Positions 1-64,000 of a stretch of DNA of 64,000 nucleotides are shown one piece after another (the stretch's first letter is position 1; each line of letters opens with the position of its first letter). The notes beneath the pieces were generated by a model. It was not told the DNA's origin and ran no database searches. It worked only from the letters and a program-made list of their open reading frames with translations. The translations under genes and the position numbers were made by a program. This DNA is from Serpentinicella alkaliphila (lineage in GTDB: Bacteria > Bacillota > Clostridia > Peptostreptococcales > Natronincolaceae), in contig NZ_CP058648.1 in NCBI RefSeq assembly GCF_018141405.1, positions 2,568,502 to 2,632,501 of the forward strand, written 5' to 3'.

Positions 1-240
1 ATTAAATATTCTTCCTTGGATGAACCAGATAGTGAATGGTTACTATGTAGTAAAAGTGAAACACTTAAAGATATGGTTTTACAGGGGTATGAATATAATG
101 ATTTGGAAAACAGTTTTATTGTTCACACTAGATTATTTTATTTAGATGAAAATGGTGAACCGACTATTACCCCAATTTTTATGACATTGTTTTTTGAAAC
201 TATAAGCTGGCAAATTAAATACTTATATTTTGATGTGTAA
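1..240 (+). CDS. Partial hypothetical protein (5' end outside window)
   Basis: The reading frame is open from the first base of the window to a TAA at 238-240. The only start-like codon near the edge is a TTG at 16 with no ribosome site before it, so the gene most likely begins upstream and only its last ~79 codons are seen. The residues are acidic and aromatic-rich, with no motif I recognise. A short AT-rich gap follows. Confidence 0.5.
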   Translation: MKYSSLDEPDSEWLLCSKSETLKDMVLQGYEYNDLENSFIVHTRLFYLDENGEPTITPIFMTLFFETISWQIKYLYFDV

Positions 241-343
241 AATTATGTTAAAGTTTGGTAAAATCAATATAGAAGTAATTAACTTAGGTTAGATAGATAA
301 TGATAGCCTAAGTTTTATTTTTATAGTAAAGAGGGGTGTTTAT

Positions 344-478
344 ATGAGTACTTTCGGTTTAATACAATTATTTATAATACTTATATATTTTGCTATCCCT
401 GCATTAGTACTATATTTTATATTAAAATTGGCTATAAAGAATGCAATAAAAGAATTAAAAGATGAAAACATATTATAA
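344..478 (+). CDS. Small single-pass membrane protein, 44 aa
   Basis: An ATG at 344 is preceded by GAGGGGTG at a normal distance and opens a 44-codon frame. The product has a hydrophobic stretch (about residues 5-30: Ile, Leu, Phe, Tyr) followed by a charged Lys/Glu tail, so it should be a membrane peptide with a cytoplasmic C-terminus. It resembles the many short phospholipase-D-nuclease-like or unassigned membrane peptides of Firmicutes, but I cannot name a family. Confidence 0.5.
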   Translation: MSTFGLIQLFIILIYFAIPALVLYFILKLAIKNAIKELKDENIL

Positions 479-550
479 TTTAAAAAGATTAAATTTAGCT
501 AGGGAAAACAAAGAGGTATATAAATAACCAAAGGACGGGGGAGGATGTGG

Positions 551-742
551 ATGCACGAATACAAATTTATAAAAATAGATTTAAAATCTGGTCTTAGAGG
601 TAGAAAGCCACTTCAGGATTATCATGAAGTGATTCATGAACATGCTTCAAAAGGATGGCGTTTAGTACAAATTTTTGCTCCACCAACAATTGGGTATGGT
701 GCAGCCGAATACTTTGAGCTTATATTTGAGAGAAAGAAATAA
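551..742 (+). CDS. DUF4177-family small protein
   Basis: The product is 63 aa and begins MHEYKF. It has the DUF4177 pattern: an N-terminal strand with Tyr-Lys-Phe, a central helix containing an 'N/HEHASKGWRLVQ' type block, and a C-terminal strand ending in FELIFERKK. Two in-frame ATGs lie close together at 545 and 551. The run GGGGAGG ends one base before the first, so the second start, about 6 nt away, fits better. The function of DUF4177 proteins is unknown. The next gene starts 20 nt downstream and may be cotranscribed. Confidence 0.7.
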   Translation: MHEYKFIKIDLKSGLRGRKPLQDYHEVIHEHASKGWRLVQIFAPPTIGYGAAEYFELIFERKK

Positions 743-762
743 CTATAAAGTGAGGTAAGCAA

Positions 763-1482
763 ATGAAAAAGCAGATTATAGCCATGAGCAGTGGTGGGTT
801 TTCTATGCAACCAGCTAACTCAATATTAGACTATTATGTTCTTAATCAAAGCGATAAAACCAATCCTAAGCTGTGTTTTTTACCGACGGCAAGTGGTGAT
901 GATGAAAGCTATATCCTAAAATTTTATAGTTTCTTTAGCAGTCTTAACTGTGTCCCAAGTTATTTATCATTATTTAATCCACCTACTAGTGATTTAGAAG
1001 ACTTTATAATGAACAAGGATATTATATATGTTGGTGGAGGAAATACGAAAAATCTTCTTGCTTTGTGGAAAGAATGGAACCTTCACAATATACTAAAAAA
1101 AGCATATGATTCAGGCATTATTTTAGCAGGTTTAAGTGCTGGTGCTATATGTTGGTTTGAAGAAGGTGTAACGGATTCTATACCAGGTGAACTAACGAAA
1201 TTAGAATGTTTAGGATATCTTAAGGGCAGTAGCTGCCCTCATTATGATTATGATAAAAAGCGCAGGCCTGCATTTCATAGACTCTTAAATTCAAAGGAGA
1301 TACAAGATGGCATAGCCATAGATGATGGAGTGGCATTGCACTATGTCAATGATGAATTGTATAAAGTTATAAGTTCGAGCTACAAGTCTAAAGCCTATAA
1401 GGTTTCCTTAGATGGGGATGAAATAAGAGAAGAACCATTATCTAATATTACATATCTGGTGAATAATGAATTAGGCAAGTGA
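763..1482 (+). CDS. Peptidase S51 (dipeptidase E-like) family protein
   Basis: This is a 239-aa cytoplasmic protein of the S51 serine peptidase family, whose members (PepE, cyanophycinase) have a glutamine-amidotransferase-like fold. The family nucleophile motif is visible as GLSAGAICW with Ser125. A glycine-rich 'VGGGNTKNLL' loop precedes it at about residue 90, and there is a later His in a 'CPHYDYD' segment. PepE itself cleaves Asp-X dipeptides; substrate here is not deducible. The start is supported by GAGGTAAG just upstream. The gene follows the DUF4177 gene closely. Confidence 0.8.
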   Translation: MKKQIIAMSSGGFSMQPANSILDYYVLNQSDKTNPKLCFLPTASGDDESYILKFYSFFSSLNCVPSYLSLFNPPTSDLEDFIMNKDIIYVGGGNTKNLLALWKEWNLHNILKKAYDSGIILAGLSAGAICWFEEGVTDSIPGELTKLECLGYLKGSSCPHYDYDKKRRPAFHRLLNSKEIQDGIAIDDGVALHYVNDELYKVISSSYKSKAYKVSLDGDEIREEPLSNITYLVNNELGK

Positions 1483-1489
1483 ATTTAAT

Positions 1490-1531
1490 TGCATAAATAT
1501 GCAACCATCATCACAACTGTATATTTATGCA
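1490..1531. repeat. Inverted repeat after the S51 gene
   Basis: Arms TGCATAAATAT and ATATTTATGCA face each other across an ~20-nt loop. There is no T-run after either arm, so it is not a clear terminator. It lies between the S51 gene and the lipoprotein gene. Confidence 0.4.
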
Positions 1532-1623
1532 TTGTGGCTTGTAAATTTTGGAGTTATTTAAATGGAACTATTCTTTATATATAATAGTCTAAAGTATATC
1601 TAATTATCTAGGAGGTATTACTT

Positions 1624-2265
1624 TTGATAAAAAAACTAACTATACTATTTTTAATTCTTATCACTATTGTATCATTATTTACTGGATGTGTTTTTGAAAA
1701 AAGACAGGATAACAAAATTGAATATGAGCTAAATGAAGATGGAATCATTAAGCCAGAATTTGCAGAGCAAATAATTCAAGATTCATCACTTGAAGTGATT
1801 ACTGCCTTAAAAAACAGTGATTTTGAAAAATTGTCTACATTTGTTCATCCTACTAAGGGAGTGAGGTTTACACCATATACTCATGTGTCAATAGATAATG
1901 ATGTTGTGTTAACTAAGGATGAAATAAATGAGTTATCAAATGACCAAAGTGAGCTTATGTGGGGATACTATGATGGCATCGGTACGGAAATATTATTAAG
2001 TCCTAAGGAATATTACGAAAAATTCGTTTACAGTGCTGATTTTGCTAATGCTGATGAAATTGGATATAATACAGTTCTTAGTTTCGGTAACGTTTTAGAA
2101 AATCAATTTCAAGTATACGAAACCCCTATAATTGTTGAATATTATTTTCCCGGCTTCGATCCTCAATATGCGGGCATGGATTGGGAAAGCTTAAGACTAG
2201 TATTTGAGGAATCTGAGGGAAAATGGCTACTTGTAGGAATAATTCATAATCAATGGACAATATAA
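1624..2265 (+). CDS. Putative lipoprotein, unknown function
   Basis: The protein has 213 aa. It has a Lys-rich start, a hydrophobic signal of ~15 residues and a lipobox ending in FTGC, giving lipidation at Cys22. The remaining acidic region should lie outside the membrane. It contains Trp/Tyr-rich segments and ends with 'EGKWLLVGIIHNQWTI', a pattern often seen in NTF2-like or DUF4829-type secreted lipoproteins. The start codon is TTG, chosen because AGGAGG lies just before it. A rho-independent terminator follows directly. Confidence 0.65.
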   Translation: MIKKLTILFLILITIVSLFTGCVFEKRQDNKIEYELNEDGIIKPEFAEQIIQDSSLEVITALKNSDFEKLSTFVHPTKGVRFTPYTHVSIDNDVVLTKDEINELSNDQSELMWGYYDGIGTEILLSPKEYYEKFVYSADFANADEIGYNTVLSFGNVLENQFQVYETPIIVEYYFPGFDPQYAGMDWESLRLVFEESEGKWLLVGIIHNQWTI

Positions 2266-2278
2266 ATCATAATATAAT

Positions 2279-2308
2279 GAGGGGTTGCAAAATCCCTCCT
2301 TATTTTTT
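2279..2308 (+). terminator. Rho-independent terminator after lipoprotein gene
   Basis: Stem GAGGG/CCCTC with a 10-nt loop is followed by TTATTTTTT. It sits 14 nt after the lipoprotein stop. Confidence 0.7.
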
Positions 2309-2449
2309 GATACAAAGTGATTTTAAGGAGGTAAAAACAGTTTAGAAAAATAGCATTAAATAGTATTTAAACACAATAAAAAGCATTTTATTCATCTTTA
2401 AATATGCTATTATTAGATATAAGGAGATGATTTTATTTCTGATAAAATA

Positions 2450-3063
2450 ATGACTCAGAAAGAAGCTTGTGAATATTTAAATGTTTCAAGAACCACAATT
2501 CTTAGGTGGGAAGATGAGGGTGTTTTCAGCCCTATTAGAACAGCTGGAAAACATAGAAGATATAAAATAGAAGACTTGGATAGGATGTTAAATAAGAAAT
2601 ACACACATCATACGCTTAAGAATTGCTTAATATATGCTAGAGTTTCAACAAAAAAACAGCAAGAATCAGGAAATCTAGACAGGCAAATAAACAGGTTGAT
2701 GGAGTATGCAGTATTAAATAAATACCACATATCAAAGAAGTAGCTAGTGGAATTAATGAAAACAGGAAAGAATTAATAAAGTTACTTGAAGATATTAAAA
2801 GCTCAGAAATTAATTATTTAATAATAGAGTATAAAGAAAGACTTGCGAGATTTGGTTATAGATATATAGAAGAATATTGCAAATCTCACAATGTCGAGGT
2901 GATTGTTCTAGAGAGTCAAGAAGAAAAAGGTTTAAACAAAGAAATGGTCGAAGATATGATTTCAATAATTACTTCTTTTTCAGCTAGAATTTATGGCAAA
3001 CGAGGTGGCAAGAAAGTCAAAGAAACTTTATTTAGATTAGAAAAAGAAGGTGAAGGCAATTAA
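2450..3063 (+). pseudogene. tnpA: IS607 TnpA serine recombinase, frameshifted
   Basis: The first part (2450-2743) has a MerR-type helix-turn-helix (YLNVSRTTILRWEDEG) followed by the resolvase start 'LIYARVSTKKQQESGN', whose Ser is the catalytic nucleophile. The frame then hits TAG. A second frame continues with 'KEVASGINENRKEL...' through the rest of the recombinase and ends at TAA 3061-3063, overlapping tnpB. A frameshift near 2710-2740 therefore breaks the gene. An ATT at 2435 after AAGGAG is an alternative start. The element is probably unable to transpose on its own. Confidence 0.85.
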
Positions 3064-4507
3064 GACTACCGTTAAGGGCGTATTGATTAATATTTCTAAC
3101 GAATATCTAGACGAAATAAGTGAATTAATGACTGTTTTTTCATCAGCTAAAAGATTCGCATTTAAGAGACTTAATGAAGGAAAGATTAAGAAAGGTGAGC
3201 TCGAAAAATTAATAGCTCATAAGTATGGGATAAATATTCGCCAAAGCAAAGATGCTGCTCAGGCCGCAAGGCAGATGATTGCTTCACAAAAATCATTGAT
3301 TAAGGATTATTATGAAAACTATGCTAGAAAAGTTAAAGCTATAGAAAAACAATTGGAAAAAGCTAAGTCACAGAAAAAAACTCATGCTCTAACTAAAAAA
3401 CTTGAAAAAAGAAAAAAGAAGCAAGAGTTTTATAAAAACCATATAGATAATGACACTATACCTAAAATCATCTTTGGTGGGAGAAATAATTTCATTAGAA
3501 GATGCAAAGGACTAATTTCCAATGAAGAATGGAAAAGCTTAAGAGATAATAACTACTATTCAAGAGGAGATAAAACTAAAAAAGGAAATCCGAATTTAAG
3601 AATAGTTATTACAAACAACATGGCCTTTTTAGAAATATCTACCTTAGAGAAAAATGAAAATAACAAAGCTGTAAAAATAAGAGTGCCTCTATATTTACCT
3701 CAAAAGCTTTCCAAAAAAACAGGTAAAATCAATGGTAGAAACTATAGGCAAATAATTTCAGATTACCTACTAACTGGTGAAGCCTATCAAGTAGAGTTAA
3801 TAAAAAAGGATGACAAAATTTACTGCCACATAACTATAGATGAAAGCAAAATTAGAGAATATAAAGAAGAGTTTAACCTCTTTAACGGGGTTATTGGAGT
3901 GGACACGAATCCAGATGGATTGGCTTTAACGAGGCTTGATAAAGATGGCAACTATAAGTGGTCGGTGTATCTGAAGGAATCAGAATTATTGTATGCACGA
4001 ACTGATAGAAGAGAAAATCTTTGCGGTGAACTAATAAGAAATGTGGTGAATATAGCTAAGTCCGAACAATGTGCTATAGCGTTTGAAGATTTAAAATTCA
4101 AAAACGATAAAGATGTGAAATCTAAATTTGCTAGAACTAAGCACCAGTTTATTTATGGCAAGCTGTTATCAATGCTAGATACTAGAGCTATAAGAGAAAA
4201 TATTCAGCGCTTTAAAGTGAAGCCGCAGTTCACTAGTAAAATAGGTCTTTATAAGTATTGTCATCAGTATGGGCTAGATGTTCATAATGGAGCTGCTTTA
4301 GTTATAGCTCGTAGGGCATTTGGATTTAATGAAAAAATTCCTAAAGTATTAAAAACTAAGTTATTAGAAAAAAGTGAATTAGAGAAATTCAATAAACAGG
4401 TTAACTGGAAAAAGTGGTCAATAATAAACCAAAGAATTAAAAAGAAAGGTGGTGAATATCCTAGTTTGTGGCTAAAGCACAGGAAATTATTGCTTAATAT
4501 ATCATGA
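3050..4507 (+). CDS. tnpB: TnpB, RuvC-type RNA-guided nuclease of IS607 element
   Basis: The product has 485 aa and an intact frame. TnpB proteins use a transposon-end RNA to guide DNA cleavage and are related to Cas12. The three RuvC blocks keep their acidic residues: Asp285 in IGVDTNPDG, Glu346 in CAIAFEDLKF, and Asp410 in YGLDVHNGAAL. The region between blocks II and III, which usually holds a CxxC...CxxC zinc ribbon, is short here ('FTSKIGLYKYCHQYG') and has no second Cys pair. This resembles a zinc-ribbon-less TnpB subgroup. The N-terminal half is Lys-rich and helical. The GTG start overlaps the end of tnpA. Confidence 0.85.
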   Translation: MKAIKTTVKGVLINISNEYLDEISELMTVFSSAKRFAFKRLNEGKIKKGELEKLIAHKYGINIRQSKDAAQAARQMIASQKSLIKDYYENYARKVKAIEKQLEKAKSQKKTHALTKKLEKRKKKQEFYKNHIDNDTIPKIIFGGRNNFIRRCKGLISNEEWKSLRDNNYYSRGDKTKKGNPNLRIVITNNMAFLEISTLEKNENNKAVKIRVPLYLPQKLSKKTGKINGRNYRQIISDYLLTGEAYQVELIKKDDKIYCHITIDESKIREYKEEFNLFNGVIGVDTNPDGLALTRLDKDGNYKWSVYLKESELLYARTDRRENLCGELIRNVVNIAKSEQCAIAFEDLKFKNDKDVKSKFARTKHQFIYGKLLSMLDTRAIRENIQRFKVKPQFTSKIGLYKYCHQYGLDVHNGAALVIARRAFGFNEKIPKVLKTKLLEKSELEKFNKQVNWKKWSIINQRIKKKGGEYPSLWLKHRKLLLNIS

Positions 4508-4793
4508 TACATTGATATTTTAAATATATAAAAGCTAATATCTTGCTAAAGGACACCTAGAAGGAAAAGCCTTTAGCAGCAGTAGATATAAAATTAGGGA
4601 GAGGCAACACTTCTAGTTCTGTTGTACTTAATTACTACATGTAATTAAGGCTTACTGTAAGTATGCGGAGCTTGTAGTCAAGTGACTGCACCTTAGTAGC
4701 TGAATCCTGTGATGCTACCGCTTTTTTAAAAAAGTGAAAAACTACAATAAATAGTAGTTTATGATACTGTTTAGTGCAGTTTTAGAAACCAGG
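4508..4793 (+). ncRNA. Candidate TnpB guide RNA (reRNA/omega-RNA) region
   Basis: After the tnpB stop, ~285 nt remain before the inferred right end. This stretch is less AT-rich and more structured than its neighbours. It contains, for example, CTTACTGTAAG, a TAATTACTACATGTAATTA palindrome and paired TAGTAGC/GCTACC segments. In IS200/IS605 and IS607 elements the guide RNA is encoded over the 3' end of tnpB and the right end, and its guide runs into flanking DNA. By position the guide here would be read from about 4794 on. No ORF is present. Confidence 0.5.
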
Positions 4794-4800
4794 TTTTAAT

Positions 4801-5409
4801 ATGCCATTATCGGTAATTTCGCTACTTATTATATTAGCTTTAATTTTAATACCATTATTTTTTGGGATTAAAAAATTTAATACTAACAGAAAAATATCTA
4901 TTGTTCTACTTTTAATTCCTTTAATAATATTTGGAGTTATATATAACTTCATATATAACTTGATGTACATTACTTCTCCGGAGGCATTAGACCTTGAATT
5001 AATTCAAAAGAATCAAGAGTATTTAGTCAATGGAAGATGGATTAAAAAATTTGAACGATATAGTTATGGCAAGGATTTTATTGCTATACACTTGCCAGAG
5101 GGTACAATTATAAGTAGCTCGAGTTTAAAGAACTTCGAGATAATAAAAGAAGAGGATACATATTTATCAGAGGATCTAAATGCTGTAATTAAGAAAAATC
5201 CGAACTATGATTCTTCAAAGAATATAACATTATTTATGATTGACCTGTCAAGAGAATTTCAGTTTACATTTGAGCTGAACAATTTTTTATCTAAAAATGA
5301 TGTTACTATTCAGTATGTACACGTTTATTATCCACCGATGGACTTTTTACGTTACTGGGTTAAAACAATTAATGGTGTATACGAGGATCCTAAGGAAATG
5401 AATAGGTAG
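4801..5409 (+). CDS. Membrane-anchored hypothetical protein
   Basis: The product has 202 aa. The first ~65 residues form two hydrophobic helices separated by 'KKFNTNRKIS'; the remaining ~135 residues are soluble and mixed. I do not recognise the family. The start is ATG at 4801, but its present upstream sequence has only a weak CAGG. A strong AAGGAGG would be restored if the IS607 element were removed, so translation is probably lowered by the insertion. A membrane metalloprotease gene follows 39 nt later. Confidence 0.65.
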   Translation: MPLSVISLLIILALILIPLFFGIKKFNTNRKISIVLLLIPLIIFGVIYNFIYNLMYITSPEALDLELIQKNQEYLVNGRWIKKFERYSYGKDFIAIHLPEGTIISSSSLKNFEIIKEEDTYLSEDLNAVIKKNPNYDSSKNITLFMIDLSREFQFTFELNNFLSKNDVTIQYVHVYYPPMDFLRYWVKTINGVYEDPKEMNR

Positions 5410-5448
5410 TAATTATAAAAACTAGTTGAAGATGAATGGAGACTAGCT

Positions 5449-5946
5449 ATGAAAAGTTATTTTAGAAGATACTTTTATTTTATTTTAAGTGCATTGACCT
5501 ACATATTGATACACGAAGGTGTACATTTACTTCAAGCTTTTAAATATGGAATTTATGAAGGAATTAGAGTAAATCCATTAGGTATTGAAGTTATGATAGC
5601 TGAGCCACTTACTATTAGTGGGATTAAACTGGCTATGTTTTCGGGACTTAGTAGTATAGTAACTATCTCTATTGGTTATTTTTTATTTTTTTCAACCAAC
5701 GGAATTCTAGGATTAAACAAAAAACCAATTGAAATATACTTATATTACGTTACCCTGTTGTTTATGTTGATTGATCCCCTATATTTATCTATTTTATCTT
5801 TTGTTGTAGGCGGAGACATAAACGGTATTACTTTAGGGTTAAATATATCATATGAGTCTATTAGAATTCTATTTTTTATTATTGCTTCCATAAATCTTTA
5901 TTTAGTTTATAAAAAGCTTTATCCTAAATATGTAATAGTAGCCTAA
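5449..5946 (+). CDS. Putative membrane zinc metalloprotease (HExxH, M50/DUF3267-like)
   Basis: This 165-aa protein has four or five hydrophobic segments and the zinc-protease signature HEGVH at about residues 24-28, inside the first helix. That arrangement is typical of small site-2-protease-like or DUF3267 membrane peptidases. A distal Asp-containing segment ('LIDPLYLSILS') may hold the third ligand, but I cannot assign it firmly. The start is ATG after GGAGACTAGCT. It probably forms a two-gene unit with the preceding membrane protein, and a terminator follows. Confidence 0.6.
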   Translation: MKSYFRRYFYFILSALTYILIHEGVHLLQAFKYGIYEGIRVNPLGIEVMIAEPLTISGIKLAMFSGLSSIVTISIGYFLFFSTNGILGLNKKPIEIYLYYVTLLFMLIDPLYLSILSFVVGGDINGITLGLNISYESIRILFFIIASINLYLVYKKLYPKYVIVA

Positions 5947-5955
5947 AATGCAAAT

Positions 5956-6000
5956 ACTACTAAAAAGAGGACATAGTCTCTCTTTATAGTAGTTATTTTT
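5956..6000 (+). terminator. Rho-independent terminator
   Basis: Long stem ACTACTAAAAAGAG pairing with CTCTTTATAGTAGT, followed by TATTTTTAT. It closes the two-gene membrane unit. Confidence 0.75.
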
Positions 6001-6031
6001 ATAATTACAACCTTTATAACGGAGGACATTT

Positions 6032-6652
6032 ATGAATAAAGAAATGAAAGCTAAATTAATAAGAATTGCTAAACAAAATATTCAAAAAGATTCTTCTTCT
6101 AATGAAATTAATCATGCTATTAGAGTATTAATTAAGGCAGAGTTTATTGCTAAAAAAGAAGGTGGTGACCTTGATGTAATCGTACCTTCTGCTTTGTTCC
6201 ATGATATTTTCTGGTACCCTAAGGGACACTCCAAGTTCAATTATGGTCCTTATGAAAGTGCTGGTTTTGCAGTCAAAGTTTTAAATAAAATAAATGGGTA
6301 TCCCCATGAGAAAATACCCAAGGTGTATAGTACCATTAAACAATGTTCACTAAATAAAAGTATTAAACCTGACTCTATTGAAGCTAAAATACTACGGGAT
6401 GCTGATCGCTTAGATGTAACAGGGTCAATTTCTTTAACAAGAACAATTTCTTCGATGGACCAGGCAGACTGTAAGGTATTTAATTTTGACAAAGGAACAA
6501 TTGAACGGCTTGACAAGAAATTAGACTTTAAAATAGATGTGTTGTATTCTAGCATCGTAAAAATAACTGATTTAATGCATACTACGACCGGAAAAACACT
6601 TGCAGAAAAGAGAACTAATATTCTAAAGAAATATATGATTTATATGAACTGA
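6032..6652 (+). CDS. HD-domain phosphohydrolase
   Basis: The product has 206 aa. It shows the HD superfamily metal motifs: an early His in 'NEINHAIRV', the His-Asp doublet in 'ALFHDIFW' (about residues 59-60), and a late Asp in 'DADRLDVTG'. Length and spacing match the YedJ/YpgQ-like HD hydrolases that act on nucleotides or related phosphates; the substrate is unknown. The ribosome site GGAGG lies 7 nt before the ATG. It is a single-gene unit between two terminators. Confidence 0.8.
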   Translation: MNKEMKAKLIRIAKQNIQKDSSSNEINHAIRVLIKAEFIAKKEGGDLDVIVPSALFHDIFWYPKGHSKFNYGPYESAGFAVKVLNKINGYPHEKIPKVYSTIKQCSLNKSIKPDSIEAKILRDADRLDVTGSISLTRTISSMDQADCKVFNFDKGTIERLDKKLDFKIDVLYSSIVKITDLMHTTTGKTLAEKRTNILKKYMIYMN

Positions 6653-6751
6653 TAAGATACTTCTATTTTCGAGATTACTATATTCAGTATATGAATCAAT
6701 TTTACTTATGATTTTGTTTTCTATGTTGGTAATAGCTATCCTGAATTTCAG

Positions 6752-6791
6752 GATAAAAAAATAATCACCCTGCCCAACCCGCAGTGTGATT
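6752..6791 (-). terminator. Strong minus-strand terminator
   Basis: Read on the minus strand, AATCAC...GTGATT enclose CTGC...GCAG, followed by ATTTTTTTAT. No annotated minus-strand gene ends here other than the very short frame just upstream. Confidence 0.65.
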
Positions 6792-6833
6792 AATTTGATT
6801 TAGTCCATTTGTGGCAACAACACCTTGCAGCAT
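6765..6833 (-). CDS. Candidate 22-aa peptide ending inside a terminator
   Basis: On the minus strand an ATG follows AAAAAGGTAATCG and opens a 22-codon frame, rich in Gly, Asn and Ala, ending AGWAG. Its TGA lies in the terminator stem. AT-rich TATTATATATA just upstream could be a promoter. It could be a real small gene, a small RNA of ~90 nt, or the tail of a lost gene. There is no homology I can name. Confidence 0.3.
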   Translation of the reverse strand: MLQGVVATNGLNQINHTAGWAG

Positions 6834-7643
6834 CGATTACCTTTTTATATATAATACCACATTATTATAAAAAAATAACATAATTTTTTACTTTTCTAGT
6901 AGAGCAAAAGCAAGCTTAAAGTTGAATTCTTTAGAGGAAATGTATATTCGATAGGCGAATAAGATGATGAAACTATGATTGAGACTATTTTATAAATTAT
7001 CTAACAATTATTAAGTGAAGCTATTAAGAAAGATATAGAAATACCTATAGATAAATGTTTAAATGAGGATGAGTTACGGCTTAAGATTAGCACATAAAAT
7101 TAAAAAGTGGGAAAGTCTTAAGTATGTGAAACCAGGATTTATAAAGGCCATTATTACCAGTTTTCTTACCAAAATAACATTTATGAGATATATAAATATT
7201 AATCAACTTTCTAAGTATGATACTTTAAAGAGTGTTAATAGCAAGATTTACTTTAAATAATAAATAGGGCGGAGTATAAGACCAAAATATCATTGGGTTA
7301 ATATACTTTTTATTTTTTAGACAACTATTCCCTAAATATACATTTAAAGAATAGTTGGATTAGACCTTTTTTCCCTTGAAAAAACAACAATTATAAGGAT
7401 AATTTTTAAATTAATTACTTTCCTATTTTATAAATTTATCCAAACTATATCTATTCAATAATATTAATTAAGTAATTATAAATTTGTTTTAGGTCTAGTT
7501 TGTTTTTTTCTGGTAAGGATTTGCTTAAATCATTGTTAATAGTTATTTGTCTTATTAGTATTTGTTTAATTACTTGAGCTTTTTTGTTTTACTTGCTTAA
7601 TTATATTTACTTAAATGTTTATATTGTATCATTCTTCAAGTTT
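6834..7643. other. Gene-poor stretch with decayed coding remnants
   Basis: About 800 nt have no convincing gene. Around 6915-7097 one plus frame reads like a protein (KVEFFRGNVYSIGE, then LLSEAIKKDIEIPIDK) but is broken by several stops, suggesting a decayed gene. A 65-codon frame at 7063 lacks a spaced ribosome site. A hairpin CAACTATTC/GAATAGTTG lies at ~7322-7361. The rest is T-rich. Confidence 0.4.
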
Positions 7644-8320
7644 CTATTGCTCATCACTGGATATTACTGGTTTATCTTTATACAATACTAAACCAATCTT
7701 CAGCAATTTAGCTTTTGCTCTCTCTAAAATATATTTATCTTTAAACTTAATCATTATAGTAAGATAATCAGTAATCGTAACAAATCTATCTCCGTTATTA
7801 AAAAACAACAACGGAAGCCCTTTCACTGCTATCTTACCTTGAATTTCAAATTCAATAAAATTTGTTATTATACCTCCTCTATACTGGTTGTTCCATTGTG
7901 GAATAGGATTTTCTATCCTAGCCTCTTCAAGTAGCACTATATATTCTTTATAATCATTCTGTATCCAGTCATATTGTTTGTCCTCAATTTTGTTGTTATA
8001 GAGAAGCCAATTTCTTTCTAGGTAAGGAGTAACTATTATTTCTTTATGTGCAAATATTATATTACACGCTTGTCTAAACATCTGAAAAAATTTCATTTCA
8101 AATTTAATCCATTGTCTACTTGAAAAAATTATGGGTGCATAAAAATTATTAAGTGAATCGAAACCCCAAGACTCATGAAAGTCAATCATATCAAGGGTCT
8201 TTAATATATCACTGGAAAATCCTAATGTAATAAAGTTTTCGAAATCATCCTCTTCGCCCCACTTATAAAAATATACAGGGACAATGTATTAAGCATCTTA
8301 ACCATAGATATTGATTTCAT
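7644..8320 (-). pseudogene. Uncharacterised protein gene with an N-terminal frameshift
   Basis: The long frame (7644-8189) extends upstream without a start as far as a TAA near 8290. A separate frame starts at ATG 8320 with AAGGAAG before it and reads MKSISMVKMLNTLSLY. Joining the two near 8270-8290 gives one continuous acidic, aromatic-rich protein of ~225 aa. The simplest reading is a single-base indel in the fourth exon-sized tenth of the gene. The protein has no motif I recognise. It could also be a sequencing error. Confidence 0.5.
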
Positions 8321-8494
8321 AATTAATCTTCCTTTTTTATATAAGATTTATCTTATTATTATCCCCAACGCCCTTAGCACTAATATTATTATTTTAAGAG
8401 AAAATCATATTTAATCCTTTATTATAAATATATTTTAAATTATTAGACTTATTTCTACAAATTAAAATGTATATTATGTAAGCGCTATATCAAA

Positions 8495-8620
8495 TGTCGA
8501 CAACTGAGACTATCGAATTTCGACAATATATTTCCAAAGAAAAATGTTGTCGAAATTAACATATTGCTATATTCGACAAACATTATAGGGCAATTGTTGC
8601 ATGTTAGTGTACTTTCGACA
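8495..8620. repeat. Cluster of TTCGACA/TGTCGAA motifs, including a perfect inverted pair
   Basis: Five copies of the core TTCGACA, TGTCGAA or TGTCGA occur in ~125 nt (8495, 8519, 8548, 8572, 8614). Two of them form perfect 11-bp arms, AATTTCGACAA (8516-8526) and TTGTCGAAATT (8547-8557). The cluster lies in a gene-free stretch between the frameshifted gene and the redox operon's terminator. Repeated sites of this kind suggest a DNA-binding protein or recombinase. Confidence 0.5.
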
Positions 8621-8667
8621 TTTTTTAATTCTATTAATTGATAATACATATCACATGAAAATCAGAT

Positions 8668-8700
8668 AAAAAAATTAAACAAGGCTTTAGGCCCTGTTTA
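8668..8700 (-). terminator. Terminator of the redox operon
   Basis: On the minus strand AAACAGGGCC, TAAA, GGCCTTGTTT-type pairing (AAACA-GGCC with GGC-TGTTT) is followed by AATTTTTTTAT, directly after the oxidoreductase stop. Confidence 0.75.
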
Positions 8701-9981
8701 TTATAGGAGTTTATCATTATATATGCTTAATAGATTCAACCTATATATTTTATTTTCTAACACTTTTGTGTCTGTAGTGTATAGGTCTAAATCTTTCATT
8801 CTACTGAAATAATCAGAACCTGCAAATGTATATCTTCTCATCAAGCCATCATCACTGGTTACTTCCTCGTTAGCGAAGGCTATTAGGTCACCGGAAGCTA
8901 AATTTCTTGGAAGTTCTAACAATGGCATGCCTAGAAATAGTCTTACACTATTATGGCCTGCTAAACTACCTGTGACTATTGCTTCTGTATGACCAACAAA
9001 CAAACCTGCCTTTTCCCCGGCGCATAAAAGATTATCTATGTTTTTGACTCTCATATTATTGTTTCTTGGTGCTATAGATAAATATCTTATAGAATTACCT
9101 ACTCCACCAGCATAAGGATCTTCATATCTAGCGTTTTCGAGGCCTGGTATCTTTCTCAGTTTTTCTAATGGATAAAAAGGTGCCATTAACTTCGCATGAC
9201 CTGTGTCTAATAGAATTATATTCTCGGCATATTCGCTTAAAGCATATTGCTGGCATACTTTCATGCTTAACTTATCATGATTGATATCCTCTTGTTCTAA
9301 TGGAAGGATTACAACACCCTTTTTATTTAATTTATCTCTAAGCTCCTTAGATAATGAGTCCTTATTTAATTTGCAGGAGCCACTAAATGCACCGTAGGAA
9401 CCATCTTTTCTTTGACCTAGTATATCCTCAACTCCTGCCTTATGACTTATACTTACTCTAGGGCCAAAGGAAGGACATCTTAAAATACACATAGCGCAAC
9501 CGTTACCGTATTTTAAACAGTTACCCATTGATCCTGTGGATCCGGTTGTTTCTATGAAAACATCTCCACCAACTATGGTATTATCATGTAACTTAATGCC
9601 TTTTATTTCACTACCTTCTTTAACAACATCAACTACTCTGCTTTGAAAATGCAGCTTAATTCCGATGGATTTAAGTAAATTTCTTACTTTAGGTTCAACT
9701 AGTGTAACATCATACAGACTTGCATGTTTATGTCCTGGAAAATCAAGATTCTTATGACGGGAGCATTGGTCGGTGATCTCAAATAGTTCTTTTGCGCCTA
9801 AAAGTATACTTTCTTCTGAAGCAGTATATCTACCATTATTTCTCATAATACCACCGACATTACCTAATCCAATTAACATGTCAGTTCGTTCATATATTTC
9901 AACGTCAGCGCCAGCTTTTTTTGCCGTTATTGCAGCAGCACAACCAGCCCAACCCCCACCTATAATTACTACCTTTGCCAC
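8701..9981 (-). CDS. FAD-dependent oxidoreductase (GidA/TrmFO-like fold)
   Basis: The product has 426 aa. The N-terminus is a classical Rossmann FAD site, VVIIGGGWAGCAAA, with an acidic residue ending the second strand (EIYER). A Cys-rich segment at about residues 160-175 (GNGCAMCILRCPSFGP) and a C-terminal 'NLLCAGEKAGLFVGHTEA' block resemble GidA/TrmFO-type flavoproteins. It is not TrmFO itself, whose sequence differs. It is the downstream partner of a PyrK-like protein 44 nt away, so together they probably make a flavin/Fe-S oxidoreductase passing electrons to or from NAD(P). The substrate is unknown. Confidence 0.75.
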   Translation of the reverse strand: MAKVVIIGGGWAGCAAAITAKKAGADVEIYERTDMLIGLGNVGGIMRNNGRYTASEESILLGAKELFEITDQCSRHKNLDFPGHKHASLYDVTLVEPKVRNLLKSIGIKLHFQSRVVDVVKEGSEIKGIKLHDNTIVGGDVFIETTGSTGSMGNCLKYGNGCAMCILRCPSFGPRVSISHKAGVEDILGQRKDGSYGAFSGSCKLNKDSLSKELRDKLNKKGVVILPLEQEDINHDKLSMKVCQQYALSEYAENIILLDTGHAKLMAPFYPLEKLRKIPGLENARYEDPYAGGVGNSIRYLSIAPRNNNMRVKNIDNLLCAGEKAGLFVGHTEAIVTGSLAGHNSVRLFLGMPLLELPRNLASGDLIAFANEEVTSDDGLMRRYTFAGSDYFSRMKDLDLYTTDTKVLENKIYRLNLLSIYNDKLL

Positions 9982-10025
9982 GTAAAATCCCCCTTACCTT
10001 GTTTGTCATAGTCATATTCTCAGAA

Positions 10026-10955
10026 TTATAAAATTACTTGAGTTTTACATGTTTTAATTCTAAATCCATTTATGTCGTATGCTTTACAAGAACCACATAT
10101 ACCCTCACCACAACATATCTCGTGATTATTTGTAGCAACAATTTTTTTATTATTAAGTTCGGGAATTCTTTTAACTATTTTCATCCTTAATTGATCAGTA
10201 GTACCAATGAAGACAATTTCATAGTTCTCTTTACTAATTAAATCCTTAATGAATTTTTGTGTATCTTCATTTGCTAAATTATAGTTCCCTATTATGTTAA
10301 CTCCATGATTTTCTGTTATAAAATTATGTTTTATAGAGCCACCATCTAACAATACATCTACAGTATTATTGTGGGATAGCAAATGTTTTATAACTAGTAA
10401 AGCAGGGGCTTGTGCAACGCCTCTTACTAAAAATAAGCATTTATCATTTTCTGTTCTTTTAAGATGTTCTATGCCATAAACACCATTCCAGTAAGGCCCT
10501 CTTATTAGAATAGTGTCCTCTGCATCGTTATTTATAGTTTTTGTCTTTACACCATGTATTTGAATTGCCATTTTGATTATATCTTTTACGGGGTCAGCTT
10601 CCATAATAGACATAGGCGTATCAAAAAATTGATTAGAATTTTTACTTCTAACAAACACATATGCACCAGGTTGATTTAACTGTCTTGCTAATGTGTGAGG
10701 TACGGCTATTGTGAGGACTATTACATTTCCTATAGTTTCTTTATTCAAAATTTTAGTTTCTATAGCTTCTCTTGACTCTTTTAGTTTGCTACCACAATGA
10801 TAGAATTCTTGATAAACACACGTACCTCTCCAATTGCAATTACAAAATTTTTGATTCTGCAAATGAGAGCATGTAATACAATTCATTGTTTCAGCTAAGT
10901 AACAAGGGCAATATTCGCTTCCTACATCTATGCAATAAGACTGTTCTTTGTTCAT
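10026..10955 (-). CDS. PyrK-like FAD/NAD- and 2Fe-2S-binding electron-transfer protein
   Basis: The product has 309 aa. A ferredoxin-reductase-like core (FAD-binding barrel then NAD domain) ends with a 2Fe-2S motif 'CCGEGICGSCKAY...C', as in PyrK and the sulfide/dihydroorotate dehydrogenase-like family. Unlike PyrK, it has an N-terminal extension of ~55 residues with about nine cysteines (CPC, CITC, CNC), possibly a further metal site. Start ATG 10955 follows GGGAGAGGG. It is the first gene of a two-gene minus-strand operon with the FAD oxidoreductase. No pyrD is present nearby, so a role in pyrimidine synthesis is unlikely. Confidence 0.75.
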   Translation of the reverse strand: MNKEQSYCIDVGSEYCPCYLAETMNCITCSHLQNQKFCNCNWRGTCVYQEFYHCGSKLKESREAIETKILNKETIGNVIVLTIAVPHTLARQLNQPGAYVFVRSKNSNQFFDTPMSIMEADPVKDIIKMAIQIHGVKTKTINNDAEDTILIRGPYWNGVYGIEHLKRTENDKCLFLVRGVAQAPALLVIKHLLSHNNTVDVLLDGGSIKHNFITENHGVNIIGNYNLANEDTQKFIKDLISKENYEIVFIGTTDQLRMKIVKRIPELNNKKIVATNNHEICCGEGICGSCKAYDINGFRIKTCKTQVIL

Positions 10956-11180
10956 TCCTTTACCCTCTCCCTTATGCGATAAATATTATAATATCAGAAT
11001 ATTGAAATAGCTAGTATATTGTTACAAGTAATTTAATATTATTGTAATTTATAAAGTATAAAGCAATAGCTTAAATTTCAATCTGAGCTATTGACGAATA
11101 TTAAAATAAAGTACTGTATAATTGTTCTTGTTTTATACTAACTACATATTAATTTATGTATTAATACCTTATATTGTGAT

Positions 11181-11214
11181 AAAAAAAATATCGGAGTAGC
11201 ATTGCTCCAATATT
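11181..11214 (-). terminator. Terminator after dacF-type gene
   Basis: Arms AATATCGGAG and CTCCAATATT, with a T-run on the minus strand (TTTTTTTTAT). It lies 16 nt after the stop of the carboxypeptidase gene. Confidence 0.75.
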
Positions 11215-11229
11215 TTAAGATAGATATAT

Positions 11230-12339
11230 TTAATTAAATAGGAACCTTTTTAGTTTATCCATTAATGTTAGCTTTTGTATGTTTTCAGTGGTTAATAGAT
11301 CTGATTTATCCACTAGTTTATTATCTACATATGTTAAAATTGAACCTATTACTTGGTCCTGATTCACTGGTGCTTCGATTTGTTCAGGTAATTCAAATAC
11401 AGAAATCACTTTACTATCTATATTATTATTAAGTGGAATGATAAGCTTGCTATCGGTTTTAACGTATGTGAATTCTTTATCCCCATTTTCAACATAGATA
11501 CGTTTTACATTCTGACCTTCTTCAAATTGTATATAAGGACTATAGTTTTCAAAGCTATGGTCTAATAGTTGCATAGTAGTATTGAACCAGTTCCCATCAT
11601 TTAACGTAACAGCAACTAATTGCATATTATTTCTAGTTGCAGAAGCAACCAAGCATCTACCGGACTTTTTAGTAAATCCTGTTTTTACACCATCTCCACC
11701 TTCATAGCTATTTAGTATTTTATTTTTATTAGAAAAGTATTTAAACTCATCTCTTTCGGCAACCCACATTTTAGTCCTAGCAACTTCTTTGAAAACTGGA
11801 TTTTTCAATGCTTCTCTAGTTACTATTGCTAGATCATAGGCCGTAGTGTAATGTTCTTTATGGTATAGACCATGAGGATTCATAAAGTTTGTATTGAGAG
11901 CTCCTAGTTCCTTTGCTCTCTTATTCATTAACTCTATAAACTTCTCATAAGAACCTCCTCCTACTTCATACGCAATAGCAGTAGCTGCATCATTTCCTGA
12001 TCTAAGCATTAGTCCATATACTAAATCAGCCATTTTAACTTTTTCATTACTTTTTAAGTAAATAGAAGAGCCCTCAATTCCTTGTGCCTTAGGATTAACT
12101 GATACTATCTTATCCATAGCAACATTTTCTATAGCAAGTAGTGCAGTCATAATTTTAGTAGTACTTGCCATAGGTAGTTTCTCATGAATATTTTTTTCAT
12201 AAAGAATACTACCTGTACTTACGTCAATTACTATTGATGCTGCTCCTGAAGTATCGATAGCAAATGCATTAGCGGTAAATATGCTTAAAAAAAGACTTAA
12301 AGCTAGTGTTAATATAAGTGTTTTATGTAGTTTTTTCAA
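11230..12339 (-). CDS. dacF: D-alanyl-D-alanine carboxypeptidase (PBP5/DacF type)
   Basis: The product has 369 aa with a signal peptide of ~27 residues (cleavage near NAFA). It belongs to peptidase family S11 and trims the terminal D-Ala of peptidoglycan stem peptides outside the membrane. All three active-site motifs are present: SxxK (S59-TTK62), SGN in 'MLRSGNDAATA', and KTG in 'GVKTGFTKKSGRC'. The C-terminal beta domain of PBP5 follows, ending in a basic amphipathic stretch (LMDKLKRFLFN) that could bind the membrane. A second copy of this family lies at 28864-30027. Confidence 0.9.
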   Translation of the reverse strand: MKKLHKTLILTLALSLFLSIFTANAFAIDTSGAASIVIDVSTGSILYEKNIHEKLPMASTTKIMTALLAIENVAMDKIVSVNPKAQGIEGSSIYLKSNEKVKMADLVYGLMLRSGNDAATAIAYEVGGGSYEKFIELMNKRAKELGALNTNFMNPHGLYHKEHYTTAYDLAIVTREALKNPVFKEVARTKMWVAERDEFKYFSNKNKILNSYEGGDGVKTGFTKKSGRCLVASATRNNMQLVAVTLNDGNWFNTTMQLLDHSFENYSPYIQFEEGQNVKRIYVENGDKEFTYVKTDSKLIIPLNNNIDSKVISVFELPEQIEAPVNQDQVIGSILTYVDNKLVDKSDLLTTENIQKLTLMDKLKRFLFN

Positions 12340-12414
12340 AATAAAATCACCTCAAATTTATTTAGTTTAAAAATCACTTATATTATTATTCTCAAAAACA
12401 CTTATCTTATAAAT

Positions 12415-12447
12415 AAAAAAAGATAAGTCTAAAAATTTACTTATCTT
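12415..12447 (-). terminator. Terminator overlapping the end of the MazG-like gene
   Basis: Arms GATAAGT and ACTTATC with A/T runs on both sides, so it can work on both strands. On the minus strand the stop codon of the MazG-like gene lies within the stem. Confidence 0.75.
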
Positions 12448-12853
12448 TTTCAACGTTTTCATATATTATTTTACATCCAAATTCTTTACCTATTTTTTCG
12501 GCCTCTTCTATATCATCGTTACTCCAAATTGACCAACTGCCTTTAAGCCCGTCATTTACAAATATTTCAACCTTATCACTTTTTATAATCATAATTTTAT
12601 TCTCTGTTTTTTTCATTTGATTCACTTGGTCTTCAACAGCCTCTATAATATCTATATCTAAAACCTTTAATGCTATAAATAAGCAAGACATGGCGTCTTT
12701 AAGTTCTTTTTTAGCTTTATTTACATCACCTTTCATAAGTGCTTTTAAGGATTCGGCTACCTCTTCATTTAAATGACTTACGGCGGTTTTAGGATCATTT
12801 GTACTGTATTTTCTATTAGACCATATTATTTCCATAGCCTCTTTTATATCCAT
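12437..12853 (-). CDS. MazG-like nucleotide pyrophosphohydrolase-type protein
   Basis: The product has 138 aa. Residues ~1-75 form a four-helix MazG-like domain with the metal-binding pattern 'HLNEEVAESLKALMKGD' followed by 'ELKDAMSCLFIALKVLDID' (E-x-x-E and E-x-x-D). Such domains hydrolyse nucleoside triphosphates. The C-terminal ~55 residues are a separate small alpha/beta unit. The start at 12853 is set by AGGGGG at 12863-12868. A longer frame to 12889 reads into the IS6-like element's terminal repeat and is not native. The gene's probable promoter now lies on the other side of that element. Confidence 0.75.
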   Translation of the reverse strand: MDIKEAMEIIWSNRKYSTNDPKTAVSHLNEEVAESLKALMKGDVNKAKKELKDAMSCLFIALKVLDIDIIEAVEDQVNQMKKTENKIMIIKSDKVEIFVNDGLKGSWSIWSNDDIEEAEKIGKEFGCKIIYENVEKDK

Positions 12854-13024
12854 ATTATTAATCCCCCTAACTCTATATGGTACTGTCAAAAAAATTGTTG
12901 TTATAATCCTTCAACAGCCCTTTATTTCTAAATTTTATATTATAGCTTGCTCCTCCCCCTGTTTTGGTGTATTTTGTAGTTGCGAAAAAACAAAAATCAA
13001 AACCAAACGAAAGGAGCAAGTTAT

Positions 13025-14458
13025 ATGCATCAATTAGTTACTTTTTTATTTACCTTTATTCAACTACAAACTCAGATTATTGAGCTTCTTTTTCTTATGC
13101 TAGTAGGTAAAAACTTTACCCCTAAGGCTGATACTCCGATTGATAAAAAATATCATAAGCTTACTGTTGATCCACTACCTATACTAGGTCCATTGCCTAT
13201 TACCAAAATCTATGATTACGATAAGTTGCTCATGGACTTTAAGCTCAAGCATAATAAAGAGTTAAAACCAATAAAGTACAGAGGTAAAAACATCCCACCA
13301 GCTCATTTGACATGCCCTTATTGTGGTGCTCCTCACGGTTACTTCTACGATAATAATGGCGGTAAAGGTCAATACCTTTGTAAGGTCTGTAACTCTACAT
13401 TTTTTCCTTTTAATCCTTCTAAGGATACTGTTATTCACTGTCCATTCTGTCACTGCGCTCTGGAAAAGATTAAGGAACGTAAAGACTTTGATGTTTTTAA
13501 GTGCACTAGCATGAATTGCTCATTCTACAAGAAAAATATCCGTTTAATGTCACCTGATCAGAAGAAGCTCTTTGCTAAGGAACCCTATAGATTTAAACAT
13601 CACTATATTTACCGTAAGTTTCACTTTGATTTTGTTCCTCTTTCTAAGGAGAATTCTGTTTTACCTAAGGTTGATTTATCTTCTATCAAAGTCTCACATC
13701 ATGTCTTAGGCCTAATTCTTACTTACCATATTAATTATGGTATACCATCTAGAAAGACTGCTGCTTTAATGTATGATGTTCATGGAGTTAAGATTTCTCA
13801 TCAGTCTATTTTAAACTATACTAGAGCCATAGCTCCTATTGTTAAACCTTTTGTTGATGGCTTTGAATATGATCTATCTGACTCTTTTTGTGGCGATGAG
13901 ACCTATATTAAAGTAAATGGTAGATGGCATTATATTTTCTTTTTCTTTGATGCTGTTAAGAAAATAATATTATCTTACAATGTCTCTAAGCATAGGGATA
14001 CTCTTAATGCTATTAAAGCCATTGACTCACTTTTATCTAAATTAAACACTTTACCTGATAATTTAAATCTAATCACTGATGGTAATCCCATTTATCTATT
14101 AGCTCAGCAGTTCTTTGCTCAGCATAATATTAATTTTGATGTTACTCAAGTTATTGGTCTTTCTAATGAAGATCCTGTTTCCAAAGAGTTTCGTCCTCTT
14201 AAGCAGATTATTGAACGTCTTAATCGTACCTTTAAGGGCAATTATAAGGCTACCACTGGCTATGGTTCTGAACCTGGGTCAGTTGCTAATGTTACTTTAT
14301 TTGTTGCTTACTTTAACTTTCTTAGGCCTCACAGTAAGCTAGATGGCAATGTTCCTGCTGTAATACCTAAACTTAATTCTCTTGAACATATGCCCGCTAA
14401 ATGGCTTACTTTAATTAAGATGAGCGAGGAATATATTAAGTCTAAACAACCTGCTTAG
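13025..14458 (+). CDS. IS6-like DDE transposase with N-terminal zinc ribbon
   Basis: The product has 477 aa. Residues ~90-175 carry three Cys pairs (CPYCGAPHG, CKVCNSTF, CPFCHCALE) that look like zinc ribbons for end binding. The DDE catalytic core follows: Asp in 'FCGDETYIKV', Asp in 'NLITDGNPIY', Glu in 'QIIERLNRTFK'. These are the order and spacing of IS6/IS240-type transposases, but the protein is longer than the ~230 aa of classical IS6. The ATG at 13025 follows AAGGAG by 8 nt; the longer frame starting at TTG 12980 lacks this. The ORF is intact. Confidence 0.9.
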   Translation: MHQLVTFLFTFIQLQTQIIELLFLMLVGKNFTPKADTPIDKKYHKLTVDPLPILGPLPITKIYDYDKLLMDFKLKHNKELKPIKYRGKNIPPAHLTCPYCGAPHGYFYDNNGGKGQYLCKVCNSTFFPFNPSKDTVIHCPFCHCALEKIKERKDFDVFKCTSMNCSFYKKNIRLMSPDQKKLFAKEPYRFKHHYIYRKFHFDFVPLSKENSVLPKVDLSSIKVSHHVLGLILTYHINYGIPSRKTAALMYDVHGVKISHQSILNYTRAIAPIVKPFVDGFEYDLSDSFCGDETYIKVNGRWHYIFFFFDAVKKIILSYNVSKHRDTLNAIKAIDSLLSKLNTLPDNLNLITDGNPIYLLAQQFFAQHNINFDVTQVIGLSNEDPVSKEFRPLKQIIERLNRTFKGNYKATTGYGSEPGSVANVTLFVAYFNFLRPHSKLDGNVPAVIPKLNSLEHMPAKWLTLIKMSEEYIKSKQPA

Positions 14459-14476
14459 CCAATATCTTTATCCAGA

Positions 14477-14636
14477 GCCCAAGGTTCCCGCGCTGGGCGG
14501 TCAACACTCTTGACTGATAAATTCAAATGATACAATCTAAGGTCGAGGGTGTATTAGTCATGTTTAAATTTATATCTCCACCCTTCGCCCTCGGTATCTC
14601 CAGTGCATCATTTGAATTTATTTTAGAGTCAAGAGT
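14477..14636 (+). repeat. Nested fold-back at the 3' end of the IS6-like element
   Basis: After the transposase stop there is a GCCCA/TGGGC hairpin (14477-14498). A long imperfect palindrome follows: ACTCTTGACT (14506-14515) and AAATTCAAATGAT (14519-14531) pair with ATCATTTGAATTT (14607-14619) and AGTCAAGAGT (14627-14636). An inner CGAGGG/CCCTCG pair lies within. It could block read-through transcription or act as a structured RNA. Confidence 0.6.
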
Positions 14637-14697
14637 TTGAATTTATTTATTCTTTAATTTTTTCATAGGTTATTTGACACTACCCTCTATATGAACT

Positions 14698-14726
14698 ATT
14701 ATACCCTTATTTATGGTTTTTAACAA
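14698..14726 (-). promoter_or_regulatory. Probable original promoter of the MazG-like gene
   Basis: On the minus strand TTGTTA (-35, 14721-14726), a 17-nt spacer and TATAAT (-10, 14698-14703) point toward the IS6-like element. The duplication CTCTATAT starts about 5 nt after the -10, so the insertion is near the transcription start. Without the element this promoter would lead directly into the AGGGGG and ATG of the MazG-like gene. Confidence 0.55.
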
Positions 14727-14762
14727 TTCAATATGTTGTGGCTCCTGATTAAGAAAGAAGCT

Positions 14763-14787
14763 AAAAAGAGGACCAAGTAGTCCTCTT
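14763..14787 (-). terminator. Terminator after gerW
   Basis: Stem AAGAGGAC/GTCCTCTT with a 6-nt loop, followed on the minus strand by TTTTTAG. It lies just downstream of the gerW stop. Confidence 0.8.
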
Positions 14788-14798
14788 ATCAGTTATTT

Positions 14799-15272
14799 TT
14801 AATAGTCATCATTCAATACTATATTTACATCGTGAAGTGGCTGTTGTTGTTTTTGTCCATTCTTCTTATTATTTGTTATCATATTTTGTAAACCATTTAG
14901 AACTTTAGGCGTCATATTGATTAAATTATCAATCATATTAGCTCTTTGGTCTACAGGCATTAGTTTCATTTGACCTTTGCCAACTACCATAAATGCTACT
15001 GGCTGAACTGAAACTCCAGCTCCTGTACCCCCAGCAAATGGAAACTTTTCATTTTTCTTAGCAGTATCATCCCCACCAGCTCTAGGATTTTCAGTATCAT
15101 TATTGAAGTCTCCACCACCTGAAGCAAAACCAAATGATACTCTAGAGATAGGAATAATTACAGTTCCTTCAGGAGTCTCCACAGGATCTCCAACAATGGT
15201 ATTTACATCAACCATATCTTTGATACTTTCCATAGTAGTTTTCATTAAAGATTCAATTGGATGCGTGTTCAA
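14799..15272 (-). CDS. ytfJ: GerW/YtfJ-family sporulation protein
   Basis: The product is ~157 aa and matches the GerW family: 'HPIESLMKTTMESIKDMVDVNTIVGD' at the N-terminus, the Gly-rich 'FGFASGGGDF', 'GGTGAGVSVQP', and 'MPVDQRANMIDNLI' near the end. In Bacillus, GerW is needed for germination with some germinants. The start is chosen as TTG 15272, which gives the family's usual N-terminus and has GGTGA 5 nt before it; GTG/TTG codons 9-12 nt upstream are possible. It overlaps the end of the DUF2953 gene, as in Bacillus ytfI-ytfJ. I have not written the long motif as contiguous evidence beyond recognition. Confidence 0.9.
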   Translation of the reverse strand: MNTHPIESLMKTTMESIKDMVDVNTIVGDPVETPEGTVIIPISRVSFGFASGGGDFNNDTENPRAGGDDTAKKNEKFPFAGGTGAGVSVQPVAFMVVGKGQMKLMPVDQRANMIDNLINMTPKVLNGLQNMITNNKKNGQKQQQPLHDVNIVLNDDY

Positions 15273-15927
15273 TTTTCTCACCAACCTCTAGTTTTATTTT
15301 TATAATTATAAATTTGATACATGCAATAATAATATAACCAATTTTTAAGGAAATTATACAATTAAGACGGGTTTTTAGCTGTGTGGTTTCATAGTTTGGT
15401 ACCACTTTTAAATCGATATCATCTAACTTTAATTTATTATTAATAAAGCTCAAAATTCCAGACTTTAATCCCCACAATATACCAATAATAACGGCTGTTT
15501 CTGCGGCGTCACCAGTCCCTATTATTGTATTCCAGTATACTTTATCAAAGATTATTTTTCTTCTAATATAATTTATTGTTTTATTATATGTAAGATAAAT
15601 TTCTTTAATCTTATCTTTATAATAGTGTATCTCATCCATATTTATTATTGCTTTGTCTGTTTTTTCTCCCACAGGAATATCTATATTCCCAACCTTAGCA
15701 TTAGTCTTAATATGAGCTTCGAATACGTCTTCTCCAGAGTTTATTATATCTATGAAAGGAAATTTTTTCTCATATTTGAATAATCCATATAATGCTCTGG
15801 CATTAATTTCAATATGGTCATCTTCACCATCTTTCATTATTAAAAAGTTGATTTTTATTTTAGATCTAATTATTAAAACTAATAAACTAATAAATATAAA
15901 TATTATTATTCCTACTATAATCTTCAT
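15253..15927 (-). CDS. DUF2953-family membrane protein (YtfI-like)
   Basis: The product has 224 aa. An N-terminal membrane helix (MKIIVGIIIFIFIS...) is followed by a soluble beta-rich domain and a C-terminal hydrophobic segment near 'LKIGYIIIACIKFIIIK'. This pattern, with the position directly upstream of gerW/ytfJ, identifies the DUF2953 family, which is common in spore-formers and has no known function. The ATG at 15927 is chosen because AAGGTGG lies before it; a longer frame to 15972 is possible. The two genes overlap by ~20 nt. Confidence 0.75.
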   Translation of the reverse strand: MKIIVGIIIFIFISLLVLIIRSKIKINFLIMKDGEDDHIEINARALYGLFKYEKKFPFIDIINSGEDVFEAHIKTNAKVGNIDIPVGEKTDKAIINMDEIHYYKDKIKEIYLTYNKTINYIRRKIIFDKVYWNTIIGTGDAAETAVIIGILWGLKSGILSFINNKLKLDDIDLKVVPNYETTQLKTRLNCIISLKIGYIIIACIKFIIIKIKLEVGEKIEHASN

Positions 15928-16059
15928 CCTCTTTAACCACCTTAGTACGCACTTGTTCATTAGTTTTACCATAATTCTAATAAATAGACACTTTTTTAAA
16001 TAAATAACAAAAAGAATTAACTATTTTACCAACAAATACAAAAACTTATAGTAAAAGTA

Positions 16060-16087
16060 TTGACATTTATGAAAAAATCTATATATT
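16060..16087 (+). promoter_or_regulatory. Promoter for speE-speB
   Basis: TTGACA (16060-16065), 16 nt, then TATATT (16082-16087). It lies ~160 nt before speE, leaving a long leader. Confidence 0.6.
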
Positions 16088-16106
16088 TAATATAGGTTGG
16101 AAGATA

Positions 16107-16208
16107 ATGCATCCATTCAGTATAATTATTGTATTTTGAAGGATAATAGATTTATTAACTTTAATTAAAACATAATAGGATGACTAGAGAGTCATCTGAT
16201 TTTTTTTC
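16107..16208 (+). promoter_or_regulatory. speE leader: short ORF and intrinsic terminator (possible attenuator)
   Basis: After the promoter a 10-codon frame (ATG 16107 to TGA 16139, preceded by GGAAG) encodes MHPFSIIIVF. At 16179-16196 a stem GATGACT/AGTCATC is followed by eight or nine T's. The terminator lies between promoter and speE with no other gene to end, so it looks like an attenuator. CATCC in the leader peptide region could pair with GGATG of the terminator stem as a weak antiterminator. Confidence 0.45.
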
Positions 16209-16246
16209 ATACATAATTATATAAATTTTTTTAAGGAGGAAGCGTT

Positions 16247-17101
16247 ATGGAATTATGGTATACGGAACAACACACTGATAACGTTAAGTTTTCTTTAAAG
16301 GTAAAAGATCATCTATTTACAGGACAAAGTGAGTTTCAGAAAGTTGATGTGCTAGATACCTTTGAATATGGTAGATTACTTACTTTAGATGGACTTGTAA
16401 TGGTTACAGATAAAGATGAGTTTATCTATCATGATATGATTGTTCATGTACCTATGGCTGTAAACCCGCAAATCAAAAAGGTATTGGTAATTGGTGGGGG
16501 TGACGGGGGTACTGTAAGAGAGCTTATGAGATATAAGTCAATTGAGCATGTTGATATGGTTGAAATAGACAAAATGGTTTGTGATGTTGCAAGAGAGTTC
16601 TTTCCAGCAATATCCTGTGATTTAGACAATGAAAGAGTTTCTTTATACTATGAAGACGGTATTAAATTTATTAAAAGCAAAAAAAATGAGTACGACTTAA
16701 TCATTGTAGACTCCACTGATCCTATAGGGCCTGGAGAAGGTTTATTTTCTGTTGAGTTTTATACAGACTGTTTTAATGCACTTACTGAAAATGGTATTCT
16801 TACTAACCAAAGTGAAGGTGCTATGTATGAAACACATGCGAAAGAACTTGTTAGATCACATAATAAAATTAAGAACATTTTCACTATTTCAAAAATTTAT
16901 CAAGGTAATATACCTACCTATCCATCCGGTTATTGGTTATTTGGTTTTGCTTCAAAGAAATTAGACCCAATTAAAGACCTACAAGCAGATGCGTGGAATG
17001 CATTTAATTTAAAAACAAAGTACTATAATACTGATTTGCATGTTGGAGCATTTGCTATACCAAATTTTGTTAAGGAGACAATCGAAAATGGAACTATTTA
17101 A
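16247..17101 (+). CDS. speE: Spermidine synthase (polyamine aminopropyltransferase)
   Basis: The product has 284 aa and transfers the aminopropyl group of decarboxylated S-adenosylmethionine to putrescine, giving spermidine and methylthioadenosine. Visible motifs: an N-terminal beta region ending 'TLDGLVMVTDKDEFIYHDM', the nucleotide-binding VIGGGDGGTVREL (residues 81-93), the acidic VEID after the next strand, and the catalytic DSTDPIGPGE (155-164). AAGGAGG precedes the ATG. It overlaps speB by 14 nt, so the two are translationally coupled. The upstream leader suggests control by attenuation. Confidence 0.95.
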   Translation: MELWYTEQHTDNVKFSLKVKDHLFTGQSEFQKVDVLDTFEYGRLLTLDGLVMVTDKDEFIYHDMIVHVPMAVNPQIKKVLVIGGGDGGTVRELMRYKSIEHVDMVEIDKMVCDVAREFFPAISCDLDNERVSLYYEDGIKFIKSKKNEYDLIIVDSTDPIGPGEGLFSVEFYTDCFNALTENGILTNQSEGAMYETHAKELVRSHNKIKNIFTISKIYQGNIPTYPSGYWLFGFASKKLDPIKDLQADAWNAFNLKTKYYNTDLHVGAFAIPNFVKETIENGTI

Positions 17102-17945
17102 TAAATATAGCTTTATAAGTTGTGATTATGATGTAGAAGAAGCGGAAATTGTTATGTTTGGTGCTCCCTATGACGGGACAAGCTCATTTAGACCTGGGTC
17201 TAGATTTGCTGCAAGTAGAATAAGAATTGACTCCTATGGGTTAGAAACCTATAGTCCCTACCTAGACTTGGATTTACTTGATAGAAAAGTTCATGATGCT
17301 GGGGATTTAGAATTTGCTTTCGGAAACAGAGAGACTGTTCTAGATATGATTAAAACTTTTGTTGACTCTATTTATAAGGCTGGAAAATTTCCACTAATGA
17401 TTGGTGGGGAGCATTTAATTACATTACCCGCTGTAGAGGCTGCGGTAAAGTATTATGATGACTTAGTTATTCTGCACTTCGATGCACATACAGACCTTAG
17501 AACAGATTATCTTGGTGAAACAAAATCCCACGCAACTGTTATTAGAAACATATGGGAGTTTTTAGGTGATGGCAGAATACACCAGTTCTGTATACGTTCT
17601 GGTCTTAAAGAAGAATTTGATTGGGCAGCTCAAGGTCACACTAACTTAAATAAGTTTAATTATGATAATCTTGAGGAAGTTGTAAATAACATAAAAAATA
17701 AGCCTGTTTATGTAACAATCGACTTAGACGTACTTGATCCTTCTATTTTCCCAGGCACTGGTACTCCTGAACCTGGTGGAATATCCTTTAGTGATCTGAT
17801 GAAAATTATTAAAATTATGTCTGTATTAAATATTGTTGGGGTTGACGTAGTAGAATTATCACCAGATTATGATCCTACGGGTGTATCTACTGCTGTAGCT
17901 TCAAAAGTAATAAGAGAAATGCTTTTAGTTCTTAATAAAAAATAA
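17088..17945 (+). CDS. speB: Agmatinase
   Basis: The product has 285 aa, of the ureohydrolase family, and hydrolyses agmatine to putrescine and urea. The two-manganese site is complete: His109 in GGEHL, Asp132-His134-Asp136 in FDAHTD, and Asp212-Asp214 in IDLDVLDP. The ATG at 17088 has TAAGGAG 10 nt before it and overlaps the end of speE; a frame reaching further upstream is read-through. With SpeE it forms the putrescine-spermidine branch from arginine; arginine decarboxylase is not in this window. Confidence 0.95.
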   Translation: MELFNKYSFISCDYDVEEAEIVMFGAPYDGTSSFRPGSRFAASRIRIDSYGLETYSPYLDLDLLDRKVHDAGDLEFAFGNRETVLDMIKTFVDSIYKAGKFPLMIGGEHLITLPAVEAAVKYYDDLVILHFDAHTDLRTDYLGETKSHATVIRNIWEFLGDGRIHQFCIRSGLKEEFDWAAQGHTNLNKFNYDNLEEVVNNIKNKPVYVTIDLDVLDPSIFPGTGTPEPGGISFSDLMKIIKIMSVLNIVGVDVVELSPDYDPTGVSTAVASKVIREMLLVLNKK

Positions 17946-17959
17946 TACATAAATAAAAA

Positions 17960-17993
17960 AACAGATACTAATTCAATTTAAGTATCTGTTTTA
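17960..17993. terminator. Bidirectional terminator between speB and the chemoreceptor-like gene
   Basis: ACAGATACT and AGTATCTGT arms are flanked by A-run on the left and TTTTA on the right. It can end speB on the plus strand and the convergent gene at 18019 on the minus strand. Confidence 0.8.
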
Positions 17994-18018
17994 TATTTAT
18001 AATATAATGCAGTTTGAT

Positions 18019-18870
18019 TTATTGTGACAGCCTTTTTACAAAGTTATCTAATGAACATGTAATGTTCTCTAATTCTTTTGCAAGGGTTTGAACAACAAAA
18101 GATTGGTCCTGTGATGTGTCTGTATAAGATACTAGATTTGTAGAAACATTGCCTATAAGGTTTTGTATTGTTGTTAATACATCATCAATTTGTTTAACTG
18201 AGTTAGAAGTATTATCTGCTAATTTACGAACTTCATTAGCTACTACGTTGAATCCTCGACCTTCAGCACCTAATCTAGCTGCTTCAATTGAGGCATTAAT
18301 ACCTAAAATAGTAGTTTGTTTTGAGATTCCCTTAATAAAATCAATTATTTTATTTGTCTCCATTATATTTTCCTTAGTAGTTTGTACCATATTATTTAAT
18401 TCTAATACAGTATTTGCCTGTTGATCTGAGCTAGCAGATAATTCTTCTAATCCCGCAGAGCTTTCCTGGAGACTTCTATTGATATTTGTTGCTACCTCAT
18501 TTAAATTATCCATAAATATTCTTCTCTTATATTCTAAATAGACCATATGGCTAGAAATCATTGCTATAGGTTTTACAGTATCAATATCTCCATTTATACT
18601 AAGTACCCCTATACGTTCCCCTTCGTGATCAATTCCTATAACAAAACCAGGCAGTACCCCCATTCGTTCTGCCATTTCTGGGGTCATAACAATTGAATCC
18701 TTTTTTCTCGCCATTATATCTTTAGCACCTTCATGAATAATACCAATTCTTTCTTTCATTGTAGAAGCAATTATTCTACCACCATCCCCAAAAAAATGTG
18801 CATTAATGTTTGTTTCCTTTTTAATAAGTTCTACTAACTGTTGCGCGAAAACTGAATCAATGATTGACAT
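18019..18870 (-). CDS. Soluble chemoreceptor-like protein, sugar-diacid recognition plus MCP signalling domain (copy 1)
   Basis: The product has 283 aa and no membrane helix. Residues ~1-125 resemble the sugar-diacid recognition domain of CdaR-type regulators (AQQLVELIKKET, GRIIAST, ERIGIIHEGA). Residues ~125-283 are an MCP hairpin tip and part of its coiled coil, with the conserved 'ISKQTTILGINASIEAARLGAEGRGF'-type segment (quoted here only by its core INASIEAARLGAEGRGF) that contacts CheA/CheW. It is much shorter than a full receptor. A close paralogue lies directly upstream. The start follows a G-rich site AGGGGGGA. It should be a cytoplasmic sensor feeding the chemotaxis pathway. Confidence 0.85.
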   Translation of the reverse strand: MSIIDSVFAQQLVELIKKETNINAHFFGDGGRIIASTMKERIGIIHEGAKDIMARKKDSIVMTPEMAERMGVLPGFVIGIDHEGERIGVLSINGDIDTVKPIAMISSHMVYLEYKRRIFMDNLNEVATNINRSLQESSAGLEELSASSDQQANTVLELNNMVQTTKENIMETNKIIDFIKGISKQTTILGINASIEAARLGAEGRGFNVVANEVRKLADNTSNSVKQIDDVLTTIQNLIGNVSTNLVSYTDTSQDQSFVVQTLAKELENITCSLDNFVKRLSQ

Positions 18871-19052
18871 AAAATGGTCCCCCCTATCATCTCAGCAAAA
18901 TATTTTAAACTTCAACAAATTAAAATTTGTCATATCAAAATATGTAATACCATATACAATATTATACCATTTTGTAATTTGAATTTCCATTCTTTTAGTT
19001 ATAATCGAAACTTTAGACTTATAAAGGTTAATATATGTTAAATAAAACAAAG

Positions 19053-19099
19053 AAAATCACATATAATTAAGGATTTGAGTCTTCAATAAATGTGATTTT
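19053..19099 (-). terminator. Possible terminator after copy 2
   Basis: AAAATCACAT and ATGTGATTTT arms with a ~27-nt loop, 18 nt after the stop of the upstream paralogue. The long loop makes it less certain. Confidence 0.5.
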
Positions 19100-19116
19100 A
19101 TAATTTAAATTTTGTT

Positions 19117-19971
19117 TTATTGTGATAGCCTTTTTACGAAGTTATCTAAAGAACACGTAATATTTTCTAATTCTTTTGCAAGGGTTTGAACAACAAAAGA
19201 TTGATCCTGTGATGTATCCGTATATGATACTAGATTTGTAGAAACATTACCTATAAGGTTTTGTATTGTTGTTAATACATCATCAATTTGTTTAACTGAG
19301 TTTGAAGTATTATCTGCTAATTTACGAACTTCATTAGCTACGACATTAAATCCCCTACCTTCAGCTCCCAATCTAGCTGCTTCAATTGAGGCATTAATAC
19401 CTAAAATAGTAGTTTGTTTTGAGATTCCCTTAATAAAATCAATTATTTTATTGGTCTCCATTATATTATCTTTAGTAGTTTGAACCATATCATTAAGTTC
19501 TAATACAGTGGTTGCTTGTTGATCAGAGCTAGCAGACAATTCCTCTAATCCAGCAGAGCATTCTTGCAAACTTTTATTGATATTGGTTGCCACTTCATTT
19601 AAATTATCCATAAACAATTTTCTTTCATATTCTAGATAAATCATATGACTAGTTATCATAGCTATTGGTTTCATATCATATGGGTCTCCACTTATTCCAA
19701 TTGCTCCGATTCGATTGCCATCATGATCAATCCCTACACTAAATCCTGGTCTTACCCCTGACATTCGTTCTGCCATTTCTTCGGTAATGGCAATAGAATC
19801 GGATTTTTTTGCCATTATATCTTTAGCACCCTCATGAATTGTACCAATTCTTTCCTTAATTGTTGACGCAATTATTCTACCACCATCCCCAAAAAAATGT
19901 GCATTTTGGTTGGTTTCTTTTTGTATAAGTTCTACTAGTTGTTGAGCAAAAACTGAATCAATGATTGACAT
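19117..19971 (-). CDS. Soluble chemoreceptor-like protein, sugar-diacid recognition plus MCP domain (copy 2)
   Basis: The product is ~284 aa and is a tandem paralogue of the gene at 18019. The sensory half differs at many positions (for example GVRPGFSVGIDHDGNRIGA against GVLPGFVIGIDHEGERIGV). The last ~115 residues are identical in protein, and nearly identical in DNA, from 'IMETNKIIDF' to the end. The start at 19971 follows AAGGGGGG; the longer frame to 20034 has no such site. The pattern fits duplication followed by divergence of the sensor, with gene conversion or strong constraint on the signalling half. Confidence 0.85.
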   Translation of the reverse strand: MSIIDSVFAQQLVELIQKETNQNAHFFGDGGRIIASTIKERIGTIHEGAKDIMAKKSDSIAITEEMAERMSGVRPGFSVGIDHDGNRIGAIGISGDPYDMKPIAMITSHMIYLEYERKLFMDNLNEVATNINKSLQECSAGLEELSASSDQQATTVLELNDMVQTTKDNIMETNKIIDFIKGISKQTTILGINASIEAARLGAEGRGFNVVANEVRKLADNTSNSVKQIDDVLTTIQNLIGNVSTNLVSYTDTSQDQSFVVQTLAKELENITCSLDNFVKRLSQ

Positions 19972-20155
19972 AAAATGGCCCCCCCTTATCAACCGATCAA
20001 AATTCTTAAAAAACATCAAATTCCAACAAGTCACAATCGAAATATGTAATAAAATTACATATTATCTATTATATCATTTAGTTGACTATGATTCCATATT
20101 TTATTTTTAACTATTTAGTATACTCCGTCAACTTTTTTTAGGGGCAGGAATAGTA

Positions 20156-20761
20156 TCAATAAAATACTTTAACTCTTTCCTCGATTGGTAAAAATTGTTT
20201 CTCATCAGCTGGTGCTATTGGTTTTCCAAATGGCATTTGGGATACTAGCCTCCAACTGCTTTGTATATTCCAACGTTGTTTAACTTCCTCATCTATTAAT
20301 GGATTATAATGTTGTAATGATGCCCCTAGACCTTCAAGTTCTAGGCCTGTCCACACTATATGCTGAAGTATACCTATAGATTGTAGGGACCAATTTGGAA
20401 AATTATTTGCATAGGATGGAAATCTACTTTGTAAGTTCTCAACAACACTTAAATCTTCAAAAAAAAGTATTGTGCCGTACCCACTAGCAAAAGAACTTAG
20501 CTTTTTTTCAGTTGATGCAAATCTTTCTTTTGGAACTCTTTTACTTAATATATTTTTAGTTATGTCCCATAACTCTTTATGGTTCTCTCCAAATAAAATA
20601 ACAGCCCTACCATTCTGAGAATTGAAAGATGATGGTGTATGTTTTACAGCATGTCTTACAATCTCAATAATTTTTTGTTCCGGCACTATTTTTTCATCAT
20701 TAATATTATACATTGACCTTCTAGATTCCACCGCAGAGTAATAATCTTTTATCTCTGTCAT
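20156..20761 (-). CDS. Nitroreductase-family protein
   Basis: The product has 201 aa of the FMN-dependent nitroreductase fold. It has the N-terminal 'AVESRRSMYNI' (FMN-phosphate Arg pair), 'HTPSSFNSQNGRAVIL' after the first helices, and 'GASLQHYNPLID' in the second half; the quoted stretches are typical of the YdgI/HBN1-like group. These enzymes reduce quinones or nitro compounds with NAD(P)H. The start ATG follows GAGGGAGG. It stands alone between the chemoreceptor pair and scpB. Confidence 0.85.
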   Translation of the reverse strand: MTEIKDYYSAVESRRSMYNINDEKIVPEQKIIEIVRHAVKHTPSSFNSQNGRAVILFGENHKELWDITKNILSKRVPKERFASTEKKLSSFASGYGTILFFEDLSVVENLQSRFPSYANNFPNWSLQSIGILQHIVWTGLELEGLGASLQHYNPLIDEEVKQRWNIQSSWRLVSQMPFGKPIAPADEKQFLPIEERVKVFY

Positions 20762-20806
20762 TTTATTTCCTCCCTCATTTCATCTAATATTTAAAGTGGA
20801 TAATTA

Positions 20807-21367
20807 TTATCTATCGAAGATATTCCTTATCTCTTTATCATTTTCATCATGTATTTCTAACTCTTTAATATCTGGCAATTCATCTAAAGATTTTAAACTG
20901 AAAGTTTTAAGGAATGTTATTGTAGTTGCATACAGAATAGGTCTCCCGGTCTTTTCTAACCTTCCAGCCTCTTTAATCAAATCTTTTTCTAATAAGGTGC
21001 TTAGGGCTTTATCGCACTTAACTCCCCTAATTTCTTCTATTTCTACTTTAGTAATTGGTTGATTATACGCAATTATAGATAACGTTTCTAAGGCAGCTTG
21101 TGTTAGTCCCTTGTTTTGTTTTGGTTCAAATAGCTTCTGTAAATATTCATAATACTCAGGTCTAGTAGTTAATTGATAATATTCATTCATTTCGATTATT
21201 TGTATGCCTCTTAAATAGAAGTTAAACTCATTTATCATTTCATTTATTATTGCCTTTGCTTCATTGGCGCTAATATCTACAATTTTACTAAGATCTTTTG
21301 AAGAAATAGGTTCCGACCATGCAAAAAGAATTGCTTCGAATATTGATTTAATTTGTTTTTTATCCAT
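20807..21367 (-). CDS. scpB: Segregation and condensation protein B
   Basis: The product is 186 aa, with two winged-helix domains typical of ScpB. These include 'FEAILFAWSEPIS' at the start and the strongly conserved 'QAALETLSIIAYNQPITK' and 'IEEIRGVKCDKAL' blocks in the middle. ScpB with ScpA forms the kleisin subcomplex of the SMC condensin and acts on the nucleoid. ATG 21367 follows AGAGGTG; a GTG at 21379 overlaps scpA but is too close to the same site. It lies 4 nt after the scpA stop. Confidence 0.95.
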   Translation of the reverse strand: MDKKQIKSIFEAILFAWSEPISSKDLSKIVDISANEAKAIINEMINEFNFYLRGIQIIEMNEYYQLTTRPEYYEYLQKLFEPKQNKGLTQAALETLSIIAYNQPITKVEIEEIRGVKCDKALSTLLEKDLIKEAGRLEKTGRPILYATTITFLKTFSLKSLDELPDIKELEIHDENDKEIRNIFDR

Positions 21368-21371
21368 TTGT

Positions 21372-22124
21372 TTACACACCTCTTATGTTGTTTGAATAAG
21401 GCATAATTATAATTTGACTATAGCATAAATCCTGCACTATCATAACTTTCTTTATTTTAATCAATTCAAGAATAGCAAGAAAAGTAGTTATTAACTCTAC
21501 TTTGCTAGTTTCTATAGAAAATAATTCATTGAAATTAATAGATATGCTATGTTCTAATAAACACAAAATTTCTGTTATTTTTTCTTCAATAGTTACAACA
21601 TCTCGATGGATTTTTCTAACGTTATGTACCGGTTGATTCTTTGAAATAGTTTTTTGTCGAAATATCAATTTATTAAAGGCACTTATTAACTCATCTAAAT
21701 CTATATCCTTAAGGGTATCTTTATCATTATCAAAAACTATTTCTTCTCTTTTTTTAGAAATGATTTTATTAGAATACTCTTCCCTCAGTTTAAGCTGCTG
21801 TGAGATCTCTTTGAATTTTTTATATTCCAGCATCCTACGTACTAAGTCTCCTCTTGGATCTAATTCTTCCTCTAATGTAACTCCTGTACCTTTATTGACA
21901 GGAAGTAACATTCTTGATTTAATTTCTATTAGGGTAGCAGCCATTAGGAGAAATTCACTTGTAACTTCTAAGTCGATTTCATTGAGTTGTCTTATATAGT
22001 CTAAATACTGTTCAGTAATTTTTGTTATTGGTATATCATAAATATCCACCTGATTTTTTTCTACTAAGTGCAGTAATAAGTCAAAAGGCCCCTCAAAGGT
22101 TTCAATTTTAATTTTATAGCTCAT
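21372..22124 (-). CDS. scpA: Segregation and condensation protein A
   Basis: The product has 250 aa. It has the kleisin N-terminus 'FEGPFDLLLHLVEKNQVDIYDI', read here by its core GPFDLLLHLV, and the acidic linker. The C-terminal winged helix ends 'FLAILELIKIKKVMIVQD'. ScpA bridges the SMC heads and binds ScpB. It is preceded by a site-2 protease gene 12 nt away and followed by scpB, forming one minus-strand operon. Confidence 0.95.
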   Translation of the reverse strand: MSYKIKIETFEGPFDLLLHLVEKNQVDIYDIPITKITEQYLDYIRQLNEIDLEVTSEFLLMAATLIEIKSRMLLPVNKGTGVTLEEELDPRGDLVRRMLEYKKFKEISQQLKLREEYSNKIISKKREEIVFDNDKDTLKDIDLDELISAFNKLIFRQKTISKNQPVHNVRKIHRDVVTIEEKITEILCLLEHSISINFNELFSIETSKVELITTFLAILELIKIKKVMIVQDLCYSQIIIMPYSNNIRGV

Positions 22125-22136
22125 TTAACAATCCCC

Positions 22137-22757
22137 CTAAAAGAAGAATATTAGTATTTGTAGAACATAATTTAAAATAAATTGAACTATTGGAAACAGT
22201 ACTTTACTAATAACACCAAAGTATAACAAAAGAAATAAAAGGGCATAAGAGTACTTTTGTATACTATAATACTTGTGTTCCATAGTATCAGGCAATATTA
22301 ATAGAAGTAATTTTGAACCGTCTAGGGGTGGTATTGGAAATAAATTAAAAACTCCCAAAACTAAATTAATATAAATACCAAAGAAAATGATTTGTTCCAC
22401 TGTTTTGTTATTTTGCATTGTTATTTGTAGTCCAAGTATAAATGTAAGAAGGATAGCTAAAATAAAATTTGATAAGGGGCCACTAATTGAAACCAGAAAA
22501 TAACCTAGTTTTCTATTTTTAAAGTTATTAGGATTTACAGGCACAGGTTTAGCCCAACCAAACCCAGCAAATAGAAGCATAAGAAAACCAATGGGATCTA
22601 TATGCTTTATTGGATTCAATGATAGTCTTCCGTAATATTTTGCAGTATCATCTCCCATGTAATATGCTGAAAGAGCATGAGAGTATTCATGTATGGTTAG
22701 TCCTAACAGGATACCTGGTAAAGTCAAAACGATTCTAGCCAAACTAAAGTTAAACAT
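22137..22757 (-). CDS. Site-2 protease family zinc metalloprotease (M50)
   Basis: The product has 206 aa with about five or six membrane helices. The zinc site is visible as HEYSHALSAYY in helix 1 (HExxH) and the distal Asp in 'PIPPLDGSKLLL' (NPxPPLDG-like) in a later helix. This is the YwhC/YdgP-like short S2P group common next to scpA in Clostridia. Substrate is unknown. RBS GAGAGGAA lies before the ATG. It is in the operon with scpA and the large tRNA nucleotidyltransferase fusion. Confidence 0.9.
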   Translation of the reverse strand: MFNFSLARIVLTLPGILLGLTIHEYSHALSAYYMGDDTAKYYGRLSLNPIKHIDPIGFLMLLFAGFGWAKPVPVNPNNFKNRKLGYFLVSISGPLSNFILAILLTFILGLQITMQNNKTVEQIIFFGIYINLVLGVFNLFPIPPLDGSKLLLLILPDTMEHKYYSIQKYSYALLFLLLYFGVISKVLFPIVQFILNYVLQILIFFF

Positions 22758-22771
22758 ATGCTATTCCTCTC

Positions 22772-25372
22772 TTATTTTCCTAATAGATTGTTTTTCTCTA
22801 TGAACTTTAACTCATCTTCCTTACTATAAACTAATCCTAAAATTTTCGCTTTAAGTATTTCATCAAAAATTTTTTTATAAATCGGGCCAGGTGAAATATT
22901 TAATTTTTTTAAATCCTCTCCTGTTACATGTATAGATATATTTCTGAGTATTAGCATATATAGCATAATATAATGTCTCATATATTCATCATTGCAATCA
23001 TTATAATAAAATACTAATGATTCAATAGACAAACCTTTTAACAATGTAAATAAATGGTATTTGTCTAGATTTTCCGCTAAGAGTGCCTCATAAATGGAAT
23101 TTTTATGAGCTAGAGTATTTTTTATTTCCTCAAAGTGTGAGGTAGTAAAAAATAGATTCATTACTTCATCTAGGTTATTAACACTACTTAAAATTTGAAG
23201 CACTATTACTTTATACTTTGAAATTTCTATATTAAATGAATCAAATTCCTTAATAGACTTAGTTATATTTTGTACTTTTTCAATAATATCAGCATCAATT
23301 ATTAAATCACTATTTAAATTATTTATTACGCCATATTCAGTAAGCAACTTTAATCCTAAATGGGGATATGAATCTTTAAGAATGCTAACTAATTCTTCGC
23401 GGATTCTATCTTCACTTAGTTTCTTTATCATATTTTCACTTATTGCCTTACATATAAATTCCTTAGTTTCCTCTTCAATAGCAAAATTCATTCGAGCTGC
23501 AAATCTAATAGCTCTGAATATTCTCGTTGGGTCCTCAATAAAGCTAAGATTATATAATATTCTAATTTTTTTGTTTTCTAAATCCTCTAAACCACCAAAG
23601 TAGTCTAGTAGTGTACCAAATTTTTTCTCATTTAACTGTAATGCCATACAATTAATTGTAAAATCCCGCCTAAATAAATCGCTCCATATTGAGCTTTTCT
23701 CTATTTTGGGTAAAGCTGCTGGATGCTCATAATATTCTCTTCTAGCTGTTACGATATCGATTGCTTCACCAGTTTCCAAAATAACCGTAGCTGTTCCAAA
23801 ACTCGCATATGTATTTATAGTTCCATTTAGTCTTTTATTAAACTCCTCTGCAAACTCAATACCATCACCTTCTATAACTATGTCTATATCAAAATTAGGT
23901 CTATTCAATATTAAGTCTCTAACAAAACCACCTACTACAAAAACTTTATAGTTTAATTTATCTCCTATTTCTCCAGCAGATTTTAAAAGACTGAGTATAT
24001 TAGGAGGAAGCTTGTTTAGTTTGCTAACGCAGTTGTACTTTTCAGGATTTGATTGAGATATAAATAACTCCCTATACCAAAAAGGATAATTGTTACCATG
24101 AAGGATTTTTAACATATCTGTTCTAGTTACAATGCCGATTATTTTCTCATCTCTAATTACTGGTAATCTACCTATATTATTTTTAACAAGTAGTTCATTT
24201 ATTTCGTTAATAGAAGTATCGTGATTTACAATTTTTACTTCCCTAGACATAAATGCTTTCACTGGAGCATGTCCAAGTTTATGTATCATCGCCTTATCAA
24301 TATCTGTTCTAGAAATGATTCCGATTAGTCGTTCATCCTTAACAACTGGCATCCCTGTATGACCATATCTTAGCATTATTTTATTAACCTCTTCTACAGT
24401 CATATCCTCAAATACAGACTTTACAGGATAGCTCATTATATGCTCTGCTGTAACCTGTGGCTTTATTTTTTGATGAAGTATTTTCAAAAGCTCTATTTTT
24501 GTTTTACTAATATCTCCATCTTTAATATTTGCTGATGCTGCACTTAAATGTCCTGCTCCTCCAAACTCTGCTAAGATTTCTCTTATATTTATATTCTCAG
24601 TAGAGCCTCTTCCAACTATATATATACGATTATCCATTTTAACAATATTAAATATAGCATCACATTTACGTATATCTAAGATTTTATTTGTAATATATGA
24701 CAACTCTCCTATAAATTCTTCTGTTTCATGGGTAGAAATGATTACTTTGTAGTTGTTTATTTCTAAGGTTTCCATATTAAATAGCAGAGATAAAAGTAGT
24801 TTATCATGTTCACCGCTTAAGTCTTGACTTATATGCTCCCTTACTATGTCTAAGTCCCCACCCTTTTCTAGTAAAAAGGAAACTACTTTAGCATCATTTG
24901 GGGTTGTGTTCTTAAATGTAAGACAATTAGTGTCTGCATAAATACCTAGTAAAAATAAGGTTGCTTCGAATGAATTAATATCTATGTTTTTAGTAATAAT
25001 TTCTTCTACTAGTATAGTAGTACAGGAACCATATTTTTGAAATATTTTATCAGACTTCTCAATAGTTTGAGGCCCTGTTGGATGATGATCATAAATCTTA
25101 ACACCTATATTATTTTTCAAAGCATCTTTAAATTTACCTATTCTATTACTAGAATTAACATCAACAATTATTAGCTCGGTTATTTCATTAACATTAATTT
25201 TGTTAGCAAGCCCTATATTTAATATATTTTTATATAAATTATAAAACCTTTTTACATCATCATTTATTCTACCAGAAAATATCATATTAGCATCTGGATA
25301 TATTTTGGAACAAGCAACCATACTTGATAAGCCATCAAAGTCTAGATTAAGGTGACTAGTTATTACCTTCAT
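22772..25372 (-). CDS. DHH phosphoesterase-CBS-tRNA nucleotidyltransferase fusion
   Basis: The product has 866 aa. In order it has: a DHH domain (NLDFDG near residue 8, DHHPTG near 96) with a DHHA1 tail (GGAGHLSAAS near 270); a CBS pair (about 305-430) with two GHTGMPV/IGRLPV repeats; a class II polymerase-beta head with VGGFVRDLILNR and 'DIDIVIEG' (about 475-505); and 'RRDFTINCMA' and 'RIFRAIRFAARM'. It should add A (or CCA) to tRNA 3' ends, as split A-adding enzymes do in some bacteria. The DHH and CBS parts may add exonuclease activity or nucleotide sensing. It is the first gene of the scpAB operon. Confidence 0.9.
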   Translation of the reverse strand: MKVITSHLNLDFDGLSSMVACSKIYPDANMIFSGRINDDVKRFYNLYKNILNIGLANKINVNEITELIIVDVNSSNRIGKFKDALKNNIGVKIYDHHPTGPQTIEKSDKIFQKYGSCTTILVEEIITKNIDINSFEATLFLLGIYADTNCLTFKNTTPNDAKVVSFLLEKGGDLDIVREHISQDLSGEHDKLLLSLLFNMETLEINNYKVIISTHETEEFIGELSYITNKILDIRKCDAIFNIVKMDNRIYIVGRGSTENINIREILAEFGGAGHLSAASANIKDGDISKTKIELLKILHQKIKPQVTAEHIMSYPVKSVFEDMTVEEVNKIMLRYGHTGMPVVKDERLIGIISRTDIDKAMIHKLGHAPVKAFMSREVKIVNHDTSINEINELLVKNNIGRLPVIRDEKIIGIVTRTDMLKILHGNNYPFWYRELFISQSNPEKYNCVSKLNKLPPNILSLLKSAGEIGDKLNYKVFVVGGFVRDLILNRPNFDIDIVIEGDGIEFAEEFNKRLNGTINTYASFGTATVILETGEAIDIVTARREYYEHPAALPKIEKSSIWSDLFRRDFTINCMALQLNEKKFGTLLDYFGGLEDLENKKIRILYNLSFIEDPTRIFRAIRFAARMNFAIEEETKEFICKAISENMIKKLSEDRIREELVSILKDSYPHLGLKLLTEYGVINNLNSDLIIDADIIEKVQNITKSIKEFDSFNIEISKYKVIVLQILSSVNNLDEVMNLFFTTSHFEEIKNTLAHKNSIYEALLAENLDKYHLFTLLKGLSIESLVFYYNDCNDEYMRHYIMLYMLILRNISIHVTGEDLKKLNISPGPIYKKIFDEILKAKILGLVYSKEDELKFIEKNNLLGK

Positions 25373-25456
25373 TTCTCACTCATCCTCTACAAGTTCATTG
25401 GAAATATTATATCATACTTAAACAGTATATAAAAATAAGATTGTATATGTCCTAAA

Positions 25457-25475
25457 GGCCCACATATAGTGGACC
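25457..25475 (-). terminator. Hairpin downstream of the queG-like pseudogene
   Basis: On the minus strand GGTCCAC, TATAT, GTGGGCC forms a stem with one G-U pair. Only a short TTTAGG follows, so termination is plausible but weak. Confidence 0.45.
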
Positions 25476-25550
25476 TCTTAATAATTTGCACTTCTTATAA
25501 TGTAAGAATACTTTGGTTAACAATACCATTATACTTAATTTTAAAAGTAG

Positions 25551-26662
25551 TTATTGGAATTTAGCTAGGGCAGTATTTATTGCTTCTTTAACAATATCTG
25601 TTTGTTCATGTTCTAGTTCTTTTTCTAATTTAGCTTTGGCCATCTCCCCTCCTATATTACCCAGTGCCCAAGCGGCATACTCCCGTACCATTGGGTCACA
25701 GGTATTCAGAGCAGTAGTCAACGCTAGCACATGTTTTTCGTCTTGACTATTACCAAGGGCTATGGCTGCATTTCTTTGAAAAACCTTTTTACTTTTTATA
25801 TAGTTATACATTATTGGATGGACAATTTTTTCGTAATAAGTGTCTTCCATTAATAACAGTTTTTCTAAATCAAGCTCATTTGCTAAAAGATCTAAGAATG
25901 AATCCCCTTTAGTAGCTGTTTGGAGGAATTTCTTCTTTCGAGGACATACCTCCTGACAAACATCACAACCATGTATACGACCACCATTTACTTCACGTAT
26001 TTCCATGGGTACAAACTTTGTAGCCCAATGGTTAAAGGCAATACATTTCTGAGGTAACAACTTTCCAGGTTCTAAAATAGCTTTAGTCGGACATGAATCT
26101 ATACAATTGCTTCAATTAGGAGGACATCTATTCTCCATAGTTTCTGAATCATATTCTAATTCTACATCAACCACATAGCAGGTTAATATAATAAATGAAC
26201 CCTCTGCATATGCAAAAGTATTACTGCCAAAGGTAACTATACCAGCCCGAGCACTGGCTAAACGGTCAGGAACTTGAACATCTTCACCTATTTTACATCC
26301 GTTGCTTTTTAGTAAATCTCGAAATAGTGAAAGTCGAGCACCGTTTATAGAATCCACTAGAGGAAGATATGCTCTACTTTGATAGGCCCTGGCGACTCTC
26401 TCAGTAAGCTTTTTTGGATAGGCTACATCAGAGTAGTCATAGGCAAGCATATTATTGATTTTGCCTCAGGCATTATGGAGCGAGGGAAAGCCCCTTTATA
26501 TGGACTTTTAGGCATATTAATCACAAAATCATAGGCTGGAGCACGTCTAAGTAGTTCCTCAGCATAATCACTGAAATCGTCAGCTGTAGTAATGTCTACT
26601 GTTGCAAATCCTAGAGATAATGCCTTTTCTTTTATTTTTCTAGTTAGGTCTTTTTTATCCAT
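25551..26662 (-). pseudogene. QueG-like epoxyqueuosine reductase, disrupted
   Basis: Three consecutive segments make one protein: DUF1730-like N-terminus, double 4Fe-4S module and HEAT repeats. Two lesions are seen. First, a 1-nt loss near 26440 separates 'AKSIICL' from 'AYDYSDVAYPKK'. Second, an in-frame TGA at ~26112 falls exactly where the first cluster should have a Cys (CPPN-stop-SNCIDSCPTKAI). The second cluster, 'GCDVCQEVCPRKKK', is intact. QueG makes queuosine in tRNA. Two lesions favour a pseudogene, but the TGA position also matches what a selenocysteine codon would look like. Confidence 0.75.
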
Positions 26663-26699
26663 GCAGATCCCCCTAATTTTATACTATTCTTCATCTTAA

Positions 26700-27024
26700 T
26701 TAAAGAACATTATTTTCAATAGCAAAATTAACTATATTTCTGCTTACTTTATGATCTTGGTCTTTCATCCAGCGTTGTTCTTTATCGTCAAGTTTTTTTA
26801 TTGCTTTTATTTTTTTAGCTCTACCTAAGTTTTTGCGTTTGGATCTGTGCTTTCTTTTAACATACTTGTTTTGTCTGCCATTACCAAAGAATTTTGTTTT
26901 ACCTGAATCAATTACAGCTACAGCGGGAACTTTTAACCCCTAAATCAACACCCATAACTGACTCACCAGTAGATGCACATTTAGGCATACTAACACTTAT
27001 TTGAGCAATCCATTTACTATGTTT
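26700..27024 (-). pseudogene. TnpB (IS605 OrfB) remnant
   Basis: On the minus strand the sequence reads 'WIAQISVSMPKC...', then 'VMGVDLGVK' (RuvC-I with Asp). After a 1-nt frameshift it continues 'VPAVAVIDSGKTKFFGNG', then a basic 'KRKHRSKRKNLGRAKK' helix and 'KVSRNIVNFAIENNVL'. It is an internal piece of a classical TnpB; both ends are missing. It differs from the TnpB at 3050, so it is from another element. Confidence 0.75.
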
Positions 27025-27295
27025 AATTAATTATAAGCGATTAAAATAATTTAGTAAAATAAAGTATAAATGGGTTTAATGATAGTTATAACCTAAATAG
27101 TTTTACTTATTGAAATATAAAGTTCCCACACTATTTTTTCTTATTTCTAAAATAGACCCTATACTTGGCATAGTATTGATATTATGTCATTTGAAAATAT
27201 TCTGTTGCTAATAAGTTTATAACAAATTTAGATTGTATTATAAACATGTAATATATAAATATAATTATACCTTAATTATTCATGACATTAAATTA

Positions 27296-28618
27296 AACAA
27301 ACTTCAATCAAAGCTTACTTCACTCTAAAAGCAATAGTAAAATTAAAATTAATTTCGATGGTGGAGATTTATCATCTGATTCAGGCCTACTTTTAATAAA
27401 GGAATTTGCTCATAAACTTGGGTTTCATAAGCTAATTAAAAACATGTTTAAAACAAAAGATAAAGCTACACGTTTTCATAAGGATGATGAAAACCTTAGT
27501 CAAATGATTTATCAAATCTTGGCAGGTTATTTTAATGATAATGACGCAGACGAATTTTTCTAATGAACCGGTATTCAAAAGCATTTTAGATAAAGAGAGT
27601 CTTGCTTCACAGCCTACTTTGTCACGTTTTTTTAACCGTATGGACTCAGATACTCTAACTCAATTTAATGAAATTTCTAAGGAATTAAGAAAAATAGCTT
27701 ATATGATCAAGAAGCCAGAAATGGTACTCTTTGACCTTGATTCTACATTACTCAACACCTTTGGAGCACAGGAAGGTGAAGGTTTTAACTTCCATTATAG
27801 TGCCAATGGCTATCATCCATTACTTTGTTATGACGGTTTAACTGGAGATCTTCTAAAAGCTCAACTGCGAGATGGTACAGTATACACATCCAATGGTGTT
27901 GTTGATTTTATGCAACCTTTACTAGATGAATACGAAATTAATTATCCCGATGCTAGCTCGTATTTACGAGGTGATAGCGGTTTTGCCGTACCTGAATTAT
28001 TTAAACAATGTGAAACAAGCTCGGTGTCATATGCAATCCGTCTAAAGGCAAATCAGAATCTCTATAAACTATCACGATATGCTACTACTTTATTAGACGA
28101 AATTACAGCTCAAAATAAACTTGATTATGCTGCAGTATATGATGAATTTTTATATAAAGCAGCTAGCTGGAATTATCCTAGACAAGTTGTAGTAAAAGTA
28201 GAAAAACCAGCTAATCAATTTATATATCAGCATACCTTTATAGTAACCAACATGAGTCTATCTCCAACAAAACTTTTCGCTTTTTACTCAAACAGGGGGA
28301 ACATGGAGAATTTTATTAAAGAGTAAAAACGGTTTTGATTTCTGCTCTACCAGTAGTCAGAGTAAAATAGTTAACGCTAATCGACTGCAATTACATGTAT
28401 TAGCTTACAATCTTTTTAATTTGTTTAGACAGCTGCTACTTCCTAAGCATATGAGAAAAATGCAGATAAATACCATACGTTTAAAACTTATTAAGATAGC
28501 TTCGAAAATCGTTAAATCAGCAAGATACCTTACATTTAAACTGTGTAGTAGCTGCCCGTATCAAAAGGAGTTTAATGAGATATTTGATAACATAATGAAA
28601 ATCCCTAAGCTAGAGTAA
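27296..28618 (+). pseudogene. IS1380-family transposase, multiply frameshifted
   Basis: Reading across frames gives a continuous IS1380-type transposase: 'INFDGGDLSSDSGLLLIKEF', then 'TLSRFFNRMD', 'VLFDLDSTLLNTFG' (catalytic Asp region), 'YLRGDSGFAVPEL', and 'NRGNMENFIKE'. Lesions are a shift near 27325, a shift near 27558, and a 2-nt loss at 28322 (GAGT for GAGAGT) before the C-terminal 'NRLQLHVLAYNLFN'. I could not identify terminal inverted repeats. The element is dead and lies beside the TnpB remnant in an insertion hot spot. Confidence 0.85.
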
Positions 28619-28805
28619 TAAAAAATAAAGTTCTTTGACAACTTCAAAAATCTGAATTGACTATTCGGGGATAAGTCTGCCCATTTTTAAGTCTCTTAAA
28701 ATGTAGAGACCTTTTACTTTAACAAACAAGTCATTTTTGAATTAGAAGTTGTATTAAATTTTTCTCATGAATAATTCAGGTTATATTGTAAATATAAAGA
28801 AAATT

Positions 28806-28842
28806 TAAAAGCCTCACTTATTCTATTTAAAGTGAGGCTTTT
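28806..28842 (-). terminator. Terminator after dacF copy 2
   Basis: AAAAGCCTCACTT and AAGTGAGGCTTTT arms; T-run on both strands. It lies 22 nt downstream of the carboxypeptidase stop. Confidence 0.85.
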
Positions 28843-28863
28843 ATAATTAATATATTGGGTTAG

Positions 28864-30027
28864 TTATTTTCTGCCTGTCATTCCTTTAAACATTTTATTT
28901 AATACTGTAAATACTGATGCTCTTTCAACAGCATCTTCTGTAATAATATTAACTCTATTTATCTCTTTGCCATCTTGTCTAACTATTACTTCACCTATAA
29001 CAGCACCTTTTTTTAGTGGTGCACTTACTTTATTAATAATGATTTCTTTATCTATGGATTCTTCTTGTCCTTTTTTAACTAGTACATAAACATCTTCAGC
29101 TGGGATACCTTTAATAGTTTGTACTTTTGCCTTTTGAATTGGTACATCTGCTATTCCAGTCTCTTTAGTTAATATTTCAACTGTATTAAAGTTTGCAAAA
29201 CCATAGTCTAAAAGCTTAGCAGCTTCACCAAAACGCAGTTCAGAACTTGGTGCACCTAAAACTACCGAAATAAAGGTATTATTTCCTCTAGTGGCAGATG
29301 CAGATAAGCAATGCATTGCTTCTTGTGTAAAGCCAGTTTTAATACCGTTAATACCTTGATATGTTCTTAAAAGTTTATTTGTATTTACTAATTGTTGTGT
29401 AGATTGTTTTTTTACTCCAACATCTACACTATCCATCCATGTAGTAAGCCATACAGTTACATCTTTATGTTTTAACAACTCTCTAGACATTAATGCAATA
29501 TCATAGGCTGTGGTTACATGTCCATCAGCAGGTAAGCCATTTGTGTTAACAAAGTTTGTATTAACCATACCAAGCTCTTTTGCTCTTTCATTCATTCTTT
29601 GAACAAATATTTCTTCACTGCCTGATATAAATTCTGCCATAGCAACACAAGCATCATTTGCAGAACGTATGGCAATACCTTTCATAAGCTCCTCTACGGT
29701 TTTTATCTCACCAGGCTCAATATATAATTGTGTACCTCCCATACGAGAAGCACGCTCACTAACTACTACTTTATCAGCTAAAGTGATTTTACCACTATCT
29801 AAAGCTTCCATGGCTAGAAGCATAGTCATTATTTTCGTTACACTTGCTGGGGGAAGTTGCTCATGTATGTTCTTCTCATATAAAACTTCACCAGTTGACC
29901 AATCAATAAGTACTGCGGATTTAGCATTTATATTGAATGGTTGTGCTGTTTGAGCACTAGCTATATTTATATTGTAGGACATAATAGTAATAATTACTAA
30001 AGCTAGACATAGTAAACGTTTTTTCAT
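28864..30027 (-). CDS. dacF: D-alanyl-D-alanine carboxypeptidase (DacF type, copy 2)
   Basis: The product has 387 aa with a signal peptide ending near ASA (residue ~25). Family S11 motifs: S62-VTK65 in 'PPASVTKIM', SAN in 'IRSANDACVAM', and KTG in 'GIKTGFTQEAMHC'. The C-terminal beta domain and a basic amphipathic end (LNKMFKGMTGRK) should hold it on the outer face of the membrane. It trims peptidoglycan pentapeptides. In many Clostridia and Bacilli dacF lies beside the pdp/punA/deoB genes as here, and is linked to forespore expression before spoIIA; no spoIIA is seen downstream. An insertion debris zone follows instead. Confidence 0.9.
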   Translation of the reverse strand: MKKRLLCLALVIITIMSYNINIASAQTAQPFNINAKSAVLIDWSTGEVLYEKNIHEQLPPASVTKIMTMLLAMEALDSGKITLADKVVVSERASRMGGTQLYIEPGEIKTVEELMKGIAIRSANDACVAMAEFISGSEEIFVQRMNERAKELGMVNTNFVNTNGLPADGHVTTAYDIALMSRELLKHKDVTVWLTTWMDSVDVGVKKQSTQQLVNTNKLLRTYQGINGIKTGFTQEAMHCLSASATRGNNTFISVVLGAPSSELRFGEAAKLLDYGFANFNTVEILTKETGIADVPIQKAKVQTIKGIPAEDVYVLVKKGQEESIDKEIIINKVSAPLKKGAVIGEVIVRQDGKEINRVNIITEDAVERASVFTVLNKMFKGMTGRK

Positions 30028-30114
30028 ATAAATATCCTCCTCACTATTGTATTTAGGATTATGTTTTCCATTGAATCCTACTGTTATACAATCTTGAGGA
30101 GGTAAAAGTCTATA

Positions 30115-31434
30115 TTACCCCATACTTTCTTTGGTTACTGTACCAAATATTAACGGTCTAATTTCAGGTATATTTTGTTCTATTTTAAAAGCTGTAATCA
30201 TCTTAGTAGCGCTTTGTTCAGTTAATATAGAATTATTGCTATGGATATAAGCTAGAACATCACCTTCAGTAACAAAATCTCCACATTTTTTGTTTAGAAC
30301 AATTCCTACTGACAAATCAATTATACTATCTTTATGCTCTCTACCTGCTCCTAAAATCATAGCACTTAAACCAACAGTATTTGCATGAATTTTATGTATA
30401 TATCCCCTTTTAGTAGCTCTAAGAGCATAAATCTCCTTTGCCTTAGGTAATAATTCAATATTATCAATAAAAGTAATATCTCCACCCTGTCTTTCCACAA
30501 ATTCCTTAAATACAGAGAAAGCTTTTCCAGAACTAATAGCTTCTTCAATCATAGCTTTAGCCTGACCTAAATCATCGGCTTTTTTAGCAAGTAGTATCAT
30601 ATGTGCCCCTACTACAATACACAGCTCTTTCAGGTCCTCTGGACCCCTACCTAGTAACACATCTATAGCTTCTTTAATTTCTAGACAGTTCCCTACAGCA
30701 TATCCTAAGGGTTGATCCATATCTGAAATAATTGCAACTGTTTCTCTATTCATATTTGTGCCTATTTGTACCATCTCTTTTGCTAATTCGAAGGAGTCAT
30801 TAATGTCTTGCATAAAAGCTCCACTTCCAGTTTTAACATCTAAAACAATAGCATCCGCCCCAGAAGCTAACTTTTTACTCATGATGCTGCTAGCTATTAA
30901 AGATATATTGTCTACAGTAGCTGTTACATCTCTTAGGGCATAAAGTTTTTTATCTGCTGGGACTAGATTTGAAGTTTGACCAATAACTGATACCTTTATT
31001 TCATTAACCTGATTTATAAACTCATCTTTAGTGAGATTTACATTAAACCCAGGAATAGATTCTAATTTATCAAGGGTCCCCCCCGTATGACCAAGTCCAC
31101 GTCCAGACATTTTAGCTACAGGAACACCACAGGCAGCAACAATAGGAGCTAAAGCGATGGTTGTCTTATCACCTACTCCGCCAGTGCTATGCTTATCTAC
31201 CTTAATACCTTCAACATGCCGTAAGTCAACGATCTCTCCAGAATTCATCATCGACTCTGTTAAATATGCTGTCTCTTCATCGTCTAGTTTTTGAAAATAA
31301 ATTGCCATAAGAAGTGCAGATACTTGATAATCAGGAATATTACCTAGGGTATATTCTCTTACCATATAATCTATTTCTTCACGGCTCAATTTTTCTCCAT
31401 TTCTTTTTTTTAGGATAATATCAATAATCCTCAC
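30115..31434 (-). CDS. pdp: Pyrimidine-nucleoside phosphorylase
   Basis: The product has 439 aa. It cleaves uridine, thymidine and deoxyuridine with phosphate to base and (deoxy)ribose-1-phosphate. The family signature '[17 protein letters not shown]' is present near residue 110, together with the phosphate loop '[12 protein letters not shown]' near 80. The C-terminal barrel-sandwich domain includes '[22 protein letters not shown]'-like sequence (core [11 protein letters not shown]). Length matches pdp/deoA. It directly abuts the upstream phosphorylase: stop and start share the base at 31434. Confidence 0.95.
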
Positions 31435-32261
31435 TAGATATTCACCTCATTTAAAATACCCTTAACTAGGGAAATAAACTTAGGTCTAGTTTTATTTGCA
31501 ACTTCCATTACTTGTTCATGACTTATGGATTCTAGTTGATTCGGAATAGCCATGTCAGTTACGCAGGAAATCCCTAATATTTTCATCCCCATATGATTAG
31601 CTACAATTACCTCCGGTACTGTAGACATTCCAACTGTATCAGCACCGAAATTAATCATCATACTTAGTTCTGCTTTAGAGAGGTAATTAGGTCCACTTAT
31701 AGAAATATACACGCCTTCAAAGGTCTCAACACCGATTTCCTTACCTACTTTATGAGCGAGCTTAATAAGATCTTTATTATATGCGGTAGACATATCTGGA
31801 AATCTAGGTCCAAATTCTTCATAATTTCGTCCAATTAGTGGATTATCACCAGTGAAATTAATATGATCGTTAATAATCATTAAAGCCCCTGGATACAATT
31901 TAGAATTTAATCCCCCACAGGCATTTGTAATAATAATATGCTCTATACCTAGGGCTTTCATAACTCTAACTGGGAATGTTACTTCCTGCATTGAGTAGCC
32001 TTCATAGTAATGAAAACGGCCTTTCATAGCAACAACAATTTTACCTTCTAATTCCCCAATAACTAAATTTCCTGCATGACCTTCTACAGTAGATATAGGG
32101 AAATGCGGTATCTCGTCATAATCTAAAATAATAGGGTTTTTTATTTCATCAGCTAAAGTCCCCAATCCTGACCCTAAAATAAGTCCAACCTGTGGCTTAA
32201 CAGTAATTTCGCTTTCTATATGTTCTTTAGCTTCTCTTACTTTGTTTAGAATGTCATTCAT
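31434..32261 (-). CDS. Purine-nucleoside phosphorylase paralogue with altered base-binding residues
   Basis: The product has 275 aa of the trimeric PNP/MTAP family (PunA-like). Phosphate and ribose sites are kept: '[12 protein letters not shown]', 'GRFHYYEGY', '[13 protein letters not shown]'. Two base-recognition positions differ from classical PNP. The Glu of the 'GPxYETPAE' loop is Leu194 (GPNYLSKAE), and the Asn of 'ITNMA' is Asp236 (VTDMAIP). In human PNP these are Glu201 and Asn243, which bind 6-oxopurines. Asp at the second position is linked to 6-aminopurine use. I therefore infer a changed substrate, perhaps adenosine-type. It shares an operon with a normal PNP. Confidence 0.8.
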
Positions 32262-32292
32262 TAATCTCCACTCCCTTAGTGATTTATATAAT

Positions 32293-33111
32293 TTATATAT
32301 TCTTAATAATTTCAGTTAAATAACTTAAAAACTTTTCTTTCACTTTAGCTGCTGTTTCTATAACCTCTTCATGGTTAAGTGGTTGATCTAAAATGCCTGC
32401 AGCCATATTTGTAATACATGAAATACCTAATACCTTTAGCCCAGAATGTACTGCTACAATGACTTCTGGAACAGTCGACATTCCAACTGCATCAGCCCCA
32501 ATTTTTTTAAGCATTCTAATTTCTGCAGGTGTTTCATAAGTAGGCCCACTTAAAAATGTGTAAACACCTTTCTTTACTTTAATATTTAGCTCATCAGCGG
32601 TTATTTCTGCTAGAGTAATTAAAGTTTTGTTATATGCATTTGACATATCTGGAAACCTAACCCCAAGCTTTTCATCATTCGGACCTATGAGTGGGTTACT
32701 ATTAGATAAATTTAGATGATCTTCAATAATCATTAAATCTCCAGGTTCAAAGTTTTGATTTACTCCACCTGCAGCATTAGTTACAATAAGAGTAGTTACT
32801 CCCAACGCTTTCATTACACGAATAGGAAAAGTAACAACTTCAAGAGGGTATCCTTCATAGTAGTGAAATCTTCCCTTCATGGCAACAACATTTTTTCCTT
32901 GAAATTCTCCAAACACCAGTTCACCTGCATGACCATGTACTGTAGATTTAGGAAAATGAGGTATTTCACTGTATGGGATAATTTTTGGGTTTTCAATCTT
33001 ATCTGCTAACACACCTAAACCAGAGCCTAGTATAAATCCTATTTCAGGCTTAACATTAACTTTATCAATTATGTATTGGCTAGTCTCTGTTATTTTATAA
33101 TTTAAACTCAT
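32293..33111 (-). CDS. punA: Purine-nucleoside phosphorylase
   Basis: The product is ~272 aa, trimeric PNP family, and cleaves inosine and guanosine with phosphate. Motifs are canonical: 'FILGSGLGVLAD', '[12 protein letters not shown]', 'LSGPTYETPAEIRML' with the base-binding Glu193, and 'CITNMAAG' with Asn235. ATG 33111 follows GAGG by 8 nt; a longer frame to 33126 overlaps deoB. It lies between deoB and a divergent paralogue in the nucleoside-salvage operon. Confidence 0.95.
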   Translation of the reverse strand: MSLNYKITETSQYIIDKVNVKPEIGFILGSGLGVLADKIENPKIIPYSEIPHFPKSTVHGHAGELVFGEFQGKNVVAMKGRFHYYEGYPLEVVTFPIRVMKALGVTTLIVTNAAGGVNQNFEPGDLMIIEDHLNLSNSNPLIGPNDEKLGVRFPDMSNAYNKTLITLAEITADELNIKVKKGVYTFLSGPTYETPAEIRMLKKIGADAVGMSTVPEVIVAVHSGLKVLGISCITNMAAGILDQPLNHEEVIETAAKVKEKFLSYLTEIIKNI

Positions 33112-33127
33112 AGTATCAATCCTCACT

Positions 33128-34297
33128 TTACTTTATTATTAAATTCTTAAAGCTTTCTCCTTTACCAGTCCATGTAACATTTAATAAATCAGCTATAGTT
33201 GCAGCTATATCTGCAAAAGACTTGCGAACACCAATATTGGCACCAGCCTTAATATTTTGACCATATATAAGTATCGGAATATATTCTCGAGTATGGTCTG
33301 TACCTTTAAAGGTAGGATCATTTCCGTGATCTGCAGTGAAAATAATAATATCGTTTGGTTTAAGTGCATTTAATATTTCTGGTATTTTTTTATCCATTTC
33401 CTCTAAAGCTTTTCTATATCCAGCTGCGTCTCTCCTATGTCCATATTCAGAGTCAAAGTCGACTAAATTTGTAAAAATTATCCCTTTGTTACCTTTATTC
33501 AAGTATTCGATAGTTTTTTCTATACCTTCTATATTATTTTTAGTTTTTGCATACTCAGTAATACCTTTTCCATTGAAAATATCATTAATTTTTCCAACAG
33601 CAATAACATCAAGTCCACTATTCTTAACTGTATCTAAAACTGTTTCACCGAATGGATCTAATGAATAGTCCTTTCTATTAGGAGTTCTTACAAACTCCCC
33701 TGGTTTACCTACAAAAGGACGAGCAATGATTCTGGCTACTGCTACATCTCCCATCATTAGTTCTCTTGCTTTTTTGCAGAAATCATATAATTGCTCCAAT
33801 GGAATAACTTCTTCATGGGCAGCTATTTGAAATACACTATCTGCAGATGTGTAAACTATAGGGTGCCCTGTTTTCATATGTTCTTCTCCGAGTTCATCAA
33901 GTATGGCTGTACCTGATGCTGGTTTATTACCAAGTATCTTTCTACCAATCATCTCTTCATATTTTTCAATTATATGTATTGGAAAACCTTCAGGGAAAGT
34001 ATTAAATGGTTGCGTTAAATGCAATCCCGATAATTCCCAATGGCCAGTTGTAGTATCCTTCCCATTAGAAACTTCATCAGACTTACCAAAGGCACCTAGA
34101 GGAGTAACTATGGGTTCTAGTCCTTTAATACCGATATTCCCCAAGCCTAAAGATAACAAATTAGGTAATTCTATTCCACCTTCTTGCTCTATAATATTAC
34201 CTAAAGTATTTGCTCCAACATCTCCAAAATCTTTAGCATCAGGAAGTTCCCCTATTCCTACGCTATCCATAATAAATAAAACAACTCTATTCGTCAT
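33128..34297 (-). CDS. deoB: Phosphopentomutase
   Basis: The product has 389 aa of the alkaline-phosphatase superfamily. It interconverts (deoxy)ribose-1- and 5-phosphate, linking the nucleoside phosphorylases to sugar metabolism. It has the N-terminal metal site 'FIMDSVGIGELPDA', the DeoB cap domain with 'GKDTTTGHWELSG' (phospho-Thr loop), and C-terminal metal ligands in 'FTADHGNDP' and 'GTDHTREYIP'. The start follows GGAGGG. It is the first gene of the deoB-punA-PNP paralogue-pdp-dacF series. Confidence 0.95.
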   Translation of the reverse strand: MTNRVVLFIMDSVGIGELPDAKDFGDVGANTLGNIIEQEGGIELPNLLSLGLGNIGIKGLEPIVTPLGAFGKSDEVSNGKDTTTGHWELSGLHLTQPFNTFPEGFPIHIIEKYEEMIGRKILGNKPASGTAILDELGEEHMKTGHPIVYTSADSVFQIAAHEEVIPLEQLYDFCKKARELMMGDVAVARIIARPFVGKPGEFVRTPNRKDYSLDPFGETVLDTVKNSGLDVIAVGKINDIFNGKGITEYAKTKNNIEGIEKTIEYLNKGNKGIIFTNLVDFDSEYGHRRDAAGYRKALEEMDKKIPEILNALKPNDIIIFTADHGNDPTFKGTDHTREYIPILIYGQNIKAGANIGVRKSFADIAATIADLLNVTWTGKGESFKNLIIK

Positions 34298-34378
34298 ATT
34301 TAACCCTCCTATATAAAATTATTATACCCTATATATAATGCACTAATAAAAATATTAATATTTGTTATATCATTAAAA

Positions 34379-34399
34379 TAGGACCTGTTTTTCAGGCCC
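34379..34399 (-). terminator. Terminator overlapping the end of xerD
   Basis: On the minus strand GGGCCTG, AAAAA, CAGGTCC is followed by TATTTTAAT. The xerD stop codon lies in the loop/stem. Confidence 0.7.
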
Positions 34400-35276
34400 T
34401 AGGATGGGTTTTATTATATACATCTTTAATTTTATTTTGTGATAAATGGGTGTATATTTGAGTAGTAGATATATCAGAGTGTCCTAACATCTCCTGGACT
34501 GATTTTAAATCCGCACCATTCTGGATTAAATGGGTTGCAAAGGAGTGTCTTAGTGTGTGAGGTGTAATTGGTGTAGTAATATTTAAATTTTTGGTATATG
34601 CCTTTACAATCTTCCAGAATCCCTGTCTTGTTAATTTCGCTCCGTGAACATTTAAAAATAAATACTGTTCTTCTTGGCTTTTAATGAATGATTCCCTAGC
34701 ATTATTTATGTAACGTACAGTAGCTCTTAAGGCCATTGAACCTATAGGAATAATACGTTCTTTAGTGCCCGTTGAACAATTAATATATCCAAGTTCTAAA
34801 TTAACATCTGTCATTCTTAGTGCAATCAGCTCAGAAACCCTAATACCTGTTGCATAAAGCAATTCAAGCATTGCCTTATCTCTAATTCCTTTAGGTGTTT
34901 GATCTTCAGGTTGTCTTAGAAGCATATCCACTTCATTTAATGTTAAAATTGATGGCAATTTCTTTTTACTTTTAGGTGTATTCAGCTTAATAGTTGGGTC
35001 CTGTTCGACTACTTTGTTTGCCATTAAAAATTGATAAAAACATCTTATTGAAGCTATACTTCTAGAAATTGTTGACACAGCTTTACCTACGTTTTGCAAA
35101 TGAATTAGATAGGTAATTACTGTTGTTTTATTAGTTTCAGATAAGTTTGATACATTATTGTTGTCCAAATAGCTTATGTATTGTCTAATATCTCTTTTAT
35201 ATGATTCTAATGTATTCTTAGACAACTGCTTTTCCTTTTCAAGAAATATTCCATAATTAATAACTATATCATTCAT
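34392..35276 (-). CDS. xerD: Tyrosine recombinase XerD
   Basis: The product has 294 aa. The N-terminal SAM-like domain (KNTLESYKRDIRQYISYL) is followed by the catalytic domain. This has Arg in 'YATGIRVSELIALR', the His-Leu-Arg box 'HTLRHSFATHLI', His in 'LGHSDISTTQIYTH', and nucleophile Tyr in the same block. XerC/D resolve chromosome dimers at dif near the division septum. Length and sequence are those of a core Xer protein, not of an integron integrase (no extra patch insertion). It lies upstream of deoB. Confidence 0.95.
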   Translation of the reverse strand: MNDIVINYGIFLEKEKQLSKNTLESYKRDIRQYISYLDNNNVSNLSETNKTTVITYLIHLQNVGKAVSTISRSIASIRCFYQFLMANKVVEQDPTIKLNTPKSKKKLPSILTLNEVDMLLRQPEDQTPKGIRDKAMLELLYATGIRVSELIALRMTDVNLELGYINCSTGTKERIIPIGSMALRATVRYINNARESFIKSQEEQYLFLNVHGAKLTRQGFWKIVKAYTKNLNITTPITPHTLRHSFATHLIQNGADLKSVQEMLGHSDISTTQIYTHLSQNKIKDVYNKTHPRA

Positions 35277-35360
35277 CCAAAAAACTCCCTCTGCTTCTGT
35301 ATACTTATTTATTCTACAAAATTTTTAATATTCCTTTATTTATTAAAAAATACTTTATGA

Positions 35361-35993
35361 CTATAAAAATCTAAAAATTAACCTTATAAAGAGTGGAGCT
35401 ACATAACCCTCCATAAATGCAGCTATTGTTACTGTTAGTATTAATATACAGTAAGTAACAGTATATACAGTAGCTTTTTTTCCAAATGAAGTGTTAAGGG
35501 TTGCTTTAGACCTAGATTTAATAGTATGCCAAGCAAATGCAAAGGACAATTGTGCTGCTAAGAAGAATATAACCAGAATTATTATATTTTGAGGTATTAC
35601 ACTAAAAATCAAAACTAGTAAGCCCGCCCCACTAAATTCTTCTATTAAAATGCCGGTACTAAATCCTATAATAAAACCTTTGAATACTATAATTAAAATA
35701 ACTAATGGAGCAGTAATTACTAACAATCCAAGTAGCCAACTAAGAGTTAGTAGTTGGAAGTTATTAACAAAAGACTGTTTCATTATTTCAAAACCTAAAA
35801 AACCTTCTTTAGTAAAAACACTAAAGAAATCCCTCATATAGTAATATAGCTCCTGCTTATGTTTTACATCAACAATTTTAACCGTGAAGGCCCCTACAGA
35901 AAGACCTATTAGATAGCAGAAGGCTATAATTAAATATAGAAAGAAGTTGTTTTTAATATGTATTTTTACCCGCTTTACGAATTGTGAAATCAA
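35361..35993 (-). CDS. spoIIM: Stage II sporulation protein M
   Basis: The product has 210 aa with about five membrane helices and a large loop, matching SpoIIM. Recognisable segments are 'FSTGILIEEFSGAGLLVLIFSVIPQNI' (core SVIPQNIII) and the final 'AAFMEGYVAPLFI'. With SpoIID and SpoIIP it forms the machine that dissolves septal peptidoglycan for forespore engulfment. It supports a spore-forming host. A gap of 85 nt separates it from xerD. Confidence 0.9.
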   Translation of the reverse strand: MISQFVKRVKIHIKNNFFLYLIIAFCYLIGLSVGAFTVKIVDVKHKQELYYYMRDFFSVFTKEGFLGFEIMKQSFVNNFQLLTLSWLLGLLVITAPLVILIIVFKGFIIGFSTGILIEEFSGAGLLVLIFSVIPQNIIILVIFFLAAQLSFAFAWHTIKSRSKATLNTSFGKKATVYTVTYCILILTVTIAAFMEGYVAPLFIRLIFRFL

Positions 35994-36109
35994 AAGGCAT
36001 ATCCCCCATTCTTTAGTGATTGTTATAACACAATATGCTAAAAAAATGATAAATATGCCTTGTCCTTTTATACATTAATAATAATAAATTTAAATCTAGC
36101 TAGTTGTTC

Positions 36110-36652
36110 CTATTTCTCATAAAATTGTAAATATGCTAAAATAGCTGTTACTGTTTTAGCATCTTTGATTTTTCCTTCTTTTATCAATTGAAGAACTGTT
36201 TCCATTGGAAATTCGAGCATTTCAACAAATTCACCAATATCAGGTGTAGCCTCACCCTTTATTACATCCTTTGCAATAAATACATGTATTATTTCATTTG
36301 CAAAGCCTGGTGATGTGTAAAATGATAATAGTTTTGTAAGTGACGAAGCTGTGTAACCAGTCTCTTCTTTTAGCTCTCTTAATGCCGTATCATATGGACT
36401 TTCCTTTAACTCAATTTTCCCTGCCGGAATTTCGAGCAAATAGTCTTCTATAGCTTTTCTATATTGCTTAATTAAAACTAAATTGTTATTTTCGTTTACT
36501 AGAATAACTGCTACAGCCCCAGGATGTTCTACTATTTCTCTTTTACAGTATTTTTTATCAGGAAGTTCTACAGTGTCAATTTTAACAGATATGACTTTGC
36601 CCTCATATATTTTCTCGGACTTTATTGTTTTTTCATTTTCCACTAAATTCAC
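36110..36652 (-). CDS. nudF: ADP-ribose pyrophosphatase (NUDIX hydrolase)
   Basis: The product has 180 aa. The NUDIX box is complete: G of 'PAGKIELKES', then 'ALRELKEETGY' (REx2EExG). The N-terminal 'SEKIYEGKVISV' strand and 'EHPGAVAVI' are characteristic of the ADP-ribose pyrophosphatase subgroup, which cleaves ADP-ribose to AMP and ribose-5-phosphate. It overlaps the upstream DUF3866 gene by 4 nt and ends a six-gene minus-strand run. Confidence 0.9.
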   Translation of the reverse strand: MNLVENEKTIKSEKIYEGKVISVKIDTVELPDKKYCKREIVEHPGAVAVILVNENNNLVLIKQYRKAIEDYLLEIPAGKIELKESPYDTALRELKEETGYTASSLTKLLSFYTSPGFANEIIHVFIAKDVIKGEATPDIGEFVEMLEFPMETVLQLIKEGKIKDAKTVTAILAYLQFYEK

Positions 36653-37731
36653 CCCAATATTTTATTACTTACAAATACCCCTGCGGCACTACAGGTTAAA
36701 AAATAAGATGGATCTTCATAGTACGACCTTCCCATAGTTTCGACAGATAAATTAAAATGTTCTAAAGCCTTCTCAAGTATATTATCTTTCTCAATAATTA
36801 TATTATGTTTTTTATATAAGTCAAAACTATTTATTTGTTCTTTAATTAATTTAAAGTGGTTACTTTCTAATTCAAATTCAAAAAAAGGTATGTTAACTTT
36901 TGACATAGTGATCTCGTTGAATACCGTAATACTATGATGACTTATACCAGTATGTCTAGCTCGTTTATCAGAAAAACCTACTCTAGGAACACCAATGCTA
37001 CATCCACCAAGCGTATTTACAGCATCTAAAATGTATCCTTGTTCAATACCTGTAAATCCATATTTAGTACCAGTTCCAACAATGCCAGGTCCCATTAATA
37101 CAATAGATATATCACATTTTGCAATCTCTTTTGCAGCAATTAACCCATTATATATATTTACGGTTTCTATATCCCCTCCAAAGGCATGCCCTATTGTAAT
37201 AGTAGTATCAATTAAACTTAACTCTTTAAGCTTAATAACAGTATCACTAAGCCAAATTGGTAAAGATGCTCCATCAGTCATAATATATGCAATTTTTATA
37301 TTTGGTGATAAATATTTTATAGTTGATACAATAGGTATAAGCATACTATGTAAGGTCCCTACAATTATAGGCATATTATTAAGAGTTGTAAAGTGATTAA
37401 AAGCATTATGATAAGGGCTATCCTGCTCCTCTAAAGCTAGTACCTTTATTTGATAAGGAGTATATCTTAATTTCATAATATGTCCTGATTTGCCTGATTT
37501 TATATTACTGGCACTAAGATTATACATTACAAAGTGAAAACCACCCGTACCTAGCTGTAGATTTACAGCAGTTGTATTCAATAGCACTTCATCGCCAATA
37601 TTTATTTTTCCTGTTAGCTTACTATAGTTAATTGCTAGTTGTTCTATATTATCAATTAATACAGAAATAATTGTTTTATCTGAAGTTTGTGAAATGATTC
37701 CTTTGACTATTCCCTTTTCTATATCAAACAT
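36649..37731 (-). CDS. DUF3866-family protein
   Basis: The product has 360 aa. Length, position before a NUDIX ADP-ribose pyrophosphatase gene and Gly-rich blocks (GTGGFHFVMYN, GHIMKLRYTPYQ, MGPGIVGTGTKYGFTG, VPRVGFSDKRARHTGISHHS) identify the DUF3866 family of Actinobacteria and Clostridia. The function is unknown. No signal peptide or membrane helix is seen. It overlaps nudF and is 14 nt from the transferase gene. Confidence 0.8.
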   Translation of the reverse strand: MFDIEKGIVKGIISQTSDKTIISVLIDNIEQLAINYSKLTGKINIGDEVLLNTTAVNLQLGTGGFHFVMYNLSASNIKSGKSGHIMKLRYTPYQIKVLALEEQDSPYHNAFNHFTTLNNMPIIVGTLHSMLIPIVSTIKYLSPNIKIAYIMTDGASLPIWLSDTVIKLKELSLIDTTITIGHAFGGDIETVNIYNGLIAAKEIAKCDISIVLMGPGIVGTGTKYGFTGIEQGYILDAVNTLGGCSIGVPRVGFSDKRARHTGISHHSITVFNEITMSKVNIPFFEFELESNHFKLIKEQINSFDLYKKHNIIIEKDNILEKALEHFNLSVETMGRSYYEDPSYFLTCSAAGVFVSNKILG

Positions 37732-37745
37732 TTAATCACCTAACC

Positions 37746-38555
37746 TTACCGACGGCCAAGGTCGTCCAAAAATTTTAATATACGATTATTTTCTATACTT
37801 TTCGTAATAGAGTATTTTTCAGCAAAGAGATGTAGTAATACTAATAATGTTAAAACTACAATTTTATAATAGAATTCTAAACTAGTAATTGTTACTATTC
37901 CTAAGCTTATCCCTAAAGGGTTTGAGCCTACATCCCCCATCATGCTTAAGGCTTTAATATCCTGGGGTAAATATACTAAACAAAACCCTACTATAGAAAC
38001 TAAGATTATTTCTAAATCCTTTGGTACTCCAATAAGAAACAAAATAATTGCTAATAGCAAACAGATTTTTATAGCCCTTCCAGGTCTTAGATCAAATAAG
38101 TTAATTAGATTTGTAAATAGGCAGATTAGTAATATGTTAATTAGTAGTTCAGATAGACCACTAGAATAATATAGACTAATGAAAATTGCCACTAAACCAC
38201 CAATTAACAGTTTCAGAAAACCCGTTGTAACTATTGATTTAAAAAAAGACTTAATATGGCCTTTAAATCCTAAGGAGTCTCTGTTTCCAATTAAATCGTC
38301 TATAATGCCTATAAAGGACATAGTAAGTATACCTATTAAGATAGTTAATAGATAAAAGTGATTAATATCCATAACAATAAAAATAATAATTGAGTTCACT
38401 AGCATTACAAAAACAAAGGAAATGCCCATTCCTATTGGAATAGATTGACCTTTATAATTTTTAGCAACTTGCTTATTGCTTAACAATAGATTTCTTATAA
38501 TAGGTAAAAATAAAAGCGTGTTTATGCCGCTTATAAATAAGATAATAAGATTCAT
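37746..38555 (-). CDS. MraY/WecA-like membrane glycosyltransferase (family 4)
   Basis: The product has 269 aa with about eight or nine membrane helices. It has residues of the polyprenyl-phosphate transferase family: 'FIGIIDDLIGNRD' (Asp-Asp metal pair), 'NLFDLRPGRAIK' (NxFDxxPGR, as NxxDxxxG in MraY), and 'MMGDVGSNPLGISLG' (GD of the third motif). It should transfer a sugar phosphate to a polyprenyl phosphate in the membrane. It is shorter than MraY, and the acceptor and donor are unknown. A family 2 glycosyltransferase gene lies just upstream. Confidence 0.8.
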   Translation of the reverse strand: MNLIILFISGINTLLFLPIIRNLLLSNKQVAKNYKGQSIPIGMGISFVFVMLVNSIIIFIVMDINHFYLLTILIGILTMSFIGIIDDLIGNRDSLGFKGHIKSFFKSIVTTGFLKLLIGGLVAIFISLYYSSGLSELLINILLICLFTNLINLFDLRPGRAIKICLLLAIILFLIGVPKDLEIILVSIVGFCLVYLPQDIKALSMMGDVGSNPLGISLGIVTITSLEFYYKIVVLTLLVLLHLFAEKYSITKSIENNRILKFLDDLGRR

Positions 38556-38576
38556 ATAAAAACCCCTATAGTAATT

Positions 38577-39254
38577 TTAACTTATGGTTTTTCTAATTAG
38601 TGTTTTAAAAATTTGTATAAACTGTCGACCACGATGAATAAAGCCCCTCAAATTTCGTCCAGTTTCATTATGGTGCATTAATACATCTACCTCTATAACT
38701 TTGTAGCCTTTTTTTAAGATGTCAATTGTTGTCCCTACCTCTATTCCATAATCCGTTGGAAAATATATGTTTTCTAAAACCTCCTTGCGAAAAGCCCTTT
38801 GTCCAGATATTACTGTATCCAATAAAACTCCTGTATGCAGGTACACACCGTACTTAGCAAGTTTTTTTACAAGTCCAATGCCACCCTTTTTCTTTGCCTT
38901 AGGAAATTTGGCTATTGATACATGAGCCTCACTATTAATAATAGGTTTAATAAGTTTAATTACCTCCTCTGAGCTCTCTCCTAAATCCCCATCTAAAAAA
39001 ACTATAATATCTGAATATGAAATAACTGCATTTAAACCCACTTGCATTGCATTGCCTTTCCCCCTATTTTTAGAAATCTTAATCACTTCAATATTATCTA
39101 TAATACTTATAATTTCATAAGTATTATCTTTTGAGCCATCATCAATAACACATATTTTATCTATCAGTTCTATATCTTTAATGGCTGATATAGTTTTTTC
39201 TATCTTTTCTTCCTCATTATAAACAGGTATAAGAACCGAAATATACTCTTTCAC
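38577..39254 (-). CDS. Family 2 glycosyltransferase (dolichyl-phosphate-sugar synthase-like)
   Basis: The product has 225 aa. GT-A motifs: 'VLIPVYNEEEKIEKT' at the N-terminus, 'VIDDGSKDNT', and the metal-binding 'VFLDGDLGE' (DxD). 'GQRAFRKEVL' and 'YGIEVGTTIDI' are close to the GpgS-like/DPM1 group. It likely uses a nucleotide sugar and a lipid or glycerate acceptor. It sits in the operon with a MraY-like transferase, suggesting a shared glycolipid or envelope product. No membrane helix. Confidence 0.85.
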   Translation of the reverse strand: MKEYISVLIPVYNEEEKIEKTISAIKDIELIDKICVIDDGSKDNTYEIISIIDNIEVIKISKNRGKGNAMQVGLNAVISYSDIIVFLDGDLGESSEEVIKLIKPIINSEAHVSIAKFPKAKKKGGIGLVKKLAKYGVYLHTGVLLDTVISGQRAFRKEVLENIYFPTDYGIEVGTTIDILKKGYKVIEVDVLMHHNETGRNLRGFIHRGRQFIQIFKTLIRKTIS

Positions 39255-39274
39255 TTTAACTACTCCTAACCTTT

Positions 39275-40156
39275 TTAGTAAATTCCTAAAGGTAATAAAT
39301 CATTGGCATAATCAGTTTCTCCATAATTACCCTCTATTCCACTTAATACCATAACTAAAGATAAGCGTCCTAATAAGGAATCAATGTTATCTACTGAAGA
39401 TATGTTATTATCAATAAACCATGGAATTAGGCTCTGTTCAACATTTGAAGTTTCAACCCCTACAACCTTAATGTAGTTGGATTTACAGGATTCAAGCATA
39501 TTTGAAATAAAGGATTTACTTACTTCAATATTAGGACTTAGTTCACCACCTGTTATTATTATTTGATCAACAGGTGTCACTGAATTATCCTCTATAAAAC
39601 TAGAATAAATATATTGGTTTTTTAGTGCATATTTAATTAGGGCAGTCTTTCTACCCTTTAATATATAATCAATTAACTCGAAGCTCAATTTATCAAGAAT
39701 CCTTTCGTAGGAAAGACTGTAGTGAAATAGCCTATTCACTTCTCTAAGTTCTTGTTCACTTAAATTTAATAGTTTTGAATCTACCTTAATACTGGCAACT
39801 ATATCTCCACCCGCATCGTAGACTGCTTCATTTATATAGTTAGTTTCAAAATCATCAAATTGTATAACTACTACATTGATATTATTCAATCTTCCGTGTG
39901 TAATCTTTCCATAAAATGTATTTATATAGTAATCCTTTTTTTCGATCTCTTGCTTCAAAGTCTCATTTATTTGAATTAGATTTTTATGTTCATTGTTATA
40001 TTCCGTAAGCTTATCTTCAATACTATTAATTAAAATCTGCTGTTGATCAGTTATAAATCCATCACTATTCATATTTGAACCTATGAATATACCAATACCT
40101 AAGGATATAAAAATAGCTGTAATAGATACTACTAAATATTTTAGATCAAAGCCCAT
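39275..40156 (-). CDS. SctB/MctB-family envelope protein
   Basis: The product has 293 aa. One N-terminal membrane helix (YLVVSITAIFISLGIGIFIGS) is shown by its core LGIGIFIGSNM. A coiled coil of ~40 residues follows (EDKLTEYNNEHKNL...). The outside domain contains 'GDIVASIKVD' and ends 'NDLLPLGIY'. It belongs to the family annotated 'copper transporter MctB' in Mycobacterium, which is always next to SteA. Here too it lies 12 nt downstream of steA. A copper role is not supported by any metal motif I can see; a division or envelope role with SteA is more likely. Confidence 0.75.
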   Translation of the reverse strand: MGFDLKYLVVSITAIFISLGIGIFIGSNMNSDGFITDQQQILINSIEDKLTEYNNEHKNLIQINETLKQEIEKKDYYINTFYGKITHGRLNNINVVVIQFDDFETNYINEAVYDAGGDIVASIKVDSKLLNLSEQELREVNRLFHYSLSYERILDKLSFELIDYILKGRKTALIKYALKNQYIYSSFIEDNSVTPVDQIIITGGELSPNIEVSKSFISNMLESCKSNYIKVVGVETSNVEQSLIPWFIDNNISSVDNIDSLLGRLSLVMVLSGIEGNYGETDYANDLLPLGIY

Positions 40157-40168
40157 CTTAAAAACCTC

Positions 40169-41284
40169 CTAAAAATCTAGAAAAAGTCGTAGCTTCATTT
40201 TAATAAGTCTAAAAAATAAAGGTTGTGCTGTAAATATAATTACTGCTATCGGAATTAAAGCCGCAATTAAGAGAGATGCTACATAGCTTAATTTAACTTT
40301 TTTATTATATAGTTGACTAACTCCTCTAGCATCTATTAGCTTACTTCCTATTTTTAGTCTCACTAAAAAAGTACTACCCATACCTTTACGTCCTTTTTCT
40401 AAAAAATCTATCATATTAGTATGAGAACCTAAGACTACAATTAAATCCGCACCGTTACTATATGCAAGAAGCATTGCAATATCCTCACTTGTACCCGGTG
40501 CTGGAAAAATTTTTGCCTTAAGATCTAAATTTTGAATCCTTTCCATACCCGGTGCCAAGCCATTTGGATATGCGTGTACAATTATTTCATCACACTTTTT
40601 TAAGCAATTGTCACTTACACTATCCATATCACCAATTATTATGTTTGGCTTAAATCCAAATTCATATAATGCATCAGCGCCACCATCAACACCAATTAAT
40701 ACTGGTTTCTTTTCTTTAATATAGGGTAATATTGCATTTAAATCCTCTTTATAGTGTTGACCCCTGACTACAATTAAAACATGCTTATTGTTAATAGACG
40801 TTTTAGTTTTAGGTATGAATACATTACCCATAATTAAATATTTTTCTTTTTGAGCATATGCTAAGGTATTATCAATAAATTTTTCTAACTCAATTTCTAG
40901 GTTCTTTTCTGCTAAAGCTATTAACTTATTTAATTTATCAGAAGTAATTCTCATTAACTCTGCAATTTTATTTGTTTCAAATGAAACAATATTACCTTCA
41001 ATTTCAACAATATCACCATTTTGCAAAATGCTAAATAAATCACCATTCATAACATCAAAAATAGGAATCTTTTTTTCTATTAGGATATTAGGCCCTAAAT
41101 TTGGGTACCTTCCACTAATAGATTTATCGCAATTAATTACTGCACTAACCTTACTTTTAATTAGAGATCTTGCTGCAATTTCATCTAAATCCCTATGATG
41201 AATAATTGCAATATCTCCTGATTGTAGTTCATCAATTAATAATTTGGTTTTCTTTCCTAATTTAACTGGAGCTTTAATATTCAT
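40169..41284 (-). CDS. steA: SteA-like cytokinetic-ring protein
   Basis: The product is ~371 aa. The core (about residues 170-300) resembles a thiamine-pyrophosphokinase catalytic domain ('VGVDGGADALYEFGFKPNIIIGDMDSVSD', recognised by GDMDS), preceded by an N-terminal domain with 'HHRDLDEIAA'. It ends in a C-terminal membrane helix with few charged residues (VASLLIAALIPIAVIIF). This matches SteA of Corynebacterium, which with SteB acts in cell division. ATG 41284 is chosen after GGAGG; a GTG at 41302 lacks a ribosome site. It is first in the run 41284 to 36110. Confidence 0.85.
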   Translation of the reverse strand: MNIKAPVKLGKKTKLLIDELQSGDIAIIHHRDLDEIAARSLIKSKVSAVINCDKSISGRYPNLGPNILIEKKIPIFDVMNGDLFSILQNGDIVEIEGNIVSFETNKIAELMRITSDKLNKLIALAEKNLEIELEKFIDNTLAYAQKEKYLIMGNVFIPKTKTSINNKHVLIVVRGQHYKEDLNAILPYIKEKKPVLIGVDGGADALYEFGFKPNIIIGDMDSVSDNCLKKCDEIIVHAYPNGLAPGMERIQNLDLKAKIFPAPGTSEDIAMLLAYSNGADLIVVLGSHTNMIDFLEKGRKGMGSTFLVRLKIGSKLIDARGVSQLYNKKVKLSYVASLLIAALIPIAVIIFTAQPLFFRLIKMKLRLFLDF

Positions 41285-41394
41285 TATTAAATCGACCTCC
41301 ACAAAAATAGTATTTGTATAATTAACTTATAAATTCTTGAGCAGACAATTATTTTTTTGTATTATATGTATAAGTAATAAATTGGAGGTTTTAT

Positions 41395-42051
41395 ATGGAA
41401 GCATTAAAAAAAGAATTTAATCAGGTTTTAAAATATTTAATTTCTAAGCCAAGAACAGTGCATGAAGTAATTCAATACTTAATAAGTAAAGATATAAATA
41501 AAGAAAATATCACAGAAATAATAAATCGATTAAAACATTTAAACTATTTAAATGACCGAAATTACTGTGTAGTTTTCATAAATAGTAATAGAGACAATAA
41601 TAAAAGTAAAAGACAAATATTAAAGGCATTAGAAAACAAAGGAATTAATCGGGAAATCTCAATTAATTTAATTAATGATCTTTATAGTGATGAAATGGAG
41701 CTGAAAATTGCTGAAGAATTGATTAATAAATTATGTAATCAAATTGAACCTATATCATTCAGCCAACTTAAAAATAAGATTATATATAAATTAAAATACA
41801 AAGAATTTAGCAGTGATACTATTAGACAGGCAATTGAAATTTCAAGGGATAACGAACTATTTAAACAAAAACTTATAGATTCAGAGGAAAAAATATTAGA
41901 GAAAGCTAAAGTCGATGGATTAAAGTATTTTAATAAATACAGTAAAAAATATGATAATAAATTTATGGTTAAAAGATATACATTAAATGCATTACAAAGA
42001 AAAGGATATGATAATGATCTGTGTTATAGAGTTATTAATGAACTGTTTTAG
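41395..42051 (+). CDS. recX: RecX regulatory protein
   Basis: The product has 218 aa made of three-helix repeats, as in RecX, which binds and inhibits RecA filaments. Conserved pieces are 'VLKYLISKPRTVHEV', 'LNYLNDRNY', 'LENKGINREI' and the last 'ALQRKGYDNDLCYRVI'. Start ATG follows TTGGAGG. It is divergent from steA and may share the ~90-nt region between them. recA is not in the window. Confidence 0.85.
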   Translation: MEALKKEFNQVLKYLISKPRTVHEVIQYLISKDINKENITEIINRLKHLNYLNDRNYCVVFINSNRDNNKSKRQILKALENKGINREISINLINDLYSDEMELKIAEELINKLCNQIEPISFSQLKNKIIYKLKYKEFSSDTIRQAIEISRDNELFKQKLIDSEEKILEKAKVDGLKYFNKYSKKYDNKFMVKRYTLNALQRKGYDNDLCYRVINELF

Positions 42052-42082
42052 ATAAAACTATATATAATTCGGGGTAATTGAA

Positions 42083-42541
42083 ATGGGAAAATATCATATG
42101 AGAAAACAAGAACAGGAAATAACTGATGAATTCGAACTAAGAGATATAATAAATAAAGGGAAATATGCAATTATTACAATGAGTAAGAACAATGAGCAAT
42201 ATATAGTTACTCTTAGCTATGGGTACGATGGTATTAATAATAATTTATATTTTCATACAGGTACTAAAGGTCTCAAATTAGATTTTATACAGTCTAACCC
42301 AAATGTCTGTGCAACTATTATTGATGATATGGGGTATATAAATGGTGAATGTGGCCATGAATACAGATCAATAGTTATGGTTGGCAAAATGTCTATAATG
42401 GAGGATATGAATGAAAAGAAACATGGAATGGAAATTGTTTTAAATCATCTAGAACAAGCTCCTACTATTATTAAGGAAAGAGTTCTTAAAAATGACGAAG
42501 CTTATAACAGTATTGTAGTTTTAAAACTTGAAATATCGTAA
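42083..42541 (+). CDS. Pyridoxamine-5'-phosphate-oxidase-like (NimA-type) flavoprotein
   Basis: The product has 152 aa with the split-barrel FMN-binding fold. It starts 'YHMRKQEQEITDEFELRDII', the common N-terminus of the NimA/YbaK-like group (MRRKDREI in relatives). It then has 'YAIITMSKNNEQYIVTLSYGY' (core YIVTLSYGYD), 'LYFHTGTKGLKLDFI' and 'YRSIVMVGKM'. Such proteins bind FMN or haem; the reaction here is unknown. It starts 31 nt after recX. Confidence 0.8.
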   Translation: MGKYHMRKQEQEITDEFELRDIINKGKYAIITMSKNNEQYIVTLSYGYDGINNNLYFHTGTKGLKLDFIQSNPNVCATIIDDMGYINGECGHEYRSIVMVGKMSIMEDMNEKKHGMEIVLNHLEQAPTIIKERVLKNDEAYNSIVVLKLEIS

Positions 42542-42697
42542 ATTAGCGAAAAAAAAGGAAGGTAATAATTGAAGTTTTTAATAATACTACTATCATCAAA
42601 ACAAAATGAACGACTTCTAAATATTTGAGATCGTCCATTGTAATAATTAATTTATCCCAAATTTAATCTTTAAACTAATGAGCCTTTATTATATGAG

Positions 42698-43246
42698 CTA
42701 TTTATATAAATAAAAGTTTGTGAAAAGCCATTGACCATCTTTAAGCTCGTATGAGTAGTAATGAGTTTCGTATCCAGTAACCGAGAAGTCATTTCCTAGT
42801 AATTCAACTTCAACCGTACAAATATATTCTTTATCATTTATTTGCTTAACCTCTAGGATAGCTTCTCCTTTATAAATATCTGTCCCTCTATCGGCTAGCA
42901 TAGTATATAGTTCTCCCTCAATATCGATGTAACAGGTAGATTTATTACTCAACATCTCTTGAACTATATCTTTTGTAAATAAAGAGGAGAGGTATTTTTC
43001 TAGATCAGCATAAGTTTTAATTATGTCATGATTTACTCTATTATATATCCTGCCATTAATTTCTTTAGATGAAGAATCCGCTGGTAAAGTTGTTAGGTCA
43101 AACCATGTAAAAGCCTCATATGATTTGTAATATGCTTCCTTTACATCCTCTATACTAGGTAATGATACTGTTTTTTCTACTTGTATACCCGTATTACAAC
43201 CCCATAGTGGTAAAATAAATATAATTAATATTAAAAACCTTTTCAA
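42698..43246 (-). CDS. Putative lipoprotein
   Basis: The product is ~182 aa. A basic start, a hydrophobic core and the lipobox LPLWGC place a lipidated Cys near residue 17. The outside domain is NTF2-like in pattern, ending 'YSYELKDGQWLFTNFYLYK', which is similar in type to the lipoprotein at 1624. I choose TTG 43246 because GGTGGGG precedes it; a GTG upstream (43264) is possible. Single gene. Confidence 0.6.
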   Translation of the reverse strand: MKRFLILIIFILPLWGCNTGIQVEKTVSLPSIEDVKEAYYKSYEAFTWFDLTTLPADSSSKEINGRIYNRVNHDIIKTYADLEKYLSSLFTKDIVQEMLSNKSTCYIDIEGELYTMLADRGTDIYKGEAILEVKQINDKEYICTVEVELLGNDFSVTGYETHYYSYELKDGQWLFTNFYLYK

Positions 43247-43327
43247 ATTTACCCCACCTACCATATATTATTGTATGATATTTTTGCTTGTGGCTATTCT
43301 CTATTGCTTAAAAATGTAGACTTAAAG

Positions 43328-43432
43328 TTAATTTGTACACCGAGATGCTAATAAGATTATTCCAACAATAATAATAGCAGTTATAACTTTATTAAGAAGA
43401 CCGCCTTGGATTATCATTTCTAAATCACCCAT
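43328..43432 (-). CDS. Possible 34-aa membrane peptide, perhaps a remnant
   Basis: The frame encodes MGDLEMII..., then a hydrophobic run (VITAIIIVGIILLAS) and RCTN. There is no good ribosome site at the ATG. A short start-like frame (ATG near 43538 after AGGATAGTG, MDNNRDEQNKVRR) lies just upstream in another phase. Together they may be one decayed small membrane protein. Low certainty. Confidence 0.3.
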   Translation of the reverse strand: MGDLEMIIQGGLLNKVITAIIIVGIILLASRCTN

Positions 43433-43588
43433 TTTTTCATGGTTTCATGAATCGTTAAAATTAATCAATGGACTACTTTAATAATCTTCTATTTTTCGTC
43501 TAACTTTATTTTGCTCATCTCTATTATTATCCATATATTCACTATCCTATCTTCTTCTTTTCCTCAAAAAACAAAAGCAAATAGGTGA

Positions 43589-44437
43589 TCAATTAGAGCT
43601 TTTTAATGTTACTACGACAATTTCTGGTCTATTAAAAATTCTGATTGGAATTATACTATTTCCTAGTCCTCTACTAACAAACATAGTTGATGATTCTTTT
43701 ATATAACTGCCAGCTGTGTAGTGAGGAAATAGGCCTTGATCAGGTGCTACCAATCCCCCTACAAATGGTATTCTGAATTGACCTCCATGAGCGTGACCAG
43801 AAAAAATTAAATCAATATTATTTTCAGAATACAAATCAAATAGTTCAGGCCGATGAGAGAGTAGTATCTTGAACTTATCACTATCAGATAATTTTTGTAG
43901 CTCCTCTTTTAGTTTACTAGTGTTTGTACCCTCGAAATATCTTAATGTATAAAAATCAGGGTCGGATAATCCAATGATCTTTATTGTACTGCTTCCTTTT
44001 GAAATATCTAAAACATTATCATCCATAATATAAACCCCTGCATTAGTCAATTTTTGAGTTATTCGAGAATAACGCCCAGACCATGCCTCATGATTACCAG
44101 ACACATAATAAATGGGTGCTATTTTCACTGCACCATTGATAAAACTGATGGCTTTATCTAAATCAAAATTACGTCTATCTACTAGGTCTCCAGTAATAAC
44201 AATTATATCAGGTGACAGTTTTTCAACATGGCTTAATAAATTCGACTGATTATCTCCAAACATTTTGTTATGTAGATCTGAAACTTGAACAATCTTTAAT
44301 TCATTGAAGTCTGCAGGTATCTTGGAGTTATGATAATCCGAATATGAAACAACAATGCTATTATTTTGCCAAATTAAAAATATAATAAGTAAAATAATAA
44401 TTATAATTATACTAAAGCCTTTAGATAGCTTGTTCAT
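43589..44437 (-). CDS. Membrane-anchored metallophosphoesterase (YkuE-like)
   Basis: The product has 282 aa. One N-terminal membrane helix is followed by a calcineurin-like domain. Metal motifs are DLHN in 'VQVSDLHNKMFG', GDLVD in 'VITGDLVDRRN', GNHE in 'VSGNHEAWSG', and GHAHGGQ near residue 215. YkuE-type enzymes act on UDP-linked lipid A precursors or phosphodiesters at the membrane; here the substrate is unknown. It is not in a clear operon. Confidence 0.9.
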   Translation of the reverse strand: MNKLSKGFSIIIIIILLIIFLIWQNNSIVVSYSDYHNSKIPADFNELKIVQVSDLHNKMFGDNQSNLLSHVEKLSPDIIVITGDLVDRRNFDLDKAISFINGAVKIAPIYYVSGNHEAWSGRYSRITQKLTNAGVYIMDDNVLDISKGSSTIKIIGLSDPDFYTLRYFEGTNTSKLKEELQKLSDSDKFKILLSHRPELFDLYSENNIDLIFSGHAHGGQFRIPFVGGLVAPDQGLFPHYTAGSYIKESSTMFVSRGLGNSIIPIRIFNRPEIVVVTLKSSN

Positions 44438-44524
44438 TTTTTACTAACTCCTTATATAAAAATAGTCTTCTGCGAAATCCCTATATTTAATAAAACTTAT
44501 ATATTTTTAAATCATTAATTATTT

Positions 44525-45049
44525 TTATAGAGATCGAACGTATTGAATTAAAGGTTCAATATACTTTTGTTTAGAATTATCATAGGAAGTACTAATGGAT
44601 TCCATTGTCCCTTGTTCAACTAAATTCTTACTTCTCTTTAAACTTAATAAAAACTTAAAGGAGCTCATCATAATGCGATCATTGAATCTCATATCCTTAT
44701 AATTCATGCCACTTTGAAAGTAGAAAAATGGTATATTTAATCCACTTGGAATATTTACTTGTTCGAATTTTTTTACCTCTTCTATGGCAGAAGCAGGAGT
44801 AGCTCCTGTAGCGAAAATAATTATGTGCTTATTTTTAAACAGTTCAATATTGTCCCTGATAAATTTAATACCATTAATCCTGTTGGCGTGCATACCTCCA
44901 CCGAAAATTATTATATCATATTTAAGAACTTCAGAAATATGTGCATCTTCTAATTCCATAGCATTACAATTTAACTCTTCCTCTATCCATTTTGCATATT
45001 TCTTTGTAAACCCAGTCTTTGATTTATAAACTAAAATAGCTGTCTTCAT
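44525..45049 (-). CDS. Flavodoxin-domain protein
   Basis: The product is ~174 aa. It starts 'MKTAILVYKSKTGFTKKYAKWI', whose 'SKTGFTKKYA' is the FMN-phosphate loop of flavodoxins (T/S-x-T-G-x-T). 'DIIIFGGGMHANRING' gives the isoalloxazine loop. It resembles the menaquinone-dependent protoporphyrinogen oxidase-like/flavodoxin_5 group. ATG 45049 has GAGGTG at 6 nt. Single gene; role in electron transfer inferred from the family. Confidence 0.8.
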   Translation of the reverse strand: MKTAILVYKSKTGFTKKYAKWIEEELNCNAMELEDAHISEVLKYDIIIFGGGMHANRINGIKFIRDNIELFKNKHIIIFATGATPASAIEEVKKFEQVNIPSGLNIPFFYFQSGMNYKDMRFNDRIMMSSFKFLLSLKRSKNLVEQGTMESISTSYDNSKQKYIEPLIQYVRSL

Positions 45050-45279
45050 TAACATACACCTCACATTATTAATTTGAAATATCAGTAGACTTGCAAGTTA
45101 ACCTTTTATTTAGATTCAGAAGTCAAATAAACAACAATTTCCGATATCTCTGAAACTGTTGTTTGTAGATTACTTAAATCACGCTCATCTAAAAACTATT
45201 AATATTGCATTATATCAAACCTAACTCCCATACTGGATCCTCTGAGTTAGTAGCTGAGATACCACCTGAAATAAAATAG

Positions 45280-45465
45280 CAAGGGTTTATCAGAAGTACT
45301 TTTAGTTATAAATCTAGTATAATTATATTCGGTATAATATCACTGTTTAGTCCTATACTAGATCAAAGTTATATTTATAGATTTTTAGTTTCTATTATTA
45401 TAGTAATTTTATTTATTCTATCAATCTATAATTATTTAAAATGTTATTTAAAACATAGAAACTAG
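45280..45465 (+). pseudogene. C-terminal remnant of a membrane protein
   Basis: After a stop at ~45278 an open frame with no start codon or ribosome site encodes two hydrophobic helices ('SIIIFGIISLF' and 'VSIIIVILFILSIY') and a basic end, LKCYLKHRN. It looks like the tail of a lost small membrane protein. The surrounding 45065-45540 region otherwise has only an AACAACA/TGTTGTT hairpin near 45130. Confidence 0.35.
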
Positions 45466-45540
45466 GTTTTAGAGATTCAATATTTTTAACATGCTATAAG
45501 CTAGTAAACAATGATTATTTTTAATCCTTGTCTCCACTCA

Positions 45541-46128
45541 TTAATTGTATTTTAATTTTATTAGGTTATCGCTTTCATATCCTTTACGAGTACGTTTAAT
45601 CAATCCAATTTTTTTTGCAAAGTAACTCTTAGACTCATACTTATTATCTTTATGTGTAACCTCTACAGCATAAAACACTCCTACTAGAGTAAAGACTTTC
45701 ACATTTACACCTGTTATCTCATTGATTCCAGCAGTATTTGAAGTCCACCTTGTTCCTACTGTCAAAGGTGCTTTTAGTGTGATATGATCTCTGTTTGGTT
45801 CTACTTCATTAATATAATCTTTGAGCAAACTTTCTCCAGTTTCTGAATATATCAACCTTATATCTCTGTTAGAAACCTGATATACTTGAGCTACTCCTGT
45901 TCCTGTATCCCATTGCTTAATAAGTACTTTTCCATTTTCCAACCTTTCAACTATATGAGAAAACCCTTCTCTTTCATAGCCTCCACTAAATTTCTTTGTC
46001 ATTTTTTCGCTTGGAAAATACTCTTCGACTCTTAGGTCTTTATCTTTAGAGTTTCTCAGAACAAGGCTCATCAGAAGTGTGTAAAGTGATATCACACCGA
46101 TTAATAAAATTATAGATTTCTTTTTCAA
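45541..46128 (-). CDS. Secreted or membrane-anchored hypothetical protein
   Basis: The product has 195 aa. An N-terminal hydrophobic helix (IILLIGVISLYTLLMSLVL) is recognised by its core and has no lipobox Cys. The outside region is beta-rich with the pattern 'TLKAPLTVGTRWTSNTAG' and 'YFAKKIGLIKR', which is seen in DUF3108-like or YcdB-like secreted proteins. No known function. RBS AGGGGAATT precedes the ATG. Confidence 0.6.
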   Translation of the reverse strand: MKKKSIILLIGVISLYTLLMSLVLRNSKDKDLRVEEYFPSEKMTKKFSGGYEREGFSHIVERLENGKVLIKQWDTGTGVAQVYQVSNRDIRLIYSETGESLLKDYINEVEPNRDHITLKAPLTVGTRWTSNTAGINEITGVNVKVFTLVGVFYAVEVTHKDNKYESKSYFAKKIGLIKRTRKGYESDNLIKLKYN

Positions 46129-46350
46129 GCAAATTCCCCTCTTTTTTTCTTTTATTACGCTTGAATGTTGATTTAGCTAAGATTTCTATGTTTTCGACAT
46201 CCATGAACGGACACAATAGTTTGATGGGCCTTACGTAACTTAATTATCGTGGAAAACGTTAATGCTCTACACTTCTATTAATCTGGTTCCACCTAAACTA
46301 AAATATTGTTAAGTTGTATTTATCTTATTATCTAAATCCCTAATATTATG

Positions 46351-46500
46351 TTATTAAAACCTCTTGCATTACTTCATTGGATACTTTTAAAGCTTCCTGT
46401 CTACTTTCGGCAGGATCAGCGATAATAATTCCATCTGAAGTGCTCCAACCATTATTTCTATACTCCCTTGTTTTTAGATAATCTTGTGATCAATCTTTAA
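46351..46500 (-). pseudogene. Short coding remnant
   Basis: On the minus strand one frame reads 'YLKTREYRNNGWSTSDGI', 'IIADPAESRQEALKVS' and 'NEVMQEVLIT' before a stop, but an in-frame stop lies just upstream and no start is seen. The composition is protein-like. Probably the C-terminus of a decayed gene, family unknown. The rest of 46129-46535 shows nothing. Confidence 0.35.
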
Positions 46501-46535
46501 TGAAACTAATTATTTTATTTAGAGATATAACTTCA

Positions 46536-47090
46536 TTAATTAAAACTTCTATAATTCTTCTCATACAGTACCCTATTCTCTACTATTAAACAGATGCTAA
46601 ATAACAACTCTGTAAAAATCATAAGAATCCCTAATACATATGCTTCATAAATAACACCAACAGCTAAAGATACTATTGGAATAAAAATAGCAAATGCAAT
46701 ATAACTTTTTGATTTATATAACCATCCGTACGGTAATAAATGTGCACCAAAAACCATTGCAACAACCATTAACATTTTCTCTGGAACTGTTGGATATACC
46801 CACATGGCAATGAGTAAATAGAGCATTTGATTTAATGAGAGTAGTACACCTAACTTTGTTAAGGGATTTTCATTATTCCGAAAGTCCACCCTTATAAATT
46901 TCGAAATAAAAAATGCTAATGGCATAAGTGGAGCTGTACAACAAAAAGTGAGTAGGTTTTTAGTTAGTATGGGCAATGATGTCATATGAACGATCGAAAT
47001 CGCCGTCCATATAAACACTGACGATAATATAAAGTGTAACCCTTTCTTTTGCTTTATTGCACAATCATTCCTTAATTCTTCTAAATTCAT
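46536..47090 (-). CDS. DUF7010-family membrane protein
   Basis: The product has 184 aa. It has about six hydrophobic helices, an N-terminal 'NLEELRNDCAIKQKKGLHFI' (recognised by RNDCAIKQKKG), and 'PYGWLYKSKSYIAFA'. These features match a small Firmicute membrane protein family with no known function (DUF7010 as far as I recall). The start follows GGAGGAAAT. A 72-nt gap separates it from tag. Confidence 0.65.
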   Translation of the reverse strand: MNLEELRNDCAIKQKKGLHFILSSVFIWTAISIVHMTSLPILTKNLLTFCCTAPLMPLAFFISKFIRVDFRNNENPLTKLGVLLSLNQMLYLLIAMWVYPTVPEKMLMVVAMVFGAHLLPYGWLYKSKSYIAFAIFIPIVSLAVGVIYEAYVLGILMIFTELLFSICLIVENRVLYEKNYRSFN

Positions 47091-47162
47091 TATTTCCTCC
47101 GATTTAATTAATATTTTACTTTACCAATAAGTCTTGAACTTTCCATTGCTTTCAAGCTATTA

Positions 47163-47735
47163 TTAAGTATATTTATTTACTTCTTTGTATCGATAGCAAT
47201 CAATTATATGATCATTTACCATTCCAGTTGCCTGCATAAACGCATAACAAATTGTAGAACCAGTAAATTTAAATCCTCTTTTTGATAAGTCTTTACTCAT
47301 GGCATCTGATTCAAGGGTTTTTGTAGGAACGCCAGATATGTTTCTCCAACTATTTATTATTGGCTTTCCTCCAACAAAACTCCAAATATAAGTATCAAAA
47401 CTTCCAAACTCCTTTTGTATCTTAATGATTTCTTTGGCATTACTTATAGTAGATTGGATTTTTAATCGATTCCTTACAATCCCTTGGTTTTGCATCAACT
47501 CGTCAATCTTCATTTTGTCATAATTAGCTACCTTCTCAATATCAAAATCTTCAAACGCGATTCTATAATTCTCTCGTTTCTTTAGTATAGTAAACCAACT
47601 TAATCCAGCTTGAGCTCCTTCTAATGTTAAAAGCTCAAACAACTTTCTATTATCGTGTTCTGGAACGCCCCACTCTTCGTCATGATATCTTATATACATT
47701 AAGTCATCAGTAACCCATTGGCACCTTGAAGTCAT
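47163..47735 (-). CDS. tag: DNA-3-methyladenine glycosylase I
   Basis: The product is ~190 aa and removes 3-methyladenine from DNA in base-excision repair. The family pattern is clear: 'CQWVTDDLMYIRYHDEEWG', read by its core YHDEEWGVP, then 'FELLTLEGAQAGLSW', 'RGFKFTGSTICYAFMQA' and the C-terminal 'GMVNDHIIDC'. The zinc-binding Cys near the start and the His/Cys near the end are present. ATG 47735 follows AGAGGTG. Single gene. Confidence 0.95.
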   Translation of the reverse strand: MTSRCQWVTDDLMYIRYHDEEWGVPEHDNRKLFELLTLEGAQAGLSWFTILKKRENYRIAFEDFDIEKVANYDKMKIDELMQNQGIVRNRLKIQSTISNAKEIIKIQKEFGSFDTYIWSFVGGKPIINSWRNISGVPTKTLESDAMSKDLSKRGFKFTGSTICYAFMQATGMVNDHIIDCYRYKEVNKYT

Positions 47736-47954
47736 TAAAATCACCTCTTATTTTATTTAAGTTTGATTATAAGGCAGTATTATAGCTAATGTTCCCTATT
47801 AGAAAAGGTTCTGAACTAGATCCTGGAGAGATCGCTCCTTATTTTTCCGATACCAACATTTCTCCTAATAATTCAGTTTTTACACAAAGAATGTAGTTTA
47901 TAAATACTAGTTCGTATATTTAGCTGATGTATCCAATAGAACATGAGACTGAAC

Positions 47955-48605
47955 TCATTCCCTTACTTTCCTCATATTTATTAATTGGATAAATCTTTCC
48001 TGAGTAGGCAATCCGTTAAGTTTATCTTTTTGGGGAAAGTTCTTATCAAATTCTAGTGAGGCTGCTCGATCAATCACGAACAATGAGTCCTCAAAAAAAC
48101 GGCCTCCGCAATCTGATAGTGCTCCTTGATACAGTTCAAGTGCTTGGAGTGGAACTGCATATATATTATCAGGAGTTCTAATATCATATTTTTCAGCCTC
48201 AACAAAACCAAATTTGCTATAGTAATTTGGGTCCCCATATATTAAGATTGCCCTGTATCCAAGCTCTTTCGCTAGTTCTTTTGTATATTCAATTAACATT
48301 CGCCCTATACCTTTGCCCTGAAACTGTGGAACAACAGAAAGTGGTCCAAAAGTAATGACATCGTAGCATTCGTCTTTATCATCAATTATTTTAGATTTTG
48401 TATATACTATGTTTCCAACTATTTTTCCGTCAATTTCAGCAACAAAATCCAATTCCCTTATAAAAGAATCGGCATTTCTCATTATATGCAATAAGTAATG
48501 CTCATCGCATCCAGGAACATGATGATTCCAAAAAGCTTCCCTTGTTAATTCTTCAACCACCCTATAATCAAGGGGGATTTCATTTCGTATTATAATGTTG
48601 TGCAT
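47955..48605 (-). CDS. GNAT-family N-acetyltransferase
   Basis: The product is ~216 aa. The acetyl-CoA site is 'VVPQFQGKGIGRMLIEY' (core QGKGIGRML), preceded by 'VGNIVYTKS' and 'DVITFGPLSV'. The C-terminal 'YYSKFGFVEAEKYDI' is typical of the YhbS-like group. Substrate unknown. ATG 48605 has TTGGAGG 7-10 nt before it; the longer frame to 48659 does not. Single gene. Confidence 0.85.
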   Translation of the reverse strand: MHNIIIRNEIPLDYRVVEELTREAFWNHHVPGCDEHYLLHIMRNADSFIRELDFVAEIDGKIVGNIVYTKSKIIDDKDECYDVITFGPLSVVPQFQGKGIGRMLIEYTKELAKELGYRAILIYGDPNYYSKFGFVEAEKYDIRTPDNIYAVPLQALELYQGALSDCGGRFFEDSLFVIDRAASLEFDKNFPQKDKLNGLPTQERFIQLINMRKVRE

Positions 48606-48771
48606 TTTATTACCGCCTCCAAATAAAATTATTATTAAACACCTAAACATGAGAACCATTATGACCTACATGAAAATGGCATTCTTTAAATATTAAAAAC
48701 TATATCATCATTTAATGACCTCATTGATTGCAACAATATTTCTTGTTTTAATTCAATAAGCTTTTTCTCGC

Positions 48772-48800
48772 TTGACAGCGAATTTTGAAAAAATTATAAT
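48772..48800 (+). promoter_or_regulatory. Consensus promoter before the DUF6485 gene
   Basis: TTGACA (48772-48777), 17 nt, TATAAT (48795-48800): a perfect vegetative-type promoter. Transcription would start near 48807, ~100 nt before the first codon. Confidence 0.8.
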
Positions 48801-48806
48801 AAAATA

Positions 48807-48905
48807 ATGTTTCTTAAGGTTACGCAGTTATCTGCGTACACTGAGGTGAAAACTCGGGAGAATATCTTCTGACTTTATTTTTTATATAATACTACCTAAT
48901 CTAAG
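48807..48905 (+). ncRNA. Structured leader RNA before the DUF6485 gene
   Basis: The ~100-nt leader contains a stem TACGCAG/CTGCGTA, a second small hairpin CTGAG-GTGAAAA-CTCGG, and then AGAATATCTTCT followed by a T-rich run. I could not match it to a known riboswitch class. It may be a cis-regulatory RNA. Confidence 0.4.
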
Positions 48906-48909
48906 GAGG

Positions 48910-49137
48910 TTGGTCACTATTACTAAAAAACACTTTTGTACTTGCAAGGATACTAGTTGTAAATTAAACCCCGATAACCATGACTATGGCTGTGATCCAT
49001 GCATTAAAAAATGTCTTAAAGATGGGGAAATTCCATCGTGCTTTTTTAAAGCTGTATCCGAAGATATTAGTAAGGTCAGTAATTTTACTTATGAGGGCTT
49101 TGCAAATTTCTTGCTTAAGCATAAGCAACAGAAATAA
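48910..49137 (+). CDS. DUF6485-like small cysteine-rich protein
   Basis: The product is 72-75 aa. It has the pattern C-x-C...C...C-x2-C-x3-C...C (CTCKDTSCK, GCDPCIKKCLKDGEIPSC), which suggests a small metal site, followed by a short helical end. This fits the DUF6485 family ('GELPxC' block). The first codon is unusual: AAGGAGG ends at 48909 next to TTG 48910. The true start could be the ATT at 48919, which has proper spacing. It has a strong promoter and a structured leader. Confidence 0.65.
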   Translation: MVTITKKHFCTCKDTSCKLNPDNHDYGCDPCIKKCLKDGEIPSCFFKAVSEDISKVSNFTYEGFANFLLKHKQQK

Positions 49138-49198
49138 TTACAACTTTCCTACTTGTATACCAATTACCTACTGGAGCCTAAACATCTATATTTTTTAT

Positions 49199-49700
49199 TC
49201 ATATGTAAATATTACAATTAAAGGAAAATGTGTCGTTTTTATTGATTAATGATTTCTGATACATTACATCTGAAGTAACAAATATTATCCCTTCCTTCAT
49301 GCCTATAGCAAACTCCTGCATGTCTTTATCTATAAGAAGGATATGATTAATCTCCAATGTGGGGAATGTAACATTCTGATGATACAATATTCTTTGATCT
49401 TTATGTTTTTTGTTCCAAGTAATATTTGCTTTCATCCCTTCGAGGCCTGTTTGTTCGTAATATTCTATAAAAAATTGCCCTTATAATACTGTTCATTAGC
49501 AAATAAGTAATTACTTCTTACACCATTGATAATCACTGTAGTTTCTTGGATTACAGTTCCATTTTATATATTTTTGCAGTAATTGTTTAATCAATCCTGC
49601 TTTTAAAAGATATTTTGGAAATAATCCAAAAACCTATAATGGATATGATCAATACTAATATGATTAGTCTTAAATTAATCTTCAAATATTTCTCCCTAAA
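49199..49700 (-). pseudogene. Multiply broken gene(s): small membrane protein and a hypothetical protein
   Basis: The lower part (49199-49435) reads 'MKANITWNKKHKDQRIL...' and extends upstream in frame ('IEYYEQTGLEG') to a stop. A shifted frame before it reads 'VIQETTVIINGVRSNYLFANEQYYKG'-like protein (core NEQYYKG). Further up, 'LVLIISIIGF' and, after another shift, 'YIKWNCNPRNYSDYQWC' look like a small membrane protein. At least two shifts are needed to join them. I read 1-2 decayed genes of unknown family. Confidence 0.4.
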
Positions 49701-49850
49701 AAAACTTGTATTGAGTAACATTTGACAAAACCAATTAAACAAACCAATTAGTTTCGTTACAATACCTATTATAAATTATACAATTTTTAACATATTTTCA
49801 CAACACTGAGAGCTATTTAAAAGTTTAATTAATCTGACATCTAACAATTT

Positions 49851-49908
49851 GAGGCTTAGCGACTTCGGTTTTTTCTTATACATATCTACCCGAATAAAGC
49901 TAAGCCTC
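49851..49908 (-). terminator. Long hairpin, likely terminator of the merR-type gene
   Basis: GAGGCTTAGC and GCTAAGCCTC form a perfect 10-bp stem with an inner region that can pair further (CTTCGG/CCGAAT). It lies 33 nt after the stop of the MerR-family gene. Confidence 0.55.
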
Positions 49909-49940
49909 TGTTATTTGATATTCTTCTAATTATAAACTCT

Positions 49941-50762
49941 CTAAACTCTTTCGTTTATTTTAACAATTGGCACCTGAAGCTCAGTCAACCAATCCTCTTC
50001 ATTCTCTTTGTTCCAAATACCATCGATGTAATTTTCCCGAGGGCTGTTAACAACTAAATAGCCGTTTTCATCAATCCATTTGAATACGTAAGCATAAGCT
50101 TCAGATAATCCAGCATAGCTACCCTTATGCATAACAGATACAGCGGTAACAGCTTCTATTCGCTTAAATATAATATCTTCAAAATCTTCCATCATTTTGT
50201 CCACTGCTTCACAGAATTCTACATGGATGTCTTTTTCTTTGTACTCATTATCAAGATAGACAATGAAACAGTATTCGGGAACAACACATTTAAGATCTGG
50301 ATATCTCTCTGATACAGTCTTTCCGATTGCAGGAATAAGCTCGAAATAAGCATCGTAGTTCGGTACTTTCATCGTTTTTGAATAAACAATACATTCTGGT
50401 AATTCTTTGATGGTTGCTTGATAATTCATAATATTTTTCTCTCCTTGCTTTGATAGAATAAATTCAATTCGGGAAAGTTGTTCTGTACCACGTGAGATCT
50501 CAGCAGTAAGCTCTCTTTTGCGTTTTTCTAATATGTCCCTTGGATTATTGCCTGCCATAATGAGTTTTATTTCATCAATAGATAAACTAATTTGTCTCAA
50601 TGCTTGAATATAATGGAGCTTCACTAATTGGTCTGTAGAATAAAAACGGTAGCCCGTAAAATCATCTACATATTCTGGCTTTAATAAATCTACTTCATCA
50701 TAATATCGTAATGCTTTGATAGTAGTTTTACTCATCTTTGAAAAATCACCTATGCGGTACAT
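49941..50762 (-). CDS. MerR-family regulator with GyrI-like effector domain
   Basis: The product is ~273 aa. Residues 1-70 are the MerR winged helix ('MYRIGDFSKMSKTTIKALRYYDE', recognised by IGDFSKMS and ALRYYDEVDLL). A dimerisation coiled coil follows at ~75-115, then a GyrI/AraC-type ligand-binding domain as in BmrR and TipA, ending 'EEDWLTELQVPIVKI'. Such proteins sense lipophilic drugs or cations and twist a promoter with a long spacer. The start at 50762 follows AAGGGGGAGAG; its own promoter has exactly this operator form. Confidence 0.9.
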   Translation of the reverse strand: MYRIGDFSKMSKTTIKALRYYDEVDLLKPEYVDDFTGYRFYSTDQLVKLHYIQALRQISLSIDEIKLIMAGNNPRDILEKRKRELTAEISRGTEQLSRIEFILSKQGEKNIMNYQATIKELPECIVYSKTMKVPNYDAYFELIPAIGKTVSERYPDLKCVVPEYCFIVYLDNEYKEKDIHVEFCEAVDKMMEDFEDIIFKRIEAVTAVSVMHKGSYAGLSEAYAYVFKWIDENGYLVVNSPRENYIDGIWNKENEEDWLTELQVPIVKINERV

Positions 50763-50788
50763 TATCTCTCCCCCTTCCTTGTAAACTA

Positions 50789-50819
50789 ATTCTATATTCT
50801 CCTGTAACTGGAGAGTCAA
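50789..50819 (-). promoter_or_regulatory. MerR-type promoter and operator (autoregulation)
   Basis: On the minus strand TTGACT (-35, 50814-50819) and TAGAAT (-10, 50789-50794) are 19 nt apart, the long spacing of MerR-controlled promoters. The spacer holds the dyad CTCC-AGTTACA-GGAG (50799-50813). It lies just before the MerR-family gene, so self-activation on ligand binding is likely. Confidence 0.7.
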
Positions 50820-50996
50820 GAAGTTTTTTGATTGTTACAGTTTTTATAAAAAAAACGTAATCCTTTCATAATAAATTTTCTACTATATAATTACTACAAA
50901 AATATAAGTGAAAGTTACTTCTTTGATATTACCTATCCTTATTATACTTAATGACGATGTTTGAAACCTAAGCAGTTTAGACTGTTTTCAGTCATT

Positions 50997-51698
50997 TTAC
51001 TTATAAACACCTCTATAATTTTCAGGTAATAATTCTGCTATTTTTTTCATGAAATACTTTGTGGCAAAATCTTCATATTCCTTTTTATCTTGCTCTATAG
51101 CAATTTGCGGAATTTCAAATTGCTTGCCAATGTTGATATGAACATCTGCATAATTAAAGGTTTCCGAACTCATATCTCCTTCTTTATTAATTGGTAACAA
51201 TTCTTCTGTCCCGTATAATCCAATAGGTACAATAGGAGCACCTGTCATTTTTGAGATAAGAAAGATTCCTTTCTTTGCTTCAATCAAGCTACCAACTCTA
51301 CTCCTAGTTCCTTCTGGGAAAATCAGTAAACTTTCCCCTTGCTTTACTAGCTTAATAATTTTCTTAATCCCCTCTTTATCAGCAGTATTAGGTTTTATAT
51401 TTATAGTCTTTATTACATTTACCCCTATACTTGTAAAAGCGTTATCAGATAGTTTTACACCTGCGATAAAAGTTGGATTAATCTCTTTTAGAGCCTTGTC
51501 TAAAACTAATCCATCAGAATTACTTAGATGATTACATATAAAAATAGTTGGTATTTTTATTGCTTTTAAGTTTTCACTTCCCTCGATAATTATATTGGCA
51601 TATTTTTTTAGGTATTTATCAACTACTTTTCTTGATATATATTTAACAAGTCCATCCGGTAAAATATTAATAAGTTTTGCGGTTGTAATGGATATCAT
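50997..51698 (-). CDS. plsC: 1-acyl-sn-glycerol-3-phosphate acyltransferase
   Basis: The product is ~233 aa. PlsC/LPLAT motifs: NHLSNSDG (HxxxxD-like, motif I), 'VAGVKLSDNAF' (motif II region), FPEGTRSR (motif III) and 'GAPIVPIGLYG' (motif IV). The active-site His is followed by Ser-Asn-Ser-Asp, one residue more than HxxxxD, as in some Clostridial members. It acylates lysophosphatidate in phospholipid synthesis at the membrane. ATG 51698 follows GGAGGAG; the longer frame upstream does not. Confidence 0.85.
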   Translation of the reverse strand: MISITTAKLINILPDGLVKYISRKVVDKYLKKYANIIIEGSENLKAIKIPTIFICNHLSNSDGLVLDKALKEINPTFIAGVKLSDNAFTSIGVNVIKTINIKPNTADKEGIKKIIKLVKQGESLLIFPEGTRSRVGSLIEAKKGIFLISKMTGAPIVPIGLYGTEELLPINKEGDMSSETFNYADVHINIGKQFEIPQIAIEQDKKEYEDFATKYFMKKIAELLPENYRGVYK

Positions 51699-51752
51699 TT
51701 GATTACTCCTCCTGAATGTTCTATACTTGAAATTATGTATTAAAACACACAA

Positions 51753-52289
51753 AATGTCTACAATAATTATTTCTACTAATTTAGTTTACTTCGATTACTA
51801 ACGTTTTAAAATATGATGCCCAGATTTGTAGTTTAATACAAGCCTTAATCAGCTCTCAACAAAGGTAATATTGATCGTAAAAGAAAATGACACTGAAATA
51901 AATAGGCAAAAGTTATAATAAAAAAGCATTCACGAGCTTGTGACTGGTGCCACTTGTCCTAGATCATAATTTGCAAAAATTTAATGCAATGTTTCAGATG
52001 GGTCAGTTTACTTTACAATATCCGAGACTCTTACTATAAAAAGTGCCTCCGGATAATACTTGTATGTCTTATATACTTATATGGATTAGCTAACTTTTGT
52101 CATACTCCATAACGCTAACCAATTAGGGCTTGGACTAAGTGGGTTTAAACAAAGTTGTTATGATGAATACACGACCTTTCATCAGTATTTATATAATTTT
52201 AAAAAATTTTTACGGAAAATATAAGATAGCCCATAACATTAATTCGCAAAACAAGTCATTCAATTCTCTGGCCTTTCTTTTCCCATTCA
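51753..52289. other. Gene-free stretch
   Basis: No convincing gene, RNA or repeat is seen in these ~540 nt on either strand; the reading frames are short and lack ribosome sites. It is probably decayed DNA between plsC and a lipoprotein gene. Confidence 0.4.
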
Positions 52290-52510
52290 ACAAATTATAG
52301 CATGATCAAATAAATCTTTCCTTAATCTAATTACTTTCGGATTTTTAACCCAGTCAAAATCTTTTTCACTCTTGCGAATTGAAATTAACGAACCGATATA
52401 GACTACTGTTCATCTACTTTGTCAATGGACTTTATGCAAGTCAGTTAAAAACGCGATACCTTTTTCATACTCTTTACTTAAAGTATATTCCTCTGGTACT
52501 ATGTCGATTA
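52290..52510 (-). pseudogene. Decayed gene remnant
   Basis: On the minus strand 'IVPEEYTLSKEYEKG' 'IAFLTDLHKVH' is followed, after stops and a shift, by 'SIRKSEKDFDWVKNPK' and 'VIRLRKDLFDHAII'. The composition is clearly protein-like but the frame is broken at least twice. Family not recognised. Confidence 0.4.
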
Positions 52511-52999
52511 AATAGTATATTCAATTCTTTCTTCAATACTAATAACTTTTCCGTCTTGGACTTCAATGAAATAAGGTATTGTTTGTTCAAAAAGCGGAAT
52601 ATCATTTAAATTATACTCACCTAAATGTTTAAGAAAATCATCTTTCTTTGTTGTAATATATACCCTATCATCTTCTGATTCTTCTATAAAATTTAGGTAT
52701 ACATCAGTAAATGTATAAACTACTTTATCTGCTAATTCATAAGTTGTTTTTTCTTGATTTACATTTATAATCGCATATCCATTTGGTACATCACTTTCAT
52801 CTAAATCGAGCTCTTCCATTCTTTCTTTGTCTTCCCTTTTTACAACCTCAACCTGGTCAAAATGCAAATTATTACCTTCTATAACTATATATCCTATTAA
52901 TACTTCTATTTCATTTTCAGGATCTTCTACTTTAGTTTTAACACATCCTGTCATTGAAAATAATAATACAATAATTAATAAAACAATTGATTTTTTCAT
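52508..52999 (-). CDS. Putative lipoprotein
   Basis: The product is 163 aa. Signal MKKSIVLLIIVLLFSMTGC gives a lipidated Cys near residue 19. The outside domain is acidic (many Asp/Glu, e.g. 'ELDLDESDVPNG'), with no family I recognise. ATG 52999 follows AAGGGATGA; the longer frame to 53029 is less likely. Single gene. Confidence 0.65.
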   Translation of the reverse strand: MKKSIVLLIIVLLFSMTGCVKTKVEDPENEIEVLIGYIVIEGNNLHFDQVEVVKREDKERMEELDLDESDVPNGYAIINVNQEKTTYELADKVVYTFTDVYLNFIEESEDDRVYITTKKDDFLKHLGEYNLNDIPLFEQTIPYFIEVQDGKVISIEERIEYTI

Positions 53000-53458
53000 A
53001 AAAAGTATCATCCCTTTCGCTGTGCTCAAGGCACAAAAATTAATAATGAAAGAACTATACTACCCGATCTAATTAATAGTGATATAATGTACATGGCTAA
53101 ACAGATACACTACAGCACGGGTAGGTGAGTGGTGCAATTATCTACTGCCCGCATAAAAAGATGTGCCGTTTGCTTTTTCAAGAACAAATAAGTGTGTCGT
53201 CGTCGCACTTAAACTAATCTTTGTATAAAACAATTCCCGTTTATTATATAGCAAACAGTCAATGTCTGCTTTATCCACTATATTATTTGAGGAGACGTGT
53301 CAAGGGTATTAGAGGTAAAAAAACTGACAAAAAAATTCTATTTGGGGATTTGGTGATCTGTGATCTGAACAAGCATGGGCTAGTTCCTAGTAGTTTTTTT
53401 ATTCCACCTTTATTAATCCGTCATAGTAAGAAAGCTTTAAGAGTCCTCATGCACAATC

Positions 53459-53484
53459 CGCGGCAGGACGCCGCGTCTTTTTTT
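53459..53484 (+). terminator. GC-rich plus-strand terminator at the border of the cassette-like region
   Basis: CGCGGC, AGGAC, GCCGCG followed by TCTTTTTTTG. The ORF around it (53221-53529) is not convincing as a gene. The stretch 53040-53458 otherwise shows only a CGGGTAG/CTACTGCCCG hairpin near 53118-53153. Confidence 0.7.
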
Positions 53485-53494
53485 GCATATGGTT

Positions 53495-53612
53495 CAACCA
53501 GACCCGCTGCCACTACACCACAGGCGTAGCTTCGCTCCCAGTGCAAAGAATGTGGTGCTCTGAGTTTTCCCTCAAATGTGTTCCCAGCACCTTAGAGCAA
53601 ACACATATTTTT
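53495..53612 (+). repeat. attC-like site, partial (copy 1)
   Basis: It shares the conserved middle of the other sites: GTAGCTTCGCTCCCAGTG, then TGTGGTGCTCTGA, then CCCAGCACCTTAGAGCAAACACAT. The outer boxes (left AAC-type, right GTTRRRY) are missing or unrecognisable, so it is a degraded copy. It lies just before the MazEF-like genes. Confidence 0.55.
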
Positions 53613-53635
53613 TATCCTTTCGACACAATCTTATT

Positions 53636-53664
53636 TTGCATTTCATAAACACCTTTTGTATAAT
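53636..53664 (+). promoter_or_regulatory. Promoter of the MazEF-like pair
   Basis: TTGCAT (53636-53641), 17 nt, TATAAT (53659-53664), followed after ~40 nt by CAAGGAGG and ATG. The gene pair thus carries its own promoter. Confidence 0.55.
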
Positions 53665-53712
53665 ACAATATAACCATACAATATAACTTGAAATATAATT
53701 CAAGGAGGTGTT

Positions 53713-53985
53713 ATGATGTCAAAGTCATCTAAAAATCATACACTTTCTCTTCCAATTGATCTGTTAGATAAATTAAAGGATTTCTCAAAGGAAGGATACA
53801 TTACATCTGTTAACGCTGCTGTAAAAGAAGCTATAGAATCTTATGTTATTAAACTTTAAAAATAAAACTCATATATAACTATTAAAGAAGCTTCAAGAGA
53901 TCCTTTGTTCATTAAAGACCTTGATGATACAATAAGCGACTTTACTTATTCTGATTTTGAAGCTGCGAGGGAGAGTGATGAATAA
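53713..53985 (+). pseudogene. MazE-like (ribbon-helix-helix) antitoxin, with internal stops
   Basis: After AAGGAGG the frame reads 'MMSKSSKNHTLSLPIDLLDKL', a ribbon-helix-helix start, to 'EAIESYVIKL' and two TAA codons. The same frame then resumes 'EASRDPLFIKDLDDTISDF' and 'DFEAARESDE', which is the toxin-binding tail of this antitoxin family. The final TAATG overlaps the toxin start. Two stops in the middle make it a pseudogene. Confidence 0.75.
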
Positions 53986-54333
53986 TGATATATCAATGGA
54001 TTATTTTTTGGGCAGATCTAAATCCTATTAAAGGTTCTGAGGGAATCAGACATAAGACCAGTATTAGTAATTTTTGAAGAAGCTGTAAACCAAGTACTTC
54101 CAATTGTTACAATAGTGTGTTTAACTTCTTTTAAACCAAAAAGAAGAATCTACCCTATTGAATTTTTGCTTTAATCATAAATTTCCAACATCCCAGAGGC
54201 TTCCATAGTTATGGCCCACCAATTAAGATCTATCTCAAAAGAGCGTCTTGGTTCTAAATGTGGTAGCATTAGTGATCAAGACAATCAGGATAAAATAAAA
54301 GAAATAATTAAACTGCATCTTGATCTTAATTAG
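53985..54333 (+). pseudogene. MazF/PemK-like mRNA interferase, disrupted
   Basis: The start overlaps the antitoxin stop. 'IYQWIIFWADLNPIKGSEG' is the family N-terminus (WxxLxPxxGSEQ). After a frameshift near 54041 it continues 'IRPVLVIFEEAVNQVLPIVTIVCLTS'-like sequence, quoted by its core RPVLVI. Two in-frame TAA codons follow (~54172-54180), then 'SIVMAHQIRSISKERLG'. The gene is dead. It ends 42 nt before an attC-like site, the order expected for an integron cassette. Confidence 0.8.
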
Positions 54334-54374
54334 GTGCTCATAGCATCAAAATAATACTCTGAAATGTCGATTGC

Positions 54375-54547
54375 GTATAACTCTGCCATTCCCCACGCCT
54401 TCGAACTAGATCCTAAAGGAATACAGTCTTGGCTGTGATGCCCACCCATTGGGAATGTGTGGTGCTGACCCTGATCCGTGATGGTGCCTACAGAGACTTT
54501 CTCCCTAAAGATGCTTCTTGTACCCTTGTGGGAATGGCTTGTTAGAT
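54375..54547 (+). repeat. attC-like site, complete (copy 2)
   Basis: It has 173 bp. Left box GTATAAC (54375-54381), inner left GCCATTCCCCA, inner right TGTGGGAATGGC, right box GTTAGAT (54541-54547). The inner boxes pair with a single unpaired base on one arm, like the extrahelical base of integron attC sites. The middle keeps GCCTTCGAACTAGATCCTAA and TGTGGTGCTGACC. Confidence 0.65.
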
Positions 54548-54641
54548 GACTTGTACTACTAGATTTTTTCTCATAAAGTTCCTTCGTATTTAGTCACAAA
54601 AATTTACCCTACATTTGTATTAGTACTTTGTTTATTTTCAA

Positions 54642-55010
54642 TTATTTATAAATTGTATTCTGATCATGAGTTAATAACCACTTGCCCTCTTTTCTACAAA
54701 AAATTAAATTTAAATAGTAATTCATTTTAATTATGTTTCCTTCAATGTCACAGTCGTAGTAATCAATATCTACCAGTGCATATGCTATCTCCAAACCCTC
54801 GTTGATATTTAGTATTTTATAGTTTAAATTCCAATCATTATCTATAAACCAATTTTTATGTAATTCTATAAAGTCTTCTTTATCTCTTATAATAGTTCCG
54901 TTTGGCATAATCAGAACAACATTATTCAAATTAACTGTTGAAAGGAAGTTATCTAAATCTTTACTTCTCATAGAATCTAAGTGCAACATTAAAGTACTCT
55001 TAAAATCCAT
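54642..55010 (-). CDS. SnoaL/NTF2-like nuclear-transport-fold protein
   Basis: The product has 122 aa. The pattern of a first helix (MLHLDSMRSKDLDNFLST), 'NVVLIMPNGTIIRDKEDF', 'HKNWFIDNDWNLNYKILN' and 'EGKWLLTHDQNTI' matches the SnoaL-like/DUF4440 branch of the NTF2-like fold. No catalytic set is evident; function unknown. It lies directly after the attC-like site's GTTAGAT but on the opposite strand, so it may be an inverted cassette gene or an ordinary neighbour. Confidence 0.7.
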   Translation of the reverse strand: MDFKSTLMLHLDSMRSKDLDNFLSTVNLNNVVLIMPNGTIIRDKEDFIELHKNWFIDNDWNLNYKILNINEGLEIAYALVDIDYYDCDIEGNIIKMNYYLNLIFCRKEGKWLLTHDQNTIYK

Positions 55011-55070
55011 ATTTTTACCTCACTTTGCTTATTTTTTCATTTCCACGTTTAAAATTTCCTGTAACTCACG

Positions 55071-55886
55071 TCACAATATTTCATTAATTATTTTTTCTCT
55101 CAAGTTTTCATAGAACTTTTCATTCAGTTTAATCTTTGTCTTGGTTTTTGCAGATAATATTATAGCGCCATTCGGACAATGATGTACACATTTAAAGCAA
55201 AATTCACATTTTCTACCTTCATATTGAGGAAATTCTCCGTATGTATCCCAACAATTTCGGATACAAATATCAGCACACTTTTTGCAATGCACACAATTTT
55301 CTTTTAAGATTTTCAATTTGTGCCTATAAGCCTTACCACAGACTTTATTAGGGTAGTTTAATATTTCATACAATTTAAACGAAGGACATTGAGCTATACA
55401 AGTATCAGTATTAATTATCTGCTCTATTTTTTTTATATCTGACTTTATTTTATAGGCTATATTTTTTTCATAGTTAAACATAAAATATATTGGTGGCAGA
55501 AGTAACACTCCATCGGTAGCAGGTGCTCTATACACTGAAAATCCGTTTATACTTATATTTTTTGGTGAACATTCTTTTATAAATTCCCTTAATGCATTTC
55601 CTGAAAATAAACCACATGTAGTAAACACAAAAGCTTTCTTAGGCTTATCAAACACTGGTATATTTTTTATAAATTCCTTCATAGAAGTTGAAGGACTACA
55701 GTGATATGTAGGAAAAGCAAATATAATAAAATTATAATCATGTAGTTTATTATACTCATACTCAAAGCTAATAGTACTTATATCAATAGAATATAAATGT
55801 AACATTTTGTAATATATTTCTGCTATTGTTTTTGTACTACCAGCTCCAGAATGATATAAAATTAAAATTTTGTGCTTATATTCCAA
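55071..55886 (-). CDS. EFR1-family flavodoxin/ferredoxin fusion
   Basis: The product has 271 aa. The flavodoxin-like domain (residues 1-165) has the FMN loop 'YHSGAGSTKTIAEIYY' (core GAGSTKTIA) and 'FIIFAFPTYHCSPS'. Residues ~175-255 are a 2[4Fe-4S] ferredoxin domain with two CxxCxxCxxxC sets ('NCVHCKKCADICIRNC' and 'CEFCFKCVHHCPNGAI'). It matches the EFR1-type electron-transfer proteins of Clostridia. RBS GGAGAGAATTG lies before ATG. It probably moves electrons between flavin and Fe-S partners. Confidence 0.85.
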   Translation of the reverse strand: MEYKHKILILYHSGAGSTKTIAEIYYKMLHLYSIDISTISFEYEYNKLHDYNFIIFAFPTYHCSPSTSMKEFIKNIPVFDKPKKAFVFTTCGLFSGNALREFIKECSPKNISINGFSVYRAPATDGVLLLPPIYFMFNYEKNIAYKIKSDIKKIEQIINTDTCIAQCPSFKLYEILNYPNKVCGKAYRHKLKILKENCVHCKKCADICIRNCWDTYGEFPQYEGRKCEFCFKCVHHCPNGAIILSAKTKTKIKLNEKFYENLREKIINEIL

Positions 55887-56025
55887 GGCAATTCTCTCCT
55901 TTGGACTTGTCTGGACAAATCTCTTAATAAATATAGTGGTGTCCCAAAATGCTTATACTAAATTCATAATATTAAGCTAATGTCCAACACCTGTGACATT
56001 TTAATCGTTATCTCACGTAATTACT

Positions 56026-56049
56026 TAAATGCAAAACCATTGTTATAAG
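56026..56049 (+). repeat. attC-like site, 3' remnant (copy 3)
   Basis: AATGCAAAACCATTGTTATAA resembles the right end of intact copies (ATGCAAATGCATTGTTAGGC), and CCAACACC upstream resembles CAGCACC. The left part is missing. Similarity alone; weak. Confidence 0.35.
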
Positions 56050-56126
56050 AAGTGGGCGTCCCGTTATTCAGAGGCGATAGGACATCGCCCCCCTTTAAAT
56101 CAAATTCATACTGCACAATAAAAGAT

Positions 56127-56377
56127 TACACGAATATATTTTGATTATCTCTTCTTAATTCAAACTTATTAATCTTTGTATCTTCCTCAAAGTTTACAGA
56201 AACCTTATCTGGATCCGTGGTAATTTGAGATATTATTTTGTGTATGAATTTAATAAATATAATCCTCTAAATAGAGAACCTACTATAATACCAAAAGCAA
56301 TTATACCACCAAAATATGCCCATAAAAAGTAAAAAATAACCTAATACAGTAGATAAAACAATTAATATTATATTCAA
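56127..56377 (-). pseudogene. Frameshifted small membrane protein and a short coding remnant
   Basis: On the minus strand a TTG (56377) after AGGGGGGG opens 'MNIILIVLSTVLGYFLLF'. One base later the frame must shift to continue 'YFGGIIAFGIIVGSLFRG' and end at 56233. Below that, another frame reads 'ISQITTDPDKVSVNFEED' to a stop at ~56127. These are remnants of one or two small genes of unknown role. Confidence 0.4.
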
Positions 56378-56621
56378 GTAATTCCCCCCCTAATATAGTG
56401 ATGGCATAGTCATTAGTTAACTACTAGTTAATTCTTTACTTTTATTTAGTAACAGAAGAAGATATTAAACTTTACTAAAACATATATTTAGCATATCTGA
56501 AGATTCCAGTTGACAATCAAAGGTTTAAATGTTTGATGCACCAGTATCTATATTTACCCTCGAGAAAACACATTGTTAGATGATGGACAAAAAGAGCCAT
56601 CACCTAGTAATAACTCCCCCT

Positions 56622-56952
56622 CACGTTTCTTCTATTAAGTTTTGAATTAAAATATGTATTCTACGTAGTTCTTTTCGAACCACATTCCATACAATATCTA
56701 AGTCAACTCCAAATAATCATGTATCAATACATCTCTTAGTCCTGCCATCTCTTTCCAAGGGATATCATACTCTTTTAGTCTCAATTCTTTTGAAATTCTT
56801 TTTGTTGCTTCCCCTATAATTTCTAAATTTCTAATTACAGCATCTTGGATCAGCTTTGACCTAAAAAATTCAGATTCTCCTTGTTCTATATATTATTCAA
56901 TACTTCGGATAGAATCAATGATATGAATTAAATATATTTTATCATCTTTCAT
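56622..56952 (-). pseudogene. hepT: HepT-like HEPN toxin, disrupted
   Basis: The frame starts ATG 56952, overlapping the mntA stop (ATGA). It contains 'RNLEIIGEATKRISKEL' and the HEPN ribonuclease motif in 'GLRDVLIHDY' (Rx4-6H). It is broken by an in-frame TAA after 'SIRSIE' and by a 1-nt loss (TATTTGG for TATTTTGG) before 'DLDIVWNVVRKELRRI'. HepT cleaves RNA unless AMPylated by MntA. Dead copy. Confidence 0.8.
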
Positions 56953-57239
56953 ATCTCCACCGCCTCAGTCATTACTTGCTTTTTAATCAGAGGATGTAAT
57001 GATTTCTTTGTAACTACATCTACTTCTTTATCTTATAACGATTCTAAATCATGTTTTAATCTAATTAAATCAAACAAAGTTCTCCCGTCTTCAAACTCAA
57101 CTAAAAAATCAATATCACTTTTATCATTATTTTGTTTCCTAACAACTGAACCAAATAGGCTTATTTTAACTACACCATTTAATTCTGCAACTTTTAGTAT
57201 CTCACTTCGCTTTTCATTTAATAAGTCGATTGATTTCAT
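56949..57239 (-). pseudogene. mntA: MntA-like nucleotidyltransferase antitoxin, disrupted
   Basis: The frame starts ATG 57239 after AGAAGAGGTG. The nucleotidyltransferase motif is complete: 'LFGSVVRKQN' and 'SDIDFLVEF' (GSxxRxxxxSDxD). After 'RLKHDLESL' a TAA interrupts, then the same frame goes on 'KEVDVVTKKSLHPLIKKQ' to its natural TGA overlapping hepT. MntA AMPylates and silences HepT. One stop codon only, so it is a fairly fresh loss. Confidence 0.8.
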
Positions 57240-57304
57240 TAGATTCACCTCTTCTTTATTATACAGTTTTTTACATATCCTCACAACACTTATTACTATA
57301 ACAA

Positions 57305-57400
57305 AGTTTGATAGTCTGTCATCGTCACGGTAGACGCGCCAGTTACCCGACGCATCCCGCACAGATCCCGGTGTGCGGAACTACCGCACCGGGCTCTTCA
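57305..57400 (-). repeat. Possible 3' end (domain V/VI) of a group II intron
   Basis: The minus strand reads GAGCCCGGTGCGG, TAGT, CCGCACACCGGGATC, a bulged hairpin of domain-V type (an AGC near its 5' base, 'GCAC' bulge side). It is followed by a second stem GCGTCGGG/CTGGCGCGTC and CTACCGTGAC, as in domain VI and the 3' splice site. It is far more GC-rich than its surroundings. No reverse transcriptase gene is next to it. Confidence 0.4.
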
Positions 57401-57409
57401 TGTAAATGT

Positions 57410-57802
57410 CATAATAGAAATGTAGGAAAGTGGCAAAACGAAAATGTAGGAAAACAGACAAAAAATTGATATACTTTTTCAGACTAATCATCTGGGGGAG
57501 ATATCATGAGAAAAGACGTATTAAAAGAAATTGAAAGGCTAAAAGTTATGGACATTAAAATAAATTTTGCTGAACTAGGTAGAAAGATGAATTGTGATCC
57601 TAGAACTGCTAAGAAATATTATCTAGGTGAAACAATAAAGGATAGAAAAAAAGTAATTAAAGGATCTATTTTAACTGAGTATAAATCAGTCATAGAAGAT
57701 AAATTAGATAATTGTTCTGCAACAGCAACTGGTATATATGAATTCATTAAAAGCGACCTTAAGTATTTAAGAAACCATAAATTCATTTTTATTTTAACAT
57801 GA
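57410..57802 (+). mobile_element. IS21-family fragment (left end and IstA N-terminus)
   Basis: The direct repeats GAAATGTAGGAAA and AAAATGTAGGAAAA at 57419-57453 look like the multiple transposase-binding repeats of an IS21 end. The frame at 57506 follows GGGGGAG. It encodes the IstA helix-turn-helix region ('FAELGRKMNCDPRTAKKYY') and 'TGIYEFIK', then runs into unrelated sequence and stops at 57802. The DDE core and istB are missing. Confidence 0.7.
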
Positions 57803-57857
57803 CTTATTTACTAGGTTTTGTTATAATATACTTATTAAGATATGAAAGGCTGATTTT

Positions 57858-58103
57858 ATGGAAAATATTGAAGAGTTACTGCAACAAATATTAAATAATC
57901 AAAATGACTTGAAGCAAGATTTATCAGACATAAAATCAAAACTTAATTCAGTAGTTGAACAGACCTCAGACTTAACTGAATTTAAAACTCATACAAATCA
58001 GAATTTCAATGATATTAAGGATACTCTTAAATTCCTACTTCATAAAGAAATAGAAACTGAAAGAGAAATATTTAAATTAAAACAAATAAAAGAAATTAAG
58101 TGA
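57858..58103 (+). CDS. Small coiled-coil protein
   Basis: The product has 81 aa. Almost the whole length is a heptad-like coiled coil ('LLQQILNNQNDLKQDLSDIK', 'LNSVVEQTSDLTEF', 'ETEREIFKLKQIK'). Such short proteins are common cassette or phage-type genes with no known function. ATG 57858 is preceded by GAAAGGCTG. A perfect terminator follows 11 nt after the stop. Confidence 0.65.
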   Translation: MENIEELLQQILNNQNDLKQDLSDIKSKLNSVVEQTSDLTEFKTHTNQNFNDIKDTLKFLLHKEIETEREIFKLKQIKEIK

Positions 58104-58113
58104 TATCAATTTG

Positions 58114-58136
58114 AGCTGAATACAGCTCATTTTTTA
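58114..58136 (+). terminator. Rho-independent terminator
   Basis: GAGCTG, AATA, CAGCTC followed by ATTTTTT, just after the coiled-coil gene. Confidence 0.85.
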
Positions 58137-58171
58137 CTTCATATTGTTTAAAACTATTCCCACCTTTGAAT

Positions 58172-58329
58172 GAGGCTACTGAAAAAGTAACTTTTTAAAT
58201 TTTTATAGTGTTTTTTGGTAGTCAAATATGTATATAATGATGAAAAAAGAGCCTTAGAAGCGATTCTAAGAGCTCTGTTTTTTTGCATTCATTTTATAAA
58301 TTTTATTTAGGCACTTTTTCAGTGGCCTC
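58172..58329. mobile_element. 158-bp MITE with terminal inverted repeats and 9-bp target duplication
   Basis: Ends GAGGCTACTGAAAAAGT and (read inward from the right) GAGGCCACTGAAAAAGT differ at one position. Direct repeats CCTTTGAAT flank both sides (58163-58171 and 58330-58338). Inside is a hairpin (AGAGCCTTAGAA, GCGA, TTCTAAGAGCTCT) with a T-run. No coding capacity; it must be moved by a transposase from elsewhere. Confidence 0.85.
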
Positions 58330-58391
58330 CCTTTGAATAGGTCTTTTCTTCTGTTTGCAACAATGTATACAATACTACATTTCAGGCTGTC

Positions 58392-58539
58392 GGCTAACGG
58401 TCCGTGTTTGCGACGTCCCTGAACCGGACCCACTTGACCATGCCCCTAGGCGGAGCTTCGCTCCCGGTGAAGGGATGTGGTGCTCTGACCGTTCCATAAA
58501 AGCGTGTTTCCAGCACCTATCGCAAATACATTGTTAGCC
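58392..58539 (+). repeat. attC-like site, complete (copy 4)
   Basis: It has 148 bp. Left box GGCTAAC (58392-58398), right box GTTAGCC (58533-58539), perfectly complementary. Inner boxes TGTTTGCGA and TCGCAAATACA pair with one unpaired T. The middle has CGGAGCTTCGCTCCCGGTG, TGTGGTGCTCTGACC and CCAGCACC. Confidence 0.75.
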
Positions 58540-58634
58540 GAATATAATCTAAATCAAAATGCCCTATTAACAATTTGCTATTTGAAATTATAACATATAT
58601 GGATATTATTTATATATAAACAGAGGTGCTTAAA

Positions 58635-58799
58635 TTGTATGAAGTAGAGTACTATGGTGAAAATAATAAATATCCTGTCATAGAATTTATTTCTTCTAAA
58701 TCACCTAATGAACAAGCAAAATATTAAGAGAAATAGATTTATTTGTTTTTAACTAAGGTTGCACATGCTCTTGGAAAAGAGCTTCATATTAACTTTCAT
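58635..58799 (+). pseudogene. HigB-like (phage Gp49-type) toxin, internally deleted
   Basis: A TTG after AGAGGTG opens 'LYEVEYYGENNKYPVIEF', the N-terminus of the Gp49/HigB toxin family, to 'SPNEQAK' and TAA. A shifted frame gives 'LREIDLF' and then 'FLTKVAHALGKELHI', which resembles the family's C-terminus (FxKK). The middle ~50 residues are missing. It starts right after the attC-like site copy 4, as a cassette gene would. Confidence 0.6.
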
Positions 58800-58804
58800 T
58801 AGAT

Positions 58805-58829
58805 AACAGTGGTTACCCCCACTGTTTTT
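58805..58829 (+). terminator. Rho-independent terminator
   Basis: AACAGTGG and CCACTGTT arms followed by TTTTT, directly after the toxin remnant. Confidence 0.8.
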
Positions 58830-58862
58830 CTATGGATTATTTCGGCTAACTACTAGTATTCC

Positions 58863-59286
58863 CGATGTCCTCCGGTTACTTTAACCTCACTTACTCTTAA
58901 TCCTGCCGAATATACTAAGCATAGTATAGCCTTATGCTTATGATTATCCACTACATTAGTATCTTCCCTACTTCTTCTTGACTTAGGATGTTGGGGAGTT
59001 TCTTCTCCTTTTTAACCCTAGATATAGATATATTAATATCATATCTATTGAGCATGAATTTAATAGCACTTATGGCTGTATTAACATAGGATGCAGACAA
59101 CCCCCTATCTTCTAATAGATATAGTAGATACTCATGTACATCTTCACTAGTAATCACCCTAATATCTTCTTTGCAATAGTCCATAAACTGTTTAATATGG
59201 GATACATAAGTATCAACAGTATTAGCACTGTATCCCTTTAGCTTTAATGCCTTTTCTAGTTGTAGGCAAATTGTTTGGTTCTTCAT
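58863..59286 (-). pseudogene. Truncated tyrosine recombinase (integrase-like)
   Basis: ATG 59286 follows AAAGGAGG. The frame gives an N-terminal SAM-like core-binding domain ('LKLKGYSANTVDTYVSHI', 'YLLYLLEDRGLSASYVN') and the linker 'KKLPNILSQEEVGKIL'. A 1-nt shift at ~58951 then leads to 'HKAILCLVYSAGLRVSEV', which contains the first catalytic Arg. The sequence stops there, so the HxxR box and Tyr are lost. A GGCTAAC box (58854-58860) lies at the truncation point. It could be the relic of an integron-type integrase, or of a Xer-like phage/IS integrase. Confidence 0.7.
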
Positions 59287-59700
59287 CTAATCATCCTCCT
59301 TTGTATTTTAAGCATTAAAATAAGCCCTACACCTAAGGCATAGAGCTTATCATATATATAACTATTAAATTAGGTACCTGGGCCATTAAACTACAACACC
59401 ACCTCATATAGTTTTAGGTGGTACTGAGGGGAAATCTGTACAGTTTTATCACAAACAACCGCCCCTACATTTAATTGATATTCCAACATCCAATACACTA
59501 TTATCCCTATAGTAGTCACAATATTATTAAATCAATAGGTATATTAATGGTACTATTGCAGTAACTGTACCAGCTACAGATAACAGATACAGTATCCTCT
59601 GTCTTACGTCAATTGATACTGTATCTATATTTGTAGTAATAATATGTATATAATATACTATTGTATATATAGAAGAAACACGTCAAAAACATACGTCTAC
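59287..59700. other. Non-coding stretch with hairpins
   Basis: No gene is seen. Two hairpins occur: ACCACCT/AGGTGGT at ~59397-59432, and perfect 12-bp arms AGATACAGTATC (59585-59596) and GATACTGTATCT (59615-59626). Neither has a T-run. The latter lies downstream of the minus-strand small genes at 59704-60219. Confidence 0.4.
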
Positions 59701-59703
59701 ACT

Positions 59704-60015
59704 TTATCCCTTAGCTACTTTTATAAGTTTATTAATAACAACCATATTAATATCCTGTCCTAAACTTGCAAGTAACAACCTTTTGCTTTGTGGTATCTTC
59801 TCTATACTCTTTTGTATTTTCTCTCTAACATTAACAACAATTATTCCTAGTACTTCACTATCAGCACCTTCTATGTCATCACTATCTATACTACATAGGT
59901 ACTGGTTAACTTCTTTTATTGACTTTCCATTCTTTCTTTTACTATGGACTAGGTATAGTTGGTATTTGTTCTTGGTTTTCTTATGCCCTATATACATTTC
60001 ATTAACTCCCAACAT
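59704..60015 (-). CDS. Hypothetical basic protein
   Basis: The product is 97-103 aa. It is rich in Lys, Val and Ile; I do not recognise a family. The start at 59997 (MYIGHKKTKN) fits GGGAG 10 nt upstream. ATG 60015 is also possible. It is cotranscribed with the small membrane protein gene just upstream (21-nt gap). It could belong to a mobile or cassette module. Confidence 0.5.
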   Translation of the reverse strand: MLGVNEMYIGHKKTKNKYQLYLVHSKRKNGKSIKEVNQYLCSIDSDDIEGADSEVLGIIVVNVREKIQKSIEKIPQSKRLLLASLGQDINMVVINKLIKVAKG

Positions 60016-60036
60016 TACTTGTTCTAATTTACATAG

Positions 60037-60219
60037 CTAGTACTCCTTACGTGATAATTCTTCTCTCTCTTTCTTTCTCTTATATGCCTCATATCTCTCT
60101 TGTGCTTCCACTTCTTCTGTATGTTCATCTCCCATCTGTCTTAAATATGCAAATACCATAAGTACAATTCCTAAAGGTGGATTGATAAATAGTAATATCA
60201 ACCCTATCATCATTAGCAT
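60037..60219 (-). CDS. Small membrane protein with charged tail
   Basis: The product has 60 aa. Residues 1-26 are a hydrophobic helix (LILLFINPPLGIVLMVFAYL). The rest is a highly charged helix (EEVEAQERYEAYKRKKERE). Start ATG 60219 follows AGAGGGG. No family known. It is paired with the next small gene. Confidence 0.5.
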   Translation of the reverse strand: MLMMIGLILLFINPPLGIVLMVFAYLRQMGDEHTEEVEAQERYEAYKRKKEREELSRKEY

Positions 60220-60254
60220 ATTTTTACCCCTCTACTTATGTTTATTTCACATAA

Positions 60255-60370
60255 CAGTGACGCCGGTTCCCGAAGTGTCCGAAGGACATTTGGGCATTGG
60301 CCGGGCACCGGCCGATAGGCTACGTGGCGCTTAGCGCTACGAGCCGTGCCCTCGGGAACCTGCGTCACTG
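60255..60370. repeat. GC-rich structured palindrome (attC/VCR-like, different sequence type)
   Basis: Outer arms CAGTGACGC-C-GGTTCCCGA (60255-60273) and TCGGGAACC-T-GCGTCACTG (60352-60370) pair over 18 bp with one mismatch. Between them are further stems: TGTCC/GGACA, GGCCGG/CCGGCC, GTGGCGC/GCGCTAC. It is very GC-rich for this genome. Read on the minus strand it ends GTTATGT, similar to GTTRRRY. Confidence 0.55.
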
Positions 60371-60403
60371 ATAGGTGGGCATGGCGCGCAAGTGACATGT
60401 CCC

Positions 60404-60549
60404 GCCTATCGTCCCGCATTTGCAACGCCTTCGAACTGGACCCTAAAGGAATACCCCCTAGCGGAGCTTCGCTCCCAGTGAGAAGGTGTGGTGCTGACCT
60501 CTCCCTTGACACGTGCTTCCAGCACCTTTATGCAAATGTTTTGTTAGAT
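60404..60549 (+). repeat. attC-like site, nearly complete (copy 6)
   Basis: It has 146 bp. Left box GCCTATC (60404-60410; A-to-T change in AAC), right box GTTAGAT (60543-60549). Inner boxes CATTTGCA and TGCAAATG pair perfectly. The middle keeps GCCTTCGAACTGGACCC, GCGGAGCTTCGCTCC, GTGTGGTGCTGACC and CCAGCACC. Confidence 0.7.
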
Positions 60550-60651
60550 GCTGTTGATACTTCTTTTGTATTACTCAAGATTGAATCTGTGCTATAATGT
60601 ATGTATAGATAAGTGTTTCTTCGGCTAAATTTATAAAAAGGAGTTGTTAAA

Positions 60652-60888
60652 ATGGCTTTATCTAAAAATGATTTAAACGAATTAGTTCAGAAATTATCTG
60701 ATAAAGATATTCCATTGGTTGCTGACTTTCTTAAACGATTAATATCACATCCTCAAGATTCTAACATTCCTTATGATGATGAATCGTTAACTGATGATGA
60801 TTTAAGAGCTATTGAAGCCTCAAAAACTGAATTCCAACAAGGTAAAACTATAAGACTTAAGGATATTGAAAATGATTTACGAAATTGA
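60652..60888 (+). CDS. RelB/ParD-like antitoxin
   Basis: The product has 78 aa. The helical N-terminus (MALSKNDLNELVQKLSD) is followed by the acidic 'PYDDESLTDDDLRAIEAS' and a tail with 'GKTIRLKDIENDL', typical of antitoxins of RelE/ParE toxins. The overlapping downstream toxin supports this. It has AAGGAG 7 nt before the ATG and a TATAAT box at 60593-60598, inside the segment bounded by two attC-like sites. Intact. Confidence 0.75.
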   Translation: MALSKNDLNELVQKLSDKDIPLVADFLKRLISHPQDSNIPYDDESLTDDDLRAIEASKTEFQQGKTIRLKDIENDLRN

Positions 60889-61135
60889 GTTGAGTAAAGA
60901 ATCATATAAATATCTTTTAAAAATAGATAAGCCCACTCGAATCAGAATACTTGATGGTCTCAATATTCTAGTACAGAATCCAAGGAATTCAGAATTAGAT
61001 ATAAAAAAGTTTCAAGGAAAAACCAATCTATATCGATTACGCATAGGTATTTATCGTGTTCTTTACAGCATTCATGGCGATATATTAGTTATCAATGTTA
61101 TTAAAATTGGTCCTAGAGGTGACGTTTACAAATAA
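60872..61135 (+). CDS. RelE/ParE-family toxin
   Basis: The product is 87 aa. The fold is clear: 'YEIELSKESYKYLLKIDKP' (recognised by LSKESYKYL), 'IKKFQGKTNLYRLRIGIYRV' (core YRLRIGIYRVLY) and the end 'VIKIGPRGDVYK'. This matches the RelE group with the 'RxGxYR' strand, ribosome-dependent mRNA cleavage being the usual role. The ATG at 60872 overlaps the antitoxin by 17 nt; an alternative TTG lies 6 nt upstream. The next attC-like site starts 45 nt after its stop. Confidence 0.85.
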   Translation: MIYEIELSKESYKYLLKIDKPTRIRILDGLNILVQNPRNSELDIKKFQGKTNLYRLRIGIYRVLYSIHGDILVINVIKIGPRGDVYK

Positions 61136-61180
61136 ATTGTAACTCACCTTTTTATTTTGATTTTTGTTCTTGTCAATGGA

Positions 61181-61330
61181 ATCTAACGGTCTCGCATTTG
61201 CAACGCCTTCGAACTGGACGGGAAATGAATCCCTATTAGCTGGTGCTTGCCACCCAGTGAGAAGAGTGTGTTGCCTGACCCTTCCATTTAAACGTGTTTC
61301 TTGCACCTTTATGCAAATGCATTGTTAGGC
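61181..61330 (+). repeat. attC-like site, complete (copy 7)
   Basis: It has 150 bp. Left box ATCTAAC (61181-61187, a full RYYYAAC match), right box GTTAGGC (61324-61330, full GTTRRRY match). Inner boxes CATTTGCA and TGCAAATG with unequal spacers (7 and 4 nt) between inner and outer boxes, like the unpaired central spacer. The middle keeps GCCTTCGAACTGGAC and CCCAGTGAGAAG. Confidence 0.8.
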
Positions 61331-61361
61331 GACGCAATTATACACCCTAAGCCAACGTTTT

Positions 61362-61979
61362 TTAATCCCTATTTTTAAGTATTACTATTTTCCACCTGTC
61401 TATTAGCTCTTGCATACATTTGACAAAGTAAATATTATATTCACGTTTTTTAGAACTTATCACTTGACTACCAACATCAAAATATCTACATTCCTTAGCC
61501 AGGTGTATGAACGATGAAGGTAACTTTTCTAAAAATTTAATATACGCCATCACACTGTGGCCATCTCCTTTATTGGGTCGATCACTCCAAATATCCTTTG
61601 TTCCCTGGCAGGAATATTGGGTATTTAATCCTAGGTTATTCAATTCAGCAATAACCTCACCTATCTCTTCATCAATAATATTAGGATCACGTCTTTCGAT
61701 ATAGTCGTGTTTGTAATCGAATTGATCACGATACTCAATATTGCTAGAAAACTTCCTAATAAAGTTCTTGTAGTGTTTTTCATCGAAATTTTTAATCAAA
61801 AAAAGTCTATAGTATTCTACAACTAGGCTGTTATATTCATTAACTATTCGAACTATACAAGTATAGCATCCTTCATCATTATCTGGATGAAAGTCATCAG
61901 AGTAAGCAAATAAAGTGAATACAGCCTTGTTACCGTTTTCAATTTTTCTACTAGTTTTCTCTTCAAATATTATTCCCAT
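61362..61979 (-). CDS. Hypothetical protein of a possible cassette
   Basis: The product is ~205 aa. I do not recognise a family. A middle block 'ELNNLGLNTQYSCQGTKD' and 'GHSVMAYIKF' has the look of the Cys-Gln-Gly motif proteins with small-domain alpha/beta fold, but I would not name it. ATG 61979 follows AAGGGGAT; TTG just upstream is unlikely. It lies between attC-like copy 7 and copy 8, on the opposite strand to the other cassette genes. Confidence 0.55.
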   Translation of the reverse strand: MGIIFEEKTSRKIENGNKAVFTLFAYSDDFHPDNDEGCYTCIVRIVNEYNSLVVEYYRLFLIKNFDEKHYKNFIRKFSSNIEYRDQFDYKHDYIERRDPNIIDEEIGEVIAELNNLGLNTQYSCQGTKDIWSDRPNKGDGHSVMAYIKFLEKLPSSFIHLAKECRYFDVGSQVISSKKREYNIYFVKCMQELIDRWKIVILKNRD

Positions 61980-62059
61980 CAAAATAATCCCCTTTTTGTA
62001 GAACTATTCAATAGATTGGTTAACCATAAGTTTATGCTTGACCTAATACAAAATGTGTC

Positions 62060-62165
62060 GCCTAACGTTCCGGCATTTGCGACGCCTTCGAACTGAATCC
62101 CATAAGAATATCCCTTAGTGGAGCTTAGCTCCCAGTGAGAAGTGTGTGGTGCTGAACCTACAATG
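62060..62165 (+). repeat. attC-like site, 5' part (copy 8)
   Basis: Left box GCCTAAC (62060-62066, full RYYYAAC match), then GCATTTGCGA, GCCTTCGAACTGAATCCC, GTGGAGCTTAGCTCC, GTGTGGTGCTGAACC. The right half with the GTTRRRY box is missing, so the array ends by truncation here. Confidence 0.7.
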
Positions 62166-62472
62166 AATCGAAGTTCGTAAATATCTTCTTATAGACTAAC
62201 ATAATATTTCTTTACAATATGTCGAACATTGTATTAATACATAAAAATATTATATGTAGGCTATCATAAGATTTGTAACGTTTACATTAAAATCTATTTG
62301 GTATAACTAAATGTTTTTCTCCTTAAAGAAAAAAATCACCTCAAAATATCATTGAGATGATTATTATTAGCTTATTTTTACATTAGTTATTTTTTTATCT
62401 GTGCCTTATATTTAAACAATTAGATTTACATCTCTACAATTTTTCATAGGATGCATTATTTGATTTTATATT
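62166..62472 (-). terminator. Spacer with likely livF terminator
   Basis: No gene is present. On the minus strand ATCATCTCA and TGAGGTGAT arms (62335-62361) are followed by TTTTTTTC, a probable terminator for livF, although it lies ~110 nt after the stop. The rest is AT-rich. Confidence 0.5.
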
Positions 62473-63177
62473 TTATGCCCCTAGGTATGCCTCTCTAATT
62501 TCATCACTTTCTGCTAATTCTTTAGCATCCCCAGATAGAACAATCTTTCCTGTTTCTAATACATACCCACGATGAGCAATAGATAAGGCCATATGTGCAT
62601 TTTGTTCAACTAAAAGTATAGTTGTACCTTCATTGTTTAATTCTTTTATAATTGAAAAAATCTCTTGAACTAGTATAGGGGCTAATCCCATAGAAGGTTC
62701 GTCTAATAGAAGTAGCTTAGGCTTAGACATTAAAGCCCGACCCATTGCAAGCATTTGCTGCTCTCCACCACTTAAGGTACCCGCCATCTGCTTTTTTCGT
62801 TCAAATAGTCTTGGGAATTTTTCATATACTTTTGCTATATCCTTGCTAATTTCAGATTTATCTTTTCGTAAAAATGCACCTAATTCAAGATTTTCAAGTA
62901 CTGTCATATTAGCAAATACTCTTCTTCCTTCAGGTATTTGGCACAGGCCCATTTCAACTAAACTTTGGGCAGGCATTTGTGTAATATCCTTGTCTTTAAA
63001 TATTATACTACCTTGCTTAGACCTATTTAATCCTGAAATGGTTCTTAGTATAGTTGTTTTTCCAGCTCCGTTAGCTCCGATAAGACTAACAATTTCCCCT
63101 TCATTTACCTCAAGAGAGATACCTTTAATAGCATGAATCATATCGTAATAAACATGAATATCATTTATTTTCAACAT
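62473..63177 (-). CDS. livF: Branched-chain amino-acid ABC transporter ATPase (LivF)
   Basis: The product has 234 aa. ABC motifs: Walker A 'GANGAGKTT', the signature 'LSGGEQQML', Walker B 'LLLLDEPSMGLAP' and the switch His after it. 'GEIVSLIG' and 'IPEGRRVFANMTVLENLELGAF' are characteristic of LivF rather than LivG. It powers import of Leu/Ile/Val-type amino acids with LivG, LivH and LivM at the cell membrane. It starts at the stop codon of livG. Confidence 0.9.
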   Translation of the reverse strand: MLKINDIHVYYDMIHAIKGISLEVNEGEIVSLIGANGAGKTTILRTISGLNRSKQGSIIFKDKDITQMPAQSLVEMGLCQIPEGRRVFANMTVLENLELGAFLRKDKSEISKDIAKVYEKFPRLFERKKQMAGTLSGGEQQMLAMGRALMSKPKLLLLDEPSMGLAPILVQEIFSIIKELNNEGTTILLVEQNAHMALSIAHRGYVLETGKIVLSGDAKELAESDEIREAYLGA

Positions 63178-63947
63178 TATATGGTAACCTCCTCTCCTAA
63201 GTAAGCTTCAATAACTTTTGGGTTTGACTTAATTTCAGTGGGATTGCCATGAGCAATAATTTTTCCGTAATCTAAAACATAAATTCTTTCACAAACATTC
63301 ATTACTAGAGACATATCATGTTCAATTAAAAGAATTGTTATTTCAAACTTATCACGAATCCATCGTATTAACTCCATAAGTTGATGAGTTTCTTGTGGAT
63401 TCATACCCGCAGCAGGTTCATCCAAGAGCAAAAGTTTTGGCTTTGTTGCTAAAGCTCTGGCGATTTCCAAACGCCTTTGTTCACCATATGGTAAATTCTT
63501 CGCTAATTCACCATGTTTCAACTCTAAACCAAATATACTTAATAGCTCTAAAGACTTTTCTGTTATTTCTTCCTCTTCTTTTTTATATTTTTTTGATTTA
63601 AAAATACCTGATACAACACCATATTTAACATTTTGGTGATATGCTATTTTTACATTATCAATAACTGATAAATCTTTAAAGAGACGTATATTTTGAAAGG
63701 TTCTACCAATACCTTTTTGTGTAATCTCATAAGGTTTCTTACCAACAATACTTTCGTCACAAAATTGTATTTCTCCATAGGATGGCACATATACACCTGT
63801 TAACATATTAAATGCAGTAGTTTTCCCTGCACCGTTTGGGCCAATTAATCCTACTAACTCTCTATGATCTAGGTAAATTTCAAAATTATCTACAGCTTTT
63901 AAACCACCAAAAGTTCTTCCTAAATTAGTTGTCTTTAAAATTGTCAT
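63177..63947 (-). CDS. livG: Branched-chain amino-acid ABC transporter ATPase (LivG)
   Basis: The product is 256 aa. Walker A 'GPNGAGKTT', signature 'LPYGEQRRLEIARAL', Walker B 'LLLLDEPAAGMNPQET' and 'EHDMSLVMNVCERIYVLDYG'. The insertion after 'GRTFQNIRLFKDLSV' is typical of LivG. ATG 63947 follows GAGGTGG; a longer frame reaches the livM end. It partners LivF in the Liv transporter. Confidence 0.9.
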   Translation of the reverse strand: MTILKTTNLGRTFGGLKAVDNFEIYLDHRELVGLIGPNGAGKTTAFNMLTGVYVPSYGEIQFCDESIVGKKPYEITQKGIGRTFQNIRLFKDLSVIDNVKIAYHQNVKYGVVSGIFKSKKYKKEEEEITEKSLELLSIFGLELKHGELAKNLPYGEQRRLEIARALATKPKLLLLDEPAAGMNPQETHQLMELIRWIRDKFEITILLIEHDMSLVMNVCERIYVLDYGKIIAHGNPTEIKSNPKVIEAYLGEEVTI

Positions 63948-63958
63948 GATGGCCACCT

Positions 63959-64000
63959 CATTTCTTTGAGGATCCAAAGGTTGTGGATCCAGAAAATTTT
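63959..64000 (-). CDS. End of livM (permease), partial
   Basis: Read on the minus strand, the last codons before livG read FSGSTTFGSSKK then TGA. The position and operon order suggest the C-terminus of LivM, but too little is visible to confirm. The gene continues beyond the window. Confidence 0.35.

What the first reader, a model, noticed from the sequence alone, without database searches (positions are those of the whole stretch)
3050..4793. Zinc-ribbon-less TnpB with a structured right end, left behind by a dead TnpA
TnpB keeps D285, E346 and D410, but the CxxC...CxxC ribbon between RuvC blocks is absent. TnpA is frameshifted. An intact nuclease plus a candidate guide RNA in a non-mobile element raises the chance of domestication or continued selection, for example as a guard of the insertion.
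Basis: partly seen in the sequence, partly recalled or inferred. Interest (0 to 1): 0.6.

Follow-up and report, generated by a model that had tools for sequence, protein, structure and literature searches.

The report
Ribbon-less TnpB element in ribosome-binding site
A stranded IS607-type mobile element still carries an intact RNA-guided TnpB nuclease gene and its guide RNA; its wider family has swapped a catalytic aspartate for histidine and inserts itself into the ribosome-binding sites of bacterial genes, a targeting habit I did not find described.

Summary
Window 2332-4793 is an IS607-type element: pseudogene tnpA (10-bp deletion, lost start codon), intact 485-aa tnpB without zinc ribbon, and a right end that is a bona fide omegaRNA (31 of 56 base pairs with changes on both sides). 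The RuvC position is H412. In the ribbon-less family it is always His (44) or Asp (28 of 72 rows), split by one branch on the tree. His is used at this site by Thermus RuvC and by SpCas9 (H983), so the enzyme is probably slow rather than dead. Ribbon loss is a family trait. TnpA-less copies are the rule in close relatives, and tnpB stays under purifying selection (omega 0.11-0.28). Locus-specific domestication has no support. The unexpected result is targeting. In 27 of 32 family insertions the right end lies 4-13 nt before a start codon (null 11%, p about 4e-21), and an empty site in two sister genomes shows crossover at the last GG of an intact Shine-Dalgarno GAGGAGG. The predicted empty site here is AAGGAGG-7 nt-ATG of the 202-aa gene. 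The omegaRNA guide therefore covers a host translation start. New variant of a known kind.

The parts
2325..2331 (+). Left flank: Shine-Dalgarno sequence AAGGAGG of the interrupted host gene; GG 2330-2331 is the crossover dinucleotide and the probable TAM region
   Evidence: Left-junction comparison over 17 insertions; the empty site in two sister genomes of a related insertion shows that GGAGG belongs to the flank
2332..4793 (+). IS607-type insertion element, 2462 bp
   Evidence: Left end conserved with relatives and with a genomic paralogue; right end ...TTTTAGAAA[CT]CAGG, after which all flanks diverge
2435..3063 (+). tnpA pseudogene (MerR-type HTH plus serine recombinase): start codon lost at 2435-2437, 10-bp deletion between 2733 and 2734
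   Evidence: NF033518 matched in two frames, profile positions 1-91 and 92-186; alignment to paralogue L062
3050..4507 (+). tnpB, 485 aa, ribbon-less TnpB-related protein; RuvC residues D285, E346, H412
4283..4285 (+). Codon of H412, in the position of the third RuvC catalytic residue
   Evidence: Always H or D in 72 family rows; end points of structural alignments to T. thermophilus and E. coli RuvC
4536..4793 (+). omegaRNA scaffold (right end): 8 helices including a CCU/AGG pseudoknot that closes at the last three bases of the element
4794..4813 (+). Predicted guide TTTTAATATGCCATTATCGG (spacer plus start codon of the host gene); no second site in the genome within 3 mismatches
   Evidence: Position after the right end
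4801..5409 (+). Interrupted host gene: 202-aa predicted membrane protein, no Pfam match; its native Shine-Dalgarno is 2.46 kb upstream, replaced by the element's terminal CAGG

Best explanation
This is a stranded IS607-type element. Its serine transposase once inserted it at the last GG of the Shine-Dalgarno sequence of the gene at 4801 (shown by anatomy and by a relative's empty site). tnpA later died, by start-codon loss and a 10-bp deletion (shown). tnpB and the right-end omegaRNA remain intact and have been under purifying selection in the family, including in tnpA-less copies (shown). Inferred function: read-through of tnpB beyond 4793 makes an omegaRNA whose guide is the first ~20 nt after the Shine-Dalgarno sequence. 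TnpB with this guide cuts chromosomes that carry the empty site (TAM about GGAGG followed by the guide match), so the insertion is restored by recombination. The occupied site is spared because its TAM position reads CCAGG. The RuvC site is D-E-H instead of D-E-D. By analogy with Thermus RuvC this should still bind the metal but cleave more slowly. Persistence here is most simply selfish retention, not host domestication.
For: omegaRNA covariation. Position 412 is H or D and nothing else in 72 rows, with D285 and E346 essentially invariant and a single H/D split on the tree. The RuvC fold matches T. thermophilus RuvC, Z 14.5, rmsd 3.0 over 134 residues, model 279-426 to chain 1-157, which places D285 on D7 and H412 on H143; E. 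coli RuvC end points place H412 on D138. H143 is the natural third residue in Deinococcus-Thermus RuvC and H143D raises activity (PMC3834835). dN/dS 0.106 to the nearest relative and 0.12-0.28 elsewhere. Copies that share a tnpA-less left part lie at different sites (L016/L018, L013/L015) with omega 0.13-0.16. Start codon 4-13 nt after the right end in 27/32 insertions, null 11.4%, and 12/16 in other subclades. Empty site GAGGAGG|TACTATAAGTG in G833 and G902.
Against: No RNA, cleavage or TAM was measured. The His could also mean a nickase or a nuclease-dead binder. Only the H-for-D alignment, the fold match and conservation argue for activity. The H412 mapping on RuvC rests on alignment end points; residue pairs were not printed, and the profile comparison with ribbon-bearing TnpBs stops at the ribbon. 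An intact tnpB in this one copy is weak evidence of selection after tnpA died, because the divergence is small. No empty allele of this very locus was found.
Confidence: 0.65

Rival explanations
1. Nuclease-dead, RNA-guided DNA binder (TldR-like): the Asp-to-His change abolished cutting and the clade survives as a repressor or binder aimed at translation starts.
For: The third acidic residue is lost throughout the clade; guides overlap start codons; TldRs are TnpB relatives with inactivated RuvC (PMC13418256).
Against: Position 412 is invariant His, and D285 and E346 are kept across very divergent members, whereas a dead site should drift. Members are multi-copy IS607 elements rather than fixed host loci. 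At an occupied site the TAM position becomes CCAGG, so the own host gene should not be bound. RuvC enzymes with His here are active (PMC3834835). No second target lies in the genome.
Confidence: 0.12
2. Plain decay: a dead insertion sequence in which tnpB has simply not broken yet, with no present function in this genome.
For: tnpA has two lesions and the paralogue L062 is truncated with several stops; the nearest relative L010 has a stop in tnpB; there is no sign of vertical conservation of this insertion.
Against: The full-length frame and every omegaRNA helix are intact in the window copy, and the family shows purifying selection in tnpA-less copies. This cannot be excluded for the single copy.
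Confidence: 0.18
3. Host domestication of this TnpB, for example as a regulator of the 202-aa gene or as a defence nuclease.
For: Intact nuclease-like gene in a non-mobile element, sitting directly upstream of a host gene whose start region is the guide.
Against: No shared insertion in relatives, no second target in the genome, and the same architecture in many mobile copies at unrelated genes.
Confidence: 0.05

Closest known systems
NCBI 'IS200/IS605 family accessory protein TnpB-related protein' (TIGR01765 / TIGR01766), e.g. Thermus plasmid pVV8 (L040)
   Same: Same ribbon-less family, RuvC layout and TS-x-IG-xx-KY motif
   Different: Those members keep Asp in the third RuvC position (SKD[EV]AAAYVI[AG]RR); the window clade has His. 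The window protein is below the curated cut-offs (26 bits against 32; 24.5 against 47.25)
ISFba1-type IS607 TnpB with RAGATH-18 reRNA (PMC11061315)
   Same: IS607 element, right-end guide RNA with pseudoknots, TAM AGGAG or GAGGG, which resembles the GGAGG target here
   Different: 387 aa, D-E-D site (D194, E290, D371); no RAGATH-18 or other Rfam match in the window; terms for Shine-Dalgarno or start codon do not occur in that paper
IS607 / ISXfa1 elements (PMC6188088, PMC10711439)
   Same: Serine recombinase TnpA, GG crossover, no target duplication, reRNA from the right end
   Different: Described targets are (G)GG with no further relation between sites; here most targets are Shine-Dalgarno sequences
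Thermus thermophilus RuvC resolvase
   Same: RNase H-like fold and a D-E-H arrangement in the active site (H143)
   Different: Has a further Asp (D146, from my own knowledge) where TnpB here has A415; not RNA-guided
TldR (nuclease-dead TnpB repressors)
   Same: TnpB lineage with an altered RuvC triad; guide from the flank
   Different: TldRs are tied to host or phage genes after loss of RuvC function; here the substitution is one fixed residue and the element is a transposon

Membership tests
IS607-family transposon | TnpA = MerR-type HTH followed by serine recombinase domain | tested here: met
   NF033518 and Pfam HTH/Resolvase matches, split by the deletion
IS607-family transposon | GG at both junctions, no target duplication | tested here: met
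   Left ...GG and right ...CAGG junctions; empty site of a related copy
TnpB / OMEGA nuclease | RuvC D and E of motifs I and II | tested here: met
   D285, E346
TnpB / OMEGA nuclease | Third RuvC Asp (RD motif of Bao and Jurka, PMC3627910) | tested here: not met
   H412 in its place
TnpB / OMEGA nuclease | C4 zinc ribbon (OrfB_Zn_ribbon) before motif III | tested here: not met
   No CxxC in the interval in any family row; no Pfam match at E<=1
TnpB / OMEGA nuclease | omegaRNA from the element's right end with the guide outside | tested here: met
   Covarying structure ending at the boundary; transcription itself could not be tested
TnpB / OMEGA nuclease | RNA-guided DNA cleavage | not testable with these tools
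   Needs biochemistry
TnpB-related subfamily TIGR01765/TIGR01766 | Score above the curated cut-off | tested here: not met
   Window protein below both cut-offs, but 12 of 13 aligned relatives match at E<=0.001
TldR | RuvC inactivated and stable association with a non-transposon gene | tested here: not met
   Downstream genes differ at every insertion; His is invariant rather than degenerate
IStron | Group I intron in the element | tested here: not met
   No Rfam match in 2000-5400 at E<=1, none in relatives

The most novel reading that the evidence does not exclude
A clade of ribbon-less TnpBs with a D-E-H RuvC site forms, with IS607 recombinases, mobile elements that are directed to Shine-Dalgarno sequences. 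Target site, TAM and ribosome-binding site are one motif, every guide spans a host translation start, and the slowed nuclease retains the insertion and may also control the host gene it sits in front of.
Probability: 0.35. Interest if true: 0.8.

Novelty: new variant of a known kind. Interest (0 to 1): 0.6.

Why it matters
IS607 elements are described as having almost no target specificity (PMC4058570, PMC6188088). A large family that inserts into ribosome-binding sites would change that view and could explain why a published IS607 TnpB has the TAM AGGAG. It would also make a simple prediction testable: guides of these elements read start codons. The fixed Asp-to-His change gives a natural series to ask how the third RuvC ligand tunes RNA-guided cutting.

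Tried and rejected
Group I intron / IStron at the right end: no Rfam match. Programmed frameshift in tnpA: considered because L012 is also out of frame near the same codon, but the paralogue shows a 10-bp deletion in the window, L012 shifts the other way, and L007, L022 and L038 are in frame. Sequencing error: not expected to give a 10-bp loss together with a lost start codon. Left boundary at the first GG (2327-2328): my first reading, rejected after the empty site. Relatives in phages and plasmids: only below 60% identity, none close. Search of solved structures by sequence profile: no TnpB or Cas12; by fold: Cas12f, Cas12k and RuvC. TnpB entries were not among the rows shown, which excludes nothing. 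An own-genome second target for the guide: none within 3 mismatches. Papers linking IS607 or TnpB insertion to Shine-Dalgarno: none found, but the library is open-access only.

Full report
WHAT IS THERE. The window lies at C1:2568502-2632501 of a single-contig 3.26-Mb genome. The open frame 3050-4507 encodes a 485-aa protein present once in the genome. It matches TnpB models only below their cut-offs (NF040570 40.6 bits against 100; TIGR01766 26 against 32; TIGR01765 24.5 against 47.25) and no Pfam model. Upstream, NF033518 (IS607 transposase) is matched in two frames that together cover positions 1-186 of 187. So this is an IS607-type element with a broken tnpA.

HOW TNPA BROKE. A 96%-identical, truncated copy of the left end plus tnpA lies at C1:195 kb (L062). 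Against it the window lacks 10 bp between 2733 and 2734, and the start codon reads ATT instead of ATG at 2435-2437. The copy L062 itself carries in-frame stops and has no tnpB. Two other intact IS607 TnpAs exist in the genome (C1:1465115, C1:2695100), next to TnpBs of another kind. The element is therefore probably immobile, although help in trans cannot be excluded.

BOUNDARIES AND TARGET. After ...TTTTAGAAA[CT]CAGG (4793 in the window) all right flanks differ. In 27 of 32 distinct right junctions a start codon opening at least 60 codons lies 4-13 nt further on, typically 6-10 nt. The same test on GG dinucleotides in the flanks gives 11.4%, binomial p about 4e-21. Insertions from the same or related genomes are not fully independent, so the p-value is only a guide. 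Downstream products that I recognised by eye from their translations include peroxiredoxin, RNase J, a SpoVT-like regulator, FlgK, release factor 3 and a KorB-like subunit. Other subclades of the family give 12 of 16, p about 7e-9. Left flanks end in GGAGG in 14 of 17 cases and in most of the other subclades.

EMPTY SITE. For the insertion L159 of genome G605, two sister genomes have the uninterrupted sequence AAGGTCGAGGAGG|TACTATAAGTG. The right flank of the insertion begins TACTATAAG, so the crossover used the last GG of an intact Shine-Dalgarno GAGGAGG, and GGAGG belongs to the flank. Applied to the window: flank ...TTTTAAGGAGG (to 2331), element 2332-4793, then TTTTAATATG. The predicted empty site is AAGGAGG, 7 nt, ATG of the 202-aa gene at 4801. 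The element leaves CAGG as a weaker replacement. Published IS607 insertions show a (G)GG preference and no other pattern (PMC6188088; PMC4058570). A different IS607 TnpB group has the TAM AGGAG or GAGGG (PMC11061315), without mention of the Shine-Dalgarno sequence.

OMEGARNA. Fourteen right ends align over their length. RNAalifold gives a consensus with 29 of 57 pairs showing double changes. My structure, with P1 and a CCU/AGG pseudoknot to the very end of the element, has 95.9% of cells paired, 31 of 56 pairs with changes on both sides and covariation score 0.445; slid controls reach at most 49%, 11 pairs and 0.142. The alignment of P1 is off by one for the window and L010, so P1 is under-counted. 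The window sequence alone folds at z -3.73. The pseudoknot pairs hardly vary and are supported by conservation only. No transcript was tested.

PROTEIN. No member of the family has a CxxC between RuvC-II and RuvC-III, including Thermus, Ammonifex, Peptoclostridium and a Klebsiella plasmid record. Ribbon loss is therefore old and not specific to this copy. In 72 rows position 412 is His (44) or Asp (28) and nothing else; 410 is S, T, D, V, E, A, N or I; 285 is D and 346 is E (one D). On a 59-row tree built without columns 409-414 the two states need one change (long branches among viral contigs make deep nodes unsure). The predicted RuvC domain (model mean pLDDT 75) matches T. thermophilus RuvC, Z 14.5, rmsd 3.0, 134 aligned, 16% identity, model 279-426 with chain 1-157, and E. 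coli RuvC, Z 13.5, model 279-428 with chain 1-154. Counting from the ends puts D285 on D7 and H412 on H143 / D138. Residue pairs were not printed, so this mapping is an inference supported by the ungapped family alignment. In RuvC the third residue is Asp in most species and His in Deinococcus-Thermus, and H143D is more active (PMC3834835). H983 of SpCas9 sits at the same site (PMC8112549). A slow but active D-E-H nuclease is the simplest reading.

SELECTION. tnpB dN/dS is 0.106 to L010 (dS 0.88) and 0.12-0.28 among others. Close relatives mostly have intact tnpB with deleted or broken tnpA. Copies L016/L018 and L013/L015 share a tnpA-less left part but sit at different sites, so tnpB-only elements moved and tnpB stayed constrained. 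This fits selection for retention of the element. For the window copy itself the evidence is only that nothing is broken; plain decay cannot be excluded. L010 shows the next stage, with a stop in tnpB.

VERDICT. The features worth following are the His-for-Asp clade and the Shine-Dalgarno targeting.

Noticed in passing
window 26706-26939 (-): Fragment matching the TnpB model NF040570 (profile 203-290, 79 codons open): another TnpB remnant in the same window.
   Followed up: no
L062 (genome C1:192500-197600), 3227-2637: Truncated paralogue of the element, left end plus tnpA only, 96% identical, with in-frame stops, also preceded by AGGAGG.
   Followed up: yes
L065 1123-2703 (-): A second, unrelated 526-aa TnpB of the same genome ends in ADVNGAANI but has lost the ribbon cysteines as well; L064 holds an intact IS607 TnpA next to a tnpB with several stops.
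   Followed up: no
L012 3366-4044: tnpA of the Tepidibacter element is also shifted in frame near the same codon as in the window, in the opposite direction; probably coincidence.
   Followed up: partly
L145-L150 (genome G010) and L151-L158 (G240): Six and eight right-end copies, mostly at contig ends, in two fragmented genomes, nearly all just before start codons: the element is multi-copy there and probably breaks the assemblies.
   Followed up: partly
L039 1553-2932: In Ammonifex degensii plasmid pADEG01 an annotated IscB gene lies directly upstream of the ribbon-less TnpB.
   Followed up: no
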